A stretch of 64,000 nucleotides of DNA from Pelagibius litoralis (GTDB lineage Bacteria > Pseudomonadota > Alphaproteobacteria > Kiloniellales > Kiloniellaceae), in contig NZ_JAAQPH010000001.1 in assembly GCF_011683915.1 (NCBI RefSeq), positions 248,001 through 312,000 of the forward strand, written 5' to 3'. Shown in pieces: positions 1 to 64,000 of this stretch (position 1 is its first letter; each line of letters begins with the position of its first letter). The notes beneath the pieces were generated by a model. The model worked only from the letters and a program-made list of their open reading frames with translations. It searched no databases and was not told the origin of the DNA. The position numbers and the translations under genes were made by a program.

Positions 1-296
1 GTAGTTCCCGGATCGGGATCGGCCTCATTCAGCAACGCATCGATTGCCTGTTGTCCTTGCCGATCAACTGCTGCGGAGCCATCGCCGAAGAAGACGCTTT
101 GCTGGAACAGAATACCTTCTGCCTGGTTTTCCGGTGTGGCGGGAACCTGGCGCCACTTGGCGTGATGGAAAACGGTGTTGACCACATCGGCAACCGCCTG
201 TGCCCCGGGTTCTCGCTCAGGGTCGCCGGCGCAGGCCGCGCTCAACAGCGAGATCGAGAGAACTGCGGTGAGCTTGCTCAGCTTTCGTCCCGTCAT
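1..296 (-). CDS. CpaD-like pilus lipoprotein, C-terminus cut by window edge
   Basis: The reading frame starts at 296 and runs off the left edge, giving about 98 residues. The N-terminus is a lipoprotein signal: a short basic start, a hydrophobic stretch and an LSAAC lipobox, so the mature protein should be a lipid-anchored outer-membrane or periplasmic protein. It lies 10 bp downstream of the secretin gene, where cpaD sits in cpa/tad loci, so a pilus-assembly lipoprotein is the best inference. The visible part has no decisive CpaD motif. A stretch around residues 70-90 with FGDGSAAVD followed by a Gln/Ala-rich helix could also fit an OmpA-like domain. The lipoprotein nature is seen directly; the CpaD role rests on position. 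Confidence 0.6.
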   Translation of the reverse strand, partial: MTGRKLSKLTAVLSISLLSAACAGDPEREPGAQAVADVVNTVFHHAKWRQVPATPENQAEGILFQQSVFFGDGSAAVDRQGQQAIDALLNEADPDPGT

Positions 297-306
297 CTCT
301 TTGTTC

Positions 307-1689
307 CTAATCCAGAATAAAGCCGGTGTTCTTGCCACCACCCAGCCGGCTTGCCTGCGCGGGGTCCAGCGGCACCGTGCGGCCGGGTTGAGCACCGGCG
401 GTTGCCGGCAATCCGGCCCCGGCAAGCGGCTGTGCCCGGTAGGGGTCCAGCGGCGTCTTCAGCTGATCGCTGTCGACCGGCTGAACGATGTAGGGCGTGA
501 CGATGATGACGAGCTCCGTCTCTTCGCGCTCGAATCGATCGCTTTGGAACAGCGCGCCCAGGATCGGCAGATCGCCGAGACCGGGAATCTTTCGGCTCTC
601 CTGTCGGCTGTTGTCGAGGATCAGGCCGGCAATGGCAAAGCTCTGTCCGGAAGCCAGTTCCACCGTGGTTTCCGCGCGGCGTGTGGTGAGCGACGGAACG
701 GAGAGGCCGCCGGCAAGTACCTGCACCGCGTTGGAAAGCTGACTTACCTCCGGGCGCACGCGCATTGAGATGCGGCTGCGGCCCAACAGGGTAGGGGTGA
801 AAGCCAAGCTGACGCCGAACTGCTTGAACTGGACCGTTATCGTATCTTCGTCTTGCGAGACCGGAATCGGAAACTCGCCACCGGCAAGGAAGCTGGCTGT
901 TTCTCCCGACAGGGCGGTCAGGTTGGGTTCGGCGAGGATGGTAACCAGATTGTCCTCTGCCAGCGCGTCGATCAGCGTGTCAATCGAGGCGTTGCCGATG
1001 TTGCCGCCTGCGAAGATCGAGTTGATACCCGCCACTGGGGGCAGGGACTGCAGACCGAACTGGATGCCGCCGTCGACAAAAATATCCCAGTTGAAGCCGA
1101 ACTGGTTGATGACCTCACGCGATACCTCGGCAATCCGAACCCGCAGATTGACCTGGTTTGGCGCCGTCACGGCAAGGCGGTTGATGATCTCGCCGCCCTC
1201 GCTGATGAAGCGCGTCGCAAGACGGCGTGAGTCCTCGGCTTCGCTAGCCGTAGCGACACTGCCGGAAAGGATGATCGCTCCATCGACCGACGATGCTTCG
1301 ATCTGACCGCCCGGCACCAGGTCATCCAGCGCGCCCTGCAGGCGGGTGAGATTGTGGTTCACCGTCACGGTCACGTTGGCGATGATGTTGTCGTTTGAAT
1401 CCAAAGCGAAGAGGGTGGTGGTTCCGACGGCTTTGCCGAAGAGATAGAGCAAACGATCAGATTTTGCGCTGATATCGGCGATTGCCGGGTTGGCGATGAA
1501 CACCGATGACATCGCGCGATCGAGGCGCAGCAACTGGCCCTCGCTCAGCTCGATGACAATAGGATCGCCATTGCTAGGCACCGCCCGACCCTGCAAGGCG
1601 GCAGCAGCTTGCCCGGCCGGGACGGCTATTGCCGCCGCCAGGGCAAATACAAGCCAAAGCCTTGAAATCAAGCGCATAAAGGACCCCAT
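307..1689 (-). CDS. cpaC: Flp pilus secretin (CpaC/RcpA family)
   Basis: This is the outer-membrane secretin of the Flp (Tad) pilus, forming the ring channel for the fibre. The 460-residue protein has a signal peptide (about residues 5-31), a secretin N0-like region with the VFIANPAIADI stretch, a BON-like segment near 115-160, and a C-terminal secretin domain. The last part carries the family hallmark KIPGLGDLPILGALF followed by ETELVIIVTPYIV. The ATG at 1689 abuts the cpaB stop. A second in-frame ATG at 1677 has GGGG six bases upstream and may be the true start. It is transcribed with cpaA and cpaB on the minus strand. Length and motifs fit the family. Confidence 0.93.
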   Translation of the reverse strand: MGSFMRLISRLWLVFALAAAIAVPAGQAAAALQGRAVPSNGDPIVIELSEGQLLRLDRAMSSVFIANPAIADISAKSDRLLYLFGKAVGTTTLFALDSNDNIIANVTVTVNHNLTRLQGALDDLVPGGQIEASSVDGAIILSGSVATASEAEDSRRLATRFISEGGEIINRLAVTAPNQVNLRVRIAEVSREVINQFGFNWDIFVDGGIQFGLQSLPPVAGINSIFAGGNIGNASIDTLIDALAEDNLVTILAEPNLTALSGETASFLAGGEFPIPVSQDEDTITVQFKQFGVSLAFTPTLLGRSRISMRVRPEVSQLSNAVQVLAGGLSVPSLTTRRAETTVELASGQSFAIAGLILDNSRQESRKIPGLGDLPILGALFQSDRFEREETELVIIVTPYIVQPVDSDQLKTPLDPYRAQPLAGAGLPATAGAQPGRTVPLDPAQASRLGGGKNTGFILD

Positions 1690-2574
1690 TTAAAAGCGTA
1701 ATTCCTGAACTTCATTACCACGCGTTACGTTAACAACCTTCTTACCGTCGTCATTGCCGGATCCCCTGCCGACAAGGCGGCTGACCTCGGAATCCCAGGT
1801 ATAGGTGTCGCCGCGCTCCGGATCGCTCTCTTCCTTGGTTTCATTCATGACCGTTAGCCGCTCCAGCTCTTCTTCGTCCTTGGCCAGGCTCCGCAGGCTG
1901 ATGGAAAGAGCCCCCAGTTCCCGCACGACCGAGAGCATCTCGGTCTGCTTTGGGGTAACTTCCAGGGTAAAATTCTTGGCGTATTGGGGATCGGTGCCGT
2001 TGTCGTCGGTCGTCTGGTCAAGGGCCAGTACGCGTACGTTTTGCAGAACGGTCTCGCTGGCGCGGCGTTGGACGACGTTCTCGCCAGTACGGTCCGACAG
2101 TGTATGTGTCAAAATGATGTCAATCCGATCGCCCGGGAACACCAAGCCGCTGACACCCGAAGTCGCGTCGACACGGATCGCAATGGCCCGATAGCCCGGC
2201 CGCAGGACAGCTGCGAGAAAGCCGCGCTCTCCAGGCCGAATCACTCTTCTCGGGGTAATCGGTTCACCGGCCGTGAAGCCACGGCGCACAACGGCCCCGA
2301 AAAAAGCATCGGGTTCGATCTCATCATCGGTGAAGTATTCATCCGGAATATCGTCATTCGGCCAGAGCTGCCAACGCAGTTGCTCTTCTTGAATGAAGAC
2401 ACCAGTCGGTAGCTCGGCTTTGGCCACCAGCACCTTGATTCCTTCGGCTTGCACTTGTTGGGCTACGATAACCGGCTTCGCCCGTTGGTTGGCCAACCAG
2501 CTGCGCGCCACGAAAGAGGTGCCGGCTGTAATCAGTAGGGCGGCGGCGATCAGCACAATGTTCCGGAATGACAT
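1690..2574 (-). CDS. cpaB: Flp pilus assembly protein CpaB (SAF domain)
   Basis: CpaB is a periplasmic, membrane-anchored factor of Flp pilus biogenesis thought to support the secretin. The 294-residue product has one N-terminal membrane segment (residues 3-25) and then a SAF/RcpC-type domain, visible as LPTGVFIQEEQLRW and the later AIAIRVDATSGVSGLVFPGD segment typical of CpaB. A perfect GGAGG lies eight bases before the ATG at 2574, which fixes the start. Its stop is directly followed by the secretin start, so the two are likely translationally coupled. The C-terminal tail is charged and ends in a short basic stretch. Length is normal for the family. Confidence 0.92.
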   Translation of the reverse strand: MSFRNIVLIAAALLITAGTSFVARSWLANQRAKPVIVAQQVQAEGIKVLVAKAELPTGVFIQEEQLRWQLWPNDDIPDEYFTDDEIEPDAFFGAVVRRGFTAGEPITPRRVIRPGERGFLAAVLRPGYRAIAIRVDATSGVSGLVFPGDRIDIILTHTLSDRTGENVVQRRASETVLQNVRVLALDQTTDDNGTDPQYAKNFTLEVTPKQTEMLSVVRELGALSISLRSLAKDEEELERLTVMNETKEESDPERGDTYTWDSEVSRLVGRGSGNDDGKKVVNVTRGNEVQELRF

Positions 2575-2586
2575 GGCATGGACCTC

Positions 2587-2676
2587 CTAGGCACATCCGC
2601 AGAACGCGGTCGGCTCGGTCAATCCAAACAGGGCCAGACCAGCCGAAGAGTAAAGAGTTACCCGTGATTTCATCAT
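2587..2676 (-). CDS. possible 29-residue ORF between cpaA and cpaB
   Basis: A small open frame (ATG-ATG at 2676-2671, stop TAG at 2589-2587) fills the cpaA-cpaB gap almost exactly: it begins one base after the cpaA stop and ends 12 bases before the cpaB start. A GGGAG ribosome site lies six bases ahead, inside the cpaA end. The product begins MMKSRVTLYS, has a short hydrophobic run (SAGLALFGL), and ends in two cysteines (FCGCA). It could be a small secreted or membrane peptide, or a leader that couples cpaA and cpaB translation. I recognise no family, so this is a candidate only. Confidence 0.35.
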   Translation of the reverse strand: MMKSRVTLYSSAGLALFGLTEPTAFCGCA

Positions 2677-2677
2677 C

Positions 2678-3184
2678 TTACGCTCCCATCAGCAGCTGTA
2701 GCGCGACGTATAGGCCGCCGGCCGAGATGGCTACGGCATAGGGCATCGGTTGCTTGCCGAAAGACGGATCGCTGGTGACGAAGAAGAAGGCGGCCGGGGT
2801 GGCGGCCCGCATCATCTTGTGTCGGACCCACAGGGCGACAGCAAGCAGTCCACCGGCAATGGCGGTGTAGAAAAGCATTGGGAGAAAAAGGGTTGGGCCC
2901 GCCCAAAGCGTGACTGCTGCGAAGAGCTTTACGTCCGCCCCGCCGCAGAAACGGAAGGCAAAGAAGACGAAGCCCAGGCTAAAGGCCGCAGCGGCGTAGA
3001 TCAGGCCCCCTGACCAATCGACACCGCCGCCTGCGGCGACGACAAAGGAAGGGTAAAGCGCAAGGAGCGCCAGGCTGAAACGATTTGGGACGGTCAGGTT
3101 CCGGCAATCGCTCGCAGCGGCCATGATCAACAGGCCCGCGAAAGCCAGGATCGTGAACCTTGTTGTTGCTAGAGATAAATCCAT
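2678..3184 (-). CDS. cpaA: prepilin peptidase CpaA
   Basis: This is the inner-membrane aspartyl peptidase that cleaves the Flp prepilin leader. With the start at 3184 (MDLSLATTRF) the protein has 168 residues, usual for CpaA, and about five or six membrane segments. The two family aspartates are visible: Asp26 in ASDCRNLTVPNR and Asp84 in CGGADVKL, the latter matching the GxGD-type motif. The open frame continues upstream to 3319, but that extension is charged, lies in the pilin-cpaA spacer and lacks the family pattern. The substrate pilin lies immediately upstream and cpaB follows. Confidence 0.88.
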   Translation of the reverse strand: MDLSLATTRFTILAFAGLLIMAAASDCRNLTVPNRFSLALLALYPSFVVAAGGGVDWSGGLIYAAAAFSLGFVFFAFRFCGGADVKLFAAVTLWAGPTLFLPMLFYTAIAGGLLAVALWVRHKMMRAATPAAFFFVTSDPSFGKQPMPYAVAISAGGLYVALQLLMGA

Positions 3185-3353
3185 AGTCTGACCGTCCAGG
3201 AAGTGTCTCCTTTGGTGCGTCTTCTTTGCGAACCAGGAAGGGAAAGCAATGAAGACGCACCAAAGGAAAGATAGGGCCGCGAGGACGCTGCCCCGGGCCC
3301 TATCGTTCTGACATGGCAACAGCCGGCCCCGGGGGGCCGTCTGAATCTAGTTG

Positions 3354-3554
3354 TTAGGGAGTAGTAGTACCAACACCCTGCGTGACCGCATTGTCGAGGC
3401 GGTTCGAAACTTCGGTGAACAGGTTGTCCAGTGAATTACCCAGCGCTCCCAGTGCCGCGATGGCGGCAACGGAAACAAGGGCAGCGATCAGGCCATACTC
3501 GATGGCCGTGGCACCGGAATCGTCCTGAAGAAAAGATTTGATAGTGTTCATCAT
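3354..3554 (-). CDS. Flp family type IVb pilin
   Basis: This is the major subunit of the Flp pilus fibre. The 66-residue prepilin has a short basic leader ending in Gly14, then the mature N-terminus ATAIEY with the conserved Glu5 and Tyr6 of Flp pilins, followed by a hydrophobic helix (GLIAALVSVAAIAALGAL). The remaining mature part is very short, as in other Flp pilins. A strong GGAGGT lies seven bases before the first of two adjacent ATG codons. It is the first gene of the minus-strand pilus cluster, preceded by about 220 bp of AT-rich DNA (3555-3774) that must hold its promoter. CpaA, next downstream, would process it. Confidence 0.95.
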   Translation of the reverse strand: MMNTIKSFLQDDSGATAIEYGLIAALVSVAAIAALGALGNSLDNLFTEVSNRLDNAVTQGVGTTTP

Positions 3555-3774
3555 GATTGCGACCTCCTATGCAAGCATATCCGAGGCCAATAATCCGCTC
3601 TTCGCATTAAGAAAAGGTAAAAGGAATTGTCTTTTTTGAGTACAAATAATCAAGTAGCACAAGAAAATAGTAGAAGTATTATTATATTAATACGTCAATA
3701 TCTGAATTGTTTTATGTAAAAATTGGAATAATCGCAACAAAATGCAATATTGGATGTCTACTGCGTTGCCTGAA

Positions 3775-4830
3775 TCACGCGGATTTCCTGGCTGATTTGG
3801 GGCTCGGCACAGGTTCATCAGAAGTGATTGCGTGGCTAAGAGAGACGGCTCCAGGCGGCGCCGGCAAGGTCAGATAATGCAGGCGTTTCATTTCTCTGCG
3901 GCTCAGAGAGACCGAGTCCAGTATCAGACCGCAGGCAAGCCCCAGCGAGGCTGAGAGCATCAGAGCGCAAACCAGGACGGCGGTAGGAAGTCGAGGCACC
4001 AGGCCGGTTTCGAAGTAGGTCAGAAACAGCGGAATCGATAGGCCCAGCGCGATTGCGGCCAGGACCGCTGCCCCGGTAGAGAAAAACGCCAGGGGACGTT
4101 CGTCCTTGGCAAGCCTGACAATGGTTTTGAGGATACGGAAACCGTCACGAAAGGTGTTGAGCTTGCTCTCGGAGCCTTCCGGCCGTTCTTTGTAGGGAGT
4201 GGCGATTTCGGCGACCGGCATCCGCAGTTCCAGGGCATGCACCGTCAATTCGGTTTCGATCTCAAAACCTGTGGCGAGGGCGGGAAAAGACTTCACAAAG
4301 CGGCGGGAGAAAATCCGATAACCGGAAAGAATGTCGCTGAAACGCTTGCCGAAAAGGCTGCTCACCATTGTGGTGAAGAGCCAGTTGCCGAACTGATGAC
4401 CCGGCCGGTAAGCCTCGTCGCTGGTGTTGATCCGCGCCGCATTCACCATATCAAGCTGTTCTTGGCAGAGCTGTTTGATCAGCCCCGGTGCTGCGGCGGC
4501 GTCATAGGTATCGTCGCCGTCGGCCAATACGTAGATATCTGCTTCAACATCGGCGAACATACGGCGCACGACGTTACCCTTGCCACGCAGCTTTTCGCAG
4601 ATGACGTTGGCCCCGGCTTCCCGGGCCACCGCCGCGGTCCGGTCACTGGAGGCGTTGTCGTAGACGTAGATCCTGGCTGATGGCAGTGCCGTGCGGAAAT
4701 CCCTTACGACCTGCCCTATGGCTGCTTCTTCGTTGTAGCACGGCAGCAGAACGGCGACCGAGGGGGCGGTGGCCTGCCAGGTGGCCGCGATGGCGGCTTG
4801 TTGGGCGTGAACCGGGTTTTCCTGCGTCAT
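3775..4830 (-). CDS. GT2 glycosyltransferase with C-terminal membrane segments
   Basis: This is a 351-residue family 2 glycosyltransferase of the dolichyl/polyprenyl-phosphate sugar synthase type. The catalytic part begins VAVLLPCYNEEAAIGQVV (about residue 25) and has the acidic nucleotide-sugar motif LADGDDTYD near residue 102 and DILSGYRIFSRRF near 165. The last third has two predicted membrane helices (about 248-270 and 283-305) and a short cytosolic tail. It probably transfers a sugar from a nucleotide donor to a lipid phosphate on the inner membrane. Neighbouring GT-C-like proteins and a second GT2 suggest a shared lipid-linked glycan pathway; the sugar cannot be told from sequence. Confidence 0.85.
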   Translation of the reverse strand: MTQENPVHAQQAAIAATWQATAPSVAVLLPCYNEEAAIGQVVRDFRTALPSARIYVYDNASSDRTAAVAREAGANVICEKLRGKGNVVRRMFADVEADIYVLADGDDTYDAAAAPGLIKQLCQEQLDMVNAARINTSDEAYRPGHQFGNWLFTTMVSSLFGKRFSDILSGYRIFSRRFVKSFPALATGFEIETELTVHALELRMPVAEIATPYKERPEGSESKLNTFRDGFRILKTIVRLAKDERPLAFFSTGAAVLAAIALGLSIPLFLTYFETGLVPRLPTAVLVCALMLSASLGLACGLILDSVSLSRREMKRLHYLTLPAPPGAVSLSHAITSDEPVPSPKSARKSA

Positions 4831-4946
4831 CTACCTAATCGCCAGATCTTCTCAGGGCCTGCCTGACCCTCGCGGACTCAGTCTTGCCGAATTCGCTCAA
4901 GATTTTCCTAACGCGGGTTCCGTTCCGCTCATTAGCTCTCAGATAG

Positions 4947-6788
4947 TCAGCGGGAGACGGTGAACAGCCTGGCCTGGCGTTGCAAATGGACGGGAAGGGC
5001 AACCTCGGCAGCCCAGGATGGTATCTGGCCGCCGGAAAGCTGCTTGTAGAGGCTGTCGCCCGCGGAGGAGAAGAAATTCCGCTCCGCTGGACTCTGGCAT
5101 AACAGGATCAGGCCTATACCGCGCTCCACGATCATGGCGCGAACCGCGCCGGGGTCGCTACTCGTTAACATCCAATAGCTGTCGTAGATTCCATCGCTGT
5201 TGCGGTGATAGGGCGTCCCGATCACCGCGTGGTCCGTGCGATAAAGCAGCTCGGGTCCGATATCCAGGAAAGTAAGTATGGTCTGCCGGGAGCCGGTCCA
5301 GCGCGGATCGGTCTCAAGAAAGCCGGCCACCTCGCCTACGTCGCAAGCGGTAAGGGACTGACCTGAGGCATCTTTGGCGTCGGCCTTGTCGACCATCAAG
5401 GTGGTGCCGACCGTCAGGGGGCCGAGCAAGAGGACCGTGATGGTGCAGCCGCGCAGGATGCCGCGGCTGAAATCGCTGTGGATCCGGTGTGTCCACTGAA
5501 GGAAGCGATCGAAGACCACGGCAAAAGCCATGATAAAGGCGACTTCGGCATAACCGGAGAAGCGTATGTGTTTGATGGCGACAAGCCAGAGCAGGAGGCA
5601 GGCGAAACCGATAAAGGCCAGGGTCCAGAAGCTGCTGCTACGGCGCTCCTGCCACAACAATCTGGCAAAGAAGGGTACGACCAAAAGGCCACTGCCGAAA
5701 AAGAAGATGAAGCTGCCGATACTGTCACGGTCCTGCGGAATAAGCGGCCGCATCTCTAGGACCAAATCCAACCAGATGGGCTGGATACGGGGGTCGACCC
5801 CGGCCATGGGGCCGGCGAAGAAGAGTGGGTGGATGCTGTTCACCAGAAGGCCGGCAGCCGTGACGCCGAACAGGCCGAGCAACAGGCGTCCAACCGGGTG
5901 CGTGCCGGCTGTGGCGCGGTTTTCATAGGATTCTGCGGCGCGCCAGAACAGCAGGATGCTGACCACGACAAGAAACTGAACAGTGGAAACGCGGTCGTAA
6001 CTTGGCTCCAGGAAGCGCTCTAACGGCCGCTCGGCAAAGAGCGCGGCAAGGAGTAGCAGGCTGGCTGCCAGCGCAAACCACTTGTTTTGCGAGGCCTTTT
6101 CGCGTTCGCCGAACAGCCAGGGCATTCCGAGGGCGACAAGGCAGACCCCCATGGGTAGCAAGAACTCCACCGAGAGCCAGATACCGAAACCGGCACTGGC
6201 GCCGGCCCATACGGCCGGGCGCGCATCCAGGGGGTTGCGCAGCGCCCGCAGTGTAAAACCGGCCGTGACGACGAAGACGAGCAGCAGAAGGCTGTGATGA
6301 TCGGCCCGCCCGGCGACCGAGTAGGCCAATGCGCCAGGCTGCAGAAACAGCGCGACGGCTGGCAGGAACCAAACCTCCGGCCGGATCACGGGCCGCATTG
6401 CCCAGGCCAGGGCAAAGCCTGTCGTCAGTTGCAGAAGTGGTGATACAAGAATGCCGGCAACGTAGAGCGCCCCTTCGAAATCCATGCCGAGCGACGCCGG
6501 TAACGCGATCAGCATGATCAGCATGTCGAAGGGCCGGGTCCAATGCAGAGTATCCCCATAGGGTGCATTGGCGCGTTCGATGGTGCCGTCGAACCAATCC
6601 CAGTTCTGATAGAGTTCCGTCACGCGCAGCATGCGCATGTAGCTGTCGGGGCCGACAAGGCCTGATTCAAACACCGGCAGGTCGCGGAAGACGATCAGGC
6701 TGGTGTGAACCATGGCCCAGGTAATGAAGAGCGCAAGGTAAGGCAGCAGCTGGGCCGCCCCGTTTCGCTTTGTGCTGTATGATTGCAT
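4947..6788 (-). CDS. GT-C-like polytopic membrane protein (STT3/AglB-like N-terminus)
   Basis: This 613-residue protein has about a dozen hydrophobic segments and a soluble C-terminal portion after residue 460. The first periplasmic loop, GPDSYMRMLRV followed by NAPYGDTLHW, resembles the acidic catalytic loop of GT-C enzymes such as oligosaccharyltransferase STT3, which use lipid-phosphate sugars. The C-terminal part contains DIGPELLYRTDHAVIGTPYHRN, suggestive of the soluble domain of such enzymes, but I do not see a clear WWDYG motif. It sits between two GT2 genes, so a role in transferring a lipid-linked sugar or glycan to an envelope acceptor is inferred. The exact acceptor is unknown. Confidence 0.65.
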   Translation of the reverse strand: MQSYSTKRNGAAQLLPYLALFITWAMVHTSLIVFRDLPVFESGLVGPDSYMRMLRVTELYQNWDWFDGTIERANAPYGDTLHWTRPFDMLIMLIALPASLGMDFEGALYVAGILVSPLLQLTTGFALAWAMRPVIRPEVWFLPAVALFLQPGALAYSVAGRADHHSLLLLVFVVTAGFTLRALRNPLDARPAVWAGASAGFGIWLSVEFLLPMGVCLVALGMPWLFGEREKASQNKWFALAASLLLLAALFAERPLERFLEPSYDRVSTVQFLVVVSILLFWRAAESYENRATAGTHPVGRLLLGLFGVTAAGLLVNSIHPLFFAGPMAGVDPRIQPIWLDLVLEMRPLIPQDRDSIGSFIFFFGSGLLVVPFFARLLWQERRSSSFWTLAFIGFACLLLWLVAIKHIRFSGYAEVAFIMAFAVVFDRFLQWTHRIHSDFSRGILRGCTITVLLLGPLTVGTTLMVDKADAKDASGQSLTACDVGEVAGFLETDPRWTGSRQTILTFLDIGPELLYRTDHAVIGTPYHRNSDGIYDSYWMLTSSDPGAVRAMIVERGIGLILLCQSPAERNFFSSAGDSLYKQLSGGQIPSWAAEVALPVHLQRQARLFTVSR

Positions 6789-6902
6789 CGACCCGCCGCA
6801 TATAAAGCTGCATGAGCAGCCGCAATCCTGGGACTAAAGCTCTAAGGAACGATTAAGTCTGTGGGGAAGCTCACTGATTTGACTTAGCAACGAAGTCGGT
6901 AT

Positions 6903-7937
6903 TCAGGCGGAGCGCCGTCCGGCCGGTTGAGGCGGTGTTTGAGCGGTCGTGGTAGCGTCGTGTTGATTCGTTTGAAGAGGTTGGCTCATCAGCTCCCCGG
7001 ATGATCCGTACTCGCTTTCCACTAAGTACTTTTCGTCTTCCTGCGGCCGACTAGCTCGTACCACTTCGGCGATCAGGCCGGTTGCGATCATCTGGGTCCC
7101 GAACAGAACCGCCATGATTCCGAAGAAAAGGAGCGGTCGAGAACCGATTGGACCCGCCCCGACCAACCAAAGAACTGTTAGATAGGCAAGTGCGGCAAAG
7201 CCGGCGCCGGTTATCGGCAAACCAATGTAAGCAAAGAGGTGGGCCGGCCGCATGCGGAAACGAGTGGACAGCAGAACCGTGAAGAGGTCGATCATCCCTT
7301 TGATCAGCCGGCTCCAGCCGTACTTGGATTGGCCGTGCGTGCGAGGATGGTGGGTTACGGGAATTTCGCTTACCTGAAAACCGAGGCTATGGAGTAGAGC
7401 CGGCGTGAAGCGATGCAGCTCACCATATAGATTGAGATGAGCCAGCGCGGACCGCCGATAGGCTTTGAAACCGCAGTTATAGTCATGTAGCCGCAAGCCG
7501 AAAACACGACCTACGACGGCGTTGAACAACTTAGAGGGTAGAGTCTTGCCGAGGGGGTCGTGACGTTTCTGCTTCCAACCGCTCACCACGTCGATGCCGC
7601 TGTGGATCTGCTCCAAGAACCTCGGTATTTCCATTGGATCGTCTTGCAGATCGGCATCCATGGTGATGACGATATCGCCGCGGGCGCGGCGAAACCCTGC
7701 AGACAACGCGGCTGCCTTGCCGAAATTCGTTCGAAAGTTGATCAAAGAGGCCAACGCGCTACTCCCGACCAGCTTCTGAGCCTTGATCGGGCCCAGATCG
7801 GTACTGCCATCGTTCACATAGATGACTTCAAAGGGGCAACCAGTCGGCGCAACGGCAGCGACTATCTTCTCGTGGAGCTTCTCTATGGTTTCCTCTTCGT
7901 TAAAGAAGGGGACCACAATCGAAAGCGATAGCGACAT
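6903..7937 (-). CDS. GtrB/ArnC-type GT2 glycosyltransferase (polyprenyl-phosphate sugar synthase)
   Basis: The product belongs to the bactoprenol-phosphate glucose/aminoarabinose transferase group of GT2 enzymes. From the start at 7937 (a GAGG site eight bases upstream favours it over 7952) it has 344 residues. Motifs in order: SIVVPFFNEEETI at the N-terminus, YVNDGSTD near residue 46, the catalytic DADLQDDP near 94, YNCGFKAYRR, and the membrane-proximal HGQSKYGW typical of GtrB. Two strong membrane helices follow (about 229-255 and 265-290). The C-terminus is Gln/Thr/Pro-rich and likely disordered. It would load a sugar onto undecaprenyl phosphate for the neighbouring GT-C-like enzymes. Confidence 0.88.
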   Translation of the reverse strand: MSLSLSIVVPFFNEEETIEKLHEKIVAAVAPTGCPFEVIYVNDGSTDLGPIKAQKLVGSSALASLINFRTNFGKAAALSAGFRRARGDIVITMDADLQDDPMEIPRFLEQIHSGIDVVSGWKQKRHDPLGKTLPSKLFNAVVGRVFGLRLHDYNCGFKAYRRSALAHLNLYGELHRFTPALLHSLGFQVSEIPVTHHPRTHGQSKYGWSRLIKGMIDLFTVLLSTRFRMRPAHLFAYIGLPITGAGFAALAYLTVLWLVGAGPIGSRPLLFFGIMAVLFGTQMIATGLIAEVVRASRPQEDEKYLVESEYGSSGELMSQPLQTNQHDATTTAQTPPQPAGRRSA

Positions 7938-8045
7938 TGGACGACCTCGCACCTTCTCCGCTCACACCATAAGTCAACGGCTCCGCGGCAACACAGCGCG
8001 CAGTCTGCGACAGAGTTATTAATCCTTTCACAAGCCGCATGGTTT

Positions 8046-9689
8046 ATGGCTGGTGGTTTCCAAGAAAAACGAAAGCGGACCAACGGCTTGTCGACCTTTC
8101 CAGCAACAGAAGCCACGGGGACGTTTGGTTTGCGTCGGCATGCCGGCCTGATGACCATCTTGGCTTTTGGGGCGGTCGTCTTTGTATTGCCCCAGATCTT
8201 CCCGCTAGGCATTGCCCGCGACTATCCCAATCACCTGGCCCGGGTGTTTATTCAGTATCGGCTCGGTAGCGATGCTTTTTTAACCGGCAACTATGCCCTT
8301 GAATGGAGGTTGATCCCGGACCTGGCGATGGACCTCTTCGCGGCGCCCTTTATGGATTGGCTGTCGCCCTATGCCGTCGGTGGGCTGTTCAACGGCCTGA
8401 CCTTGGCGCTGCTGTTTTTTGCCACGGTGGCTCTGCACCTGCGTCGGGCCGGGTCCGTGAGTCTCTGGACGTTGCTGCCGCTGGCACTGTTGTTCAACGA
8501 AGCCCTGCGCTGGGGTTTCATGAACTTCCTCTTTGGCGTGGGATTGGCGCTCTGGGCCGTCTACTTCTGGCTGGCAACCGAAGCCTGGCCCTGGCACCGA
8601 CGTCTGCTGGTCTTTGCTGCTGCGCAGACGGTGCTCTTTTTTGCTCACCTCCTTGGCTTTCTACTCTGCGGATATCTCGTCTTGTGCTTCGAGTTGCTGA
8701 GAGTTTGGCGCGACTCGAACAGTGGCCTCCTGGTGCGGTTACAGGTTTTCACCCGGCATATGATGCAGTTCGCCCTGCCTCTGGCGCTCTTCGCTTACGT
8801 GCTTTTTGGTCAGGACGGTGTCGGTGACAGCCGTACCTTTTATGGTGCGTTCAGCACCAAGGCTTTGGCTTTTCTTTCCCCGACCTCCGCCTTGGTCGCA
8901 CCAGCCGGTCCCTTGGTGCTGCTGGCAATCTTGGTTCTGATCTACGGCCTGCTGCGACGCGGCGAGGCCAAGCTCGACGGCGACTTGAAGCCCTTGCTTT
9001 GGGCCATGGCAGCGCTGGTGATTGCCATGCCTAACATGGTTCTGGGGATCTGGGGCCTGGACTTCCGTTTTCCTTTCATCGGCCTTCTCCTGCTTGTTGC
9101 GGCGATACGGCCGGCTGCATCGGTTATGGCTTCGCGATTGGTTCAGGGGCTTGTGCTTGCGATGGTCGGCGCTTCATTGTTGGCTGGAGGATTGCAGATG
9201 GCTCGCAACGACGAGGTCCAGCAGGAAATCAGGCAGGCCTTGAGGATGACGGAGGCCGGCGGAGCCCTCCTTGTCGCCGGCGACTATGATCCAAATTGTC
9301 GGGGCTGCTTTCCGGCCTGGATCGATTTCATGCACAGTGGGTCTTTGGCCGCTATCGAGCGCGGCATGTTCGTACCCCTCCTGTTCACCGCAACTTCGTT
9401 GGTAGAGGCCGCGCCTGGGCGTGCCGAATTGGATGTGCCCCACGGCTGGCCAGTGCCTCGGCAGGCCCTGGAGAAGGGGCGGGAGCGGGCCCTCGAGCAG
9501 CCTGTTCGCCGCCATGATCCGGCCCATGCCTATTGGAACGATTGGCCGCGCAATTTCGACTACCTGCTGTGGATGCGGAGCGGGAGAGGTTCGTTGGATG
9601 GGCTCGGCGGTCTGGAGAGGCTGGCGGAGGGAGAAGTCTTCGTTCTCTATCGGGTTATCGCGCCGGCAGCGATGGGCGGCGCGCGCTGA
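8046..9689 (+). CDS. polytopic membrane protein, probable GT-C glycosyltransferase-like
   Basis: The 547-residue product has around ten membrane helices. A first loop, IARDYPNHLARVF (near residue 57), places an Asp in the position typical of GT-C catalytic loops. The C-terminal hundred residues are soluble and contain a pair of cysteines (PNCRGCFPAW). No named family is certain. It is divergent from the GT2 gene ending at 7937, with about 108 bp between them, and its 3' end overlaps the convergent UPF0104 gene by 35 bp. The neighbourhood supports a role in envelope glycan assembly, which is inference. Confidence 0.6.
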   Translation: MAGGFQEKRKRTNGLSTFPATEATGTFGLRRHAGLMTILAFGAVVFVLPQIFPLGIARDYPNHLARVFIQYRLGSDAFLTGNYALEWRLIPDLAMDLFAAPFMDWLSPYAVGGLFNGLTLALLFFATVALHLRRAGSVSLWTLLPLALLFNEALRWGFMNFLFGVGLALWAVYFWLATEAWPWHRRLLVFAAAQTVLFFAHLLGFLLCGYLVLCFELLRVWRDSNSGLLVRLQVFTRHMMQFALPLALFAYVLFGQDGVGDSRTFYGAFSTKALAFLSPTSALVAPAGPLVLLAILVLIYGLLRRGEAKLDGDLKPLLWAMAALVIAMPNMVLGIWGLDFRFPFIGLLLLVAAIRPAASVMASRLVQGLVLAMVGASLLAGGLQMARNDEVQQEIRQALRMTEAGGALLVAGDYDPNCRGCFPAWIDFMHSGSLAAIERGMFVPLLFTATSLVEAAPGRAELDVPHGWPVPRQALEKGRERALEQPVRRHDPAHAYWNDWPRNFDYLLWMRSGRGSLDGLGGLERLAEGEVFVLYRVIAPAAMGGAR

Positions 9690-10593
9690 CTTCTAATCCC
9701 GGCCGGAAGAGGAAGCCGGAGGCGGCAAAAAGCGCCTCGCCGACCAGGAAGGCCCCCCGTGTCACCGCTGCAAAGGCAAGAATCGCTTCGGGCGCCGCGA
9801 GCCCGCTGAGCCCCGCCAGTAGACAGGCCTCCCTTACACCCAGGCCACCGGGCGCACCTGGTGTCACAAAACCGACGAGCCATGCGACGAGATAAACGAA
9901 TATCAGCAGCGGCAGCATCTCATGCGGCAGGTCCAACAAAGGAATCGCCAGCCACAGGCCCAGAAGCCCGGTCAAGGCGAAGAAGCTCAACTGCAGAAGG
10001 CCGACAAATGACAGCAGACGGCTGTCCAGGGGCGGCAGCAGGTTGCGGGCTTTTGGCGACAGCAGCATGAACAGGAGCACCGCCAGAAGGCTGAACGCAG
10101 CAACCAAAGCCCAGAGCGGAAGCTGCGGGGCGGCAAAAGACAGCAGATCGGCCAATCCCGTCAGGGAGAAAGGCAGTAAAGCCAACAGGATCACCCCGAC
10201 CGCTGAAAGGTGTCCCAGAATTTCCAACAGACTGGCCTGTGCCGGTGCCTTCTGGCCGTAACCGAGGCGGGCGGCAGCAATCTGCCGGCCGGCATAGTGA
10301 AAGACATTGCCCGGAAGGTATTTGGCGAAGGTGGCAAAGGCATAGAGTTGCACCGCCGCTTCCGGGCTGACCGGGTTTCTTGAAAACTTCTGCAGGCAGG
10401 CCGACCACGCGAAAGCCAGAAGATAGAGCCCGGCGCCATAGAGCAGCGCGGCGATGCAGGCGATCCCCAGAACCCGGTTGCTCAGGTAACCGCCGAACTC
10501 GGAGAGATCGAGGTGGCTGAGGGCGAAACCCAGATAGAGCAGGGCCGCAAGGGGCAACAGCCAGGCAGCAGCGCGCAGCAAGACCCTGGTCAT
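9655..10593 (-). CDS. UPF0104/LPG synthase-type integral membrane protein
   Basis: This 312-residue protein with about eight membrane segments resembles the flippase/synthase membrane domain family that includes UPF0104 and the N-terminal half of MprF-type lysylphosphatidylglycerol synthases. Family features include the YLPGNVFHYAGRQ segment near residue 90 and the GFVTPGAPGGLGVREA segment near 253, where the PGGLGVRE pattern is characteristic. It has no aminoacyl-transferase domain. The start at 10593 overlaps the upstream methyltransferase stop by four bases (ATGA), indicating translational coupling; the longer open frame to 10812 lies inside that gene. A lipid or lipid-linked sugar transport role fits the neighbours but is unproven. 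Confidence 0.8.
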   Translation of the reverse strand: MTRVLLRAAAWLLPLAALLYLGFALSHLDLSEFGGYLSNRVLGIACIAALLYGAGLYLLAFAWSACLQKFSRNPVSPEAAVQLYAFATFAKYLPGNVFHYAGRQIAAARLGYGQKAPAQASLLEILGHLSAVGVILLALLPFSLTGLADLLSFAAPQLPLWALVAAFSLLAVLLFMLLSPKARNLLPPLDSRLLSFVGLLQLSFFALTGLLGLWLAIPLLDLPHEMLPLLIFVYLVAWLVGFVTPGAPGGLGVREACLLAGLSGLAAPEAILAFAAVTRGAFLVGEALFAASGFLFRPGLEVSARRPSLPAR

Positions 10594-11327
10594 CCTGCGT
10601 CCACCAGGGCTTCCAATACCGTCGGGTCTGGCGACAGCAGGGCGGTCGGGTCGGGGTAGGGCAGACAGGCGGTGAGACCGGAGGTTGCCAGTTTGGGCAT
10701 GGCGCAGTTTTCCAGAGCCGCGCGGTAGCGCCGCCGGCCGGCGTTGTCGAAAAGAATCAATCCATCGGGTTTGATGCGCCGCTTGGCCGCCTGCAGGCAG
10801 TGGGCCCGGCAACGGCCGTCGATCACGATGAGGTCGAAGAGGCCTTCGAAACGATCGATCGCCTGGACGTAATTCTTGAAGTCATACCCCGACCAGGCGC
10901 GGTGGGCCGACCAGTGCGTGCTTTGGGCGTCGGCGGTTTCCGCCTCTGCCAGCGTGAGCAGGACATTGGGGTGTCCCGCCACCTTCTTGGTCACCGTCGC
11001 GTGCCAGCGCGGATCGTGTTCCGCGGAAATGACGATTTCGGCGCGCTTTGCCAGATAGACCGTGCTGGCGCCTGAGCCATATTCGAAGACCGTCGCCCCC
11101 GGCCGCTGTTGTAGGAAGCGGTCCACCAGCTTCGCGGCCCGCAGCGTCCACCAGGGCAGGTCCAGGCGGACCATGGCTTCGATGTCGTAGATGGCAAAAA
11201 GGCTGTGTAGCCAGCGCACCAGATCGCCGTGCAGCGGCTGGGCCTCGCGGCCCAGCATGCCGCTGCTGTAAAGCCCGGCCCCCAGGCCGTGCATGGCTGA
11301 AACGTAGGCGCGCTTGATGTTCTGCAT
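10590..11327 (-). CDS. class I SAM-dependent methyltransferase-like protein
   Basis: The 245-residue product carries a Rossmann methyltransferase core: motif I as VFEYGSGASTVYLAKRA near residue 80, an acidic VISAEHDPRW at the end of strand 2, and DLIVIDGRCRAHCLQAAKR near 162 followed by DGLILFDNAGRRRY. The IDGR and FDN elements are shared with FkbM-related and sugar-associated methyltransferase-like proteins. It is translationally coupled to the UPF0104 gene by an ATGA overlap, so both probably work on the same envelope molecule. The substrate is not evident. Confidence 0.7.
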   Translation of the reverse strand: MQNIKRAYVSAMHGLGAGLYSSGMLGREAQPLHGDLVRWLHSLFAIYDIEAMVRLDLPWWTLRAAKLVDRFLQQRPGATVFEYGSGASTVYLAKRAEIVISAEHDPRWHATVTKKVAGHPNVLLTLAEAETADAQSTHWSAHRAWSGYDFKNYVQAIDRFEGLFDLIVIDGRCRAHCLQAAKRRIKPDGLILFDNAGRRRYRAALENCAMPKLATSGLTACLPYPDPTALLSPDPTVLEALVDAG

Positions 11328-11450
11328 GGTGGCTTTGCGCTCTGGACAGTCATTGACACCCGGTCGTCGGATGAGAGTGTCCCAAGCTGTCGTTAAGCCA
11401 CGGTTAACCTTGGTATTTTTCTTGGATTAGAAGCGGTTGCTGCAGTGCGG

Positions 11451-11789
11451 TCAGACGTGAAAGGATTCGCCGCAGCCGCAGCGGCCCTTTTCGTTGGGAT
11501 TGGTGAAGACGAAGCCGGTCTGGAACTTATCCTCGACATAGTCCATCTCGCTGCCGAAAAGGAACATAACGGCGGTCGGCTCGATAAAGATCTTCACGCC
11601 CTTATCCTCGACCACGTCCTCCAGCTTGCGCTGTTCCTTGGCATATTCGACCACGTAGCTCATGCCCGAGCAGCCGCGTGTGTTCACACCGACGCGCAGG
11701 CCCAGGACGGGCTCCTCGCTCTTGGCGATCAGGGCCTTGACGCGCTCGGCTGCTGCGTCGGTCAGGCTTATGAGATTTCCAATGGCCAT
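11451..11789 (-). CDS. sufA: A-type Fe-S carrier SufA
   Basis: This is a HesB/IscA-family scaffold or carrier that receives iron-sulfur clusters from SufBCD and hands them to apoproteins. It has 112 residues with the three conserved cysteines: Cys40 in NTRGCSG and Cys104/Cys106 in GRCGCGES. The family FLFGSEMDYVEDKFQTGFVFTNPN stretch precedes the second pair. It is the last gene of the minus-strand SUF cluster, about 80 bp after sufT. SufA and ErpA cannot be cleanly told apart by sequence alone; operon position supports SufA. Confidence 0.92.
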   Translation of the reverse strand: MAIGNLISLTDAAAERVKALIAKSEEPVLGLRVGVNTRGCSGMSYVVEYAKEQRKLEDVVEDKGVKIFIEPTAVMFLFGSEMDYVEDKFQTGFVFTNPNEKGRCGCGESFHV

Positions 11790-11871
11790 GGCTTATCTTA
11801 TCCGTTCTCGTCAAACCTACATATAGGGATTCCGAGTGTAAATCGGAAGGCCCCATAAGTGCTTATAATTC

Positions 11872-12273
11872 TTAGAACATTCCTAATGCGAGCTGGGCAT
11901 CCTCGGACATCCGCTCCGGCGTCCAGGGCGGGTCCCAGGTCAGGGTGACCTGGACTTCGCCAATTCCCTCGGTTTCCGCAACGGCGTCGGCCACCTGCTG
12001 CGGCATTTCGCCGGCCACCGGGCAGGCCGGGGCGGTGAGGGTCATCTGGATGGCGACCGAGCCGTCGTTGTGGATGTCCAGGTCGTAGATCAGGCCGAGG
12101 TCGTAGATGTTGACGGGTATCTCCGGATCGTGGACCTGGCGCATGGCGTTTTCCACGGCAAGACGCTCAGCCACCGGCATACCGGGCTGCAGCGGCGTGC
12201 CCGCGCGGGCCGTCAGGCCCTCCGGCGCGGCGCCGATGCCGAAGCTGTCCAGACCCAAAGGATGATCGTTCAT
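11872..12273 (-). CDS. sufT: SUF assembly protein SufT (DUF59/MIP18-like)
   Basis: The protein has 133 residues from the ATG at 12273. It is a MIP18/DUF59 family member, an accessory maturation factor for Fe-S proteins. The core reads VHDPEIPVNIYDLGLIYDL, then the family cysteine region LTAPACPVAGEMP and the closing TWDPPWTPERMSEDAQLALGMF. That ending is typical of the SUF-linked SufT subfamily. The N-terminal 40 residues are Gly/Pro-rich and variable. It lies 11 bp after sufU, clearly in the same transcript. The upstream extension to 12354 overlaps sufU and is unlikely. Confidence 0.92.
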   Translation of the reverse strand: MNDHPLGLDSFGIGAAPEGLTARAGTPLQPGMPVAERLAVENAMRQVHDPEIPVNIYDLGLIYDLDIHNDGSVAIQMTLTAPACPVAGEMPQQVADAVAETEGIGEVQVTLTWDPPWTPERMSEDAQLALGMF

Positions 12274-12284
12274 CTTACTGCTCT

Positions 12285-12755
12285 CTATTCCGTCGTCGTT
12301 TCGTCGCCGCCGGCAAGCGCCGAGGTCATGGCGTGCCATGCGAGGGTGGCGCATTTGACCCGTACGGGAAACTCGCGCACGCCGGCCAGCACCTGCAATC
12401 GCTCCAGCGCTTCCCGGTCTTCGGTTCCGGCTTGCTCCGTGGTGAAGCCTCCTTCGGTGCAGAGTCGGTGAAAGTCATCGAACAACTGCTGTGCCTCGGT
12501 TTCCGTCTTGCCGCGCAGCACCTCGGTCATCATCGAGGCCGAGGCGATGGAGATCGCACAGCCTCTGCCCTCGAAGGCGACATCGCTGATATGGCCGTCC
12601 GCATCGGTCTCCAGGTAGACCGTGACCTGATCACCGCAGAGCGGGTTGTAGCCGCGCGCAGAGCGGTTCGCCGCCGGCGGATGCCGATGGTTGCGCGGAT
12701 GCTTGCCGTGGTCCAGGATCACTTCCTGATAGAGGTCGCGCAACACGTCCTGCAT
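12285..12755 (-). CDS. sufU: SufU-type sulfur transfer protein
   Basis: SufU receives sulfur from the SufS cysteine desulfurase and binds zinc. The 156-residue protein shows the ligand set of the family: Cys40 and Asp42 in NPLCGDQ, Cys66 in EGRGCAISIASASMM, and Cys135 in VRVKCATLAW. The insert around residues 95-125 that separates SufU from classical IscU is present, and the IscU LPPVK-type motif is absent. It lies four bases after the sufS stop, consistent with pairing as a SufS-SufU system. No sufE gene is seen in the cluster. Confidence 0.92.
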   Translation of the reverse strand: MQDVLRDLYQEVILDHGKHPRNHRHPPAANRSARGYNPLCGDQVTVYLETDADGHISDVAFEGRGCAISIASASMMTEVLRGKTETEAQQLFDDFHRLCTEGGFTTEQAGTEDREALERLQVLAGVREFPVRVKCATLAWHAMTSALAGGDETTTE

Positions 12756-12759
12756 GGTT

Positions 12760-14031
12760 CTAGCCGAACAGCTCCTTCACTTTTTCCAGCGCGCGGGCCA
12801 GGACGTCCACCTCCGCAGGGGTGTTGTAGAGCCCGAAGGAAGCCCGGGCCGTCGCCGGCAGGCCGAGGCATTCCATCAGCGGCTGGGCGCAGTGGTGGCC
12901 CACCCGGATGGCCACGCCCTCGCGGTCGATGATGGTGCCGATGTCGTGCGGATGGATACCTTCCAGGCCGAAAGAGATGATGGCCGCTTTTTCCTTGGCG
13001 GTGCCGTAGATCGTGAGACCGTCGATCTGCTGCAGCCGCTCGGTGGCGTAGGCCAGCAACCCGGCCTCATGGGCGGCAATCGCATCGTGTCCGATGGCGG
13101 TGACGTAATCGATGGCGGCGCCCAGCCCGATGACCTCAACGATCGGCGGTGTCCCGGCCTCGAAACGGTGTGGCGGATCGGCATAGGTCGTCTCGCTGAA
13201 GCTGACCGAGCGGATCATATCGCCACCGCCCAGGAAGGGCGGCATTTCCGTCAGAAGCGAGGCCTTACCGTAGAGCACGCCGATGGCTGTCGGGCCGTAA
13301 AGCTTATGGCCGGTGAAAGCATAGAAGTCGGCATCCAGATCCTGGACGTCGACCTTGCCGTGCACCACAGCCTGGGCGCCGTCGACCAGAACCAGTGCGC
13401 CGGCCTTGTGGGCCAGCCGGATGATTTCCTTCATCGGGTTCACGCTGCCCAGCACGTTCGACACATGGGTGATCGCCACCAGCCTCGTGCGGGGTGTCAG
13501 CATGTCTGCATAGGCATCCAGGCGCAGGCTGCCGTCCTCGGCGATGGGCACCACCTTCAGCGTAATGCCGATCCTGTCGCGCAGCAGCTGCCAGGGCACG
13601 ATATTGGCGTGGTGCTCCATCTCGGTGATTATCACCTCGTCGCCGGCGGCAAGGCTGTTGCCGAAGCTGTGGGCCACCAGATTGATCGCCTCGGTCACGT
13701 TGCGGGTGAAGACGATCTCCTGGTCCGAAGCGGCATTGAGGAAACGGGCAACGGTCTTTCGCACGCCCTCATAGCGGTCGGTCAGGGTCTGGCTGAAGTA
13801 GTAGGCGCCGCGATGAACGTTGGCGTAGCCGGTTTCCAGCAGTTCGCTCATGGCGTCGATAACCGCCCGAGGCTTCTGCGACGAGGAGCCGCTGTCCAGG
13901 TAGACCAGCGGTTTGCCATAGACCTGCTGCTTCAGGATCGGGAAATCCTCACGCAGCCGCTCGACATCGAAGGCGAGTGTGGAGTTACTGCCGGCGCCGA
14001 TCTCGGTCAGGGTATCTGTCGCCAGAGCCAT
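12760..14031 (-). CDS. sufS: SufS cysteine desulfurase
   Basis: This is a PLP enzyme of the class II (SufS/CsdA) cysteine desulfurase group, converting cysteine to alanine and a persulfide used for cluster assembly. The 423-residue sequence has DSGSSSQKP near residue 47, the PLP-linked Lys243 in FTGHKLYGP, and the active-site Cys381 in RVGHHCAQP. The short loop around Cys381 marks a SufS-type enzyme that needs a partner, here SufU. It begins one base after the sufD stop. Length and all motifs are intact. Confidence 0.96.
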   Translation of the reverse strand: MALATDTLTEIGAGSNSTLAFDVERLREDFPILKQQVYGKPLVYLDSGSSSQKPRAVIDAMSELLETGYANVHRGAYYFSQTLTDRYEGVRKTVARFLNAASDQEIVFTRNVTEAINLVAHSFGNSLAAGDEVIITEMEHHANIVPWQLLRDRIGITLKVVPIAEDGSLRLDAYADMLTPRTRLVAITHVSNVLGSVNPMKEIIRLAHKAGALVLVDGAQAVVHGKVDVQDLDADFYAFTGHKLYGPTAIGVLYGKASLLTEMPPFLGGGDMIRSVSFSETTYADPPHRFEAGTPPIVEVIGLGAAIDYVTAIGHDAIAAHEAGLLAYATERLQQIDGLTIYGTAKEKAAIISFGLEGIHPHDIGTIIDREGVAIRVGHHCAQPLMECLGLPATARASFGLYNTPAEVDVLARALEKVKELFG

Positions 14032-14032
14032 A

Positions 14033-15349
14033 TCAGAACTCCCTGCGGGTGCCGGCCAGCCAGTGGCCGATGGAGGACATGAGGGCGGGGCAGAGCCCCT
14101 CGGCCGCGATCTGGTCGACGGTCTCCCCCAGGAAGGCCTCGATCAGCATGGAACGGGCGGTTGCTTCGGGAATACCGCGGGCGCGCAGGTAAAACAGGGC
14201 ATCATGGTCCAGGTCGCCGGCGGTCGCGCCGTGGCTGCAGATCACATCATCGGCGTAGATCTCCAACTCCGGCTTGGCATCGATCTCGGCGCGGTCGGAC
14301 AGCAGCAACGCTTTGCTCAACTGATGGCCGTTGGTGTGCTGAGCGTCGCGGTGGACGGTCAGTTTGCCTTGAAAGACCGCGCGGGCGCGTTCGTCGATCA
14401 CGCCTTTGAAGACCTCGCGGCAAGTCGTGTTGGGTACCAGATGATCGATCATCGTGGTGTTGTCGCAGTGCTGGTCGCCGCGCACTAGATAAGCGCCGTT
14501 CAGGTGGCAGTTGGCGCCTTCACCGGCCAGCTTCACCGACACCTCGTTGCGCGACAGGCGCGCGCCGGTGGTCATCGAAAAGGCGTCGTAGAGGCCGTCG
14601 CGGCCGACCTCGGCCTTCACCGTCGCCAGGTTGAAGGCGTTCAACGCATCGGCTTGCAGCTTGTAGTGACGGAAAATCGCGCCGTCGCCGACCGTCACCT
14701 CGGTCATCGTGTTATTGAGATAGGGCTGGTCGCCGAGATGACTGAAATGCTCGATCAGCGTGGCCTGGCTGCCTTCCGCCAGGATCACCAGATTGCGGGG
14801 ATGGTAGGCGAGGGGGGCATCGCCCGCCCCGCCCAGGTGGACGACTTCCACTGGATGATGCAGCACCGTGCCGCGCGCCAGCCGCAGGACGAAACCGTTC
14901 ATCATCATGGCGGTATTCAGGGCCAGCATCGGCTGCACCTTGGGGCCGTTGAGGTGATCCAACTGGCTGGCCAGCCAGTCCGGATCGGCGGACATCTGCT
15001 CGGTCAGCGGCAGCAGTTGTGCGCCTTTCGGCAATTCGCCCAGACGCGACAGGTCGCTGCGGAAATGACCGTCGACAAAGACCATACGATGGCTTTCGGT
15101 CGTCTCGGGCAGCAGGCTCGGCGCCCGGTCGATCGAGATACAGGCCCGCGGCACGCCCTCGGCGGCGAAGGCAACCTTTTCGACCGGCCGCAGGCTGGTG
15201 TACTTCCAGGTCTCCAGACGCGGCGTCGGAAGGCCGCTCTCGGCGAAGTGCTGCAGGCCGCGCTCGCGCAGCGCCGTCAGCCAGGGCAGATCCTGTCCGG
15301 GAAGCTGGTCGCGCAGGGCGCCGAAGTGTTCGTTAAAAGCTTCTGTCAT
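14033..15349 (-). CDS. sufD: SufD, Fe-S scaffold subunit
   Basis: SufD pairs with SufB and SufC to form the cluster-building scaffold. The 438-residue protein has the SufB/SufD beta-helix core with RLETWKYTSLRPVEK near the N-terminus, a feature of SufD, and the C-terminal signature CSHGATAGDLDHDALFYLRARGIPE with the conserved Cys and His near residue 372. It lies 25 bp after sufC and one base before sufS, in a tight operon. The start at 15349 follows a purine-rich AGAGAGCAAG stretch. Confidence 0.95.
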   Translation of the reverse strand: MTEAFNEHFGALRDQLPGQDLPWLTALRERGLQHFAESGLPTPRLETWKYTSLRPVEKVAFAAEGVPRACISIDRAPSLLPETTESHRMVFVDGHFRSDLSRLGELPKGAQLLPLTEQMSADPDWLASQLDHLNGPKVQPMLALNTAMMMNGFVLRLARGTVLHHPVEVVHLGGAGDAPLAYHPRNLVILAEGSQATLIEHFSHLGDQPYLNNTMTEVTVGDGAIFRHYKLQADALNAFNLATVKAEVGRDGLYDAFSMTTGARLSRNEVSVKLAGEGANCHLNGAYLVRGDQHCDNTTMIDHLVPNTTCREVFKGVIDERARAVFQGKLTVHRDAQHTNGHQLSKALLLSDRAEIDAKPELEIYADDVICSHGATAGDLDHDALFYLRARGIPEATARSMLIEAFLGETVDQIAAEGLCPALMSSIGHWLAGTRREF

Positions 15350-15374
15350 CTTGCTCTCTAATTCTGCTCACCAG

Positions 15375-16121
15375 TCAGGCGGCGCCGGCGAACTCGGCAT
15401 AGCCTTTCGCTTCCAGTTCCAGCGCCAGTTCCTTGCCGCCGCTGCGCTGGATCCTGCCCTGTGCCAGAACATGAACCTGATCCGGCACGATGTAGTCCAA
15501 AAGCCGCTGGTAGTGAGTGATCACCAACATGGATCTGTCGGGGTCGCGCAGCAGGTTCACCGAATTGGCCACTGTCTTCAGCGCATCGATGTCGAGGCCG
15601 GAATCGGTTTCGTCCAGTATCGCCAGGCTGGGCTCCAGCACGACCATCTGCAGGGCCTCGTTACGCTTTTTCTCGCCGCCGGAGAAGCCGACGTTGACCG
15701 CGCGCTTTAGCATCTCGTCGTTGATGCCCAACTGCTTGGTTTTCTCGCGTACCATCTTCACGAACTGCATGGCGTCCAGCTCGTCCTCGCCGCGGTAGCG
15801 GCGCACGCCGTTCAGCGCCTCTTTCAGGAAGGTGGTGTTGGGTACGCCCGGGATTTCCACCGGATACTGGAAGGCGAGGAAAAGGCCTTCGCCGGCGCGT
15901 TCTTCCGGCGCCATCTCCAGGATGTTCCTGCCCTTGAACAGCACTTCGCCCTCGGTCACCTCATAGCCTTCGCGGCCGGTCATGACGTAGGACAGGGTCG
16001 ACTTGCCGGAGCCGTTCGGGCCCATGATGGCATGGACTTCGCCGGCCGGGATGGTCAGGTCCAGGCCCTTCAGGATTTCCTTGCCGTCCACGGTGGCGTG
16101 CAGGTTCTTGATCTCAAGCAT
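15375..16121 (-). CDS. sufC: SufC, ABC-type ATPase of the Fe-S scaffold
   Basis: SufC supplies ATP hydrolysis to the SufBCD complex. In 248 residues it carries Walker A GPNGSGKS (34-41), the Q-loop AFQYPVEIPGV, an ABC signature FSGGEKKR (about 146-153), and Walker B LAILDETDSGLD (167-178). The early Glu-Gly-rich insert PEERAGEGLFLAFQYP is SufC-specific. It has no membrane domain, as expected. It sits between sufB and sufD with short spacers. Confidence 0.97.
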   Translation of the reverse strand: MLEIKNLHATVDGKEILKGLDLTIPAGEVHAIMGPNGSGKSTLSYVMTGREGYEVTEGEVLFKGRNILEMAPEERAGEGLFLAFQYPVEIPGVPNTTFLKEALNGVRRYRGEDELDAMQFVKMVREKTKQLGINDEMLKRAVNVGFSGGEKKRNEALQMVVLEPSLAILDETDSGLDIDALKTVANSVNLLRDPDRSMLVITHYQRLLDYIVPDQVHVLAQGRIQRSGGKELALELEAKGYAEFAGAA

Positions 16122-16160
16122 TTTTCGCTGTGATCCTTGTTATGCGTTTCATCTTGTTGT

Positions 16161-17612
<1,452 letters not shown>

Positions 17613-17666
17613 TCAATAACTCTCCCGATACAACAAACGCTTGCTTGGTGTTTTAACTAAACTAGA

Positions 17667-18134
17667 TCAGCTTTTCCTGTCCGCCTGAACCGTTTTGGGG
17701 GCGGTTGTCTGCGACAGCCCGAAAGTCGCGGGGAAGGCAGACATTTCGGCCAGGCTGACGCTGGTCAGAGCGTCCTGAATGGCGGTGTTCACCTTGTTCC
17801 AGTTGCCGCGCATCGGACAGAGCGACTGCACGTCACAGGATTCGGCCGCGCCGTCGACGCAGGCGGTAAGGGCGATTGGGCCTTCAAGAGCCTGAATGAT
17901 CTGGGCCACCGAAATCTGCTCCGGACTGCGGCTGAGCGTGTAACCGCCCGTAGCGCCGCGCTGGGAGGTGACCAGACCGGCCCGGCCGAGAAGATTGAGA
18001 AGCTTGGAGACCGTGGGCAGCGGCACTGCGGTATCGTCGGCAATCTGCTGGGCCGATCGCAGGTTCTCGCCCCGCAGGCTCATCTGCGACATCACCACCA
18101 CCGCATAATCCGTCAGCCGGTTTAACCGGAACAT
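17667..18134 (-). CDS. Rrf2-family Fe-S-sensing repressor of the suf operon
   Basis: This winged-helix regulator of the Rrf2 family (IscR/SufR-like) probably represses the suf operon when clusters are sufficient. From the ATG at 18134 it has 155 residues. The DNA-binding N-terminus (LTDYAVVVMSQMS, LPTVSKLLNLLGRAGLV, RGATGGYTLSR) is followed by three cysteines in TACVDGAAESCDVQSLCPM, the usual [2Fe-2S] ligand pattern. The C-terminal part is short. It leads the minus-strand suf genes and has a strong inverted repeat just upstream of its start, so autoregulation is likely. Which cluster it binds is not provable here. Confidence 0.93.
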   Translation of the reverse strand: MFRLNRLTDYAVVVMSQMSLRGENLRSAQQIADDTAVPLPTVSKLLNLLGRAGLVTSQRGATGGYTLSRSPEQISVAQIIQALEGPIALTACVDGAAESCDVQSLCPMRGNWNKVNTAIQDALTSVSLAEMSAFPATFGLSQTTAPKTVQADRKS

Positions 18135-18145
18135 GGGAAACCTCA

Positions 18146-18168
18146 ATCCATACTAATCTAGTATAGAT
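18146..18168. promoter_or_regulatory. inverted-repeat operator upstream of the suf regulator
   Basis: Arms ATCCATACTA and TAGTATAGAT flank a three-base ATC spacer. The arms pair at nine of ten positions, and the inner six (ATACTA/TAGTAT) pair perfectly. The site begins 12 bases upstream of the regulator start and is followed by an AT-rich stretch, as expected for an Rrf2-family repressor site over the promoter. Binding by the adjacent regulator is inferred. Confidence 0.6.
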
Positions 18169-18290
18169 TTAAATATAAGATATTGTGGAAGAATCAAGTG
18201 ATAACCGCTCGCAATTGACGACTTTCCGGGCGCTACCGCTGGGGCCCGGTCGCGCTTTTGGGACGGCTCGTCAAATTTGCGGCACGGCAC

Positions 18291-18320
18291 GAAAAAAGGG
18301 GAGGCACAAAATGCCTCCCC
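18291..18320 (-). terminator. Rho-independent terminator
   Basis: On the minus strand the sequence reads GGGGAGGC, a seven-base loop, GCCTCCCC, then TTTTTT. This is an eight-base perfect stem with a U tract, placed to end transcription of the small secreted-protein gene at 18367-18741. Confidence 0.85.
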
Positions 18321-18366
18321 CTGTTAGCCGTTGAATGGCAGGTGAACTGGCCGGGTTGTCGGAAAG

Positions 18367-18741
18367 TCAGGGCTGGCTGCTGTTGGGGCAGTCGCCGGGG
18401 ACGGACGCCAGTTCTTCGCTGCTTTCACAGCCACCAGCATAATACTCAGGATGGGGGTCGCAGGGACCTTCATAGGATGTCTGCGAGGCGCCATCATGGC
18501 AGCCATATGCGTTGGTGGTTGAGCCCGGGACGGAGTTGGTCATTTGCCGGGGCCCGGTAGTGGGCCGCGTCGGGCCGGTTCCGCGCGTGGGTTTTTTGAG
18601 CTCTTGTGCGGCGATCTGCACGTACGCGTTGGCAGGCCCAAGATCTTCGGCGCTTGCTGATACCGAGCCCGCCATCAGCGCGACCAGCGCGGCAGCAATC
18701 GTATTGGCGGCGGGTTTGGCAATTCTGCATGTCATCGGCAT
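18367..18741 (-). CDS. small secreted Cys-containing protein, unknown function
   Basis: The likely start is the ATG at 18741, preceded six bases away by AGAGGAA, giving 124 residues. A signal peptide is clear (basic start, hydrophobic AAALVALMAGSVSASA, cleavage before EDLG). The mature part is about 90 residues, with a Thr/Pro/Gly-rich segment (GTGPTRPTTGPRQM) and a C-terminal half with four cysteines (YGCHDG, GPCDPHPEYY, GGCESS, GDCPNS), probably disulfide-bonded. I recognise no family. It stands alone between divergent promoters and has its own terminator. Confidence 0.7.
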   Translation of the reverse strand: MPMTCRIAKPAANTIAAALVALMAGSVSASAEDLGPANAYVQIAAQELKKPTRGTGPTRPTTGPRQMTNSVPGSTTNAYGCHDGASQTSYEGPCDPHPEYYAGGCESSEELASVPGDCPNSSQP

Positions 18742-19074
18742 TGAAATTTCCTCTCGAGGTTGAATTGGGGCAGAATCTTTCTCGATAAGAGATCGAAAAT
18801 CTACGGAAACCTGCGTTGTTGCTTCTGTGTCGTTCAAAGTGGCCGCTGGATTCATCCTGTCGGCAGTTTGGCCGGCTGTTACCGCCGCGCCGTCCGGTGG
18901 GTGCCGGGATCGGCTGAAAGGCGCCTCTCACGCTTTCTTGACGTGTAACCCCCCGCCTTTGATTTGCGTCACAGGTCATATCCTTACAGGTTTGAACGCG
19001 TGGATATCTTGTGGGGCCCGACCTGGCCCGGGGGCATGTTCATTGGGGATCAGGACAATACGGGAGTGATGATT
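18742..19074. other. intergenic region between divergent secreted-protein and cytochrome c genes
   Basis: This 333-bp stretch must hold promoters for the minus-strand small secreted protein and the plus-strand cytochrome c. The open frames running through it in both strands lack ribosome sites and look like extensions of the neighbours. I see no convincing repeat, tRNA or hairpin with a T tract. A GGGAG ribosome site for the cytochrome lies at 19062-19066. Confidence 0.5.
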
Positions 19075-19464
19075 ATGTTGCGGATGTTCTCAGCCGGCCT
19101 CTCGGCGACTTTGCTTGCCTTGGCTTTTGCTACGCCGGTTGCGGCGGCGGGTGATCAAGCGAACGGGCAAAAGCTGTTCAAGAAATGCTCTGCCTGCCAC
19201 TCCCTGGAAGAGGGTAAGAAAAAGGTCGGGCCAAGCCTTTACAAAATCTTCGGCGCCACCCCGGGTCAGGTCGCGAAGTTCAGATATTCCAAGGGCATGA
19301 CGTCCTACGGGGCGACCGGCGTCGTTTGGGACGAGGAAACCCTGGACGCCTGGCTGACGAAGCCGAAGGACCTTGTGAAAAAGACCAAAATGGCCTTTCC
19401 CGGCTTCAAGAAGGAACAGGACCGCGCCGACGTCATTGCCTATTTGAAGAGCCTGTCGGAATAA
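19075..19464 (+). CDS. class I c-type cytochrome (c2/c-550 type)
   Basis: A soluble periplasmic electron carrier. From the ATG at 19075 (GGGAG eight bases ahead) it has 129 residues. A Sec signal peptide ends at PVAAA. The mature protein has the heme site KCSACHSLEEGKKKVGPSLY (CxxCH near residue 40) and a Met-ligand region KTKMAFPGFKKEQDRADVIAYLKSL near the C-terminus, the classic class I layout. It is clearly paralogous to the next gene, 153 bp downstream. With two P460-family proteins beyond that, it may serve as their electron acceptor; that is inference. Confidence 0.92.
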   Translation: MLRMFSAGLSATLLALAFATPVAAAGDQANGQKLFKKCSACHSLEEGKKKVGPSLYKIFGATPGQVAKFRYSKGMTSYGATGVVWDEETLDAWLTKPKDLVKKTKMAFPGFKKEQDRADVIAYLKSLSE

Positions 19465-19617
19465 GCTGGGGAGAATGGCCCGGTTTCTGCGGGCCTGCGA
19501 CACTTCGGATCTTGTCTTACCGGCGGCTCCGCCTTTAGTCTGCGGCTGCTTCGGCGGAATGTCGTGGCTTCAGGAGAGATGGCCCCGCGCGGGGCACAAC
19601 AAGACCGGAGTGTTTTA

Positions 19618-20010
19618 ATGCGTCTGAAGAGCTCCTTTACCATCGCTGCCTTCGCCGCAGCGGCGCTCGTTTCCGCACCTGCCTTGGCCGAAGGCGACGC
19701 CGCCGCCGGCGAAAAGGTTTATCGCAAGTGCAAAGCCTGCCACGCCGTCGAAGAAGGCAAGAACAAGGTCGGGCCAAGCCTTTACAACATCGTCGACCGT
19801 GCTGTCGCAACCGTCGAGAAATACAAGTATTCCAAGGCGATGGTAGCCTTTGGCGAGGGTGGGGCCGTATGGGACGCCGAAACCCTGGATGCCTACCTCG
19901 AAGCGCCGAGGAAAGCGGTCAAGGGAACCAAGATGGCTTTTGCCGGCCTCAAAAAGCCGGACGACCGAGCCAACGTGATTGCCTATCTGATGCAGTTGAA
20001 GCCGGAATAG
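19618..20010 (+). CDS. class I c-type cytochrome, tandem paralogue
   Basis: A second soluble cytochrome c of 130 residues (start 19618, GGAG eight bases upstream). It has a signal peptide ending ALA, the heme motif KCKACHAVEEGKNKVGPSLY, and the axial Met segment GTKMAFAGLKKPDDRANVIAYLMQL. The mature sequence is close to that of the upstream gene, so the pair arose by tandem duplication. A hairpin followed by a T-rich run at 20034-20068 closes this gene. Both could shuttle electrons between a periplasmic oxidase or P460 protein and the respiratory chain. Confidence 0.92.
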   Translation: MRLKSSFTIAAFAAAALVSAPALAEGDAAAGEKVYRKCKACHAVEEGKNKVGPSLYNIVDRAVATVEKYKYSKAMVAFGEGGAVWDAETLDAYLEAPRKAVKGTKMAFAGLKKPDDRANVIAYLMQLKPE

Positions 20011-20033
20011 TTTTCGGCGCAGGATATTGATTC

Positions 20034-20068
20034 GGGGCGTCGGCGGAAAGTCGGCGCCCCTTTACTTT
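20034..20068 (+). terminator. likely Rho-independent terminator
   Basis: GGGGCG at 20034-20039 pairs with CGCCCC at 20055-20060, and the stem is followed by TTTACTTT. It lies 24 bp after the second cytochrome c stop and separates that gene from the P460 gene. Confidence 0.65.
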
Positions 20069-20130
20069 AGGAAACGCTCAACCTCTTGTGATGTTGAGTT
20101 GATGCGGCGTTCGGCGCTAATACCTACAGA

Positions 20131-20910
20131 ATGAACCGATCGCGTGGGCTGTGTTTGTCCACCGCTGGACTTCGACAGGAGGCTGGCTTGGTTCATGGGT
20201 TCCTTTACGATCCGACGCCCCTTCGGCGCTTCAGAGGCGACGTTGCTGCGATCCGACCTCGGACGGCTTGTTCGATAAAACGTGCGAGCGCATTTGCCCT
20301 TCTGGCGATTGCCTGCCTGCTGCCGTTGTTTCAGGCGAAGGCCCAGGACTCGGATTTTGCTCGGCCGGAGCGGCACTTTTCGGTCGAGCGGCCGGCCGAT
20401 CTTTCGGCGGCCGATGCCCTTGTGGTCTACGATAAGGTGCGCGACCGCATGGTCGCCGGCTATCGCCTGTCCCACGACCCCACGGCCGGGACCTTCGTTG
20501 AATGGCGGCGTTACAATTCAGCGCCCTACCGCTCCGCGACCCATGGCCAGCGTTTTGTGAACAACTACGCCAACATGACGGCCAAGGCCTATGGCCGCTA
20601 TGAGGAGGCGGGGCCGATGCCGGTCGGATCCATCCTGGCCAAGGACTCCTTTGCGGTGACCCAGCGCGGCGACGTTTTCACCGGTCCGCTGTTTCTGATG
20701 GAAAAGATGTCGCCGGGATTTCGCCCTGACGCCCATGACTGGCGCTACACCATGATCATGCCCGACGGCAGCCTGTTCGGCGTGACCAATGGCGAAGGCA
20801 GCGAGCGGGTCGAGTTCTGCATCACCTGTCATGAAGCGGTCGATGAAGATCAGCACCAAATGTTCTTTGTCCCCGACGAGTACCGGGTAGAGTTCCTCAA
20901 TCTAAGGTAA
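20131..20910 (+). CDS. cytochrome P460-family protein, c-type heme
   Basis: A secreted member of the cytochrome P460 family, heme proteins known in ammonia oxidisers to convert hydroxylamine or bind NO. The P460-like core spans about residues 95-255: FVEWRRYNSAPY, THGQRFVNNYAN, then MPVGSILAKDSF with a Lys in the position where the family carries its conserved Lys, [20 protein letters not shown], and the heme site EFCITCHEAV (CxxCH). The hydrophobic signal (AFALLAIACLLPLFQAKA) begins only near residue 52, so the true start may lie downstream of 20131, perhaps at TTG 20188. It has two close paralogues in this window. Activity is not deducible. Confidence 0.85.
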   Translation: MNRSRGLCLSTAGLRQEAGLVHGFLYDPTPLRRFRGDVAAIRPRTACSIKRASAFALLAIACLLPLFQAKAQDSDFARPERHFSVERPADLSAADALVVYDKVRDRMVAGYRLSHDPTAGTFVEWRRYNSAPYRSATHGQRFVNNYANMTAKAYGRYEEAGPMPVGSILAKDSFAVTQRGDVFTGPLFLMEKMSPGFRPDAHDWRYTMIMPDGSLFGVTNGEGSERVEFCITCHEAVDEDQHQMFFVPDEYRVEFLNLR

Positions 20911-20985
20911 TCAGTCTCTCGGATTGCGGCGTTGCGTAACGGTGGCCCGCTCTGCGGCATCGGTGAGGGGAGCCCTGCGAGTGCT

Positions 20986-20999
20986 TCACGATATCGTGA
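20986..20999. promoter_or_regulatory. 14-bp perfect palindrome upstream of the NPC-repeat P460 gene
   Basis: TCACGATATCGTGA is self-complementary over all 14 bases. It lies in the 212-bp gap between the two P460 genes, 123 bp ahead of the second start. Its symmetry suggests a dimeric regulator site; no regulator is assigned. Confidence 0.4.
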
Positions 21000-21122
21000 G
21001 TCGCCGTGACTCTACAGAATCGCCGGGGAGTCATAGGCTTGAGGAGCTTGAGGCTTACTTGGAATGAGCAGGTCTCATGAACAAACAATAAACCAAGAGT
21101 ATCTGTCTGGGAGTGATCAAAA

Positions 21123-22274
21123 ATGAAGTCCAGGAAGCGCTTATTAATGTCGACTGCCGTGGTTCCCTTGGCGGTTTTGGCTGGTGTGGCGGCCGGAGGC
21201 CTGCTTGTCACAGGGCATATGGGCGTTCCCATGGCCCAGGCAGCCTGTAACCCTTGCAACCCCTGCGCTGCGAAAAAGCCGGTGAACCCTTGCGCGGCCA
21301 ATCCTTGCGCAGCGGCAAACCCTTGTGCGGCCAAGGCGTGCAACCCCTGTGCAGCGAATCCCTGTAACCCTTGTGCAGCGGCCAATCCCTGCGCGGCGTC
21401 GAACCCTTGCAACCCCTGTAATCCGTGCAATCCCTGCAATCCTTGTGCGGCCGGCGGCGGCGGCGCGGTCGCAGCCTGCGCAATTCCCCGGATTCAGGCA
21501 GCGGCAGCGGCCAATCCCTGCGCGGCGAAGAATCCCTGCAACCCCTGTGCGGCCAACCCGTGCAATCCTTGTGCGGCCAATCCCTGTGCTGCCAAGGCAT
21601 GCAACCCTTGCAATCCCTGCGCGGCGAAGGCCTGCAATCCCTGTAACCCTTGCGCCGCCAAGAACCCGTGCAATCCTTGCGCCGCGAACCCCTGTAACCC
21701 TTGCGCGGCGGCGAACCCTTGCAACCCCTGTAATCCGTGCAATCCCTGCAACCCCTGTGGGGCTGGTTCGGCACCTGAGCTGACCGACGCGGAAGCACTG
21801 GCTGCCTATGACTGCATGTTCGAGACCATGAAGGCCGCCTACGCGAAGTCCGACAAGGGCGATGCTTCCGGCTATTCGAACTGGCGGCAATACAGCACGC
21901 AGGCCTATGTCTCCGACACTCACGGCGGGCGCTATGTCCAGAACTGGGGTAACTCGGCGGCGAAGGCCTACGGGCTTTATGAGAATGCCGGAACCTTCCC
22001 GCCCGGTGCGAAGCTCGGCAAAGACAGCTTCGGCGTTAATGCCAAGGGTGATGTTTCCGTCGGGCCGCTGTTCCTGATGGAGAAGATGCAGGCGGGCTTT
22101 AACCCGGATAGCGACGACTGGCGCTACACCATGGTGATGCCGAACGGCTCGGTCTTTGGAACCACCAATGGTGCCGGCTCCGATAACGTTGCCTTTTGCA
22201 TCGGTTGCCACCAGTCGGTGACGCCGGAACAGGATAACGTCATGCTGCTGCCCGAAGAATACCGGGTGAAGTAG
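21123..22274 (+). CDS. P460-family cytochrome with giant Asn-Pro-Cys repeat domain
   Basis: A secreted 383-residue protein in three parts. Residues 1-41 are a signal sequence or membrane anchor. Residues 42-212 form a low-complexity region with 38 cysteines, 33 of them in NPC triplets joined by AA, AAK or AAA spacers, split in two blocks by a Gly/Ala linker (GGGGAVAAC). Residues 213-383 are a P460-family domain: [57 protein letters not shown] and heme motif [15 protein letters not shown] precedes the start by nine bases. The domain matches its upstream neighbour closely. The repeat could bind many metal ions or cross-link by disulfides; both are inference. Confidence 0.9.
21246..21758 (+). 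repeat. in-frame NPC-codon tandem repeat within the P460 gene
   Basis: Codons for Asn-Pro-Cys recur 33 times with Ala/Lys spacers, using mixed synonymous codons (AAC/AAT, CCC/CCT/CCG, TGC/TGT). A 38-base stretch at 21402-21439 recurs exactly at 21714-21751, 312 bp (104 codons) away, and each copy lies in a run of five consecutive NPC triplets at the end of a block. This points to duplication of a whole block after the short unit had expanded. Confidence 0.9.
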
Positions 22275-22282
22275 GGACGGTT

Positions 22283-22801
22283 ATGCGGACCGGACCGCGG
22301 CGCCCTACCTTGCGCCCTTCGGTTCGCATCCTGTTGACGTTTTTTGTTGTGATCACCGCCTCGACCTTAGGGTCGGGGCGGTTGTCGTTTGCAGACTTCG
22401 TCGATGGTCTGGCCGCCTACGATGCGGGCGATCTGCAGGCCGCCTATGACGAGTGGCTTCCCTTGGCGCAGGCCGGCGATCTGCAGGCCCAGGTGGCCCT
22501 GGCTGGTTTGCTGCAGGTTGGAGGGTTCGGCCTGGCGCGAAACTTTCCGGAGGCTGTCGCCTGGTATCGGCGGGCCGCTGAGCGCGGCGACCCTGTTGCC
22601 CAGATGAACCTTGGCGATCTTTATGCCAAGGGGCAGGGGGTGAAACGCGATGCCGTCCGGGCCTTCGCCTGGCTTTCCCTGGCGGCCGAGCAGGGGCGCG
22701 ATTGGGCCGCGCGGCAACGCGATGCCTTGGCGGAAACCATGACCCCTGAGGAAACAGCCGAGGCAAAGGCGCTGATGGTGCAACTGCGCGCCGCCTACTG
22801 A
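22283..22801 (+). CDS. secreted Sel1-repeat protein
   Basis: The 172-residue product has an N-terminal hydrophobic segment (ILLTFFVVITASTLGSG) likely to be a signal sequence, then Sel1-like repeats: AYDAGDLQAAYDEWLPLAQAGDLQAQVALAGLL, the next with NFPEAVAWYRRAAERGDPVAQMNLGDLY, and a third with DAVRAFAWLSLAAEQG. Such repeats form helical protein-protein scaffolds. It starts nine bases after the NPC-repeat P460 stop, so the two are almost certainly co-transcribed. A partner or assembly role for the P460 proteins is a reasonable guess. Confidence 0.85.
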   Translation: MRTGPRRPTLRPSVRILLTFFVVITASTLGSGRLSFADFVDGLAAYDAGDLQAAYDEWLPLAQAGDLQAQVALAGLLQVGGFGLARNFPEAVAWYRRAAERGDPVAQMNLGDLYAKGQGVKRDAVRAFAWLSLAAEQGRDWAARQRDALAETMTPEETAEAKALMVQLRAAY

Positions 22802-22981
22802 AGCCCGCTTTGGCGGGCGGGCTGCTTCGTCGATGCCCGCCCCCGGGGTGGAAACCCGACATCTCGTAACCGTCGTGAAACCTGATCCTCCAGGCGGCAT
22901 CGAAGTGCCATACCCTGGGCCTCTGGGTTTTGCGGTCTGTTGGGGTTATAGTCACAGCGTTTAATCATTATGAGGTGAGTC

Positions 22982-25252
22982 GTGGGCCTTCGATTGCCGA
23001 GCCTTCTCCTGGCCCTTCTTCTTTCCTGCCTGTCGCCCTCTCTGGCCGTGGCACAGAGCGACGAGACAACGGCGGCGACGTCTGAAGCATCGGCACTGGA
23101 AGAGCTGCAGAACGGCGACAAGCCCCTTTCCGAAGCAGCGATTCGCGATCTCGTCGCCCGCCTGGACGACGCCCAGGTTCGCACTCTCCTGCTCGAGCGC
23201 CTGGATGCCGTCGCGCGGGATCGCGCGCAACCTTCAGAGCAAAACCTGGGCAGCCTGCTCATCCAATCCCGCGACCAGGCGGAGGCATTGCGTGATGGTC
23301 TCGCTCGGATGCTCGCCGCACTCCCTGCCTTGCCGCAGGCCATGTCCACGGCGTTTGAGCGTCTGCGCGACAACCGGCAGCCCGTTGTGTTCCTTTGGAT
23401 CGCGCTCGGCTTCGCGGCGATGATGGGGGTGGGGTGGTTGGCGGAGCGGCTGCTGCGCAGGGCGATGGCTGGGTTGTTCCGAAGGATCGTGGAAGCGCAA
23501 CCCAGCTCGACCATTGCCCGGCTGGGCGGGCTGTTGCTGCGGCTGGTGCTGGAGTTCGTGCTGCTTGGCGTCTTCATCGGTGGCGCTCTTGCCGTCTACT
23601 TCCTGGTTACCCAGGGTAACGAGGTGACGCGTACGGCCGTGATGACCTACGTTGCCGCGGTCGTTGTGGTCCGCAGTTACGCGATTTTCTCCCGCTTCCT
23701 CCTGGCGCCCTATTTGCCAAGCCTGCGTCTTCTTCATATGGACGACCGCGATGCCCGCTACCTGCATCGGCAGAACCTGATCCTGGCCTCGATTGCCGGC
23801 TTCGGCTTTCTTACCTGCAGCCTGCTACAGGGTCTGGGTATGCCCGACGATGCGCATCAATTGCTGAGTTTCACGGTCGGCTTCGTTCTCATCGCCACGG
23901 TTGTCTACACCATCGCCACCGCCCGCCGGGCCATATCCGGCGATTTGAACTGGGATCCGGAGCAGGCGGGGCCGCTGCGCACCATGATTGCGGAAAGCTG
24001 GCCGCTGGCGACCACGGTCTACGTGATCCTGCTGTATCTGGTGATCGTCGTTATTGAGCTGAGCGGTGGCCGGGCCTCATATCTGGCCTCTTTCGGCAGT
24101 CTTTTGACGGTGCTCTTCCTGCCGCATCTCGATGCCATTCTGGAGCGCGCCGCCCGGCGCATGGAACAGAGGGACGACAGCGCCGCGACCGCCGTAGGCC
24201 AGTTTAAGATCGTGGGGCTGCGCGCCTCGCGTTTTCTTGTCTGCATTGCCGCGGCGCTGTTTCTCGCCAGAATTTGGGGGGTCGATCTGTCCTCTCTGGC
24301 GGAGGAAGGGTTTGGGGCACGGATTGCCGGCGCGCTGATCGATATCGGCATCACGGGCTTGATCGCCTATGTGCTCTGGGAGCTGGCGCGGATCACCATA
24401 GATCGGCGGCTTGCCGAGGACGCCGCCGCAACAGCATCAGAGGACGGCGGCGGGGAGCCGGAGCCTGGCGAACAGGGCGGGCAGGGGGCTTCGCGGGTGC
24501 GCACCCTGCTGCCGCTTTTGCGGGTCGTGATCCAGGTGACGATAGCCGTGATGGCCGTGATGCTGGTTCTGAGCGCGCTTGGCGTGAACATCGGCCCGCT
24601 GCTGGCCGGGGCAGGCGTAGTCGGCCTGGCTGTCGGGTTCGGGGCCCAGACCCTGGTCCGCGATATCGTCTCCGGCGTCTTCTTCCTGGTCGACGATGCG
24701 TTCAGGCTGGGGGAATACATCGATGTCGGGGTGGTGAAGGGCACGGTGGAGAAGATCTCCATCCGGTCGCTTCGGCTGCGCCATCATCGCGGCGCCCTCC
24801 ACACCGTGCCCTTCGGCGAGATCCAGCACCTGACGAACTACAGCCGCGACTGGGCGATCATGAAGCTGGAGTTCCGCGTGCCCTTTAACACCGATCTTGA
24901 GAAGGTCCGTAAGATCTTCAAGCGTATCGGCCAGGACCTTCAGCAGGACGAGGAGATCGGTCCGGATTTCCTGCAGCCCTTCAAGTCCCAGGGGGTTCTG
25001 GCGACCGATGACAGCGCTTTCCTGCTGCGCGGCAAGTTCATGGCCAAGCCGGGCAAGCAGTTCCTGATCCGCCGCGCCATTTTTCAGGCGGTGCAGCAGG
25101 CTTTCGCCCGGGAGGGCATCAAGTTCGCCGACCGCCGGGTCACCGTCAACGTGCCGGGCGCGGGGGGCATGGAGCCGGAGGAGCGCGCTGCGGCTGAGAA
25201 AGCCGCCGCCTCTGCGGTGGCCAGTGCCGATGCTTTGGCGACGAAGGCTTAG
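22982..25252 (+). CDS. large MscS-family mechanosensitive channel
   Basis: The 756-residue protein has a signal peptide, a charged periplasmic region (about 25-120), many membrane helices, and a C-terminal MscS core. The pore helix reads [22 protein letters not shown] near residue 536, followed by [25 protein letters not shown] and the beta domain with [18 protein letters not shown]. This matches the large MscS relatives rather than the 30-kDa form. The start is GTG at 22982 with GAGGTGAG just upstream. It would release solutes under hypo-osmotic stress. Confidence 0.92.
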
Positions 25253-25388
25253 ATCCGGACTCAATGCTAAGACCCTCGGCCAAGGCACTCGACAGAATCG
25301 CTTCTGTCTTCTAACACTCCGCCCCAGCCGTCGGGCATCAACGCCGGCGGGCTGCGAAGCAAAAAAATCAAAGAGGCAAGGCAGAGGC

Positions 25389-26036
25389 ATGCAAGACCCA
25401 GTTGCGAGTCCCAAGGTCACGACCGTCGACCACCCCCTGGTCCAGCACAAGCTCACCCTGATGCGCGACAGAGACACGGCGCTGCCGGAATTCAGGCGTT
25501 TGTTGCGCGAAATCAGTCTCTTACTGGCTTATGAGGTCACCCGGCACCTGGAACTGAAGACGGTCTCTGTCGAGACACCGGTGGCGAGGGCCGACCTGCC
25601 TTTGCTGGCCCGGCCGGAGCCTTGCTTCATCACCATCCTGCGCGCAGGCAACGGCCTGCTTGACGGGATGCTGGATCTGATCCCGGCGGCCTCGGTCGGT
25701 CATCTGGGGCTCTATCGCGATCCCGCGACCCTGGAAGCCGTGGAGTACTACTACAAGGTGCCTGGGGATATGGGCGAGCGCCTTGCCATTGTGGTCGACC
25801 CGATGTTGGCGACCGGCCACACCGCCGTTGCCGCCCTGGATCGGCTGAAAAAGGACGGCGCCAAGGATATCAGCTTCGTCTGCCTGGTTGCCGCGCCGGA
25901 AGGCATAGAGGCGCTGACTGAAGCCCATCCCGATATCCCCATCTACACGGCGGCCGTCGATGAACGGCTGAATGAGAAGGGCTACATCGTCCCGGGTCTG
26001 GGCGATGCCGGCGACCGAATTTTCGGTACCAAGTAG
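25389..26036 (+). CDS. upp: uracil phosphoribosyltransferase
   Basis: Upp salvages uracil by joining it to PRPP to make UMP. From the ATG at 25389 (GAGG in GCAGAGGC just upstream) the protein has 215 residues. Family features are [13 protein letters not shown] near the N-terminus, [13 protein letters not shown], the PRPP loop as [19 protein letters not shown], and the uracil-binding C-terminal region [17 protein letters not shown]. The PRPP loop has His where bacterial UPRTs usually read ATGGS. The longer open frame from 25224 overlaps mscS and is not used. Confidence 0.93.
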
Positions 26037-26057
26037 CAGCTGCAGAAGACTGCTTTT

Positions 26058-26076
26058 GGGGTATGCCTACCCCTTT
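26058..26076 (+). terminator. possible terminator after upp
   Basis: GGGGTA and TACCCC pair around a four-base TGCC loop at 26058-26073, followed by TTTGTG. The stem is short and the T run weak, so an operator for the next P460 gene is an alternative. Confidence 0.35.
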
Positions 26077-26185
26077 GTGCGTTCACGAACCTGTGATGCT
26101 CGGTTGCTGTGCTGAATCCCTATATCCTTGTTGAATCAAGACCGTAGGGGGCAAGGAACGGTCAGCATAAGGAGACCGTTTTTCT

Positions 26186-26908
26186 ATGTCCGTTCATGTT
26201 GTCGCGTTCGCGGCCGCAGTCTTTATGACCATCGCCTCTGCCGTTGCCACCGGCGTTGCTGCGCAATCGATCACGGCTGCGGCCCCCGATCAGGAGGCCC
26301 AGTACTTCGATGACGAACTGGACGACCTGGATGAGCCGCGCCGCGCCTACAGAGTCCAAAGCCCGGCCGAACCGAATCGTCATGACCGGGTCCAGAATCC
26401 CGCCGAGTTGACGGCGGAGGAAGCAGCGGCGATCTACAATGATCTGGCAGACGACCTGGCGGCGACTTACGCCCTCAGCGGCGATCCGGTGACCGCCGGC
26501 TACAGGGACTGGCAGCGTTTCAACGCGGCGCCCTACAAGTCGATGACCCACGGCCGGCGCTACGTTAACAACTATGCAAATGAAATCGCGGCGCGCTACG
26601 GCCGGTACGAGGCGGCAGGGCGCCTGCCGGTCGGCTCTGTCGTGGCCAAAGACAGCTTCGTCGTGACCGACGATGGCGCCACTGGACCGGGGCCGCTTTT
26701 CGTCATGGAGAAGATGGCGGAGAGCTTCAACTATGTGACCGGCGACTGGCGCTACTCGATGATTTCGGCCACAGGCGAACTTCTTGGCCGGACCAACGGC
26801 CAGGGGGCTGACCGGGTCGAATTCTGCATCTCCTGTCACTTGGCCGTGGAAGACCAGGACCATCTTTTCTTCGTGCCGGAAGAGGCACGCCTGGCGCCAG
26901 GGCCATAG
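26186..26908 (+). CDS. cytochrome P460-family protein, third paralogue
   Basis: This is a 240-residue secreted protein with a signal peptide ending at VAAQ and an acidic linker (about 30-75). The P460-like domain (about 75-240) includes AGYRDWQRFNAAPY, THGRRYVNNYANEIAARYG, LPVGSVVAKDSF with the family Lys, GPLFVMEKM, DWRYSMISATGE and the heme motif EFCISCHLAV. It is plainly related to the two P460 proteins at 20-22 kb but separated from them by mscS and upp. AGGAG lies upstream of the ATG at a rather long spacing. A strong hairpin follows. Function may be hydroxylamine or NO chemistry by family analogy only. Confidence 0.87.
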   Translation: MSVHVVAFAAAVFMTIASAVATGVAAQSITAAAPDQEAQYFDDELDDLDEPRRAYRVQSPAEPNRHDRVQNPAELTAEEAAAIYNDLADDLAATYALSGDPVTAGYRDWQRFNAAPYKSMTHGRRYVNNYANEIAARYGRYEAAGRLPVGSVVAKDSFVVTDDGATGPGPLFVMEKMAESFNYVTGDWRYSMISATGELLGRTNGQGADRVEFCISCHLAVEDQDHLFFVPEEARLAPGP

Positions 26909-26915
26909 GGAAGTG

Positions 26916-26955
26916 GAAGGCCGGGAGGCGCATCGCCTGCCGGCCTTCTCTTATG
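26916..26955 (+). terminator. hairpin terminator after third P460 gene
   Basis: GAAGGCCGG at 26916-26924 pairs with CCGGCCTTC at 26940-26948, with an inner AGGCG/CGCCT stem around a three-base loop. It starts eight bases after the stop and is followed by a modest T-containing stretch (TCTTATGCTT). Confidence 0.65.
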
Positions 26956-26980
26956 CTTCGCTTTCCTGGATTGGAGGCGC

Positions 26981-27781
26981 TTAAGACATCGCGGCGTTCT
27001 GGGGGCGATGCCATTCGCGGCCCGCTATGTGAAGCTCGCTGGACTTCTCCGTTTTTTTGCTTCTCTGGGCTTCCAGCTGTTGATAGAGCTCGCCTGGCGC
27101 AAAGCGCATGAGATGCTCTAGATCTTCCCGCGCCATCCATACGAGCCATTCGGCGAACGATTCGGGGCTGCCGGGGGCATGCCAGAAGCCGGGTTCCATA
27201 TGCATGTAACCCTCACGAGCCGCCAGGCCCCTGCAGGCCGCGTGGGGATACATGAAGCCAAAGACGAAGTCGGGTGACCACTCCATCAGACTTAAGGCCA
27301 GCGCCATGCGCGGCAGAATTGTCGTGAGCCCGGTTCCTCGAAAACGTTTTCCGTCGTCTTCCTTCAGCCACAGCTCTCCATGGTAACAGACCCTCCCAGA
27401 GATTTTCTGGCAGGCGGGAGTCGGCGAATAGTCGTATTGGGTCGGATCGTCCGTGTTGCCAGGGGTCATGTATTTCTGCCGATGCAGCCTGAAGTGGTCG
27501 GCTAACGTGGTGCCCGAAAGATCGAGGAGGCGCATCGCCTGGGTGTGGATGAGTTCGCCGTTCTCATCGACGCCCTTGATCCAAAACCCGTTCGACGAAT
27601 CGATGTACGTACAGGCGACGTCGTACATCGGGTAAAGGGTTGATCTGTCCGATTGAGCCATGCGGACTTTTCGGAATTCTTCGAAATCGGTACTGACCTC
27701 GAGCAAGAGGCCTCTTGCTTCGCTGATCTGGATGATGTCGGCAATATATCTAATTGCTTTGTAGAGATTGTCGGTAGGCAT
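26981..27781 (-). CDS. uncharacterised protein with GNAT-like C-terminal half
   Basis: The start at 27781 is supported by GGGAG nine bases upstream and gives 266 residues; the frame extends further up but overlaps the HTH gene. The region from about residue 50 to 200 resembles an acyltransferase fold: YPMYDVACTYIDSSNGFWIKG, HTQAMRLLDLSG, then FRGTGLTTILPRMALALS and FVFGFMYPHAACRGLAAREGYMHME, which looks like the acyl-CoA-binding and closing strands of GNAT enzymes. I cannot name a family. It lies 89 bp after the HTH gene on the same strand and is probably regulated by or working with it. Confidence 0.6.
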   Translation of the reverse strand: MPTDNLYKAIRYIADIIQISEARGLLLEVSTDFEEFRKVRMAQSDRSTLYPMYDVACTYIDSSNGFWIKGVDENGELIHTQAMRLLDLSGTTLADHFRLHRQKYMTPGNTDDPTQYDYSPTPACQKISGRVCYHGELWLKEDDGKRFRGTGLTTILPRMALALSLMEWSPDFVFGFMYPHAACRGLAAREGYMHMEPGFWHAPGSPESFAEWLVWMAREDLEHLMRFAPGELYQQLEAQRSKKTEKSSELHIAGREWHRPQNAAMS

Positions 27782-27870
27782 GGTCGGACGCTCCCTTAAT
27801 TCGCGTAACGGTGAGGCGATAAGGTAGCGTGATACGTATTCCCCGAAGCTAAGATTGCCCGTCGCCCGGT

Positions 27871-28749
27871 CTAGATATCGAACTCCATCAGAAGGTCGTC
27901 GGGCATTGGGCGGACGTTCCGAGGGTCCAAACCCTCGATTTCTAAGCGTTTTGTCCTCGCAACCAGTACTGCCAGGGCCGTTTGGCCATCGGGGAAAGTG
28001 CAACACATTAGGAGCCGTTGAAAACTTACCGGAATTGGAGTTCCACCTCTCTCTCGCGGGATTTGGGCATAAACATGGTCGAGCCGTACACCGCCCTCGC
28101 TAAAGATCTGGGAGTGGGCACCGGAGATGAAGTCGTTAAATTCCGATCCGGCGGGATCATCCTTGGAGAAACGGCCGATTGCGCTCTTGGCCCAAACCCG
28201 ATCAAACCAGGTCGCATAGGAAGACTTTTCGCCGATGGCCACACAGAGCCAACTATCATCGTGTTGTCGGTAAAGAAGCAGATAGGGTTTCAGGACTTCC
28301 AGTTCAGGGGATTCAATTTGAAACCTCGCATTCGCCCAAGCGAGAAAGCCTTTCTGCAGGATGGGCGGGCCGTCGATCCACAGGCGGCTAAGTGGATGTT
28401 GCTGGGCATAGAAGTCGCGGCCATGCTCATCGCGGTATCTAGAGCGGTCCATCCCCGAGGCATCCGTATCATGCGTGAGGTGACCGCTCAGCCAGGCCTC
28501 GGCCTGCTCGAGGACTCTTTCGGCTTCCCTGATCGCCTGCCTGCCTGGTTCCGTCAGCACATATTGTCTATCGGTGATTTCGAAAAACTTGGCGCCCTTG
28601 ATACTTTCGAGGGTACTGATATGACGCCGCACGGTCTGGCGGGTGATGCCGAGGGTTGCGACTGTCTTCGAAAGGTTCAGCGTTCGCCCTAATGTCGTGA
28701 GGGATTTCATCATCTCGAACAGCACGGGCGGGCGTTGCAAAGTTGGCAT
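27871..28749 (-). CDS. LysR-type HTH protein with non-LysR C-terminal domain
   Basis: Residues 8-80 form a winged helix of LysR type (LSKTVATLGITRQTVRRHISTLE, then FFEITDRQYVLTEPGRQAI and a linker helix). The rest (about 95-292) does not look like the periplasmic-binding-protein effector domain of LysR regulators. It contains LSRLWIDGPPILQKGFLAWANA, WLCVAIGEKSSYATWFDRVWAKS, and a final TALAVLVARTKRL, which may be a PAS-like sensor. It precedes a GNAT-like gene on the same strand. An unusual regulator architecture is seen; the ligand is unknown. Confidence 0.7.
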   Translation of the reverse strand: MPTLQRPPVLFEMMKSLTTLGRTLNLSKTVATLGITRQTVRRHISTLESIKGAKFFEITDRQYVLTEPGRQAIREAERVLEQAEAWLSGHLTHDTDASGMDRSRYRDEHGRDFYAQQHPLSRLWIDGPPILQKGFLAWANARFQIESPELEVLKPYLLLYRQHDDSWLCVAIGEKSSYATWFDRVWAKSAIGRFSKDDPAGSEFNDFISGAHSQIFSEGGVRLDHVYAQIPRERGGTPIPVSFQRLLMCCTFPDGQTALAVLVARTKRLEIEGLDPRNVRPMPDDLLMEFDI

Positions 28750-29068
28750 GATAGATTACTGGCTCGTACGATCAAAAAGGGACTGCCACATAACTTATAC
28801 AACAATCCCTTGCACCAAGGAAATTGGCTCTGTGATTAGAGTCATGCAATAGCTGTATAATGCAATGCGAGCTATATTGATTTACACCAAATAAAAAGTA
28901 TGGACAAACCGAACTATTATTACATATTGGTCGAGTTTATGAATCTGATTTTGCCCAAAAGATTTCCGTGCTGCCTCTGTCTCCATGCAGCGGTCTTACC
29001 GCGGCCATAGCGCAGGGAGGTGGCGCGGGCATTGCTTCGCTGCACTGGCTTGGCGCAGAGTATATTCC
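28750..29068. other. AT-rich intergenic region upstream of the HTH gene
   Basis: This 319-bp gap lies between the divergent HTH gene and the hypothetical gene starting at 29069. It is noticeably more AT-rich than its surroundings, particularly 28790-28930, and must hold the HTH gene promoter. TGCAAT occurs twice near 28844-28866. Nothing else convincing is seen. Confidence 0.5.
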
Positions 29069-29488
29069 ATGCAATTGGGGCTCTTAAAAAGCAGCGCGGA
29101 CCGGGACGGATCCTATTACGCCGAGTTTTCCGCCGGCGACGGGGTCCGTGTTCTGAGCGAGGCTGCCTGCGTCTACATGGATGGCGATGCTTTCGAGGCA
29201 TTGTGTTTTGTGGCGGGGAATTTTCGGGTCAGCAGCACCACCACCATCGAGGGCTTTGCCATCGATCGTTTGGTGGAAGAACTGAACGACGCCGCTCAGC
29301 GGATATCCCACAGCGACAGCGCCAAGCAGATCTGGCCGCTCAGCGCCAGCTACGGCTATACGCAGTTCAACTCGATCAAGGACTGGGAAGCGGGCCGGCG
29401 TGACTTCAGCGTCATGCTGCGCGAACTGGGGCAGTGGCTGCAGACCGTGCGTGCGCGCGATGAGCCGGTGACCATCCGGGGCGTCTAG
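29069..29488 (+). CDS. hypothetical protein
   Basis: From the ATG at 29069 the product has 139 residues. It has no signal peptide or membrane segment and no motif I recognise. The sequence is mixed alpha/beta in character (VRVLSEAACVYMDGDAFEALCFVAGNF, then a helical region with LVEELNDAAQRISH). The ribosome site is weak and an upstream ATG at 28985 would add 28 residues rich in Arg and Trp, which look non-coding. Its TAG stop is the left edge of a 142-bp palindromic repeat. Confidence 0.6.
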   Translation: MQLGLLKSSADRDGSYYAEFSAGDGVRVLSEAACVYMDGDAFEALCFVAGNFRVSSTTTIEGFAIDRLVEELNDAAQRISHSDSAKQIWPLSASYGYTQFNSIKDWEAGRRDFSVMLRELGQWLQTVRARDEPVTIRGV

Positions 29489-29625
29489 ATCGGATCATGT
29501 TTTGACGGAACCACTTCGTGGTTGCGCCAAAACATGTGAATCCGATCGCCATCAAACAGTTAGAGCAGATTCACCCGGTCGATGGATCGCCTCCGGCGAT
29601 TCCATCCGACCAGGATCTGCTCTAG
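29484..29625. repeat. 142-bp dispersed palindromic element, copy A
   Basis: The element runs from TCTAG to TCTAG and folds into two hairpins. The first has outer arms ATGTTTTG/CAAAACAT around ACCACTTCGTGGT; the second has GGTCGATGGATCGCC paired with GGCGATTCCATCCGACC. A second copy of equal length lies at 34987-35128, with about eleven differences by eye. The left TCTAG supplies the stop codon of the gene ending at 29488. Confidence 0.9.
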
Positions 29626-29650
29626 CCGCTGTCCATAGTGAAAAATGCAG

Positions 29651-29893
29651 TCAGGAGAAGGCCTTGAAGGCAATCAGGGTGAAGGTATCCTTGATCCCCG
29701 GCAGGGTCTGAACGTTCTCGTTGACGAAGTGGCCGATGTCGTCGCTATCTTGCAGGTAGCACTTGACCAGAAGGTCGTATTCGCCGGAAGTCGAGTGAAC
29801 CTCGGAAACCTGCTCAACACTTTCGACCAGCGCGTCGGCGACCGGATAGGCTTTGCCAAGCTCACACTTGATCATGATGAAGATCGTCTGCAT
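29651..29893 (-). CDS. stand-alone Lrp/AsnC ligand-binding (RAM) domain protein
   Basis: The 80-residue product starting at 29893 (MQTIFIMIKCELG) corresponds to the C-terminal ligand-binding domain of Lrp/AsnC regulators without the HTH. Features are the initial IMIKCELGKAYPVADAL strand-helix, VSEVHSTSGEYDLLVKCYL in the middle and GIKDTFTLIAFKAF at the end. Such single-domain proteins usually bind amino acids and form oligomers. It stands alone between the palindromic repeat and a divergent GNAT gene. The longer frame to 30235 covers the GNAT gene and is rejected. Confidence 0.88.
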   Translation of the reverse strand: MQTIFIMIKCELGKAYPVADALVESVEQVSEVHSTSGEYDLLVKCYLQDSDDIGHFVNENVQTLPGIKDTFTLIAFKAFS

Positions 29894-29977
29894 CGCACCC
29901 CGTCTTTCGCTGTCCGGCCGGCTGTGGCCACGAGTCGTAAAGCGCCATAATAACCGCTTGGCGCCGGGGGGCCAGCC

Positions 29978-30502
29978 GTGAGCTATCGCATTCGCCCGGG
30001 TCGGATCGAGGATGCGCCCCTGCTGGGACCCATGGAAAGTGTCGCAGCCCGGCGGTTCGGCGAGATCGGTCTGATCCGGATCGCCCAGGGCCGTCCGACA
30101 GTCGAGACGGAATACGTGGACTTGGCGCAGGCGCACCGCCTTTGGGTGGCCGAGGAGGAGGAGGGGGTTCCGGTCGGCCTCGTTATTGCCGGGGTGGTCG
30201 ACGGCGAGGGGTATCTCGCCGAGGTATCGGTCCATCCCGACTATGGCCGCCAGGGTCTGGGGCGTGCCCTGATCGGCACCGTGGAGGCTTGGTCAAGGGC
30301 GCAGGGCTTCACCAAACTCTCGCTCACTACCTTTCGGGACGTGGCCTGGAACCGTCCGTACTACGAGGGGCTGGGTTTCTCGGTCCTTGCCGAGGATGAA
30401 GCGGGACCGGAGCTAAGGACGATCCGCGAAGGGGAAAGGGCGCGCGGCGTCGACAATGTCAGTCCAAGGGTCTGCATGCGCAAAGATCTCAGCGCAGACT
30501 GA
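29978..30502 (+). CDS. GNAT family N-acetyltransferase
   Basis: The 174-residue protein has the GNAT fold with the acyl-CoA-binding signature PDYGRQGLGRALI (Q/RxxGxG/A) near residue 89, preceded by YLAEVSVHP and followed by TLTTFRDVAWNRPYYEGLGF-like closing strands. The start is GTG at 29978 behind a G-rich stretch (GGGGGGCC). The substrate cannot be deduced. It is divergent from the RAM-domain gene, with 84 bp between them. Confidence 0.88.
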   Translation: MSYRIRPGRIEDAPLLGPMESVAARRFGEIGLIRIAQGRPTVETEYVDLAQAHRLWVAEEEEGVPVGLVIAGVVDGEGYLAEVSVHPDYGRQGLGRALIGTVEAWSRAQGFTKLSLTTFRDVAWNRPYYEGLGFSVLAEDEAGPELRTIREGERARGVDNVSPRVCMRKDLSAD

Positions 30503-30591
30503 GCTTAGGCAAACATTTGTCAGTGTAGACGCGCGTTCTGAGAGCGTGGTGGCGTTACCTTACGCTACCCGTAGACCCACAATACTGCGCT

Positions 30592-32133
30592 TTAAGCGAC
30601 CTTGGCCGGACGCAGCAGGAAGGCCGGGATATGATCACCGAAAGCGGTTTCGCCGGGTGCCAGGCTGTCGCTTTCCTGCTTTGGCTTGCCGCGCCGCGGT
30701 TCGCGTTTTTGTTCCCGGGCTTTGGATCGTGCCGCAGGCCGAGGCTTCGGCTCGACAGCAGCGTCAAGCGTCACCACTTCCTCGGGACTTTCCGCGGCGG
30801 CGTTCGCGGCGACATCATTGGCCGGCGTTGCGCTGGGCGCCGTTTCCTCGGCCACAGTTTCGCTGGCCACAGTCTCTTCCCGGTTCGATTGGCTCCGTCG
30901 GCCGGACCTGCGGGAGCCACCGCGACGGCTGCCTTCACCGCTGCGGCTGCTGCCGCGTCGGCTTCTGCCGGGCTTCGCTTCTTCGGCTTCCCCGGCCTCC
31001 CAACCGCTGTCCTGCTCAAGCGTGACTTCCGGGATGTCCATGCCGAGCATGCGCACGACATTGGCCAGATACTTGCCTTCCTCTCGCAGGGCGAGGGTAA
31101 AGGCCTTGCCGCTGCGTCCGGCGCGCCCGGTACGGCCGATCCGGTGAACGTAGTCCTCAGGATTGGAGGGCACATCGAAGTTGAAAACGTGAGAGACGGC
31201 CGGAATATCCAGGCCGCGGGCCGCGACGTCTGAGCAGACCAGGAACTGCACCTTGGCATCCTTGAAGCTCTGCAGCGTTTCCATGCGGACCGGCTGGGCC
31301 ATGTCACCGTGCAGGGCGGCGACTGAAAAGCCGTGGCGCTCCATCGACCGGAAAACAATGTCCACGTCGCGTTTGCGATTGCAGAACACCAGGGCCGACT
31401 TGACGTCCTCGCTTTTGGCCAGCGCGCGCAGGGCAGCGCGCTTTTCCTTGGCTGCACCCTTAACCTTGACGAGGCCCTGGGTCACTGTCTCGGCGGCCGA
31501 GGCCGGCGGATCGACCGAGATCGCTTTCGGATTCATCAGGAAAGCGTCAGCCAGGCGGCGAATTTCCGGCGGCATGGTGGCCGAGAAGAACAGGGTCTGA
31601 CGGATTTTCGGTAGCAGGCCGACAATGCGCTCTACATCGGGCATGAAACCCATGTCCAGCATCCGGTCCGCTTCGTCGATCACCAGGATCTTCACGTCCG
31701 CCAGCAGGATCTTGCCGCGTTCGAAGAGATCGATCAGCCGCCCGGGGGTGGCGATCAGAACGTCGACGCCACGGTCGAGTTTCTGCTCCTGCTCCACAAA
31801 CGACGAGCCGCCGATCAGCAGGGCCATCGAAAGCTTGCCGTACTTGCCGTAGAGCTCGAAGTTTTCGGACACCTGGGCCGCCAGTTCACGGGTTGGCGCG
31901 ATGATCAGGGAGCGCGGCATTCTTGCCCGCGCTCGACCGCTCGATAGAATATCGATCATCGGTAGGGTGAACCCGGCGGTCTTGCCGGTGCCGGTCTGAG
32001 CGCAGCCCAGGACATCGCGTCCCATGAGCACAACCGGTATGGCTTTTTCCTGAATCGGCGTCGGCGTGGTGTAACCCACTTCCTCAACAGCCTTCAGGAC
32101 CTCTGGACTTAGTCCAAGATCTTCAAACGTCAT
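30592..32133 (-). CDS. DEAD-box RNA helicase (RhlE-like)
   Basis: An ATP-dependent RNA helicase of 513 residues. The Q motif region (YTTPTPIQEKAIP), Walker A AQTGTGKT near 45, PTRELA, DEAD in VIDEADRMLDMGF near 152, SAT in FFSATMP near 184, and HRIGRTGRAGR near 326 are all intact. After residue 390 a long low-complexity tail of Arg/Ser/Gly followed by Ala/Glu and Lys-rich segments replaces a structured domain, as in RhlE proteins, and probably binds RNA. The monocistronic layout suggests independent control. The start follows the usual MTFEDLGLSPEVL pattern. Confidence 0.95.
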   Translation of the reverse strand: MTFEDLGLSPEVLKAVEEVGYTTPTPIQEKAIPVVLMGRDVLGCAQTGTGKTAGFTLPMIDILSSGRARARMPRSLIIAPTRELAAQVSENFELYGKYGKLSMALLIGGSSFVEQEQKLDRGVDVLIATPGRLIDLFERGKILLADVKILVIDEADRMLDMGFMPDVERIVGLLPKIRQTLFFSATMPPEIRRLADAFLMNPKAISVDPPASAAETVTQGLVKVKGAAKEKRAALRALAKSEDVKSALVFCNRKRDVDIVFRSMERHGFSVAALHGDMAQPVRMETLQSFKDAKVQFLVCSDVAARGLDIPAVSHVFNFDVPSNPEDYVHRIGRTGRAGRSGKAFTLALREEGKYLANVVRMLGMDIPEVTLEQDSGWEAGEAEEAKPGRSRRGSSRSGEGSRRGGSRRSGRRSQSNREETVASETVAEETAPSATPANDVAANAAAESPEEVVTLDAAVEPKPRPAARSKAREQKREPRRGKPKQESDSLAPGETAFGDHIPAFLLRPAKVA

Positions 32134-32303
32134 GCAATCCGTATTCGCTTTGGAGTATCAAGGCCGATTGAATTCACTACAATCGTGACCGTGGCGGATC
32201 ATAAGAAATAAAGGCAACTTGTCAATCATTAGACGCTCTCTTCATGAAATAGCGGCCACTTAACGTTCCAAATAAAATAATGTTCCTATATCCTGGCCCT
32301 ATT

Positions 32304-32864
32304 ATGGTTAATATTTCCAGACTCCAAGCACTGCAGCCAAAGGTAGAGGCTGGCTACTTGGGTCTTCTCCTGGTCGATCTGCAGGAACGTCTGGCCCCGG
32401 CCATTGCCGAGAGCCCGGTGGTGATCGACTGCGCCCTCGCATTGGTGGCCGCGGCCAAACAAGGGGCGCTGCCGATCCTGGCCACCGAGCAATACCCCGA
32501 AGGCCTGGGCCTGACGGCGGCCAGGCTGCGGCGCGAGCTCAACCCTGACTGGATCATCGAGAAGATCGCCTTTGGCGCGCCGCGGGAGGACGCCTTCCGC
32601 AACGCCCTCATCGCAAGAGGCATCGGCGAGGTCATCGTGGTGGGGATGGAGGCCCATGTCTGCGTTCAGCAGACGGTGCTGTGCCTGCTTGAATTGGGCT
32701 ATGGCGTTTCTCTGGTCGGTGACGGGGTCGCATCGCGCGCACCCTTGAACAAGGCGGTTGCCTTGCAGCGCATGGCAGCAGCCGGTGCGCGCATTGTTCA
32801 GGTGGAACAGGCCGTCGCCCGGCTTCGGGCCGGGGCAGAGCGCGAAAGTACTGGTCAAACCTAG
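32304..32864 (+). CDS. isochorismatase-like cysteine hydrolase
   Basis: A cytosolic hydrolase of the isochorismatase-like superfamily. With the ATG at 32304 it has 186 residues; the ATG at 32280 would add eight. The triad is visible: Asp in LLLVDLQERLAPAI near residue 25, Lys in WIIEKIAFGA near 88, and Cys in GMEAHVCVQQTVLCLLELG near 120. The cis-peptide region MEAHVC is typical. The substrate is unknown. It is followed 77 bp later by an alpha/beta hydrolase on the same strand. Confidence 0.85.
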   Translation: MVNISRLQALQPKVEAGYLGLLLVDLQERLAPAIAESPVVIDCALALVAAAKQGALPILATEQYPEGLGLTAARLRRELNPDWIIEKIAFGAPREDAFRNALIARGIGEVIVVGMEAHVCVQQTVLCLLELGYGVSLVGDGVASRAPLNKAVALQRMAAAGARIVQVEQAVARLRAGAERESTGQT

Positions 32865-32941
32865 TGGACAACTAATTCTTAGCGGCTTCTCGCTAAATAC
32901 TCTGTTTTCCTTTGCAACCTTCCCAGAAGAAGAAAGACGAA

Positions 32942-33658
32942 ATGGCTGAAAAGCTTCCGCTTGCGTTCCTGCCGGGTCTGCTCTGCGACGCCGCCCTCTG
33001 GCAACCTCAGATCGCCGGGCTGGGCGACATCGCAGATTGCTGGGTGGCCGATTTCACCACTCAGGATTCCGCCACCGCCATGGTGGACAGCGTCCTGGCG
33101 GCGATGCCGGAGCGTTTCGCCCTGGCCGGCCTCTCGATGGGCGGCTACGTCGCGCTTGAACTGATGGCCCGCGCGCCGGAAAGGGTGGAACGCCTGGCGC
33201 TGATCGACACCAAGGCCCGCGGCGACAGCGAGGAACAGACGGCGCGCCGGCGCGGCCTGATCGAGCTGGCCGAGAAGGGCCAGTTCAAAGGCGTGACCCC
33301 CAGGTTGCTGCCGCTCTTTATCCATGAGGATCGTCTGGACGATGCGGTGCTGACCGGCGTGGTCATGGGCATGGCCGAGCGGGTGGGCAAAGAAGCCTTC
33401 ATTTCCCAGCAGCGCGCCATCATGACCCGCCGCGATCACACGCAGATACTTGCCGGGATCGCCGTGCCGACCCTGATTCTCTGCGGCCGTCAGGATGCCC
33501 TGACGCCGTTGTCCGAGCATGAGGACATGGCGGCTGCGATTGCCGGTTCCGAGTTGGTAATCGTCGAGGATTGCGGCCATCTGCCGAGTCTTGAGCGCCC
33601 GGAACCGACAACCGCCGCCCTGCGCCGTTGGCTGCAGCGGCCCCTGGCCCAGACCTAG
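32942..33658 (+). CDS. alpha/beta-fold hydrolase
   Basis: A 238-residue alpha/beta hydrolase. The nucleophile elbow GLSMGGYVALELM (Ser near residue 66), the acid in LILCGRQDALTP and His in DCGHLPSLERP give an intact triad. The ATG at 32942 fits homologous N-termini (LAFLPGLLCDAALW) better than the upstream TTG at 32912. A purine-rich AGAAGAAAGACG lies upstream. The natural ester substrate is not deducible. It overlaps the convergent MFS gene by four bases. Confidence 0.87.
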   Translation: MAEKLPLAFLPGLLCDAALWQPQIAGLGDIADCWVADFTTQDSATAMVDSVLAAMPERFALAGLSMGGYVALELMARAPERVERLALIDTKARGDSEEQTARRRGLIELAEKGQFKGVTPRLLPLFIHEDRLDDAVLTGVVMGMAERVGKEAFISQQRAIMTRRDHTQILAGIAVPTLILCGRQDALTPLSEHEDMAAAIAGSELVIVEDCGHLPSLERPEPTTAALRRWLQRPLAQT

Positions 33659-34935
33659 ACCGGTCCCTGACCGGGCCGCCCATCGTCCGGCCGCCCGTCG
33701 TCCGGCTCATCGGTATCGGCCGTCGGGTCGACGGTGGATACGGTCTGGGCCATGTTCAGGGATTCGACAAAGGTGACGTGCTCTTCTTCCGGCGCCGGGG
33801 CCCGCTGGCCCATTCGGTGCAGGGCAAAGGCGGCAAGACAAAGCTGTACGCTGGCCGTCACGGCAAACAGGGCATCGGGCCCGAAAAAGCGGGTCAGGAC
33901 GGATGTGGCAATCGGCCCGATGACGGCACCGATGGCCAGAACCAGCAGCAGGCCGCTTGCCGCCTCGACATAGCCGTCCGGTTCCACGTGGTCGTTGGTA
34001 TGGGCGACACAGAGACCGTAGAGCGGGAAGGTGAAAAGCCCGAAGAGAAACACCAGGGCGAGCAGAGAGATACCCCAGGACGGCGACCAGGCGACGAGGA
34101 CTATGCCGGCGATGGCCGAGCCGCTGGCCGCGCCGATTATGACCCGGCGCCGGTCCATCTTGTCGGAGAGGCGCCCCAGTGGCCATTGGCCAACCGCCCC
34201 GGCGATGACCACGATGCTCATGAAGATGGCAACCCCCCAGGTGTTGGCACCGTTTGACTGGGCGAAGATCGGCCCCAGCGCCCATATGGGCCCGGTCGCA
34301 AGGCCGGCGACCAGGCAGCCGACAACCCCAACCGGCGAGAGCCGGTAGAGGTGCAGCAGGCGAATGCTGACCGACTGAACCGGGGCCGGGGCTTCGGCGC
34401 GGGTCAGAGCAATCGGCACCGCGGCGAGGGAGACCAGGATGGAGGCCAGCAGGAACAGCGGGAAGTCCTCCGGCTTGGCGAGTCCCAGCATCAACTGGCC
34501 GATGGTGATCACCGTCAGATTGATGATGGTGTAGAGCGAGAAGATGAGGCCGCGGGTGTCGTTGGTTGACTTCTCGTTCAGCCAGCTCTCGATGATCATG
34601 AAGAGGACGGCGAAACACAGGCCGGTTGTGGCGCGCAGGACCCACCAGAGGACCGGGTTCAGGAACAGCGCATGCACCAGCACGACGCAGGACGCAATTG
34701 CGACCAGGGCGGTAAAGGCGCGAATATGGCCGGCCCGGCGGATCAGCCTTGGCCCATAGAGACAACCGGCCATGAAGCCCAGAAAATAGGATGATCCGAG
34801 AATGCCGATCTCGATGCCGCTGAAGGCCTCGCTGTTGGCCCGCACCGGCAGCAGCGTCCCCTGAAGGCCGTTGCCCATCAGCAGCAATGCAACGCTGAGC
34901 AGCAGGGCCGTGATCGGGGCGAAGGCGGCAGTCAT
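33655..34935 (-). CDS. MFS transporter (YcaD-like)
   Basis: The 426-residue protein has about twelve membrane segments with a central cytosolic loop. The ordering and the loop RLSDKMDRRRVIIG between helices 8 and 9, plus EIGILGSSYFLGFMAGCLYGPRLIRRAGHIR early on, match the YcaD-type group of the major facilitator superfamily. The substrate is unknown. The C-terminal tail is rich in Asp, Pro and Gly with a repeated PDDGR. Its 3' end overlaps the hydrolase gene; its 5' side abuts a copy of the palindromic repeat. Confidence 0.88.
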   Translation of the reverse strand: MTAAFAPITALLLSVALLLMGNGLQGTLLPVRANSEAFSGIEIGILGSSYFLGFMAGCLYGPRLIRRAGHIRAFTALVAIASCVVLVHALFLNPVLWWVLRATTGLCFAVLFMIIESWLNEKSTNDTRGLIFSLYTIINLTVITIGQLMLGLAKPEDFPLFLLASILVSLAAVPIALTRAEAPAPVQSVSIRLLHLYRLSPVGVVGCLVAGLATGPIWALGPIFAQSNGANTWGVAIFMSIVVIAGAVGQWPLGRLSDKMDRRRVIIGAASGSAIAGIVLVAWSPSWGISLLALVFLFGLFTFPLYGLCVAHTNDHVEPDGYVEAASGLLLVLAIGAVIGPIATSVLTRFFGPDALFAVTASVQLCLAAFALHRMGQRAPAPEEEHVTFVESLNMAQTVSTVDPTADTDEPDDGRPDDGRPGQGPV

Positions 34936-34986
34936 CGTCGGACGGGGTCCTTCAAAGCAGCGCTACATTGGCAAGCCAGGCGTGTT

Positions 34987-35128
34987 TCTAGATCGGATCA
35001 TGTTTTGACGGAACCACTTCGTGGTTTCGACAAAACATGTGAATCCGATCGACATCAAACAGTTAGAGCAGATTCACCGGGTTGATGGATCGCTTTCAGC
35101 GATTCCATCCAACCCGGTTCTGCTCTAG
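34987..35128. repeat. 142-bp dispersed palindromic element, copy B
   Basis: It has the same length and TCTAG ends as the copy at 29484-29625. Here the second hairpin reads ACCGGGTTGATGGATCGCT paired with AGCGATTCCATCCAACCCGG. Compared with copy A, paired bases change together (for example GCC/GGC to GCT/AGC), so the stem is kept. The right TCTAG supplies the parE stop codon. Confidence 0.9.
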
Positions 35129-37116
35129 ACGTCGAGCTCCTGCACGAAGCGGGCGTTTTCCTGAATGAAGGTAAAACGCGCTTCGGGTTTACGGCCCATC
35201 AGGCGCTCGATCATGTCGGCAGCCTTCTTTTCTTCCGCGGCGGGGTTCTTGTCTCCGTCGGCCACGATGGTGACCCGCAGCAGGGTGCGCTTGGCCGGGT
35301 CCATGGTGGTGTCTTTCAACTGCTTGGCCGGCATTTCGCCCAGACCCTTGAAGCGGCTGACATCGATATTGCCGCGGCCCTTGAAGTAAGACTTCATGAG
35401 CTTGTCCTTGTCCGCATCGTCCATCGCGTAAACGCTTTTGCTGCCCTGGGTCAGGCGATAGAGCGGCGGTTGCGCCAGATAGAGGCGGCCGCTTTCGATG
35501 AGGCCCGGCATTTCCCGATAGAAGAACGTGATCAGCAGCGCGGCGATGTGCGCGCCGTCCACGTCTGCATCGGTCATGATGATGACGCGCTCATAGCGCA
35601 GCTTGTCGGCATCGAAGGCGCCCCGGGTGCCGCAGCCCAGGGCCAGGGAGATATCGGCGATTTCCTGGTTCGACTTCAGCTTGTCGGCAGAGGCGCTGGC
35701 GACGTTCAGGATCTTGCCGCGCAGCGGCAGCACCGCCTGGGTTTCGCGCTGGCGGGCCTGCTTGGCCGAACCGCCGGCGGAATCGCCCTCGACCAGAAAC
35801 ACCTCGGTGCCCTCGGCGCGGTTACGGCTGCAGTCCGACAGCTTGCCGGGCAACCGCAGCTTGCGCGTCGCGGTCTTGCGGCTCTGTTCTTTTTCCTGGC
35901 GCCGGCGCAGGCGGTCTTCGGCGCGCTCCACGAAGCGCTCCAGCAGCATGCGCGCGCGTTCCGGATGGCCGGAGAGCCAGTGGTCGAAGTGGTCCTTGAT
36001 CGAGGTTTCGACCAGACGGCTGGCGGCCGGCGTCGCCAGCTTCTCCTTGGTCTGACCTTGAAACTGAGGGTCGCGGATGAACAGCGAAAGCATGGCGCTG
36101 GCACCGCCCAGAATGTCGTCGGAGGTGACCTGGCCGGTCTTCTTGTTGCCGGTCAGATCGCCATAGGCTTTCAGGCTTTTCAGCACCCCGGATCGCAGGC
36201 CGGCCTCATGGCTGCCGCCCTCCGGCGTCGACACGGTGTTGCAGTAGGAGTTGAGGAAGCCGTTTTCATCCACCGGCCAGGAGATCGCCCATTCGACACG
36301 GCCCTGTCCGTCCGGCAGCTTGGCCTCGCCGACGAAAGGTTCCGGCGTCAGGGTCTTGCGATCGCCCAGCGTCGCCGTCAGGTAGTCGGAAAGCCCGTTG
36401 GGAAAATGCAGGACGTCGTCTTCCGGGACGTCATCGCCCTTGGCCAACAGCTTCTTGTCGCAGGCCCAGCGGATTTCGACGCCGCGATAGAGATAGGCCT
36501 TGGAGCGTGCCATGCGATAGAGCTGCGCCGGGCGGAAGGTCGCTTCCTCGCCGAAGATCGTCGGATCGGGATGGAACAGGATGGTCGTGCCGCGCCGGTT
36601 GTTGACCGGCTTGCCCTTGGAGAGCTTGTTCTTGGGTTTGCCCTTGTTGTAGGTCTGCTCGTAGAGCTTCTTGTCGCGGGCGACCTGGATGATCAACTCA
36701 TCGGCCAGGGCATTGACCACCGAAAGGCCGACGCCGTGCAAACCGCCCGAGGTCTCGTAAGCTTTCTGCGAAAACTTCGCGCCGGAATGCAGCGTTGTCA
36801 GGATGACCTCAAGCGCCGACTTGGGTTTGTATTTCGGGTGGGGGTCGACCGGGATGCCGCGCCCGTTGTCGGCGACCACGACCACATTGCCCTCGTGCAG
36901 TTCAAGCTCGATACGGCTGGCGTGCCCGGCCACGGCTTCGTCCATGGCATTGTCCAGCACCTCGGCGACCAGATGATGCATCGCCCTTTCGTCGCTGCCG
37001 CCGATATACATGCCGGGCCGCCGGCGCACCGGCTCCAGCCCCTCCAGAACCTCGATGTCCTTTGCGGAGTAGTTGTCCGGCGTCTTTTTCGATGCTGATT
37101 GGAAAAGGTCTGCCAT
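35125..37116 (-). CDS. parE: DNA topoisomerase IV subunit B
   Basis: ParE is the ATPase subunit of the chromosome-decatenating topoisomerase IV. From the ATG at 37116 it has 663 residues. It shows the GHKL ATPase start (IEVLEGLEPVRRRPGMYIGG), ATP-binding DNGRGIPVDPHP, GGLHGVGLSVVNAL, the Toprim EGDSAGGSAKQARQRETQAVLPLRGKILNV and DADVDGAHIAALLITFFYREMPGLIE. The shape and absence of the long GyrB insert point to ParE rather than GyrB. The extension upstream of 37116 covers the promoter region. Its stop codon lies inside the palindromic repeat. Confidence 0.94.
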   Translation of the reverse strand: MADLFQSASKKTPDNYSAKDIEVLEGLEPVRRRPGMYIGGSDERAMHHLVAEVLDNAMDEAVAGHASRIELELHEGNVVVVADNGRGIPVDPHPKYKPKSALEVILTTLHSGAKFSQKAYETSGGLHGVGLSVVNALADELIIQVARDKKLYEQTYNKGKPKNKLSKGKPVNNRRGTTILFHPDPTIFGEEATFRPAQLYRMARSKAYLYRGVEIRWACDKKLLAKGDDVPEDDVLHFPNGLSDYLTATLGDRKTLTPEPFVGEAKLPDGQGRVEWAISWPVDENGFLNSYCNTVSTPEGGSHEAGLRSGVLKSLKAYGDLTGNKKTGQVTSDDILGGASAMLSLFIRDPQFQGQTKEKLATPAASRLVETSIKDHFDHWLSGHPERARMLLERFVERAEDRLRRRQEKEQSRKTATRKLRLPGKLSDCSRNRAEGTEVFLVEGDSAGGSAKQARQRETQAVLPLRGKILNVASASADKLKSNQEIADISLALGCGTRGAFDADKLRYERVIIMTDADVDGAHIAALLITFFYREMPGLIESGRLYLAQPPLYRLTQGSKSVYAMDDADKDKLMKSYFKGRGNIDVSRFKGLGEMPAKQLKDTTMDPAKRTLLRVTIVADGDKNPAAEEKKAADMIERLMGRKPEARFTFIQENARFVQELDV

Positions 37117-37216
37117 CTTGGCCCGTGTTCTGACTTGTGGACTGCTCTGAAAAGTCGATTCTGGCGCCTTTCCTTTGCCATCTGGCGGTTTGGCCGCCTG
37201 GCAAAAGAATCGCCCT

Positions 37217-37235
37217 ATAGGGTATGGTACCCTAT
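37217..37235. promoter_or_regulatory. perfect inverted repeat between parE and thioesterase genes
   Basis: ATAGGGTA and TACCCTAT pair at all eight positions around a TGG spacer. An overlapping 10-bp palindrome CCCTATAGGG lies at 37213-37222. The site is in the 172-bp divergent promoter region, about 100 bp upstream of parE and 54 bp upstream of the thioesterase start, and looks like a repressor operator. No regulator is assigned. Confidence 0.5.
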
Positions 37236-37288
37236 GTTTACCCCCGATATCTAGTTGTGGAGAGGGGACTTGTCCATGCCTTCCAGTA

Positions 37289-37723
37289 ATGTCGACTGAT
37301 ACTTCCGAACAAGCGGCGGAGCCGCGCGGCAGTCTTGCCACCAGAACCCTGGCCATGCCGGCCGATGCCAACCCCAGCGGCGACATCTTCGGCGGCTGGG
37401 TGCTGTCCCAGATGGACATCGCCGGCGGCATCACCGCCGGCACCCACGCCGCCGGCCGTGTCGCCACGGTGGCCGTCGATGCGATGACCTTTCACCGCCC
37501 GGTCTATGTGGGCGACGTGCTTTGCACCTACGCCGACATCATCCGCAGCGGCCGCACCTCAATCGCCATTCATATCGAGGCCTGGGCGCAGCGCGGCCGC
37601 CAAGGGGAGCGGGTGAAAGTAACCCAGGGCGTGTTCACCTTTGTGGCGATCGACGATCAGGGCCGGCCCCGGCCGTTGTCCGAATCGGCCCCGGAACCCG
37701 CCAAGGAGCAACCAATCCCATGA
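37289..37723 (+). CDS. YciA-like acyl-CoA thioesterase (hotdog fold)
   Basis: The start at 37289 gives 144 residues. The hotdog core reads RTLAMPADANPSGDIFGGWVLSQMDIAGG, with the family Asn-Pro/Asp pattern used in catalysis, then VATVAVDAMTFHRPVYVGDVLCTYADI. These are hallmarks of the YciA/acyl-CoA thioester hydrolase group, which cleaves fatty acyl-CoA. The next gene starts within its stop codon (ATGA overlap), so both are co-translated. The Pro-rich C-terminus is short. Confidence 0.93.
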   Translation: MSTDTSEQAAEPRGSLATRTLAMPADANPSGDIFGGWVLSQMDIAGGITAGTHAAGRVATVAVDAMTFHRPVYVGDVLCTYADIIRSGRTSIAIHIEAWAQRGRQGERVKVTQGVFTFVAIDDQGRPRPLSESAPEPAKEQPIP

Positions 37724-38085
37724 TGTTCAGACTTTTAACCGCGTTGATCCTTTGCCTCCCGCTTGGCGCCGCTCTTGCCGGCGAGGCCGATGTGGTCGCC
37801 GTCGAGGCGGTGCTGGAAGGCGACGACACCTGGCGCTTCAGCGTCACCGTGCGCCATGCCGATGAGGGCTGGGACCACTACGCGGATCGTTGGCAGGTCC
37901 TGACACCGGACGGCAAGGTTTTGGGCACGCGGGTGTTGCTGCATCCCCACGAGGCCGAGCAGCCCTTCACCCGTTCGCTGGGCGGGGTGGTGATCCCCGC
38001 AGAGATCGATCAGGTGATCGTCCGCGCCCATGATTCGGTGCACGGTGACGGCGGCGCCGAAATCCAGGTGAAGCTGCGGCGCTGA
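37720..38085 (+). CDS. secreted hypothetical protein
   Basis: It starts at 37720 overlapping the thioesterase stop by four bases, and has 121 residues. A signal peptide is clear (MMFRLLTALILCLPLGAALAG). The mature part, about 100 residues, reads like a beta-sandwich (WRFSVTVRHADEGWDHYADRWQVLTPDG, TRVLLHPHEAEQPFTRSLGGVVIP, QVIVRAHDSVHG) with several His and Asp. It has no named family that I recognise. The overlap implies it is made with the thioesterase, though they act in different compartments. Confidence 0.82.
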   Translation: MMFRLLTALILCLPLGAALAGEADVVAVEAVLEGDDTWRFSVTVRHADEGWDHYADRWQVLTPDGKVLGTRVLLHPHEAEQPFTRSLGGVVIPAEIDQVIVRAHDSVHGDGGAEIQVKLRR

Positions 38086-38102
38086 TCCTCGGTCTTTGGG
38101 CG

Positions 38103-38744
38103 TCAGGTGACTTTCAGCTTGCGCCATAAGCCGAAGGGCGCGCCCGGATCCTCCCGCGCGATCCAGCGATAAGGCAGATGGCGCCAGGGCTCGACCCGCC
38201 GCCGCCGGTTGTCCAGCGCATAGACCCCCTTGTCGCTGTGCACCAGGAGCACGGCATGGCCGAGCCCGCTTTCAATATGACAGGCGGCCAGGGTGAGGGC
38301 GGACCTGGGCCAGCCGTAGTCCTTGCAGAGCGTGTGCAGTTTGCGGATGGCGTAGTCTTCGCAATCGCCTTCGGACTCCGCGAGGCGCCAGCGATCGGGC
38401 CCGTCCGGGCGAAAACGGATCAGACGGTTGACCCGTTGATGGACCAGCGTCAGTTGGACCTCGCGCTCCGGGGTCAGCGTAATTGGGGCAAAGGGATGGG
38501 GCGCGGGGTCCAACTCCGGGTGGCGCTTGATCAGACTGAACCAGGCGGCCGGTGCGGCGTGCAGGCCGGCTGCCTGCATCGCCGAGGATGGCGGCAGGGC
38601 CGGGGGCAGTGACGTCAGGTTTGCGCCGCTGCGCGTTGGCAGGGCGCAGGTTGCGGTGATGCCGGCGAGGGCGCCGAGCAGGTGCCGCCGGGTGAACTTC
38701 GTAAGAGGCTGATCTGGGCCGGCTTGGCCTGTTTTGGAAGGCAC
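38103..38744 (-). CDS. transglutaminase-like cysteine proteinase (BTLCP family)
   Basis: A 213-residue exported protein of the bacterial transglutaminase-like cysteine proteinase family, which includes LapG. The N-terminus has a twin-arginine-like TRRHLLGALAG segment. The catalytic triad is visible: Cys in SEGDCEDYAIRKL near residue 126, His in GLGHAVLLVH near 163, and Asp in YALDNRRRRVEPW near 177. LapG proteins cut adhesins at the cell surface, but no LapD or adhesin gene is nearby, so the target is unknown. The gene is convergent with the secreted hypothetical protein. Confidence 0.88.
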   Translation of the reverse strand: MPSKTGQAGPDQPLTKFTRRHLLGALAGITATCALPTRSGANLTSLPPALPPSSAMQAAGLHAAPAAWFSLIKRHPELDPAPHPFAPITLTPEREVQLTLVHQRVNRLIRFRPDGPDRWRLAESEGDCEDYAIRKLHTLCKDYGWPRSALTLAACHIESGLGHAVLLVHSDKGVYALDNRRRRVEPWRHLPYRWIAREDPGAPFGLWRKLKVT

Positions 38745-39044
38745 GATGAACTCCAGGCTTGAGAATTGATGGCCGGAGTTTTATCGAAACTACTGTGTTT
38801 CGAGCGTGCGATATTGGAAGTATTCTTATGATATGGAAGAGAAAAAGAAATGTTATGAGATTTATATTAATAATCAGTTAGTAATTAAGCGTATTCATTT
38901 GAATTTTATTCATACTTTGTAAATAAACACAGGAATTTCCACCTTTTCTTGTGGATCGGCCATGGCAGGTTGTCCGTGCCCCATCTGTTCATCACAGCGG
39001 GGTCCGGAAGCTTTTGGCTTTCCCGACCAGCGGCGGTGGCGTCA
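38745..39044. other. AT-rich intergenic DNA upstream of the BTLCP gene
   Basis: About 300 bp with no convincing gene. Positions 38800-38935 are strongly AT-rich compared with the surrounding DNA and probably include the BTLCP promoter. No repeat or RNA gene was recognised. Confidence 0.5.
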
Positions 39045-39266
39045 CTACGGTCCGAGGCGCTGCTCGTCCTTTGTTTCATCGGCCGCGCGCGCATCGGTCA
39101 CGGCGAGGCTGAGACGCTCCGCTGAGATCTCCAGCCGCGGCGGTATCGGCCGCGCCTCTGCGGTCGTGACCCAGGGTAAGTGGGTCGCGCTCGGAAAGGC
39201 GACGACGACGAAGAAGAGAAAGAAAGCAACTACGCTGCTGCGCCAGGTCATTCGTACCGACATCTC
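39045..39266 (-). CDS. possible small secreted protein
   Basis: The frame from 39266 gives 73 residues (MSVRMTWRSSVVAFFL...), with a credible signal sequence followed by a polar region (ISAERLSLAVTDARAADETKDEQ). The open frame extends to 39449 but the upstream part is Lys/Arg-rich and unlike a coding N-terminus. The ribosome site is weak and an opposite-strand frame overlaps. It is kept as a candidate because the hydrophobic core and cleavage region look real. Confidence 0.33.
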   Translation of the reverse strand, partial: EMSVRMTWRSSVVAFFLFFVVVAFPSATHLPWVTTAEARPIPPRLEISAERLSLAVTDARAADETKDEQRLGP

Positions 39267-39575
39267 TGTTTTCAACACATCAAGAAACAACGCCCCTTTC
39301 TTAGACGGTTTCTTGTGCTTCGGGCGTGATCTCTTGGCGGCAGAATTATGGTGAAAATAAAGCCGTTCTGTGATTACGCCGATCTCTTTACGCTTCTTTA
39401 ACCAGCGCGATGGGCGGACAAAGAAAAGCCTCGCCGGATGCTTGTCCAAGAGAGCTTGATCGTCTCTGCCGGCCCCGCACGCCCGGCCGCTTGTCAGATC
39501 TCGTTAATACCCTGATGGCATATTCTGAAGTTCACCATAGTCAGAACGGTTAGATTTTTCTGAGGGTAATATCTG
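39267..39575. other. intergenic region upstream of the haemoglobin gene
   Basis: Contains the promoter region of the truncated haemoglobin gene. GAGGG at 39562-39566 is its ribosome site. I looked for an FNR- or NsrR-like palindrome and did not find a convincing one. Confidence 0.4.
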
Positions 39576-39944
39576 ATGGCCGATAACCTTTATGAACAGC
39601 TTGGCGGCGGGCCAGCAATCGACGCAGCGGTCGATATTTTCTACCGCAAGGTCCTGAGTAACGATGCGATCAGCGGGTTCTTCGACAGCACCGACATGGA
39701 GGAGCAACGCGCAAAACAAAAATCGTTTCTTACCATGGTATTCGGTGGCCCGAGCCAATACAGCGGCAAGGACATGCGTGCGGCCCACGCCCCGTTGGTT
39801 GAGAAGGGGCTTAACGACAGTCATTTCGATGCAGTAGCGGGCCACCTGCAGGAAACGCTCGACGAACTCGGCGTACCGGCCGACCTCGCGGCTAAGGTGA
39901 TGGCCATAGCAGCGGGCACGCGTGACGACGTCCTTAATCGTTAG
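39576..39944 (+). CDS. group I truncated haemoglobin
   Basis: A 122-residue 2-over-2 haemoglobin. Features: LYEQLGGGPAIDAAVDIFYRKVL with the B10 Tyr at residue 23, the Gly-Gly near 57-58 between helices (FGGPSQY), and the proximal His71 in MRAAHAPLVEKGL. Group I members bind O2 and NO and often act in NO detoxification. The next gene, 17 bp downstream, is a ferredoxin-domain reductase, so the pair is likely co-transcribed and may form a two-component NO dioxygenase. The function is inferred from family and context. Confidence 0.93.
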   Translation: MADNLYEQLGGGPAIDAAVDIFYRKVLSNDAISGFFDSTDMEEQRAKQKSFLTMVFGGPSQYSGKDMRAAHAPLVEKGLNDSHFDAVAGHLQETLDELGVPADLAAKVMAIAAGTRDDVLNR

Positions 39945-39961
39945 CGCCGAGGACTAGTCTG

Positions 39962-40948
39962 ATGACGCTGCGTTTTAATGGTGCAGAGATACCCTGCCCG
40001 CAAGGGTCGACCGTCCTTGATGCCTTGATTGAGGCCGATCAGTCGGTTGAATATTCCTGCAAGAACGGCATTTGCCAGACCTGTGTGTTGCGTGCGGACC
40101 GAGGCGCGGTGCCGGCGGAGTCTCAAGTAGGTATCAAGGATACCCTCAAGGCGCTTGGGTACTTTCTGCCCTGTGTCTGCCTTCCGGAGGGCAGCCTGGA
40201 GATTTCCGTACCTGAGGATGCGGATCTACTCGGTCGTGCCCGGGTCGTCTCGAAAGAAACGCTGTCGCCAAGCGTCAGCCGGCTTGTGATAGAACCGGCG
40301 ACGCCGCTCTATTACCGCGCCGGCCAGTTTCTCAACCTGCGGCGCGATGACGGACTAACGCGCAGCTATTCGCTTGCCAGCGTGCCTCATCTCGACCCCC
40401 ACCTTGAATTCCATATCAAGACCCTGCCAGGCGGAGAGATGAGCACCTGGATCAGGGACGATGTTTCCCCCGGGCAGCCCCTTGAATTCGGCGGGCCAAA
40501 CGGCGCCTGTTTTTACCTGCCTGAACATCCGGAACAAAACCTGCTGCTGATCGGTAACGGCACGGGCCTCGCGCCGCTCATAGGGATCGCACGCGATGCC
40601 CTTCACAGCAGTCACCATGGCGATGTCTATCTTTATCATGGTAGCCGGCATGTCGCCGGCATCTACCTCCATGAAGACCTGTTGGAACTCCAGACCCTGT
40701 TTCCCAACTTTCACTATGTACCCTGCCTGTCGGGCGACGCGCCACCGCAGGGATACCGTGCCGGTCGCGCCGAGGCAGTTGCGCTGGGAGATTTTCCCGA
40801 CCTCACGAACTGGCGGATCTATCTTTGCGGCTATCCGCCCATGGTGAACGCAGCGCAGCGGAAGTGCTACCTCGCCGGTGCAAGAATGGACGATATTCAT
40901 GCCGACCCCTTCGAGCTGAAGGAGTTGCGGTCCAGTCCCCGCGACTGA
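39962..40948 (+). CDS. [2Fe-2S] ferredoxin-NAD(P)H flavin reductase
   Basis: A 328-residue fusion of a plant-type ferredoxin and an FNR-like reductase. The cluster ligands are Cys33, Cys38, Cys41 and Cys71 (YSCKNGICQTCVL and FLPCVC). The FAD site is in LTRSYSLASVPH near residue 140, and the NAD-binding part has LLIGNGTGLAPLIGIARD and YLCGYPPMVNAA. The order, ferredoxin first, matches phenol-hydroxylase and benzoate-dioxygenase type reductases. No oxygenase lies nearby; the upstream haemoglobin is the only apparent partner. It probably reduces that haem protein. Confidence 0.9.
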   Translation: MTLRFNGAEIPCPQGSTVLDALIEADQSVEYSCKNGICQTCVLRADRGAVPAESQVGIKDTLKALGYFLPCVCLPEGSLEISVPEDADLLGRARVVSKETLSPSVSRLVIEPATPLYYRAGQFLNLRRDDGLTRSYSLASVPHLDPHLEFHIKTLPGGEMSTWIRDDVSPGQPLEFGGPNGACFYLPEHPEQNLLLIGNGTGLAPLIGIARDALHSSHHGDVYLYHGSRHVAGIYLHEDLLELQTLFPNFHYVPCLSGDAPPQGYRAGRAEAVALGDFPDLTNWRIYLCGYPPMVNAAQRKCYLAGARMDDIHADPFELKELRSSPRD

Positions 40949-40998
40949 CGCCGACCCCTTTGGGGCTCTCAATCAAAGTGGTATTGCAGGTCAAGCAA

Positions 40999-41030
40999 AA
41001 GCCCCGCCGGTTCTCTCGCCGGCGGGGCTT
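40999..41030 (-). terminator. bidirectional-looking terminator at the glnA 3' end
   Basis: AAGCCCCGCCGG and CCGGCGGGGCTT form a perfect 12-base stem around eight bases. On the minus strand it is followed by TTGC after TT, so it best serves glnA, and it could also end the convergent reductase transcript. Confidence 0.85.
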
Positions 41031-41077
41031 GGTCGTCTGGGTCTGTTCGTGGCGCGGACCCCGGAGCCCGCAGCGGA

Positions 41078-42487
41078 TCAGACCGAGTAGTACATCTTGA
41101 ACTCGACCGGGTGCGGGGCGTGTTCGAACTCGTAGTTCTCTTCCCACTTAAGCTCGATGTAGGCCGCGATCTGATCCTTGCTGAAGACGTCGCCGGCAAG
41201 CAGGAAGTCGTGGTCGGCTTCCAGGGCCTCGAGCGCCTCGCGCAAGGAGCCGCAGACGGTCGGGACGTCGGCCAGTTCCTCCGGCGGCAGGTCGTAGAGG
41301 TCCTTGTCCATGGCATCGCCCGGATGGAGCTTGTTCTTGATGCCGTCCAGGCCGGCCATGAGCATGGCGGAGAAGGCCAGGTAGGGGTTCGCCGTTGGGT
41401 CGGGGAAGCGGACCTCGACGCGCTTTGCCTTGGGACTGTCGCCGTAAGGGATGCGGCAGGAGGCAGAGCGGTTGCGGGCCGAGTAGGCCAGCAGCACCGG
41501 CGCCTCGAAGCCCGGGATCAGCCGCTTGTAGCTGTTGGTCGAGGGGTTGGTGAAGGCATTCAGTGCCTTGGCATGCTTGATGATGCCGCCGATATAGTGG
41601 AGGCAGGTCTCCGACAGGCCCGCATAGCCGTCGCCGGCGAACAGCGGGTTGCCGTCTTTCCAGATCGACTGGTGGGTGTGCATGCCCGAACCGTTGTCGT
41701 CGGCGATCGGCTTCGGCATGAAGGTCGCCGATTTGCCGTACTGATGGGCAACCTGATGAACGACATACTTATAGATCTGCATGCCGTCTGCAGCCTGTAC
41801 CAGCGGCGCGAACTTGATGCCGAGTTCATGCTGGGACGGCGCCACTTCGTGGTGGTGCTTTTCGACCTCAAGGCCCATCTCGCCCATGATCTTCAGCATC
41901 TCGGCGCGCAGGTCCATGGCGGAGTCGACCGGCGGGACTGGGAAGTAGCCGCCCTTGATGCCCGGGCGGTGGCCCATGTTGCCCTGCTCGAAGATTGAGC
42001 CGGTGTTGTAGGGACCCTCGTCGGAATCCAGGAAGTAATAGGTCTGGTTCTGGGAGACGTCGAAACGCACGTCGTCGAAGACGAAGAACTCGGCCTCTGG
42101 GCCCCAGAAGCTCTGATCGCCGACACCCGACGACTTCACGTAGTTCTCGGCGCGCACCGCCGTTGAGCGGGGGTCGCGATGGTAGAGCTGTCCGGTCGAG
42201 GGCTCGACGATATTGCAGAACAGGATCAGCTGCGGAAGGTTGGAGAAGGGGTCCATGACAGCCGAGCTGAGGTCCGGGCGCAGGATCATGTCGGACTCGT
42301 TGATCGCCTTCCAGCCGGCAATCGACGAACCGTCGAACATGATGCCTTCGGTCAGTTCGTCTTCGCCGACCGCATCGACATGCATGGCCAGGTGCTGCCA
42401 CTTGCCGCGCGGATCCGTGAAGCGATAGTCGACATAGATCACGCCCTGCTTTTTGATCATCTCAAGGATGCTGTTTGCGTCTGCCAT
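41078..42487 (-). CDS. glnA: glutamine synthetase, type I
   Basis: GlnA joins ammonia to glutamate using ATP. The 469-residue sequence is the normal length for GS-I-beta. Motifs include [18 protein letters not shown] near 49, the metal site region [12 protein letters not shown] near 128, [16 protein letters not shown] near 261, and the adenylylation site Tyr398 in [10 protein letters not shown], so control by GlnE is likely. It is the second gene of a glnB-glnA unit, 92 bp after glnB, with a strong terminator downstream. Confidence 0.97.
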
Positions 42488-42579
42488 GGATATTCTTTCC
42501 GTTTCCTGAAACCTTGTTGTTGCGATTTGCTCGGCTTGCTTCCGACCCCGGCGGGTCCTGCGAACCGCTGGTGATACGT

Positions 42580-43077
<498 letters not shown>

Positions 43078-43108
43078 TCAATATTTGGGCAGCCTGCGGA
43101 AATTGTAG

Positions 43109-44296
43109 TCAGGCAGCGCCCGATTGCCGGTTTTCCAGATGGCCGCGGATGCGTTCCAGGGACTCGCGTATGTTTTCCAGCGAGTTGGCGTAGGAAAGTC
43201 TCAGGTATCCTTCACCGAAGCGACCGAAGGACGTGCCGGCGATGGTTGCGACACCGGCTTCTTCGAGCAATTCCAGTTCCAGGGTCTTGGCCGGGATGCC
43301 GGTGCCCGTGATATTTGGGAAGGCATAGAAGGCGCCGGCAGGTTCGACGCAGGAGATGCCCGGCAGGCTGTTCAGCGCACCATGGATCGCCCGGCGGCGG
43401 ACGTCGAAGGCCGACATCATCTCCGCAACCGCATCCTGCGGCCCCCGAAGCGCGGCCAGGCCGGCGTATTGGGCAGAGGCGTTTACGCAGGAGTGGCAGT
43501 TGATGGCGAGGCGCGTGGCCGTCTCGGCCAGGCCCTTGGGCCAGACCGCAAAGCCGAGGCGCCAGCCGGTCATTGCATAGGTCTTGCTCCAGCCGTCCAG
43601 CATAATCACCCGGTCGCGAATCTCCGGATACTGCAGCAGGCTGACGTGCTCGCGGCCGTCGTAGAGCATCTGGCTGTAGATCTCATCGGAGAGGATGGCC
43701 ACCTGGGGGTGGGCCTGCAGACCCTCGACCAGACGGTCGACCTCTTCGCGCGGCGTGACCCCGCCGGTCGGGTTGGCCGGGCTGTTGATAATGATAAGGC
43801 GCGTCTGCGGAGTGATGGAGCCGAGGACGGCTTCAGCCGAAAAGGCGAAACCCTTGTCCTCCGAAAGGGCGATCGGTACCGCCTTGGCGCCGGAAAAGTT
43901 TATCACCGACTCGTAGATTGGAAATCCGGGGTTGGGGTAGAGGATCTCGGCGCCCGGTTCACCGAACATGAGCATGGCAAAGAACATCGTTACCTTGCCG
44001 CCGGGCACCACCACCACCTGATCCGGGTCCACCTGAACGTTGTGGCGCAGTTCCAGGTCCTCCGCGACAGCTTCACGCAGTTCCGGGATGCCGTTGGCGG
44101 GGGTGTAGCCGTGATGGCCGTCATGCAGCGCCTTTACGGCGGCCTCAACGACGTGGCCGGGCGTTTGAAAGTCGGGCTGTCCGATCCCCAGATTTATGAT
44201 CGACTTACCCTGCAGCTCCAACTGCTTGGCCCGCGCCAGAACCTCAAAAGCGCTCTCGGTGCCAAGCCGCCCGACGGCCGTGGCCAGTTGATACAT
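43109..44296 (-). CDS. pyridoxal phosphate-dependent aminotransferase, class I/II
   Basis: A 395-residue fold-type I aminotransferase related to aspartate/aromatic enzymes. The start at 44296 follows GGAGAGGCGGAG. Features are GIGQPDFQTP near residue 36, NSPANPTGGV near 170 with the cofactor-binding Asn-Pro-Gly, the Schiff-base Lys in DGWSKTYAMTGWRLGF near 236, and a substrate Arg in the last third (GYLRLSYANS). The precise amino acid substrate is unknown; linkage to glnB-glnA hints at nitrogen metabolism but the gene has its own promoter region. Confidence 0.9.
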   Translation of the reverse strand: MYQLATAVGRLGTESAFEVLARAKQLELQGKSIINLGIGQPDFQTPGHVVEAAVKALHDGHHGYTPANGIPELREAVAEDLELRHNVQVDPDQVVVVPGGKVTMFFAMLMFGEPGAEILYPNPGFPIYESVINFSGAKAVPIALSEDKGFAFSAEAVLGSITPQTRLIIINSPANPTGGVTPREEVDRLVEGLQAHPQVAILSDEIYSQMLYDGREHVSLLQYPEIRDRVIMLDGWSKTYAMTGWRLGFAVWPKGLAETATRLAINCHSCVNASAQYAGLAALRGPQDAVAEMMSAFDVRRRAIHGALNSLPGISCVEPAGAFYAFPNITGTGIPAKTLELELLEEAGVATIAGTSFGRFGEGYLRLSYANSLENIRESLERIRGHLENRQSGAA

Positions 44297-44476
44297 CTCC
44301 GCCTCTCCTGAACTGATTTGAAGCGGCAGACTAGAACATGGCGGGGGGCGAGGGGGCAAGGTGCCCCAGGCAAGGCGGATCGATCACTGCGCGGGGCTCT
44401 TGACGCCCCCGGAGCAAGGGCTTAAACACGCCCCTTCGATGCGGAGCGCCGGTCCGGCGGCTTCACATGCTCCGGT

Positions 44477-44554
44477 GGTGGCTGTAGCTCAGTTGGTTAG
44501 AGCGCCTGGTTGTGGTCCAGGAGGCCGTGGGTTCAAGTCCCATCAGCCACCCCA
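44477..44554 (+). tRNA. tRNA-His (GTG)
   Basis: The cloverleaf begins at 44478 with acceptor GTGGCTG pairing to CAGCCAC at 44544-44550. The anticodon loop TTGTGGT gives GTG (His), the T loop is GTTCAAGTC, and CCA is encoded at 44552-44554. The base before the acceptor is G (44477) and the discriminator is C, giving the G-1:C73 pair typical of tRNA-His. Confidence 0.97.
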
Positions 44555-44644
44555 TTTCCACCAATTAGCTATTGAGGCGCCTGCCGGTTGGGGGCGACGT
44601 CGTTCTGTTGCTGGGCCTATTGGATGGCGCCCAACCCGGATGGC

Positions 44645-45043
44645 TTATCCGGGCTTCTTCTTATCCAGACAAAACAGCAACGCCATCAAAAGCGGAAACA
44701 GCAGCAGAATCCAGTACATGTCCCTGGGATTCTGGTAACTCTGGTCCAGAGTTGCGAGCATTCCCAGATAATCAGCGATAACGAATGCTGCAGCTGTTGA
44801 GATCAGGAGAACAAACAGGAGAAATTGATACGCCTTGCCGGGGCTGACATGAGATCTGTTCATCCACAACAGAGTGCCGACGATGTTGGGTATCATGAAG
44901 CATATGATCAGCAGGAGCGACAGATTAGGGGACTGCGAGGCAAGCCCGATGCCTGCGAACAGCAGCCAACAGCTTGAGCCGACTTGGGCGCCAAACCACC
45001 CTGCATTCCATTGAAGATTGCCTGTACCTGATTTTGCCACCAT
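44645..45043 (-). CDS. small integral membrane protein, unknown function
   Basis: From the ATG at 45043 it has 132 residues, with four probable membrane helices (SCWLLFAGIGLAS, LSLLLIICFMIPNIVG, YQFLLFVLLISTAAAFVI, WILLLFPLLMALLFCL). The N-terminus is cytosolic and short, and the C-terminus ends in Lys-Lys-Lys-Pro-Gly. No family is recognised. An upstream ATG at 45082 adds 13 residues. It stands between the tRNA-His gene and the outer-membrane-like protein, all in a lower-density stretch. Confidence 0.7.
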   Translation of the reverse strand: MVAKSGTGNLQWNAGWFGAQVGSSCWLLFAGIGLASQSPNLSLLLIICFMIPNIVGTLLWMNRSHVSPGKAYQFLLFVLLISTAAAFVIADYLGMLATLDQSYQNPRDMYWILLLFPLLMALLFCLDKKKPG

Positions 45044-45216
45044 GGCTGTTCTCGTAGCAATGAATGGGCGGACTGGCGTCAAGAGGTATAGGGAATCAGT
45101 TTAGCATCGATGAACCCGGGGCTCGAACAACGCCGTTAGCGAGGTTTGCGACCTCAGAATCAACCAGTTGTGTCTCTTGGTCCAGCCATCCGCAAATGTG
45201 GCCTTGGCCATGGAGC

Positions 45217-46089
45217 CTAGTTGGTCCCGGCGAAGGCAGGAATGCCGAAGCTGTCGCGAACGGCGGCGTCGCCGCGGCTCCCCTGCAGCGCGGACAAAAG
45301 GCTCGACAGACGCCACTCCTGGGCCTTCGGCGCCGGGCCGAGGTTGAGCGACAGGGTGAAACCCAGGGTATAGCCACCAGCACTGTCGGCGCTCAGATCC
45401 GAACCGATGACAAAGGGGCCGAAACGCTGATCCAGGCCGATCCTGGCCTCCGAACGCGACTCCAGGACCTCGTGGGTGAAATCCAGCGTCGCCTCAAAAC
45501 CATTGTTGAGGGGCCAGTGTGAGCCAAAGACCAGCTCGGTCAGCTGGCCACTGGGGAACACATCGTAACCGATGCCGCCCTCGTGTCTTGCGCCCATCCA
45601 GTCGAACCCGACAGTCACGTCGCCGCCCAGGGCTTGGCCCGCGTCACTTTCGGCACTGAGATCCTGCTCCAGGAAGAAGCGCGTTCCAACGCGCATCTGC
45701 GGCAGATTCAGGCCGCTTTCCAGCGAAACATCCAGATCCTGCTGCCCTGAGCGAGACTGTTGGTATTCGCCGTTGAGCCCCAGCGGAATGCTGACGCCCT
45801 CGCCCAGGTCAAAGCTGCCCGATGTTCCCAGTCGGCTGCGCCGGGTGACCGGATCACCATCTCCGGCCTGGTTCAGGTAGGCTAGGTATTCCTTGTGTTC
45901 GGCCTGGACGCGCAGCGGACCCAGATCGAACTGGGCGCCGATCTCGCCGGTTGCGAAGCCGGTGTTGTTGACGACAAGGTCCAGCCCGTTGCCACGGCCG
46001 GCAGACGTTGCGGTGCAGGCAAATATCAGCGCGAGGCTTGTGACGAAGCTGTTTTTAAGCGTCCGGCGCAGGCGCGGTCTCGATCTCAT
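45217..46089 (-). CDS. probable outer-membrane beta-barrel protein
   Basis: A 290-residue secreted protein with a signal peptide (NSFVTSLALIFACTATSAG). The rest alternates short amphipathic strands (GEIGAQFDLGPLRVQAEHKEYLAYL, GLNGEYQQSRSGQQDLDVSLESGL, GDVTVGFDWMGARHEGGIGYDV, FTLSLNLG), as in a beta barrel of about ten to twelve strands. The last residues GIPAFAGTN come from a common palindromic intergenic motif and are probably a fusion of repeat DNA, so the ancestral stop may have been earlier, near the final strand. Function unknown. Confidence 0.7.
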   Translation of the reverse strand: MRSRPRLRRTLKNSFVTSLALIFACTATSAGRGNGLDLVVNNTGFATGEIGAQFDLGPLRVQAEHKEYLAYLNQAGDGDPVTRRSRLGTSGSFDLGEGVSIPLGLNGEYQQSRSGQQDLDVSLESGLNLPQMRVGTRFFLEQDLSAESDAGQALGGDVTVGFDWMGARHEGGIGYDVFPSGQLTELVFGSHWPLNNGFEATLDFTHEVLESRSEARIGLDQRFGPFVIGSDLSADSAGGYTLGFTLSLNLGPAPKAQEWRLSSLLSALQGSRGDAAVRDSFGIPAFAGTN

Positions 46090-46195
46090 GAATCCGTTGG
46101 CTCTTGAATTCCTTGCGCTTTCCAGCGCGGTAACTTTCTATTAAGAAATAATAAAGTAATTCTATTAATATTTCGTAAACCATATCTTTAAGTGA
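46090..46195. other. AT-rich upstream region of the outer-membrane-like gene
   Basis: This stretch, with 46212-46672 on the other side of the parS site, forms a 583-bp gap between divergent genes. It is very AT-rich and probably includes the promoter of the minus-strand gene. No other signal is recognised here. Confidence 0.4.
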
Positions 46196-46211
46196 CGTTT
46201 CACGTGAAACA
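46196..46211. promoter_or_regulatory. parS-like ParB-binding site
   Basis: CGTTTCACGTGAAACA matches the bacterial parS consensus TGTTTCACGTGAAACA at 15 of 16 bases, with the 14-bp core GTTTCACGTGAAAC perfectly palindromic. parS is bound by ParB for chromosome segregation and usually lies near oriC. It lies in AT-rich intergenic DNA, not in a gene. Recognition is by pattern; ParB binding is inferred. Confidence 0.75.
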
Positions 46212-46672
46212 AACAGAGTGATATCGATGTATAGAATTGCTATATTAAATAACAATAATAATACTGTTAGTAATTTCGCATTTGAATGACGCTTGGTGCT
46301 TCAATTTCAAGACCTCTGTGATATGAAAGTGTCCTGTGGCAACACTGTGACCAGTCAAGTGTTTCAGTTTGTTGTTGTTGGTTGCTGTTTTTTGTTTCAA
46401 ACACAGCTGTCGTATGGGGCGAATAAAGGGCCGGCATTACGGGACAATTCGCGCAGAGCCGGCCGCGCTGCGAATACTTGAAATATCTTGGGAAGCCCGG
46501 GGACAAGGCGCTTCTTCGCGCCCCTTGCGCGCTTTTATCGCGGTTCGGTCCCTGGTAAGGGGCACACTTGGTGCCTGATGCCGGTTAGACTGACCCGCAC
46601 GGCGTCTATGCTTGGGGGCACAGAGGCCTCGATGAGAGCCGGCGGGAAAACTTGAGATTGGGGAGGGGCCGC
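46212..46672. other. non-coding region between parS-like site and aldolase gene
   Basis: No gene is convincing here. The left part is AT-rich and T/G-rich (46360-46400), and the right part is GC-rich with a short GC-rich inverted repeat near 46510-46540. The promoter for the aldolase gene lies at the right end. Confidence 0.4.
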
Positions 46673-47449
46673 TTGCAGGACTCTTTAAAGGCGAAGATGC
46701 GGGCCGGGCGCCAGGTCAACGGATTCTGGTCTGAGCTGTTCAGCCCGGCAGCGGCTGAGATCATGGCCTCTGCCGGTTATGACTGCGCGATGATCGACTG
46801 CGAGCATGGCCCCGGCGATCCGGGCAGCGCGATAGCGGTCATGCGGGCCATGCAGGCGACGGGTTGTACGCCGCTGGTGCGTGTGCCGGGCAACGATCCC
46901 GGCTGGATCAAGCGGTTGCTGGATGTGGGCGCGCAAGGGGTCATGATCCCTGCGGTGAATAGCCCGGAAGAAGCGGAGGCGGCGGTAGCTGCCTGTCATT
47001 ATCCGCCCAGAGGCGTACGTGGCATGGCCGCGCCGATCGTACGTGCGTCGGGCTACGGCCGCGATTGGCAGGGCTATGTCCGCGACATAGCTGAATCGCT
47101 GCTGGTGATCTGTCAGGTTGAAAGCAAAACCGCGCTTGAATCGGTCGGCGCGATCGCCGCGGTCGACAAACTGGATATGATCTTCATCGGGCCTTTCGAC
47201 CTCTCGGCCAGCCTGGGCTTCATGGGAGAACCGGATCACCCGGAGGTACGCGAAGCGATTTCGAAGGCTGAACGCGCCGCCAAGGCCGAGGGCTGTCTGC
47301 TGGGGGGCATCCCGACGCCTGAAAGGTCTCCCCAAATGCTCTACGAGGCGGGCTATGATCTCGTCCTGGCCGATATCGATGTGCTGATCCTGCGCGACGG
47401 TGCCACGGCCGGGCTGTCGGCCTTGCTTGCCGCAGCGGGCAGGAACTGA
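46673..47449 (+). CDS. HpcH/HpaI-family aldolase
   Basis: A 258-residue class II pyruvate-type aldolase of the HpcH/HpaI family. The metal-binding and catalytic blocks are seen: FSPAAAEIMASAGYDCAMIDCEHGP near residue 25, TPLVRVPGNDPGWIKRLLDVGAQGVMIPAVNSPEEAEAAV near 67-106, and QVESKTALE and IFIGPFDLSASLGF. I chose the TTG at 46673, six bases after GGGGAGGGG, over the TTG at 46652. Substrate could be a hydroxy-oxo-acid; there is no aromatic-degradation cluster around it. The next gene follows within 22 bp. Confidence 0.88.
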   Translation: MQDSLKAKMRAGRQVNGFWSELFSPAAAEIMASAGYDCAMIDCEHGPGDPGSAIAVMRAMQATGCTPLVRVPGNDPGWIKRLLDVGAQGVMIPAVNSPEEAEAAVAACHYPPRGVRGMAAPIVRASGYGRDWQGYVRDIAESLLVICQVESKTALESVGAIAAVDKLDMIFIGPFDLSASLGFMGEPDHPEVREAISKAERAAKAEGCLLGGIPTPERSPQMLYEAGYDLVLADIDVLILRDGATAGLSALLAAAGRN

Positions 47450-47471
47450 TCCGGGAGGCTCCTTGTCGGTG

Positions 47472-49013
47472 ATGCTTTCACAAGACGGCTCCGGCGCCGA
47501 AATACTGACCGTTGAGGAGATGTACAGCGCGGACCGCCTGGCGATTGCCGGCGGTGTTGCCGGGCGGGATCTGATGGAGGCGGCTGGCACGGCGGTCGCC
47601 GACAGCGTCCTGCTGTATGAAAGCAGCCGGGCAGGGGCCGTTTTGGTGCTCTGTGGGCCCGGCAACAACGGCGGCGACGGATTTGTGGTGGCCCGGCGCC
47701 TGAAGGCGGCGGGCAGGGCGGTCAGACTGGCCCTTTTGGGCGACAGGAGTGCTTTGACCGGCGATGCAGCCGCGGCCGCGGCGGATTGGGATGGGGAAAT
47801 CGAGGTTCTCGATCCCGCCGGGCTTGAAGATGTGGCCCTGGTGGTCGATGCGCTTTTCGGGGCTGGCCTCAACCGTCCCCTGGACGGCCTGTCTGCGGCG
47901 ATGGTGGAGGCTGTCGAAAGGGCAGGCCTTCCGGTGCTGGCGGTCGATGTGCCCAGCGGTCTTGCCGGCGACCGGGGCGATGCTCCCGACGGACCGGCTT
48001 TCCGCGCGGATCGAACAGTCACCTTTTTCCGCAAGAAGCCAGCACATCTAATTGTTCCGGCGCGGTTTTTCTGTGGGGACGTACAGGTGGCGCAGATCGG
48101 TATCCCCGAATCAGTGCTTCAGGAGATCAGCCCAAGGCTGTTCGAGAACAGTCCGGCGCTTTGGTTGGCGGGTTTTCCCTGGCGCCCGGCTGAAGCCCAT
48201 AAATACCAGGCCGGTCATGCCCTGATCAGCGGCGGGACGGAGATGACCGGCGCTGCCCAGCTGGCGTCGCGCGCCGCGCTGCGCATCGGCGCAGGCCTGG
48301 TCAGCCTGGCCTGCAGCCCGGCGAGCCTGCCGATCTATGCGCTGGCCAATCCCAGCGTCATTACCCTGGCCGTGGGCGCGGCTGCGGACTTCGTGGCCGC
48401 TCTGGCGGACCCCCGCCGCAATGCCGTTCTCGTCGGCCCCGGCAATGGTGTGGGGGCCGATACCCGCGAAAGGGCGATCGCGGCCCTTGAGGCCGGCCGC
48501 AGTCTGGTTCTCGATGCAGATGCTCTGACGGTGTTCGAGGGCCGGACGGAAGAGCTTTTCAAGCTCACCGCCGCCTCGGCGGGCGAGACGGTCCTGACAC
48601 CCCACGACGGGGAGTTTCGGCGCCTTTTTCCGGGGATCGCCGGCGACCCCCTGGAACGGGCGCGCGTGGCCGCTGCGCAGAGCGGCGCCATCGTGGTGCT
48701 CAAAGGCCCCGATACGGTGGTTGCGGCCCCCGACCGCCGGGCTTCAATCAACGGTTCTGCGCCACCCTGGCTGGCCACCGCTGGCACTGGTGATGTGTTG
48801 TCGGGAATGATCGTCGGCCTGCTGGCGCAGGGCATGCCGGCCTTTCTGGCGGCTGGGGCCGCGGTCTGGATTCATGCCCAGGCGGCCTTTGCCTTCGGTC
48901 CCGGGATGATATCGGAAGACCTTCCCGATGCCTTGCCGAAGGTTCTCGCCAGGCTTTCCGATGAGGCGGGCCGGGCTGTGGATTATCGGAAAATAGTCAA
49001 CAATTTTAGATAG
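47472..49013 (+). CDS. nnr: bifunctional NAD(P)H-hydrate epimerase/dehydratase
   Basis: This enzyme repairs damaged NAD(P)H hydrates. The N-terminal half (about residues 10-215) is the YjeF/NnrE epimerase with VLCGPGNNGGDGFVVARRLKAAG and DALFGAGLNRPLDG. The C-terminal half (about 230-513) is the ribokinase-like ADP-dependent dehydratase NnrD with KYQAGHALISGG, VLVGPGNGVG, LDADALTVFEG, LTPHDGEFRRLFPG and ATAGTGDVLSGMIVGLLAQGM. The ATG at 47472, GTG at 47469 and TTG at 47463 are all possible starts behind GGGAGG. It is probably co-transcribed with the aldolase gene. Confidence 0.92.
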   Translation: MLSQDGSGAEILTVEEMYSADRLAIAGGVAGRDLMEAAGTAVADSVLLYESSRAGAVLVLCGPGNNGGDGFVVARRLKAAGRAVRLALLGDRSALTGDAAAAAADWDGEIEVLDPAGLEDVALVVDALFGAGLNRPLDGLSAAMVEAVERAGLPVLAVDVPSGLAGDRGDAPDGPAFRADRTVTFFRKKPAHLIVPARFFCGDVQVAQIGIPESVLQEISPRLFENSPALWLAGFPWRPAEAHKYQAGHALISGGTEMTGAAQLASRAALRIGAGLVSLACSPASLPIYALANPSVITLAVGAAADFVAALADPRRNAVLVGPGNGVGADTRERAIAALEAGRSLVLDADALTVFEGRTEELFKLTAASAGETVLTPHDGEFRRLFPGIAGDPLERARVAAAQSGAIVVLKGPDTVVAAPDRRASINGSAPPWLATAGTGDVLSGMIVGLLAQGMPAFLAAGAAVWIHAQAAFAFGPGMISEDLPDALPKVLARLSDEAGRAVDYRKIVNNFR

Positions 49014-49125
49014 TTCACCGGTAATCGTTAACGAAAACTTCATGCCTGGAAGCGCAAAATCAACCTACTGTGGTCAAGGATTGGCCTAATCGGGGGGTGG
49101 CCTTGATTGAGAAGGTATTGAGATC

Positions 49126-49407
49126 ATGCTTTCAACGCATTGGTTTAAACAACCGCCGCGCTGCGAAAAGATAAAAGTCGGCTGCACCTATAAACGAGCC
49201 CACGAAGGCAACATTGTTGAGACGGCGAAGGTGATCGACGTCGGCAGTGACGCCCTGGGCATTCCTCATGTGACCTACGAGGTGTCCGTCGAACGGGCCC
49301 GTCTGGCCAAGTATGAGGAGCGGCGCACGCTGGGTCTGCAGACCTTTGTCGAACGTTTTCGCGAGTCGATCGCCGATCTGCCGATTGCCGATAAGCACGA
49401 CGCTTAA
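49126..49407 (+). CDS. small protein, paralogue of the gene at 49586
   Basis: A 93-residue soluble protein with no named family. Its core (VGCTYKRAHEGNIVETAKVIDVGSDALGIPHVTYEV...LGLQTFVERFRES) can be aligned with the protein at 49586-49927 through the shared ETA, LG-PHV-Y and LG-TF-E-F elements. No signal peptide is present. The start at 49126 lies 112 bp after the nnr gene, with TGAG about ten bases before the ATG and no strong ribosome site. The pair may be a young tandem duplication. Confidence 0.75.
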   Translation: MLSTHWFKQPPRCEKIKVGCTYKRAHEGNIVETAKVIDVGSDALGIPHVTYEVSVERARLAKYEERRTLGLQTFVERFRESIADLPIADKHDA

Positions 49408-49585
49408 GCTCTGCCAAGCGACGGCCGTTCCGGCGTCACGGGCCGCGCAGCCAGGCCTTTTGCGCCCGCAGAGACGCGCCCGGACAAACAGTGCCGCCAA
49501 TTCGTATTAACGGAAGGAAGCGGGCCGAAGCTTTGTCAGGTTGACATTAATCCTACGTCAAAGTTTTGCCCCTAAAGTCAGTCTC

Positions 49586-49927
49586 ATGCTTACAACGCGC
49601 CAGGAAAAGACCTCAACAAACGCACGGCCGACCAGCCTCTGGCGGCAGCTGTCCGGTGCCCTTGGCGGCGGCGAAAGGCGCAGCCTGTTTTCCAAGCGCG
49701 GCATTGATCCGGCGAGTGTGAAGGCGGGCCGCGTTTTCCGTCATGATGACGGTAAGGGCCGCTGCGAGACGGCTACGATTGTCGGCCTCTGCGACATCCT
49801 CGGCATGCCGCACGTGCGCTACGACCTGCGTATCGACCAGCCGGGCCACCGCCCTTTTGAGGATGGTTCCCGGGTGCTGGGTATGAAGACCTTTATCGAG
49901 CATTTCTGCGAGCCGGTCGGCTCCTGA
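49586..49927 (+). CDS. small protein, paralogue of the gene at 49126
   Basis: With the start at 49586 the product has 113 residues. It contains a N-terminal Arg/Ser-rich stretch and then a core (VKAGRVFRHDDGKGRCETATIVGLCDILGMPHVRYDLRI...VLGMKTFIEHF) that matches the 49126 protein over about 70 residues, by eye. Upstream in-frame ATG at 49541 would add 15 residues. I recognise no family. Conserved positions are mainly hydrophobic, Gly and His, which suggests a small folded domain. Confidence 0.75.
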   Translation: MLTTRQEKTSTNARPTSLWRQLSGALGGGERRSLFSKRGIDPASVKAGRVFRHDDGKGRCETATIVGLCDILGMPHVRYDLRIDQPGHRPFEDGSRVLGMKTFIEHFCEPVGS

Positions 49928-50105
49928 TTGCCTTTCAGCCGGCTTCCAGCCGGCCGAAACGTCGCATTCGCGGGCCTGCCGGCGGGCAGGATCTCCGGAC
50001 GTCCTCGAGTTTCCCTCAATAATCCGCTGATTTCTGGGCCCTTGCGGGCTCGCTTGCTATTGCGCGACCGGCTGCGATGATATACATCGGCCATCCGCGG
50101 AGAGC

Positions 50106-50190
50106 GCGGGCGTGGCGGAACTGGTAGACGCGCTGGTTTTAGGTACCAGTGGAGTGATCCGTGGGGGTTCGAGTCCCTCCGCCCGCACCA
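50106..50190 (+). tRNA. tRNA-Leu (TAG)
   Basis: An 85-base type II tRNA. Acceptor GCGGGCG at 50106 pairs with CGCCCGC, the anticodon loop gives TAG (reads CUA and relatives), a long variable arm (TGGAGTGATCCGTG) is present, and the T loop is GTTCGAGTC. CCA is encoded at 50188-50190. Confidence 0.97.
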
Positions 50191-50280
50191 GCGCTCTGCG
50201 GCGAGAACAGTACCTTGCCTGGCAGTCAGGTTCCTCTTGTATCATCACCGTAAACAAGGCTTTGAAAGGCCCAGCCGAAC

Positions 50281-51738
50281 ATGCAGGTCACAGAAGTAAA
50301 CAGCGAAGGCTTGAAGCGCGATTTCAAGGTGGTCATCGGGGCCAAGGAGATCGGTGAGAAGGTTGAGGCCCGGCTTCGGGAGATCAGCACCAAGGTTAAA
50401 ATCCCGGGTTTCCGCCCCGGCAAGGCGCCGATCAAGCTGCTCAAGCAGCGTTACGGCCCTTCGGTGATGGGCGAGGTGCTCGAACGCGCTGTGACCGACT
50501 CTTCGGCGCAGGCGTTGAACGAGCGCGGCTTGCGCCCCGCGGTGCAGCCGAAGATCGAAATCGTCTCCTTCGACGACGGCAAGGATCTCGAATACAGCAT
50601 GGCCATCGAGCTGCTGCCGGAGATCGAGCCGATGGACTTTTCCAAGATCGGGCTGGAACGCCTGAAGATCGCCGTGCCGGAGGAAGACGTTGCCGGTGCG
50701 TTGGAGCGTCTGGCGTCATCCCGCAAAGAATCCAAGCCGCTTGAGAAACCGCGTAAAGCGGAGTCCGGCGACATTCTGGTCATGGACTTCGCGGGCACGG
50801 TTCACGGCGAGGCGCTGCCGGGCATGGCCGCGGAGGATCATCACCTGGAATTGGGCTCCAACAGCTTCATTGAGGGCTTCGAAGAGCAGCTGATCGGCGT
50901 CGACGCGGGCGAATCGCGTGAGGTGCAGGTGACCTTCCCGGAAGCTTACGGCAACGAGAAGCTGGCCGGTCAGCCGGCGGTTTTTCAGTGCACCATCAAG
51001 GAGATCCACGAGGCTGTTCCCGCCGTGCTTGATGACGAGCTGGCCAAGTCGATGGGCGCGGAGAGCCTTGAAGACCTGCGCGAGAAGGTCAAAGAGCGCC
51101 TGGGTGCGGACTACGATGGTCTGTCGCGGATGCGTATGAAGCGCGTGATCCTGGACAAGCTGGCCGATGCCCACGATTTCGGCGTGCCTGACAGCATGGT
51201 CGATCTGGAGTTCGAGGCCATCTGGAAGCAGGTCGAGGCGGACCGCGAGAAGGGCAACGTCGATCCGGACGACGAGGGCAAGGACGACGAAGAGGTCAAG
51301 ACGGAGTATCGGGAGATCGCCGAGCGCCGCGTGCGCCTCGGTCTTCTGCTCTCCGAGGTCGGCCGCATCAATCAGATCGAAGTCGCGCAGGAAGAAGTCA
51401 ACCAGGCTCTGTTCCAGGAGGCCCAGCGCTATCCGGGCCAGGAGCAGCAGGTGCTGGAGTTCTACAAGTCGAATCCGGAGGCCCTGGCCCAGCTTCGCGC
51501 GCCTCTGTTTGAGGATAAGGTGATCGACTACATCATCGACCTTGCCGAGGTGTCGGAGCGCGAGGTTTCGCCAGAGCAGCTGCGCGAGGAAGAAGAGAAA
51601 GACGCCGCTGAGGCTGAAAAGCCCAAGAAAGCGGCCAAAAAGCCGGCGAAAAAGTCGGCAGCCAAAGGGACGGCCAAGACCAAGAAAACGGAAGCAGCCG
51701 AAGATGCCGGGGCGAAAGCCGCGGGCGACGAAGAGTAG
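50281..51738 (+). CDS. tig: trigger factor chaperone/prolyl isomerase
   Basis: Ribosome-bound chaperone that meets nascent chains. The 485-residue protein has the ribosome-binding N-terminal domain with the signature VKIPGFRPGKAPIKLLKQRYG near residue 39, an FKBP-type PPIase domain (about 155-240, GDILVMDFAGTVHGEALPGM... and VTFPEAYGNEKLAGQPAVF), and a long helical C-terminal domain. A Lys/Ala-rich tail of about 45 residues (KKAAKKPAKKSAAKG) is longer and more basic than in many homologues. It is the first gene of the tig-clpP-clpX-lon run. Confidence 0.96.
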   Translation: MQVTEVNSEGLKRDFKVVIGAKEIGEKVEARLREISTKVKIPGFRPGKAPIKLLKQRYGPSVMGEVLERAVTDSSAQALNERGLRPAVQPKIEIVSFDDGKDLEYSMAIELLPEIEPMDFSKIGLERLKIAVPEEDVAGALERLASSRKESKPLEKPRKAESGDILVMDFAGTVHGEALPGMAAEDHHLELGSNSFIEGFEEQLIGVDAGESREVQVTFPEAYGNEKLAGQPAVFQCTIKEIHEAVPAVLDDELAKSMGAESLEDLREKVKERLGADYDGLSRMRMKRVILDKLADAHDFGVPDSMVDLEFEAIWKQVEADREKGNVDPDDEGKDDEEVKTEYREIAERRVRLGLLLSEVGRINQIEVAQEEVNQALFQEAQRYPGQEQQVLEFYKSNPEALAQLRAPLFEDKVIDYIIDLAEVSEREVSPEQLREEEEKDAAEAEKPKKAAKKPAKKSAAKGTAKTKKTEAAEDAGAKAAGDEE

Positions 51739-51851
51739 TCTGAGTTGGGCTTGCGCAGGCAGGGCACTGCACGGAGCTTGTGGTGTGTGCCCGCAACGCC
51801 TAGATGTTTCTTTGTCTTTATCAAAGGCGCCATCGTAATAGAGGAAGGTCT

Positions 51852-52517
51852 ATGAGCTACCTGTCTGATCCGGTCCTGAATCACCATGAAACGGTGATGA
51901 ACAATTTGGTGCCCATGGTGGTCGAACAGACCAGCCGCGGTGAACGCGCCTACGACATTTATTCGCGCCTGTTGAAGGAGCGCATTATCTTTTTGACGGG
52001 CCCGGTGCACGATGCCGTTGCGAGCCTGATCTGCGCGCAGCTGCTCTATCTCGAATCCGAGAATCCGACCCAGGATATCTTCTTCTATATCAACTCGCCG
52101 GGCGGCGTTGTGACCTCGGGTTTGGCCATGTACGACACAATGCAATACGTCCGCCCGGACGTGCAGACCGTGTGTATCGGCCAGGCGGCTTCTGCCGGGT
52201 CTCTCTTGCTGATGGCCGGCGCCACCGGTAAGCGCTTTTCCCTGCCCAACTCGAAAATCATGATCCACCAGCCTTCCGGTGGATACCAGGGGCAGGTGAC
52301 CGATATCCAGATCCATGCGGAGGACATCCTGCGCACGCGCCATCGTCTGAACGAGATTTACGTTCAGCACTGCGGGCAGGACCTGGAGACCATCGAGGGT
52401 GCCATGGAGCGCGACAACTTCATGTCGCCGGACGAGGCCAAAAATTTCGGCCTGATCGATGAAGTGGTAAGCCGGCGGCCCAGCGCCGACACCGACGGTT
52501 CGGGCAAAGAAGGCTAG
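51852..52517 (+). CDS. clpP: ATP-dependent Clp protease proteolytic subunit
   Basis: ClpP forms the two-ring serine protease core used with ClpX or ClpA. The 221-residue protein has the catalytic Ser114 in [14 protein letters not shown], His139 in [10 protein letters not shown] and Asp188 in MERDNFM. GAGGAAGG precedes the ATG at 51852. It starts 113 bp after tig. Its length is slightly long for ClpP because of an N-terminal propeptide region. No second clpP copy is in the window. Confidence 0.97.
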
Positions 52518-52804
52518 CGTATCCCCGGTCGCCGGGGCTGTGTCCGCATGGCCGCGGCGACCGGTGGCTGTGCCGAGTGGTTGTTAGATCAACTGCAAGC
52601 TTAGATTGTGCTCGATGCCAGTGCTGGTGCCTTTGTATTAAGGGATTATTGAGTCCTGACAATTAGGCTCAAATTGCTGTGTTGCTGAACAGGCGGAATG
52701 CCGAACCCGATGTAACCTCGAATGCTTTGGTTTTTGTCGTTGTGTGGGTACGGGCCGTTTGACTAACATGGCAAGGTGAGGAACAAACCCCTAGAAAAAG
52801 CGGT

Positions 52805-54070
52805 ATGACCAAGTCAAGCGGTAGCGATTCCAAGAATACCCTTTACTGCTCCTTCTGCGGCAAGAGCCAGCACGAGGTGCGTAAACTCATCGCCGGTCCG
52901 ACGGTGTTCATCTGTGATGAATGCGTCGAGCTCTGCATGGATATTATCCGTGAAGAGCATAAAACGACGCTGGTGAAGTCGCGCGACGGTGTGCCGACAC
53001 CGCAGGATATCTGCACGGTGCTGGACGACTACGTCATCGGGCAGGGGCATGCCAAGCGGGTCCTCTCCGTCGCGGTTCACAATCACTACAAGCGACTGGC
53101 CCACAGTGCCAAGTCGGCTGACGTGGAGTTGGCGAAGTCCAACATTCTGCTCGTCGGTCCGACCGGCTGCGGCAAGACGCTTCTCGCGCAGACCCTGGCG
53201 CGCATCCTTGATGTGCCCTTCACTATGGCCGATGCGACGACGCTGACCGAAGCCGGCTATGTCGGTGAGGACGTCGAAAACATCATTTTGAAGCTGCTGC
53301 AGTCGGCCGACTACAACGTGGAACGGGCGCAGCGCGGCATTGTCTACATCGATGAGGTGGACAAGATCAGCCGCAAGTCTGACAACCCCTCCATTACCCG
53401 CGATGTGTCGGGTGAGGGCGTGCAGCAGGCTCTGCTGAAGATCATGGAAGGCACGGTTGCTTCGGTGCCGCCGCAGGGTGGCCGTAAGCATCCGCAGCAG
53501 GAATTCCTCCAGGTCGATACCACCAATATTCTCTTCATCTGCGGTGGCGCCTTTGCCGGCCTCGACAAACTTATCGCCGGCCGCGGTAAGGGAACGTCGA
53601 TCGGATTCGGAGCCGACGTGCGCGGCCCCGACGATCGCTCTACCGGTGAAGTGCTGAAGGAGGTTGAGCCGGAAGATCTTCTGAAGTTCGGCCTGATCCC
53701 TGAGTTTGTCGGGCGCCTTCCGGTGGTTGCCACCCTCGAGGACCTGGACGAGGGCGCTCTTGTCGAGATCCTGACCCAGCCGAAAAACGCTTTGGTGAAG
53801 CAATACGAGCGTCTTTTCGAGATGGAAGACGTCCGGGTCGATTTCACCGATGACGCCTTAAGCGCGATTGCCAAGAAGGCAATTATCCGTAAAACGGGTG
53901 CCCGTGGTCTCCGCTCCATCATGGAAAGCATCCTTCTCGACCCCATGTACGACCTGCCTGGTCTTGAGGGTGTTGAGGAGATTGTCATCAATCGTGAGGT
54001 TGTCGACGGACGCGCAAAGCCGCTGTACATCTATACCGATCGCCGTGAAGATCTGGGGACAAGCGCTTAG
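52805..54070 (+). CDS. clpX: ATP-dependent Clp protease ATP-binding subunit ClpX
   Basis: ClpX unfolds and feeds substrates to ClpP. The N-terminal zinc-binding domain has Cys15, Cys18, Cys37 and Cys40 (YCSFCGK and [10 protein letters not shown]). The AAA+ core has Walker A GPTGCGKT (118-125), Walker [11 protein letters not shown], and the sensor regions; the [12 protein letters not shown] segment follows FAGLDKLI. It has 421 residues, the usual length. A 287-bp gap separates it from clpP, so it may have its own promoter. Confidence 0.98.
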
Positions 54071-54213
54071 GCGATTGTTTTTGCTGGATTATTGCAGGGC
54101 CTTGAAGTCTCGGCGAGAATCTACAATTTCTAAATCGAAGTGCCGTAGACTCGCACCTCAGTCGTTGTTCGCCGGCATTCTGCCCGCCGGCCTCTAATTT
54201 CATACGAGGTACT

Positions 54214-56625
54214 ATGTTAGAACTCGCCCGCGGCAATCTCTTCCCCGTCCTGCCTTTGCGGGACATCGTGGTCTTTCCGCACATGATCGTGCCGCTCTTC
54301 GTCGGTCGCGACAAATCCGTGCGCGCGCTTGAAGATGTGATGAAGGATGACAAGCAGATCCTGCTCGTCACCCAGAAGAACGCAGCGCAGGACGACCCCA
54401 CGCCGCCCGATATCTATTCCGTCGGCACCATCGGCACGGTGCTGCAGCTTCTGAAGCTGCCGGACGGCACCGTGAAAGTGCTGGTCGAAGGTGGTCAGCG
54501 GGCGCGGATTACCAAGTACGCCGATACCGACGACTTCTTCCAGGCTTATGCCGAGGTGGTCCAGGACGACGACGGCGACGAGCGGGAACTCGATGCGCTC
54601 GCGCGGACGGTGGTTTCCCAGTTCGAGCAATACATCAAGCTGAACAAGAAGATTCCGCCGGAAGTGTTGGTTTCAATCAACCAGATCGACGACTTCAGCA
54701 AGCTGGCTGATACCGTGGCGTCGCATCTGGCCCTGAAGATTCCTGAAAAGCAGGAGCTGCTGGAAAGCGAGACGGTCAGCGACCGCCTGGAAAAAGTCTA
54801 TGCCTTCATGGAAGGCGAGATCGGCGTGCTTCAGGTCGAGAAGCGTATTCGCAACCGTGTGAAGCGCCAGATGGAGAAGACCCAGCGCGAGTATTATCTG
54901 AACGAGCAGCTGAAGGCGATCCAGAAGGAGCTTGGCGAGGGCGAAGACGGCCGCGACGAGTTGGCCGAGCTGGAAGAGCGCATCAAGGCGACGAAGCTGA
55001 CGAAGGAAGCCAGCGAAAAGGCGATGGGGGAGCTGAAGAAGCTACGCTCCATGAGCCCGATGTCGGCCGAGGCAACGGTGGTGCGCAACTACCTCGACTG
55101 GATTCTCTCGATTCCCTGGAAGAAGCGGACGAAGGTTAAGCGCGACATCAACAACGCCCAGGAGATTCTGGACGCCGACCACTATGGCCTGGAAAAGGTC
55201 AAAGAGCGGATCCTGGAATATCTCGCCGTTCAGCAGCGCATGAGGAAAGTGAAGGGCCCGATCCTTTGCCTGGTCGGCCCGCCGGGTGTCGGCAAAACCT
55301 CGCTCGGCAAGTCGATCGCCAAGGCGACCGGACGCAACTTCGTGCGCATGAGCCTTGGCGGCGTGCGGGATGAAGCGGAAGTGCGCGGCCATCGCCGGAC
55401 CTATATCGGCTCGATGCCGGGTAAGGTCATCCAGAGCATGAAGAAGGCGAAGTCCTCGAATCCGCTGTTCCTTTTGGACGAGGTCGACAAGCTGGGTGCC
55501 GACTGGCGCGGCGACCCCTCTTCGGCGCTGCTTGAGGTCCTTGACCCGGAACAGAACAGTTCGTTCAACGACCACTATCTTGAGGTCGATTACGATCTTT
55601 CCGATGTGATGTTCGTGACCACGGCCAATACCCTGCGTATGCCCGGGCCGCTGCTCGATCGCATGGAGGTGATTCGCATTCCCGGTTACACCGAGGATGA
55701 GAAAGTACAGATTGCCTTGCGCTACCTGATTCCCAAGCAGAAGAAGGATCACGGTGTTAAGGACGAAGAGTGGTCGATTTCCGAGCAGGCTCTGCGCGAC
55801 CTCGTTCGCCACTACACCCGCGAGGCCGGCGTTCGTAACCTGGAGCGCGAGCTCGCAGGCCTGGTCCGCAAGGCGGTCAAGGAGATCGCCATGGGCAAGG
55901 CCAAGACGGTGTCGCTGACCCGTCGGAACCTGGAAAAATACGCAGGTGTGCCGCGCTTCCGCCATGGCGAGGCGGAATTGGAAGATCTCGTCGGCGTATC
56001 GACCGGCCTGGCCTGGACCGAGGTCGGCGGCGAAATGTTGTCGATTGAGGCTGTGACCCTGCCGGGCAAAGGCAAGGTTACGTCGACCGGCAAGCTGGGC
56101 GAGGTAATGAAGGAATCGATCCAGGCGGCTGAGTCCTACGTGAAGAGCCGCGCGGTCGATTACGGCATCAAGCCGACTTTGTTCGAGCGCAAGGACATCC
56201 ATGTCCATGTACCGGAAGGGGCAACGCCGAAGGACGGTCCGTCAGCGGGTGTCGCCATGGTCACGGCCATTGTTTCGGTGCTGACCGGCAATGCGGTGCG
56301 CCGCGATGTCGCAATGACCGGCGAGGTGACTCTGAGGGGGCGCGTTCTGCCAATCGGCGGATTGAAGGAGAAGCTGCTTGCAGCCCTGCGCGCCAACATA
56401 AAGGTCGTTCTCATTCCCAAGGAGAACGAAAAGGACCTGGCCGACATTCCGGACAACGTGAAGCGGGGAATGGAGATCGTTCCGACGGCGACCGTGGACG
56501 AGGTGCTTGAACGCGCTTTGGTGGAAAAGCTGACGCCGATTGAGTGGAACGAATCGGATGAAGAGGTCGCCGCGACTCGGACGCCAAAAGGCGAAGCGGG
56601 TCGCTCAGGATTGGTGACACATTGA
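54214..56625 (+). CDS. lon: ATP-dependent protease Lon
   Basis: Lon degrades misfolded and regulatory proteins. The 803-residue protein has the N-terminal substrate domain (LPVLPLRDIVVFPHMIVPLFVGR), a coiled-coil, Walker A GPPGVGKT (355-362), Walker B FLLDEVDKLG, and the serine-lysine dyad Ser677 (PKDGPSAGVAM) with Lys720 (GLKEKLLAA). Both residues are in place. The start at 54214 follows an ACGAGGT-containing ribosome site. It follows clpX by 143 bp, as in many alphaproteobacteria. Confidence 0.98.
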   Translation: MLELARGNLFPVLPLRDIVVFPHMIVPLFVGRDKSVRALEDVMKDDKQILLVTQKNAAQDDPTPPDIYSVGTIGTVLQLLKLPDGTVKVLVEGGQRARITKYADTDDFFQAYAEVVQDDDGDERELDALARTVVSQFEQYIKLNKKIPPEVLVSINQIDDFSKLADTVASHLALKIPEKQELLESETVSDRLEKVYAFMEGEIGVLQVEKRIRNRVKRQMEKTQREYYLNEQLKAIQKELGEGEDGRDELAELEERIKATKLTKEASEKAMGELKKLRSMSPMSAEATVVRNYLDWILSIPWKKRTKVKRDINNAQEILDADHYGLEKVKERILEYLAVQQRMRKVKGPILCLVGPPGVGKTSLGKSIAKATGRNFVRMSLGGVRDEAEVRGHRRTYIGSMPGKVIQSMKKAKSSNPLFLLDEVDKLGADWRGDPSSALLEVLDPEQNSSFNDHYLEVDYDLSDVMFVTTANTLRMPGPLLDRMEVIRIPGYTEDEKVQIALRYLIPKQKKDHGVKDEEWSISEQALRDLVRHYTREAGVRNLERELAGLVRKAVKEIAMGKAKTVSLTRRNLEKYAGVPRFRHGEAELEDLVGVSTGLAWTEVGGEMLSIEAVTLPGKGKVTSTGKLGEVMKESIQAAESYVKSRAVDYGIKPTLFERKDIHVHVPEGATPKDGPSAGVAMVTAIVSVLTGNAVRRDVAMTGEVTLRGRVLPIGGLKEKLLAALRANIKVVLIPKENEKDLADIPDNVKRGMEIVPTATVDEVLERALVEKLTPIEWNESDEEVAATRTPKGEAGRSGLVTH

Positions 56626-56821
56626 GCGCGAATCGGGAATCTTCGATTCGCTAATCGATTTGTGAGGGGTGTTTAGCTCAAAAGAAGCTAAAACCCCTGC
56701 ATTTCTGCGCTTCTCACGTTGACGCCGCGCGATTCTGCGATTTACACTTCGCACCTCCTCGGAGTGGTTTTCTTTATCTCTCTGCACATCTTATTCCCTA
56801 CTGTTAGAAGGGGGGTTCAAC

Positions 56822-57094
56822 GTGAACAAGAATGATCTGGTAGCAGTTGTCGCCGACAAAACTGGTTTGTCGAAGGCTGATGCAACGAAGTCGGTCGACG
56901 GTGTCTTTGATGCAATCACCGAGTCTCTGAAGTCGGGTGGCGAGGTTCGCCTCGTGGGCTTTGGCACATTCACAGTGACCAAGCGCGCCGCATCCCAAGG
57001 CCGTAACCCGCGCACGGGTGAGCCGATTCAGATCAAGGCGTCCATGCAGCCGAAGTTCAAGGCCGGCAAGGGTCTGAAAGACGCTGTGAACTAA
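56822..57094 (+). CDS. hupB: HU-family DNA-binding protein
   Basis: A 90-residue nucleoid protein that bends DNA. It begins with GTG at 56822 behind AGAAGGGGGG and shows the HU core MNKNDLVAVVADKTGLSKADA, the DNA-binding arm GRNPRTGEPIQIKASMQPKFKAG, and the dimer-forming helices. It is the standard length. It sits after lon, the usual position in alphaproteobacteria, and is closed by a strong hairpin terminator. HU and IHF subunits are similar, but linkage and sequence favour HU. Confidence 0.97.
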   Translation: MNKNDLVAVVADKTGLSKADATKSVDGVFDAITESLKSGGEVRLVGFGTFTVTKRAASQGRNPRTGEPIQIKASMQPKFKAGKGLKDAVN

Positions 57095-57121
57095 GTTTCC
57101 GCGCACACTGCGTAGAAGCAG

Positions 57122-57162
57122 CCGGCCGCCCCGCTTGCATCGGAGGCGGCCGGTGCTATTTT
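57122..57162 (+). terminator. terminator after hupB
   Basis: CCGGCCGCC and GGCGGCCGG form a perfect nine-base stem 27 bp after the hupB stop, followed by TGCTATTTTGG. Confidence 0.8.
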
Positions 57163-57273
57163 GGGCTTCTGTTGTGACCTTGCAGCTTTGTGTGAGGGCG
57201 GAGGGTCTAAGTTCCCGGCGATCATTGTGGATCATCGGTTTGGTTGCCCGCAGCGCTGCTGTGGAAACCTTTT

Positions 57274-57349
57274 GGGCGGTTAGCTCAGCTGGCAGAGCGT
57301 CGCGTTTACACCGCGAATGTCGGCGGTTCGATCCCGTCACCGCCCACCA
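57274..57349 (+). tRNA. tRNA-Val (TAC)
   Basis: A 76-base tRNA: acceptor GGGCGGT pairs with ACCGCCC, the anticodon loop TTTACAC gives TAC (Val), the T loop is GTTCGATCC and CCA is encoded at 57347-57349. Confidence 0.97.
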
Positions 57350-57606
57350 TTTCCTTTCTCCGCGTCGTCCGATGATTCACCGGGTGAGACTGCCGGCCCG
57401 GCGATTCAGGTGCCGTGAGGCCCCCGCTGTCATTTTGGCTTTGCATTAAGATCTCCTGTGGCAGAGTCTGCATCAGGTCTCCCGGTGACCGGTATCCAGA
57501 CGGATACGGTGGCGTTTGGGAGAAAACCTCGGAAAATCGGTCCTGTAGTGCTTGGCACTGCTTGACACCCAGGGGGCGGTGGAGTACATCACCGCGTCCC
57601 AGCTAC

Positions 57607-57683
<77 letters not shown>

Positions 57684-57977
57684 TTTCCTGGTTAATTCCT
57701 GTTAACATTTTGCTGCTAGGTTCTGTCGCGACGGTAATGGTGTCGTCGCGCGACAGAAGGACGCGTCGTGTCGTTTGTTTGGGGATTGCCGCTTTCCCGC
57801 GAATCCCTTCCGCCCTATATTTCAATTAAGTGAAAGCGCTAGGGGCTGCGCCGGACGAATGACCTTGCATTGCAGCATCCCTTGCGGCAGTAAACGCTCG
57901 TTGGCTCGCTGTGCAGCGGCGCTGCTTGGGAACCAGCGGAAACGACACGCCGCAAATGGCGGGCAGGAGAGTGACAC

Positions 57978-58343
57978 ATGAATGCCTTGTTGGCCGAGTA
58001 CCTGCCTATCCTTATTTTCCTGGGGATTGCGATCGGTCTGTCTGTGGTCATTGTGGTGGCCTCCTACATCGTGGCGCGTCAACGACCCGACTCCGAAAAA
58101 GTTTCCGCCTATGAGTGCGGATTCGAGGCTTTCGACGACGCAAGAAGCCGCTTTGACGTGCGCTTCTATCTCGTCGCCATTCTTTTCATCATTTTCGACC
58201 TCGAAGTGGCCTTCCTTTTCCCCTGGGCTGTGTCCCTGGGCGATATCGGGCTTTTCGGGTTCTGGTCCATGGTGATCTTCCTGGGGATCCTGACGGTCGG
58301 GTTCATCTATGAGTGGAAGAAGGGGGCCTTGGAATGGGAGTAG
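57978..58343 (+). CDS. nuoA: NADH-quinone oxidoreductase subunit A
   Basis: NuoA is a membrane subunit of complex I at the junction with the hydrophilic arm. The 121-residue protein has three membrane helices and the family signature [46 protein letters not shown], shared with mitochondrial ND3. It is the first gene of the nuo operon; the promoter must lie in the 294-bp gap after tRNA-Asp. GGCAGGAGAG precedes the start. It overlaps nuoB by 10 bp. Confidence 0.98.
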
Positions 58344-58900
58344 AGCGTTTGAACCAGCCTGCCGCTTCAGATCTATCCAACGCCCCTCTGACCCCTGGTG
58401 CTGCCCAGGATGCGGTGATCAGCCGTGTGGCGACCGAAATCTCGGACAAGGGCTTTGTCATCGCCCAGATGGACAAGCTGGCCGCCTGGGCCCAAACCGG
58501 CTCGCTCTGGCCGATGTCCTTCGGGTTGGCCTGCTGCGCGGTGGAGATGATGCATACCGCCTGCAGCCGTTATGACCTCGACCGTTTCGGCATGGTGTTC
58601 CGGCCCAGCCCGCGCCAGTCGGACGTGATGATCGTTGCGGGCACGCTGACCAACAAGATGGCGCCGGCTTTGCGCAAGGTCTACGACCAGATGCCGGAGC
58701 CGCGCTGGGTGATCTCCATGGGGTCCTGCGCGAACGGCGGCGGTTATTATCACTATTCCTACTCGGTCGTGCGCGGCTGCGACCGCATCGTACCGGTGGA
58801 CATCTACGTTCCCGGCTGCCCACCGACGGCTGAGGCCCTGCTCTATGGAATCATTCAGCTTCAAAAGAAGATAAAGCGCGGCGCGGCGATCGCCCGCTGA
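58334..58900 (+). CDS. nuoB: NADH-quinone oxidoreductase subunit B
   Basis: NuoB carries cluster N2, the last cluster before quinone. The product from ATG 58334 has 188 residues. Cluster ligands are in [27 protein letters not shown] and [15 protein letters not shown]. The start overlaps the nuoA end by ten bases; a GTG at 58313 is possible but lies deeper in nuoA. N-terminal extension before [10 protein letters not shown] is normal for alphaproteobacteria. Confidence 0.97.
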
Positions 58901-58938
58901 TTGCTTGGCGCAAAGCTACGAGGATAGGCGGAAGTTCG

Positions 58939-59562
58939 ATGACCGAAGCGCTGCAAGACCTTGGCGACTATCTCTCCACGGCCCTGAACCAGGATCTGCT
59001 GGCCCAGGAAATCGCCTACGGTCAACTCAATCTGCTGATCAAGCGATCCGCCCTCCTGAAAGTACTCACGGTGCTGCGGGACGATCAGAACTGCCAGTTC
59101 AAACAGCTTGTGGACATGACGGCGGTCGATCGGCCGGAGCAGCCGGAACGCCTGGAACTGGTCTACAACCTGCTTTCCCTGAAGCTGAATCAGCGCATTC
59201 GTGTGAAGCTGACCACGGATGAGCGCAACCCGGTGGACTCGGCTGCCGGCGTGTTCTCTTCGGCTATCTGGCTGGAGCGCGAAGCCTGGGACATGTTCGG
59301 CGTTTTCTTTTCCGGGCACCCCGACCTGCGCCGCATCCTGACCGATTACGGTTTTGAGGGGCATCCGCTGCGCAAGGACTTCCCCCTGACCGGTTTCAAG
59401 GAAGTGCGCTACGACCAGGAGCAAAAGCGGGTGGTCTATGAGCCGGTGAAATTGCCGCAGGAGTTTCGTCACTTCGACTTCCTCAGCCCCTGGGAGGGAA
59501 TGCTGCGGATGCCCGGCGACGAGAAAGCCGAGGCGGAGAAGAACGAAGAGGGAGGCGCCTGA
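58939..59562 (+). CDS. nuoC: NADH-quinone oxidoreductase subunit C
   Basis: A peripheral-arm subunit contacting NuoB and NuoD. The 207-residue sequence has the family block [37 protein letters not shown] and [42 protein letters not shown]. It is a separate gene, not fused to nuoD. Its TGA stop overlaps the nuoD ATG by one base, so translation is coupled. Confidence 0.97.
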
Positions 59563-60740
59563 TGGCCGAAGTACAGATCAAGCCGCTGACCCTCAACTTC
59601 GGGCCGCAACACCCCGCCGCGCATGGCGTTTTGCGGCTGGTGCTGGAGATGGACGGCGAGATCATCGAGCGGGCGGACCCGCACATCGGCCTTCTGCACC
59701 GGGGCACCGAAAAGCTGATCGAATACAAAACCTACCTGCAGGCGGTTCCCTATTTCGATCGCCTGGACTATGTGGCGCCGATGAACCAGGAGCATGCCTT
59801 CGCTCTGGCGGTGGAGCGGCTGCTGGGCATTGAGGTGCCGCTGCGTGGGCAGTACATCCGCGTGCTCTATTGCGAGATCGGCCGCATCCTGAACCATCTT
59901 CTGAACATCACCACCTTCGCCATCGATGTGGGGGCGATGACGCCGATCCTCTGGGGTTTCGAGGAGCGCGAGAAGCTGATGGAGTTCTATGAGCGTGCCT
60001 GCGGCGCGCGCCTGCATGCGGCTTATTTCCGTCCCGGCGGGGTGCATCAGGATCTGCCGGCCGGCCTGCTGGAGGATATCGCCACCTTCTGTGAAACCTT
60101 CCCCCAGGTGATCGACGATATCGAAGGTCTTCTGACAGATAACCGGATCTTCCGCCAACGCACCGCGGATATCGGCGTCATCAGCCGTGCAGAGGCCGAA
60201 GACTGGGGGTTCTCCGGGGTGATGATGCGCGGTTCCGGCGTCCCCTGGGACCTGCGCAAATCGCAGCCCTATGACTGCTACGCGGATTTGGATTTCGACA
60301 TCCCGGTCGGCAAGAACGGCGACTGCTTCGACCGCTATCTCTGCCGCATGGAAGAGATGCGCCAGAGCCTGAAGATCATGCAGCAGTGCATTGAAAAGAT
60401 GCCGACGGGCCCGGTTCAGGTATCCGATCAGAAGATCACGCCGCCCAAGCGCGACGAGATGAAGCGCTCGATGGAAGCGCTGATCCATCACTTCAAGCTC
60501 TATACCGAGGGCTATCACGTGCCGCCGGGAGATACCTATACGGCAGTCGAAGCACCGAAGGGCGAGTTTGGCGTCTATCTGGTGGCGGACGGCAGCAACC
60601 GTCCCTACCGCTGCAAGATCCGCGCGCCCGGGTTCTCGCATCTGGCGGCGATGGATTACATGTGCAAGGGCCATATGCTCGCCGATAGTGTGGCGATCCT
60701 CGGGTCCATGGATATTGTCTTTGGCGAGGTCGACCGATGA
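59562..60740 (+). CDS. nuoD: NADH-quinone oxidoreductase subunit D
   Basis: NuoD forms part of the quinone-binding chamber with NuoB. The 392-residue protein has the N-terminal [22 protein letters not shown] signature, [34 protein letters not shown] and the Asp/His quinone-site residues. The family 49-kDa sequence is complete to [17 protein letters not shown], the normal end. The nuoE start overlaps its stop by four bases. Confidence 0.98.
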
Positions 60741-61378
60741 AGACCACCAGCTTTCCGAAGGGGCAAAGCGGCGATTTTGCCTTCACCGAGGAGAACCTGC
60801 AGCGTGCCCAGACGCTCACGGCCCGCTATCCCGAAGGCCGTCAGTCCAGTGCGATGATTGCGCTGCTCGATCTGGCCCAGCGCCAGAACGGCGGTTGGCT
60901 TTCGGTTCCGGCCATCGAGTATGTCGCCAACTATCTGGATGTCGCGCCCATTCGGGCCCATGAGGTGGCGAGCTTCTATTCGATGTTCAACACCAAACCG
61001 GTGGGCAAGTACTTCATTCAGGTCTGCCGTACCACGCCGTGTTGGCTGCGCGGTTCCGACGGTATTACCGAAGCCTGCAAGAAGAAGCTGGGTGTCGGTC
61101 TGCGCGAGGTCAGCGACGATGGTCTCTTCAGTGTGATCGAGGTGGAATGCCTCGGCGCCTGTGCCAATGCGCCGATGGTTCAGATCAACGACGACTACTA
61201 TGAGGATCTGACCCCGGAGAGGATCGCGGAAATGATCGATGAACTGCGCGCCGGCGCTGAGGTCCCCGTGGGCTCGCAGACCGGCCGGCTGTCTTCGGCA
61301 CCCGAAGGCGGCCCGCAGACGTTGTTGAACGTGACGGATGCGGGCGGCGCGGGCGCGGCGCCGGGGGAGGGCGACTGA
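60737..61378 (+). CDS. nuoE: NADH-quinone oxidoreductase subunit E
   Basis: NuoE carries the [2Fe-2S] cluster N1a in the NADH-dehydrogenase module. In 213 residues the cluster Cys are in [13 protein letters not shown] and [19 protein letters not shown]-terminal extension of about 50 residues ([15 protein letters not shown] and Gly/Ala-rich end) goes beyond the thioredoxin-like core. Translational coupling is seen on both sides (ATGA with nuoD, TGATG with nuoF). Confidence 0.97.
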
Positions 61379-62664
61379 TGCTGCAGGACAAAGACCGCAT
61401 CTTCACCAATCTCTACGGCCAGGATGACTGGAGCCTGGCCGGCGCACGGCGGCGCGGGATCTGGGACGACACCAAGTCCCTGCTGGCGCGGGGCCGCGAG
61501 CAGATCGTCGAGACGGTCAAGGAATCGGGCCTGCGCGGGCGCGGCGGCGCGGGGTTCCCGACCGGCCTGAAATGGTCCTTCATGCCCAAGGAGACCAGCG
61601 AGCGCCCATCCTACCTGGTGGTGAACGCCGATGAATCCGAGCCGGGTTCCTGCAAGGACCGGGAGATCCTGCGCAACGACCCCCACCGCCTTCTGGAAGG
61701 CTGCCTGGTCGCCGGCTTCGCGATGGGTGCCGGAGCCTGCTACATCTATATCCGCGGCGAGTACTTTCATGAAGGCTCCCAGGTGCAAAAGGCCATCGAC
61801 GAGGCCTATGAGGCCGGCCTGATCGGCAAGAACGCCTCGGGCAGCGGCTACGACTACGACATTTATCTGCACCGCGGTGCCGGCGCCTATATCTGCGGCG
61901 AAGAGACTGCGCTGCTGGAAAGCCTTGAGGGTAAGAAGGGCCAGCCCCGCCTGAAGCCGCCTTTTCCTGCGGCCGTGGGGCTCTACGGCTGCCCGACCAC
62001 CATCAACAATGTTGAGACCATCGCTGTAACGCCGGAGATCCTGCGGCGCGGCGCTGAGTGGTGGACCGCGCTCGGCCGGCCGAACAATACGGGCACGAAG
62101 ATCTTCAGCGTTTCCGGGCATGTGAACAAGCCGCTGAACGTGGAAGAGGAGATGGGCATTCCTCTTAAGGAGCTTATCGAGAAGCATGCCGGCGGCGTCA
62201 TTGGCGGCTGGGATAATCTGCTTGCGGTTATTCCCGGTGGTTCATCCGTGCCCTGCCTGCCGGCGCCGACCTGCAACACCATCTTGATGGATTTCGATTC
62301 GTTGCGTGAGGCGCAATCGGGCCTTGGGACCGCTGCGGTCATCGTGATGAACAAATCGACCGATATCGTCGATGCCATTGCACGGCTGTCGCACTTTTAC
62401 ATGCATGAGAGCTGCGGCCAGTGTACGCCTTGCCGCGAGGGTACCGGCTGGATGTATCGTGTGATGACACGGCTGGTTCGCGGCGATGCGGAGATGGAAG
62501 AGATTGATACCCTCCTGGATGTGACCTATCAGGTTGAGGGGCACACGATATGCGCGCTCGGTGATGCGGCAGCCTGGCCGGTCCAGGGCCTGCTGCGCCA
62601 CTTCAGGCCTGAGGTCGAGCGGCGCATTCTGGACTACAAGAAGACCCAGGCGGCGGCGGAGTAG
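61378..62664 (+). CDS. nuoF: NADH-quinone oxidoreductase subunit F
   Basis: NuoF oxidises NADH with FMN and carries cluster N3. The 428-residue protein shows the NADH/FMN loop [17 protein letters not shown] near residue 53, [25 protein letters not shown] near 168, and the [4Fe-4S] site [15 protein letters not shown] near 345 with the final Cys further on ([13 protein letters not shown]). Length and motifs are normal. It begins at the nuoE stop (TGATG). Confidence 0.98.
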
Positions 62665-62674
62665 GGGGAAAACG

Positions 62675-64000
62675 ATGCCGAAGCTGACGATCGACGGTAA
62701 GGAAATCGAGGTTGCGGACGGTATGACCGTGCTGCAGGCCTGTGAACTGGCCGGTGTCGAGATTCCGCGTTTCTGCTATCACGACCGCCTGTCGGTGGCC
62801 GGCAACTGCCGCATGTGCCTGGTGGAGATGGAACGGGCGCCCAAGCCGATCGCTTCCTGCGCCATGCCGGTGGGTGAGGGCATGGTCATCAAGACCGACA
62901 CGGAAAAGGTCACCAAGGCCCGCCAGGGCGTAATGGAATTCCTGCTGATCAATCATCCGCTGGATTGTCCGATCTGCGATCAGGGCGGTGAGTGCGATCT
63001 TCAGGATCAGGCCATGGCCTATGGCTTCGACCGCAGCCGCTATCAGGAAAACAAGCGCGCGGTCACCGAGAAGTACATGGGGCCGCTGATCAAGACGATC
63101 ATGACCCGTTGCATCCAGTGCACCCGCTGTGTGCGCTTTGCGACCGAGATCGCGGGCGTCGAAGAGATCGGGCTGGTAAACCGCGGCGAGCACGCGGAGA
63201 TCACAACGCTTGAACAGGCGGTCGGCTCGGAGCTGTCGGGCAACATGGTCGATGTCTGCCCGGTGGGCGCCCTGACCTCCAAGCCCTATGCCTTTATGGC
63301 CCGGCCCTGGGAGCTGCGCAAGACGGACTCGATCGATGTCATGGATGCCGTCGGCTCCAACGTGCGCATCGATACCCGCGGCCGTGAGGTCATGCGTGTG
63401 CTGCCGCGTCTCCACGAAGACATCAATGAGGAGTGGATCTCCGACAAGACGCGGCATGCCTGCGACGGCTTGGCACGCCAACGGCTGGACCAGCCCTATC
63501 TGCGCAACACCGAAGGCCGGCTCGAAGCGGTTTCCTGGGCCGAGGCCTTCAAGGCGATTGCCGCACGTTTTCAAGGGCTTGGCGGCGACCGGATGGCGGC
63601 TATCGCCGGCGATCTCTGCGACGCCGAATCGATGATGGCGCTGAAGGACCTGATGACGGGTCTCGGCTCGGAGAATCTGGATTGCCGTCAGGATGGTGCC
63701 AGGATCGATGCTTCCAGCCGCGCCGGATACCTTTTCAACAGCACCATCGCCGGCATCGAACAGGCCGATGCGGTGCTGCTGATCGGCACCAATCCGCGCT
63801 GGGAAGGTGCCCTGGTGAATGCCCGCCTGCGCAAACGGGCCCTGATGGGCGGTTTTGCGGTCGGGCTGATCGGCCAGCAGGTGGACCTGACCTACCCTTA
63901 CGACTATCTCGGCGCCGGGCCGGAGAGCCTCACCGAGATTGCCGAGGGCCGGGGGGCCTTCGCCGAGGTTCTGGAAAAGGCCGAGCGGCCGATGCTGATC
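62675..64000 (+). CDS. nuoG: NADH-quinone oxidoreductase subunit G, C-terminus cut by window edge
   Basis: NuoG is the large Fe-S subunit of complex I. The first 442 residues are in the window with no stop. They show the ferredoxin-like start with [18 protein letters not shown], the His/Cys-rich region [22 protein letters not shown], two Cys sets [11 protein letters not shown] and [13 protein letters not shown], and the beginning of the molybdopterin-oxidoreductase-like domain. GGGGGA lies a few bases ahead of the ATG at 62675. The downstream rest, probably nuoH onwards, is outside. Confidence 0.97.

Follow-up and report, generated by a model that had tools for sequence, protein, structure and literature searches.

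A repeated Asn-Pro-Cys array joined to haem c domains in Proteobacteria, a possible periplasmic thiolate buffer for soft metals

A stretch of 64,000 nucleotides of Pelagibius litoralis DNA (the window) was found to encode an exported protein in which a long array of Asn-Pro-Cys (NPC) triplets precedes a P460-like haem domain. The array is parted by a conserved insert, whose cysteine covaries with one in the haem domain, is fused to an unrelated haem domain in other lineages, and is genetically coupled to DUF6969 (PF22308) and to an exported FGE-like protein (PF03781). As a tentative explanation, and the best that we can offer, the NPC system may be a periplasmic soft-metal thiolate buffer, probably for copper, with the haem as redox partner and with DUF6969 acting in maturation.

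Anatomy of the fusion protein

The features of the window to which the text refers, all of them on the forward strand, are the following:

18964..19464, + strand, c-type cytochrome (c550-like), upstream neighbour (PF00034)
19564..20010, + strand, second c-type cytochrome (c550-like; PF00034)
20131..20910, + strand, P460 paralogue without the Cys array, directly upstream, without equivalents of C119 and C231
21123..22274, + strand, NPC-array/P460 fusion protein, 383 aa, same architecture in 80 loci
21123..21242, + strand, predicted signal peptide, residues 1-40, AQA before ACNPC as read from the sequence
21246..21446, + strand, Cys array block 1, residues 42-108, AlphaFold pLDDT mostly <50
21447..21512, + strand, docking insert, residues 109-130, C119 in CAIPRIQAA, modelled as strand and helix
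21513..21758, + strand, Cys array block 2, residues 131-212, from the sequence
21774..22271, + strand, P460/c'-beta-like haem domain, residues 218-383, from PF16694 and structure alignment
21813..21815, + strand, C231, haem-domain helix cysteine, proposed disulfide partner of C119 from covariation
22020..22022, + strand, K300, invariant Lys at the P460 haem cross-link position, from alignment
22197..22211, + strand, CxxCH haem c attachment site, residues 359-363, invariant
22283..22801, + strand, Sel1-repeat protein (PF08238), directly downstream of the fusion gene, lineage-specific neighbour
26186..26908, + strand, second P460 paralogue without the Cys array (PF16694, 42.5 bits)

The original prediction had counted 38 cysteines and 33 NPC triplets in residues 42-212, and both numbers were exact, the whole protein having 41 cysteines. 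The position of this tract between a signal sequence and a P460-like domain with CxxCH was confirmed by the open reading frame, the haem site and the AlphaFold fold, and the two P460 paralogues were indeed found to be without it. The predicted signal peptide is further supported because the attachment of c-type haem also requires export. The tract consists of two blocks, both predicted to be disordered and parted by a conserved CxIPR segment, with medians of 17 and 18.5 cysteines among the homologues.

The assignment of the haem domain was examined at the level of sequence and structure. PF16694 matched residues 250-367 just under its curated cut-off (E=9.8e-6, 26.4 bits against 27), and a phmmer search of the PDB with the P460 domain alone returned chance HU matches only. 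Residues 242-383 of the AlphaFold model aligned to P460 and c'-beta structures with Z scores of 10.8 to 6.7 (7ead 10.8, 6hiu 10.0 and 2je2 6.8, over 123-128 residues). The invariant K300 was aligned to Met79 of NeCP-beta (7s5o) and to Phe61 of TtCP-beta (7ead), which are the positions equivalent to the cross-linking Lys70 of NeP460 (PMC11928373). The distal carboxylate for proton relay, present in the hydroxylamine-oxidising P460s (PMC11928373), fell at G325 via 7s5o and at E320 via 7ead, so that the two alignments disagree on this position. With the P460/c'-beta family (PF16694) the window protein thus has in common the fold, the CxxCH and the invariant Lys at the haem cross-link site, whereas the N-terminal Cys array, the CxIPR docking insert and C231 are its additions.

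The segment between the array blocks carries the conserved motif C-x-[VI]-P-R, and its residues 111-130 were modelled as a strand and a helix with a pLDDT of 81-93 between the two low-confidence blocks. C231 belongs to the haem domain, where it lies in the first helix. After a check of truncated loci, which left three proteins that could not be judged, both cysteines were present in 73 proteins and both were missing from four (L046, L071, L074 and L084), the sole exception being L080, where only the helix Cys was present. In P460 paralogues without an array neither cysteine was found wherever the helix was readable. From this covariation we infer a C119-C231 disulfide that would staple the tract to the haem domain, leaving block 1 as a free arm and closing block 2 into a loop. 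A reading of CxIPR as the CxPxR substrate motif of FGE was not adopted, because the covariation with C231 offers a simpler structural reason and the spacing differs (CxxPR versus CxPxR).

Upstream of the fusion gene, the reverse strand of the window carries SUF iron-sulfur cluster genes with an Rrf2-type regulator (12754-18146), in an order common to related loci (L005-L007, L010, L030 and others), and an exported protein of 162 aa (18367-18855) that belongs to no known family, contains Cys in its C-terminal region and is conserved solely where the locus shares synteny with the window. The source genome (6.03 Mb, 64 contigs, 99.48% complete) holds the fusion gene on contig C11 and a standalone NPC protein gene on contig C12, while the FGE-like and DUF6969 genes are co-oriented neighbours on contig C3, apart from the two NPC genes.

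Recurrence of the array and its genetic partners

A scan of GTDB genomes returned 192 related stretches, from which 80 loci were kept for analysis, and in all 80 the NPC array was followed by a C-terminal CxxCH. Their titles named Kiloniellales, Sneathiellales, Rhodospirillales, Hyphomicrobiales and other alphaproteobacteria, with a few given only as 'Proteobacteria' or 'Pseudomonadota'. Many came from metagenome-assembled genomes, and the cultured strains carrying the system included Aestuariispira insulae, Sneathiella litorea, S. chungangensis, S. glossodoripedis and Denitrobaculum tricleocarpae. A repetitive sequence in a draft genome could raise the suspicion of a sequencing, assembly or slippage artefact, the outcome that the original prediction had named as removing its novelty. 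This explanation was rejected as most improbable in view of the recurrence in 80 independent loci from many species, the completeness of the 6.0 Mb genome (99.5%) and the encoding of the 33 triplets by 10 different 9-mer spellings, the last of which suggests that selection maintains the amino acids.

The spacing of the cysteines was then compared with their number. Among 75 homologues, the gap between consecutive cysteines was three residues in 61% of the cases and six in 22%, whereas random placement at 18.6% Cys would give gaps of three in about 12%. The number per tract ranged from 10 to 88 with a median of 34. That the number varies while the CxxC spacing is kept suggests that capacity outweighs a unique fold.

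A standalone exported NPC protein of about 80-120 aa was common, often in the same genomes as the fusion, and exactly 12 cysteines were present in 16 of the 28 found. Near the 80 loci, DUF6969 was detected in 42 cases and the FGE-superfamily protein in 36, the latter usually divergent and at a median distance of 124 bp. Other neighbours were YeeE/YedE sulfur transporters (PF04143, 17 loci), SNase-like proteins (15), a weakly cupredoxin-like protein whose cupredoxin score was below threshold (13) and DUF302 (7). The link to Sel1 proteins that had been suggested before proved weak, Sel1 being found near 17 loci that belong mainly to the window's own lineage; as a main partner it was rejected for this lineage specificity, and DUF6969 and the FGE-like protein are the stronger partners.

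In a class-level sample of 289 genomes, NPC was found in 35, DUF6969 in 60 and the FGE-like protein in 20. DUF6969 was present in 33 of the 35 NPC genomes (26 of 27 families; Fisher p=1.5e-24) and NPC in 17 of the 20 FGE-like genomes (Fisher p=3.6e-15), in tests that treat genomes as independent and ignore shared ancestry. At the cut-off, 27 DUF6969 genomes were NPC-negative, and variant arrays were proved in only some of them, among these G004 and G125. Two of the three FGE-like genomes scored as NPC-negative also carry variants. In G064 the NPC is replaced by KCGACGAK within the same fusion architecture, beside FGE-like and DUF6969 genes, so that the Cys periodicity appears to be essential and NPC itself not; G267 has a diverged small NPC protein. 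In the third, G040, no NPC array was found in the stretch read.

Some of these arrays were arranged in other ways. On the reverse strand of G125:C4 (L136), the P460 haem domain is interrupted by a second NPC array, placed between the strand of the cross-link lysine and the next strand. In G004, an exported Cys protein of small size, encoded near DUF6969, has HHHHH and repeats of the NPCAGK type (L129 3814-4101), and L130 (G233:C3:338213) encodes an exported protein in which a short NPC array precedes a domain similar to dual-specificity-type phosphatases.

Of all the partners DUF6969 recurs most consistently, and it is the first candidate for a role in maturation. The sequences read have no signal peptide, so the protein is probably cytosolic. 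In the numbering of L048:10074-10823, its invariant residues include E53, H56, H74, H76, E82, H85 and H87, and in the model (mean pLDDT 90.1) a tight turn joins the predicted strands 69-79 and 82-91. This strand-turn-strand arrangement would bring H74/H76 and H85/H87 onto one face, which suggests a candidate metal site. No usable relative of the fold was found in the PDB (best Foldseek E 0.5, best VIA-align Z 4.1), which does not prove that the fold is new, and no paper on DUF6969 was found in the literature.

The FGE-like partner is a clear member of the FGE/EgtB/PvdO superfamily, with which it shares the domain (PF03781, 157.8 bits, and PDB matches). FGE proper has a CxxxxC copper-binding pair after GGS. 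Compared by motif, the partner has instead GGSWDDxGCGxC, invariant in 28 sequences and without a CxxxxC pair after GGS, and its identity as a true FGE was rejected because it scores far below every NCBIfam equivalog.

At the phylum level, NPC matches were found in 53 of 398 genomes. The haem c domain joined to this array in other classes of Proteobacteria is of the SoxA/TsdA type and unrelated to P460; one alphaproteobacterial genome (G627) has such a fusion too. PF21342, the family with which these fusions share their haem domain, was above its cut-off of 27 in the seven proteins tested (29-49 bits), and the match to SoxA (1h31, E=1e-10) aligned an invariant Cys of the fusion to a Cys of SoxA. 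Unlike SoxA, the fusions have a single haem domain plus the Cys array, and as true SoxA they were rejected on the equivalog score (45 bits against a cut-off of 110). DUF6969 adjoins the array in five genomes (G624, G640, G347, G470 and G627), and in one lineage the genes for YeeE, a small NPC protein, DUF6969 and a rhodanese follow in that order, and SoxC is encoded about 3 kb from them.

In the large array-bearing family f176, DUF6969 had no match that reached the cut-off, and Met and His abound besides Cys in the arrays (MNPCNPCSMKKHMNPC). The NPC arrays as a whole also include the variant motif HGHGMNPC. At some f176 loci (L161 6721-10632, L162 and L170) an arsenite methyltransferase-like gene and the arsenosugar radical SAM gene ArsS stand beside the arrays, neighbours that hint at a link to arsenic. 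ECF sigma genes were seen near NPC/SoxA-type fusions at four non-alphaproteobacterial loci (L157 1649-2260, L158 4636-5507, L166 737-1540 and L170 7400-8253), two of which also hold an anti-sigma or zf-HC2-like gene.

Possible functions of the array

The even spacing of the cysteines, their variable copy number, the interchangeable haem and the Met/His variants are best fitted by a soft-metal thiolate array. The NPC tract would be a periplasmic polythiolate for soft metal ions, most likely Cu(I), and the array an MNIO-independent functional analogue of the bufferins. The small free form may serve as a soluble buffer, and the second form would be attached to a haem c domain (P460-like in the window protein, SoxA/TsdA-like in other lineages) that could exchange electrons with the array and so set the redox state of the thiols or the metal. 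The cytosolic, His-rich DUF6969 would mature or load the array before export, and the exported FGE-like protein, with its conserved CGxC, would act on it afterwards. Copper is the likeliest ion, with arsenic or others as alternatives. Among the functions listed in the original prediction, metal binding is therefore retained as the best reading, though proof is lacking.

This proposal is favoured by the wide range of Cys numbers at a kept CxxC spacing, by the relative in which KCGACGAK takes the place of NPC without loss of periodicity, and by variants that add classic soft-metal ligands (MNPCNPCSMKKHMNPC, HGHGMNPC, and HHHHH with NPCAGK near DUF6969). The frequent standalone protein with its recurrent 12 cysteines, the co-occurrence of DUF6969, adjacent in several lineages, and of the FGE-like protein, and the difference in haem partner among lineages point the same way, and the ECF sigma and zinc-finger anti-sigma genes, together with the weak cupredoxin-like neighbour, resemble metal-stress loci; published bufferin clusters likewise carry sigma/anti-sigma genes (PMC12452194). 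Against it, no metal-transport or metal-regulator family was found among the conserved neighbours in Alphaproteobacteria, the cupredoxin assignment is below threshold, the Fisher tests ignore shared ancestry, variant arrays were proved in only some of the 27 NPC-negative DUF6969 genomes, f176 is without a DUF6969 match above the cut-off, and an array in the periplasm might merely be oxidised to disulfides. Moreover, YeeE/YedE and the SoxA/TsdA haem point to sulfur, and the main rival to a metal buffer is a multi-site sulfur carrier, with the haem oxidatively loading thiosulfate or sulfane sulfur on Cys as SoxA does on SoxY, and with transporters of the YeeE/SoxT type importing the sulfur. SoxT proteins are YeeE-like sulfur importers adjoining sox clusters (PMC11582611), and the presence of YeeE near 17 alphaproteobacterial loci, its cluster with NPC, DUF6969 and rhodanese close to SoxC, and the fusion to a SoxA/TsdA-type cytochrome whose invariant Cys aligns to one of SoxA all agree with such a carrier. 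Nevertheless, most alphaproteobacterial fusions use the P460 haem, YeeE is missing from most loci, a domain of the SoxA type may also serve as a general electron carrier and the Met/His-rich variants suit metal better, so that we consider a sulfur carrier rather unlikely.

Less probable again is a disulfide-linked structural material, such as a cross-linked envelope or matrix layer, in which the haem would drive thiol oxidation. The predicted disorder of the array is compatible with it, as is the precedent of the exosporium protein CdeC of C. difficile, which has 37 Cys, includes a 6-NPC repeat and self-assembles partly via disulfides (PMC7677010). A matrix would nonetheless have little use for a haem enzyme or for coupling to a cytosolic DUF6969, the free form is short and usually has 12 Cys, and the Met/His variants would be left unexplained. 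We give slightly less credit still to a thiol store or sensor for the NO or hydroxylamine chemistry of a P460 haem, which the original prediction had also raised: it draws on the P460 fold and on the invariant Lys at the haem cross-link position, and it is weakened by the fusion of the array to SoxA/TsdA-type haem in other lineages, by arrays that occur without haem, and by neighbourhoods in which no nitrification genes recur.

A bolder reading, that of a new class of polythiol protein matured after translation, seems rather unlikely. In this reading DUF6969 would be a previously unrecognised metal-dependent enzyme that modifies cysteines or Asn-Pro-Cys units before export, the FGE-like protein would act in the periplasm, and the covalently tethered haem would then use the array as a many-site thiol or metal cofactor.

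Relation to known systems and significance

Among known systems the bufferin/oxazolin group (Buf_EGKCG; DUF2282, Buf2, EGKCG repeats), MNIO-modified RiPPs that sequester copper in the periplasm (PMC12452194), is the nearest working analogue. Like the NPC proteins, bufferins are exported and Cys-rich, occur in short and long repeat forms, are in some cases fused to other domains, have a dedicated cytosolic partner and are accompanied in some clusters by sigma/anti-sigma genes (PMC12452194). In contrast, the NPC motif, the haem fusion, DUF6969 and the FGE-like partner are not bufferin features. A blast search with the MNIO (DUF692) of the window genome against the ORFs of the sampled NPC loci gave no match, DUF2282 gave none on the array or the small NPC proteins tested, and no EGKCG motif was present in the sequences read. 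Membership in the MNIO/bufferin group was rejected, as no MNIO is linked to the NPC loci sampled.

The sole MNIO gene of the window genome lies on another contig (C44; L125 5424-6825), directly after a DUF2282-like bufferin precursor (KCYGISLAGQNDC...), and this pair is a Cys-based system separate from the NPC one. CdeC resembles the NPC protein in its many cysteines and its NPC repeat (PMC7677010), a likeness by description; it differs in being a Firmicutes spore protein with a 6-NPC repeat only and no haem domain described.

The original prediction had regarded the fusion as unusual among P460 proteins and as little described, and both views were borne out. Neither Pfam nor NCBIfam had a model that matched the repeat or covered the NPC array and its haem fusions, and literature searches on P460 with cysteine-rich repeats, or on Asn-Pro-Cys with haem or copper storage, found nothing on the NPC system. 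Exported polythiol buffers already exist, and Pfam lists DUF6969 among its families of unknown function; of the NPC haem-fusion system with its DUF6969 and FGE-like partners there seems to be no earlier description. If DUF6969 were a modifying enzyme, the system would be of a new kind. If the metal-buffer reading is right, a widespread group of Proteobacteria, most of them marine, would have a periplasmic thiol or metal buffer built without MNIO enzymes, which would therefore be missed by genome mining that now uses these enzymes, DUF6969 would receive its first function, and the joining of haem c proteins to polythiol arrays would have happened on at least two occasions.
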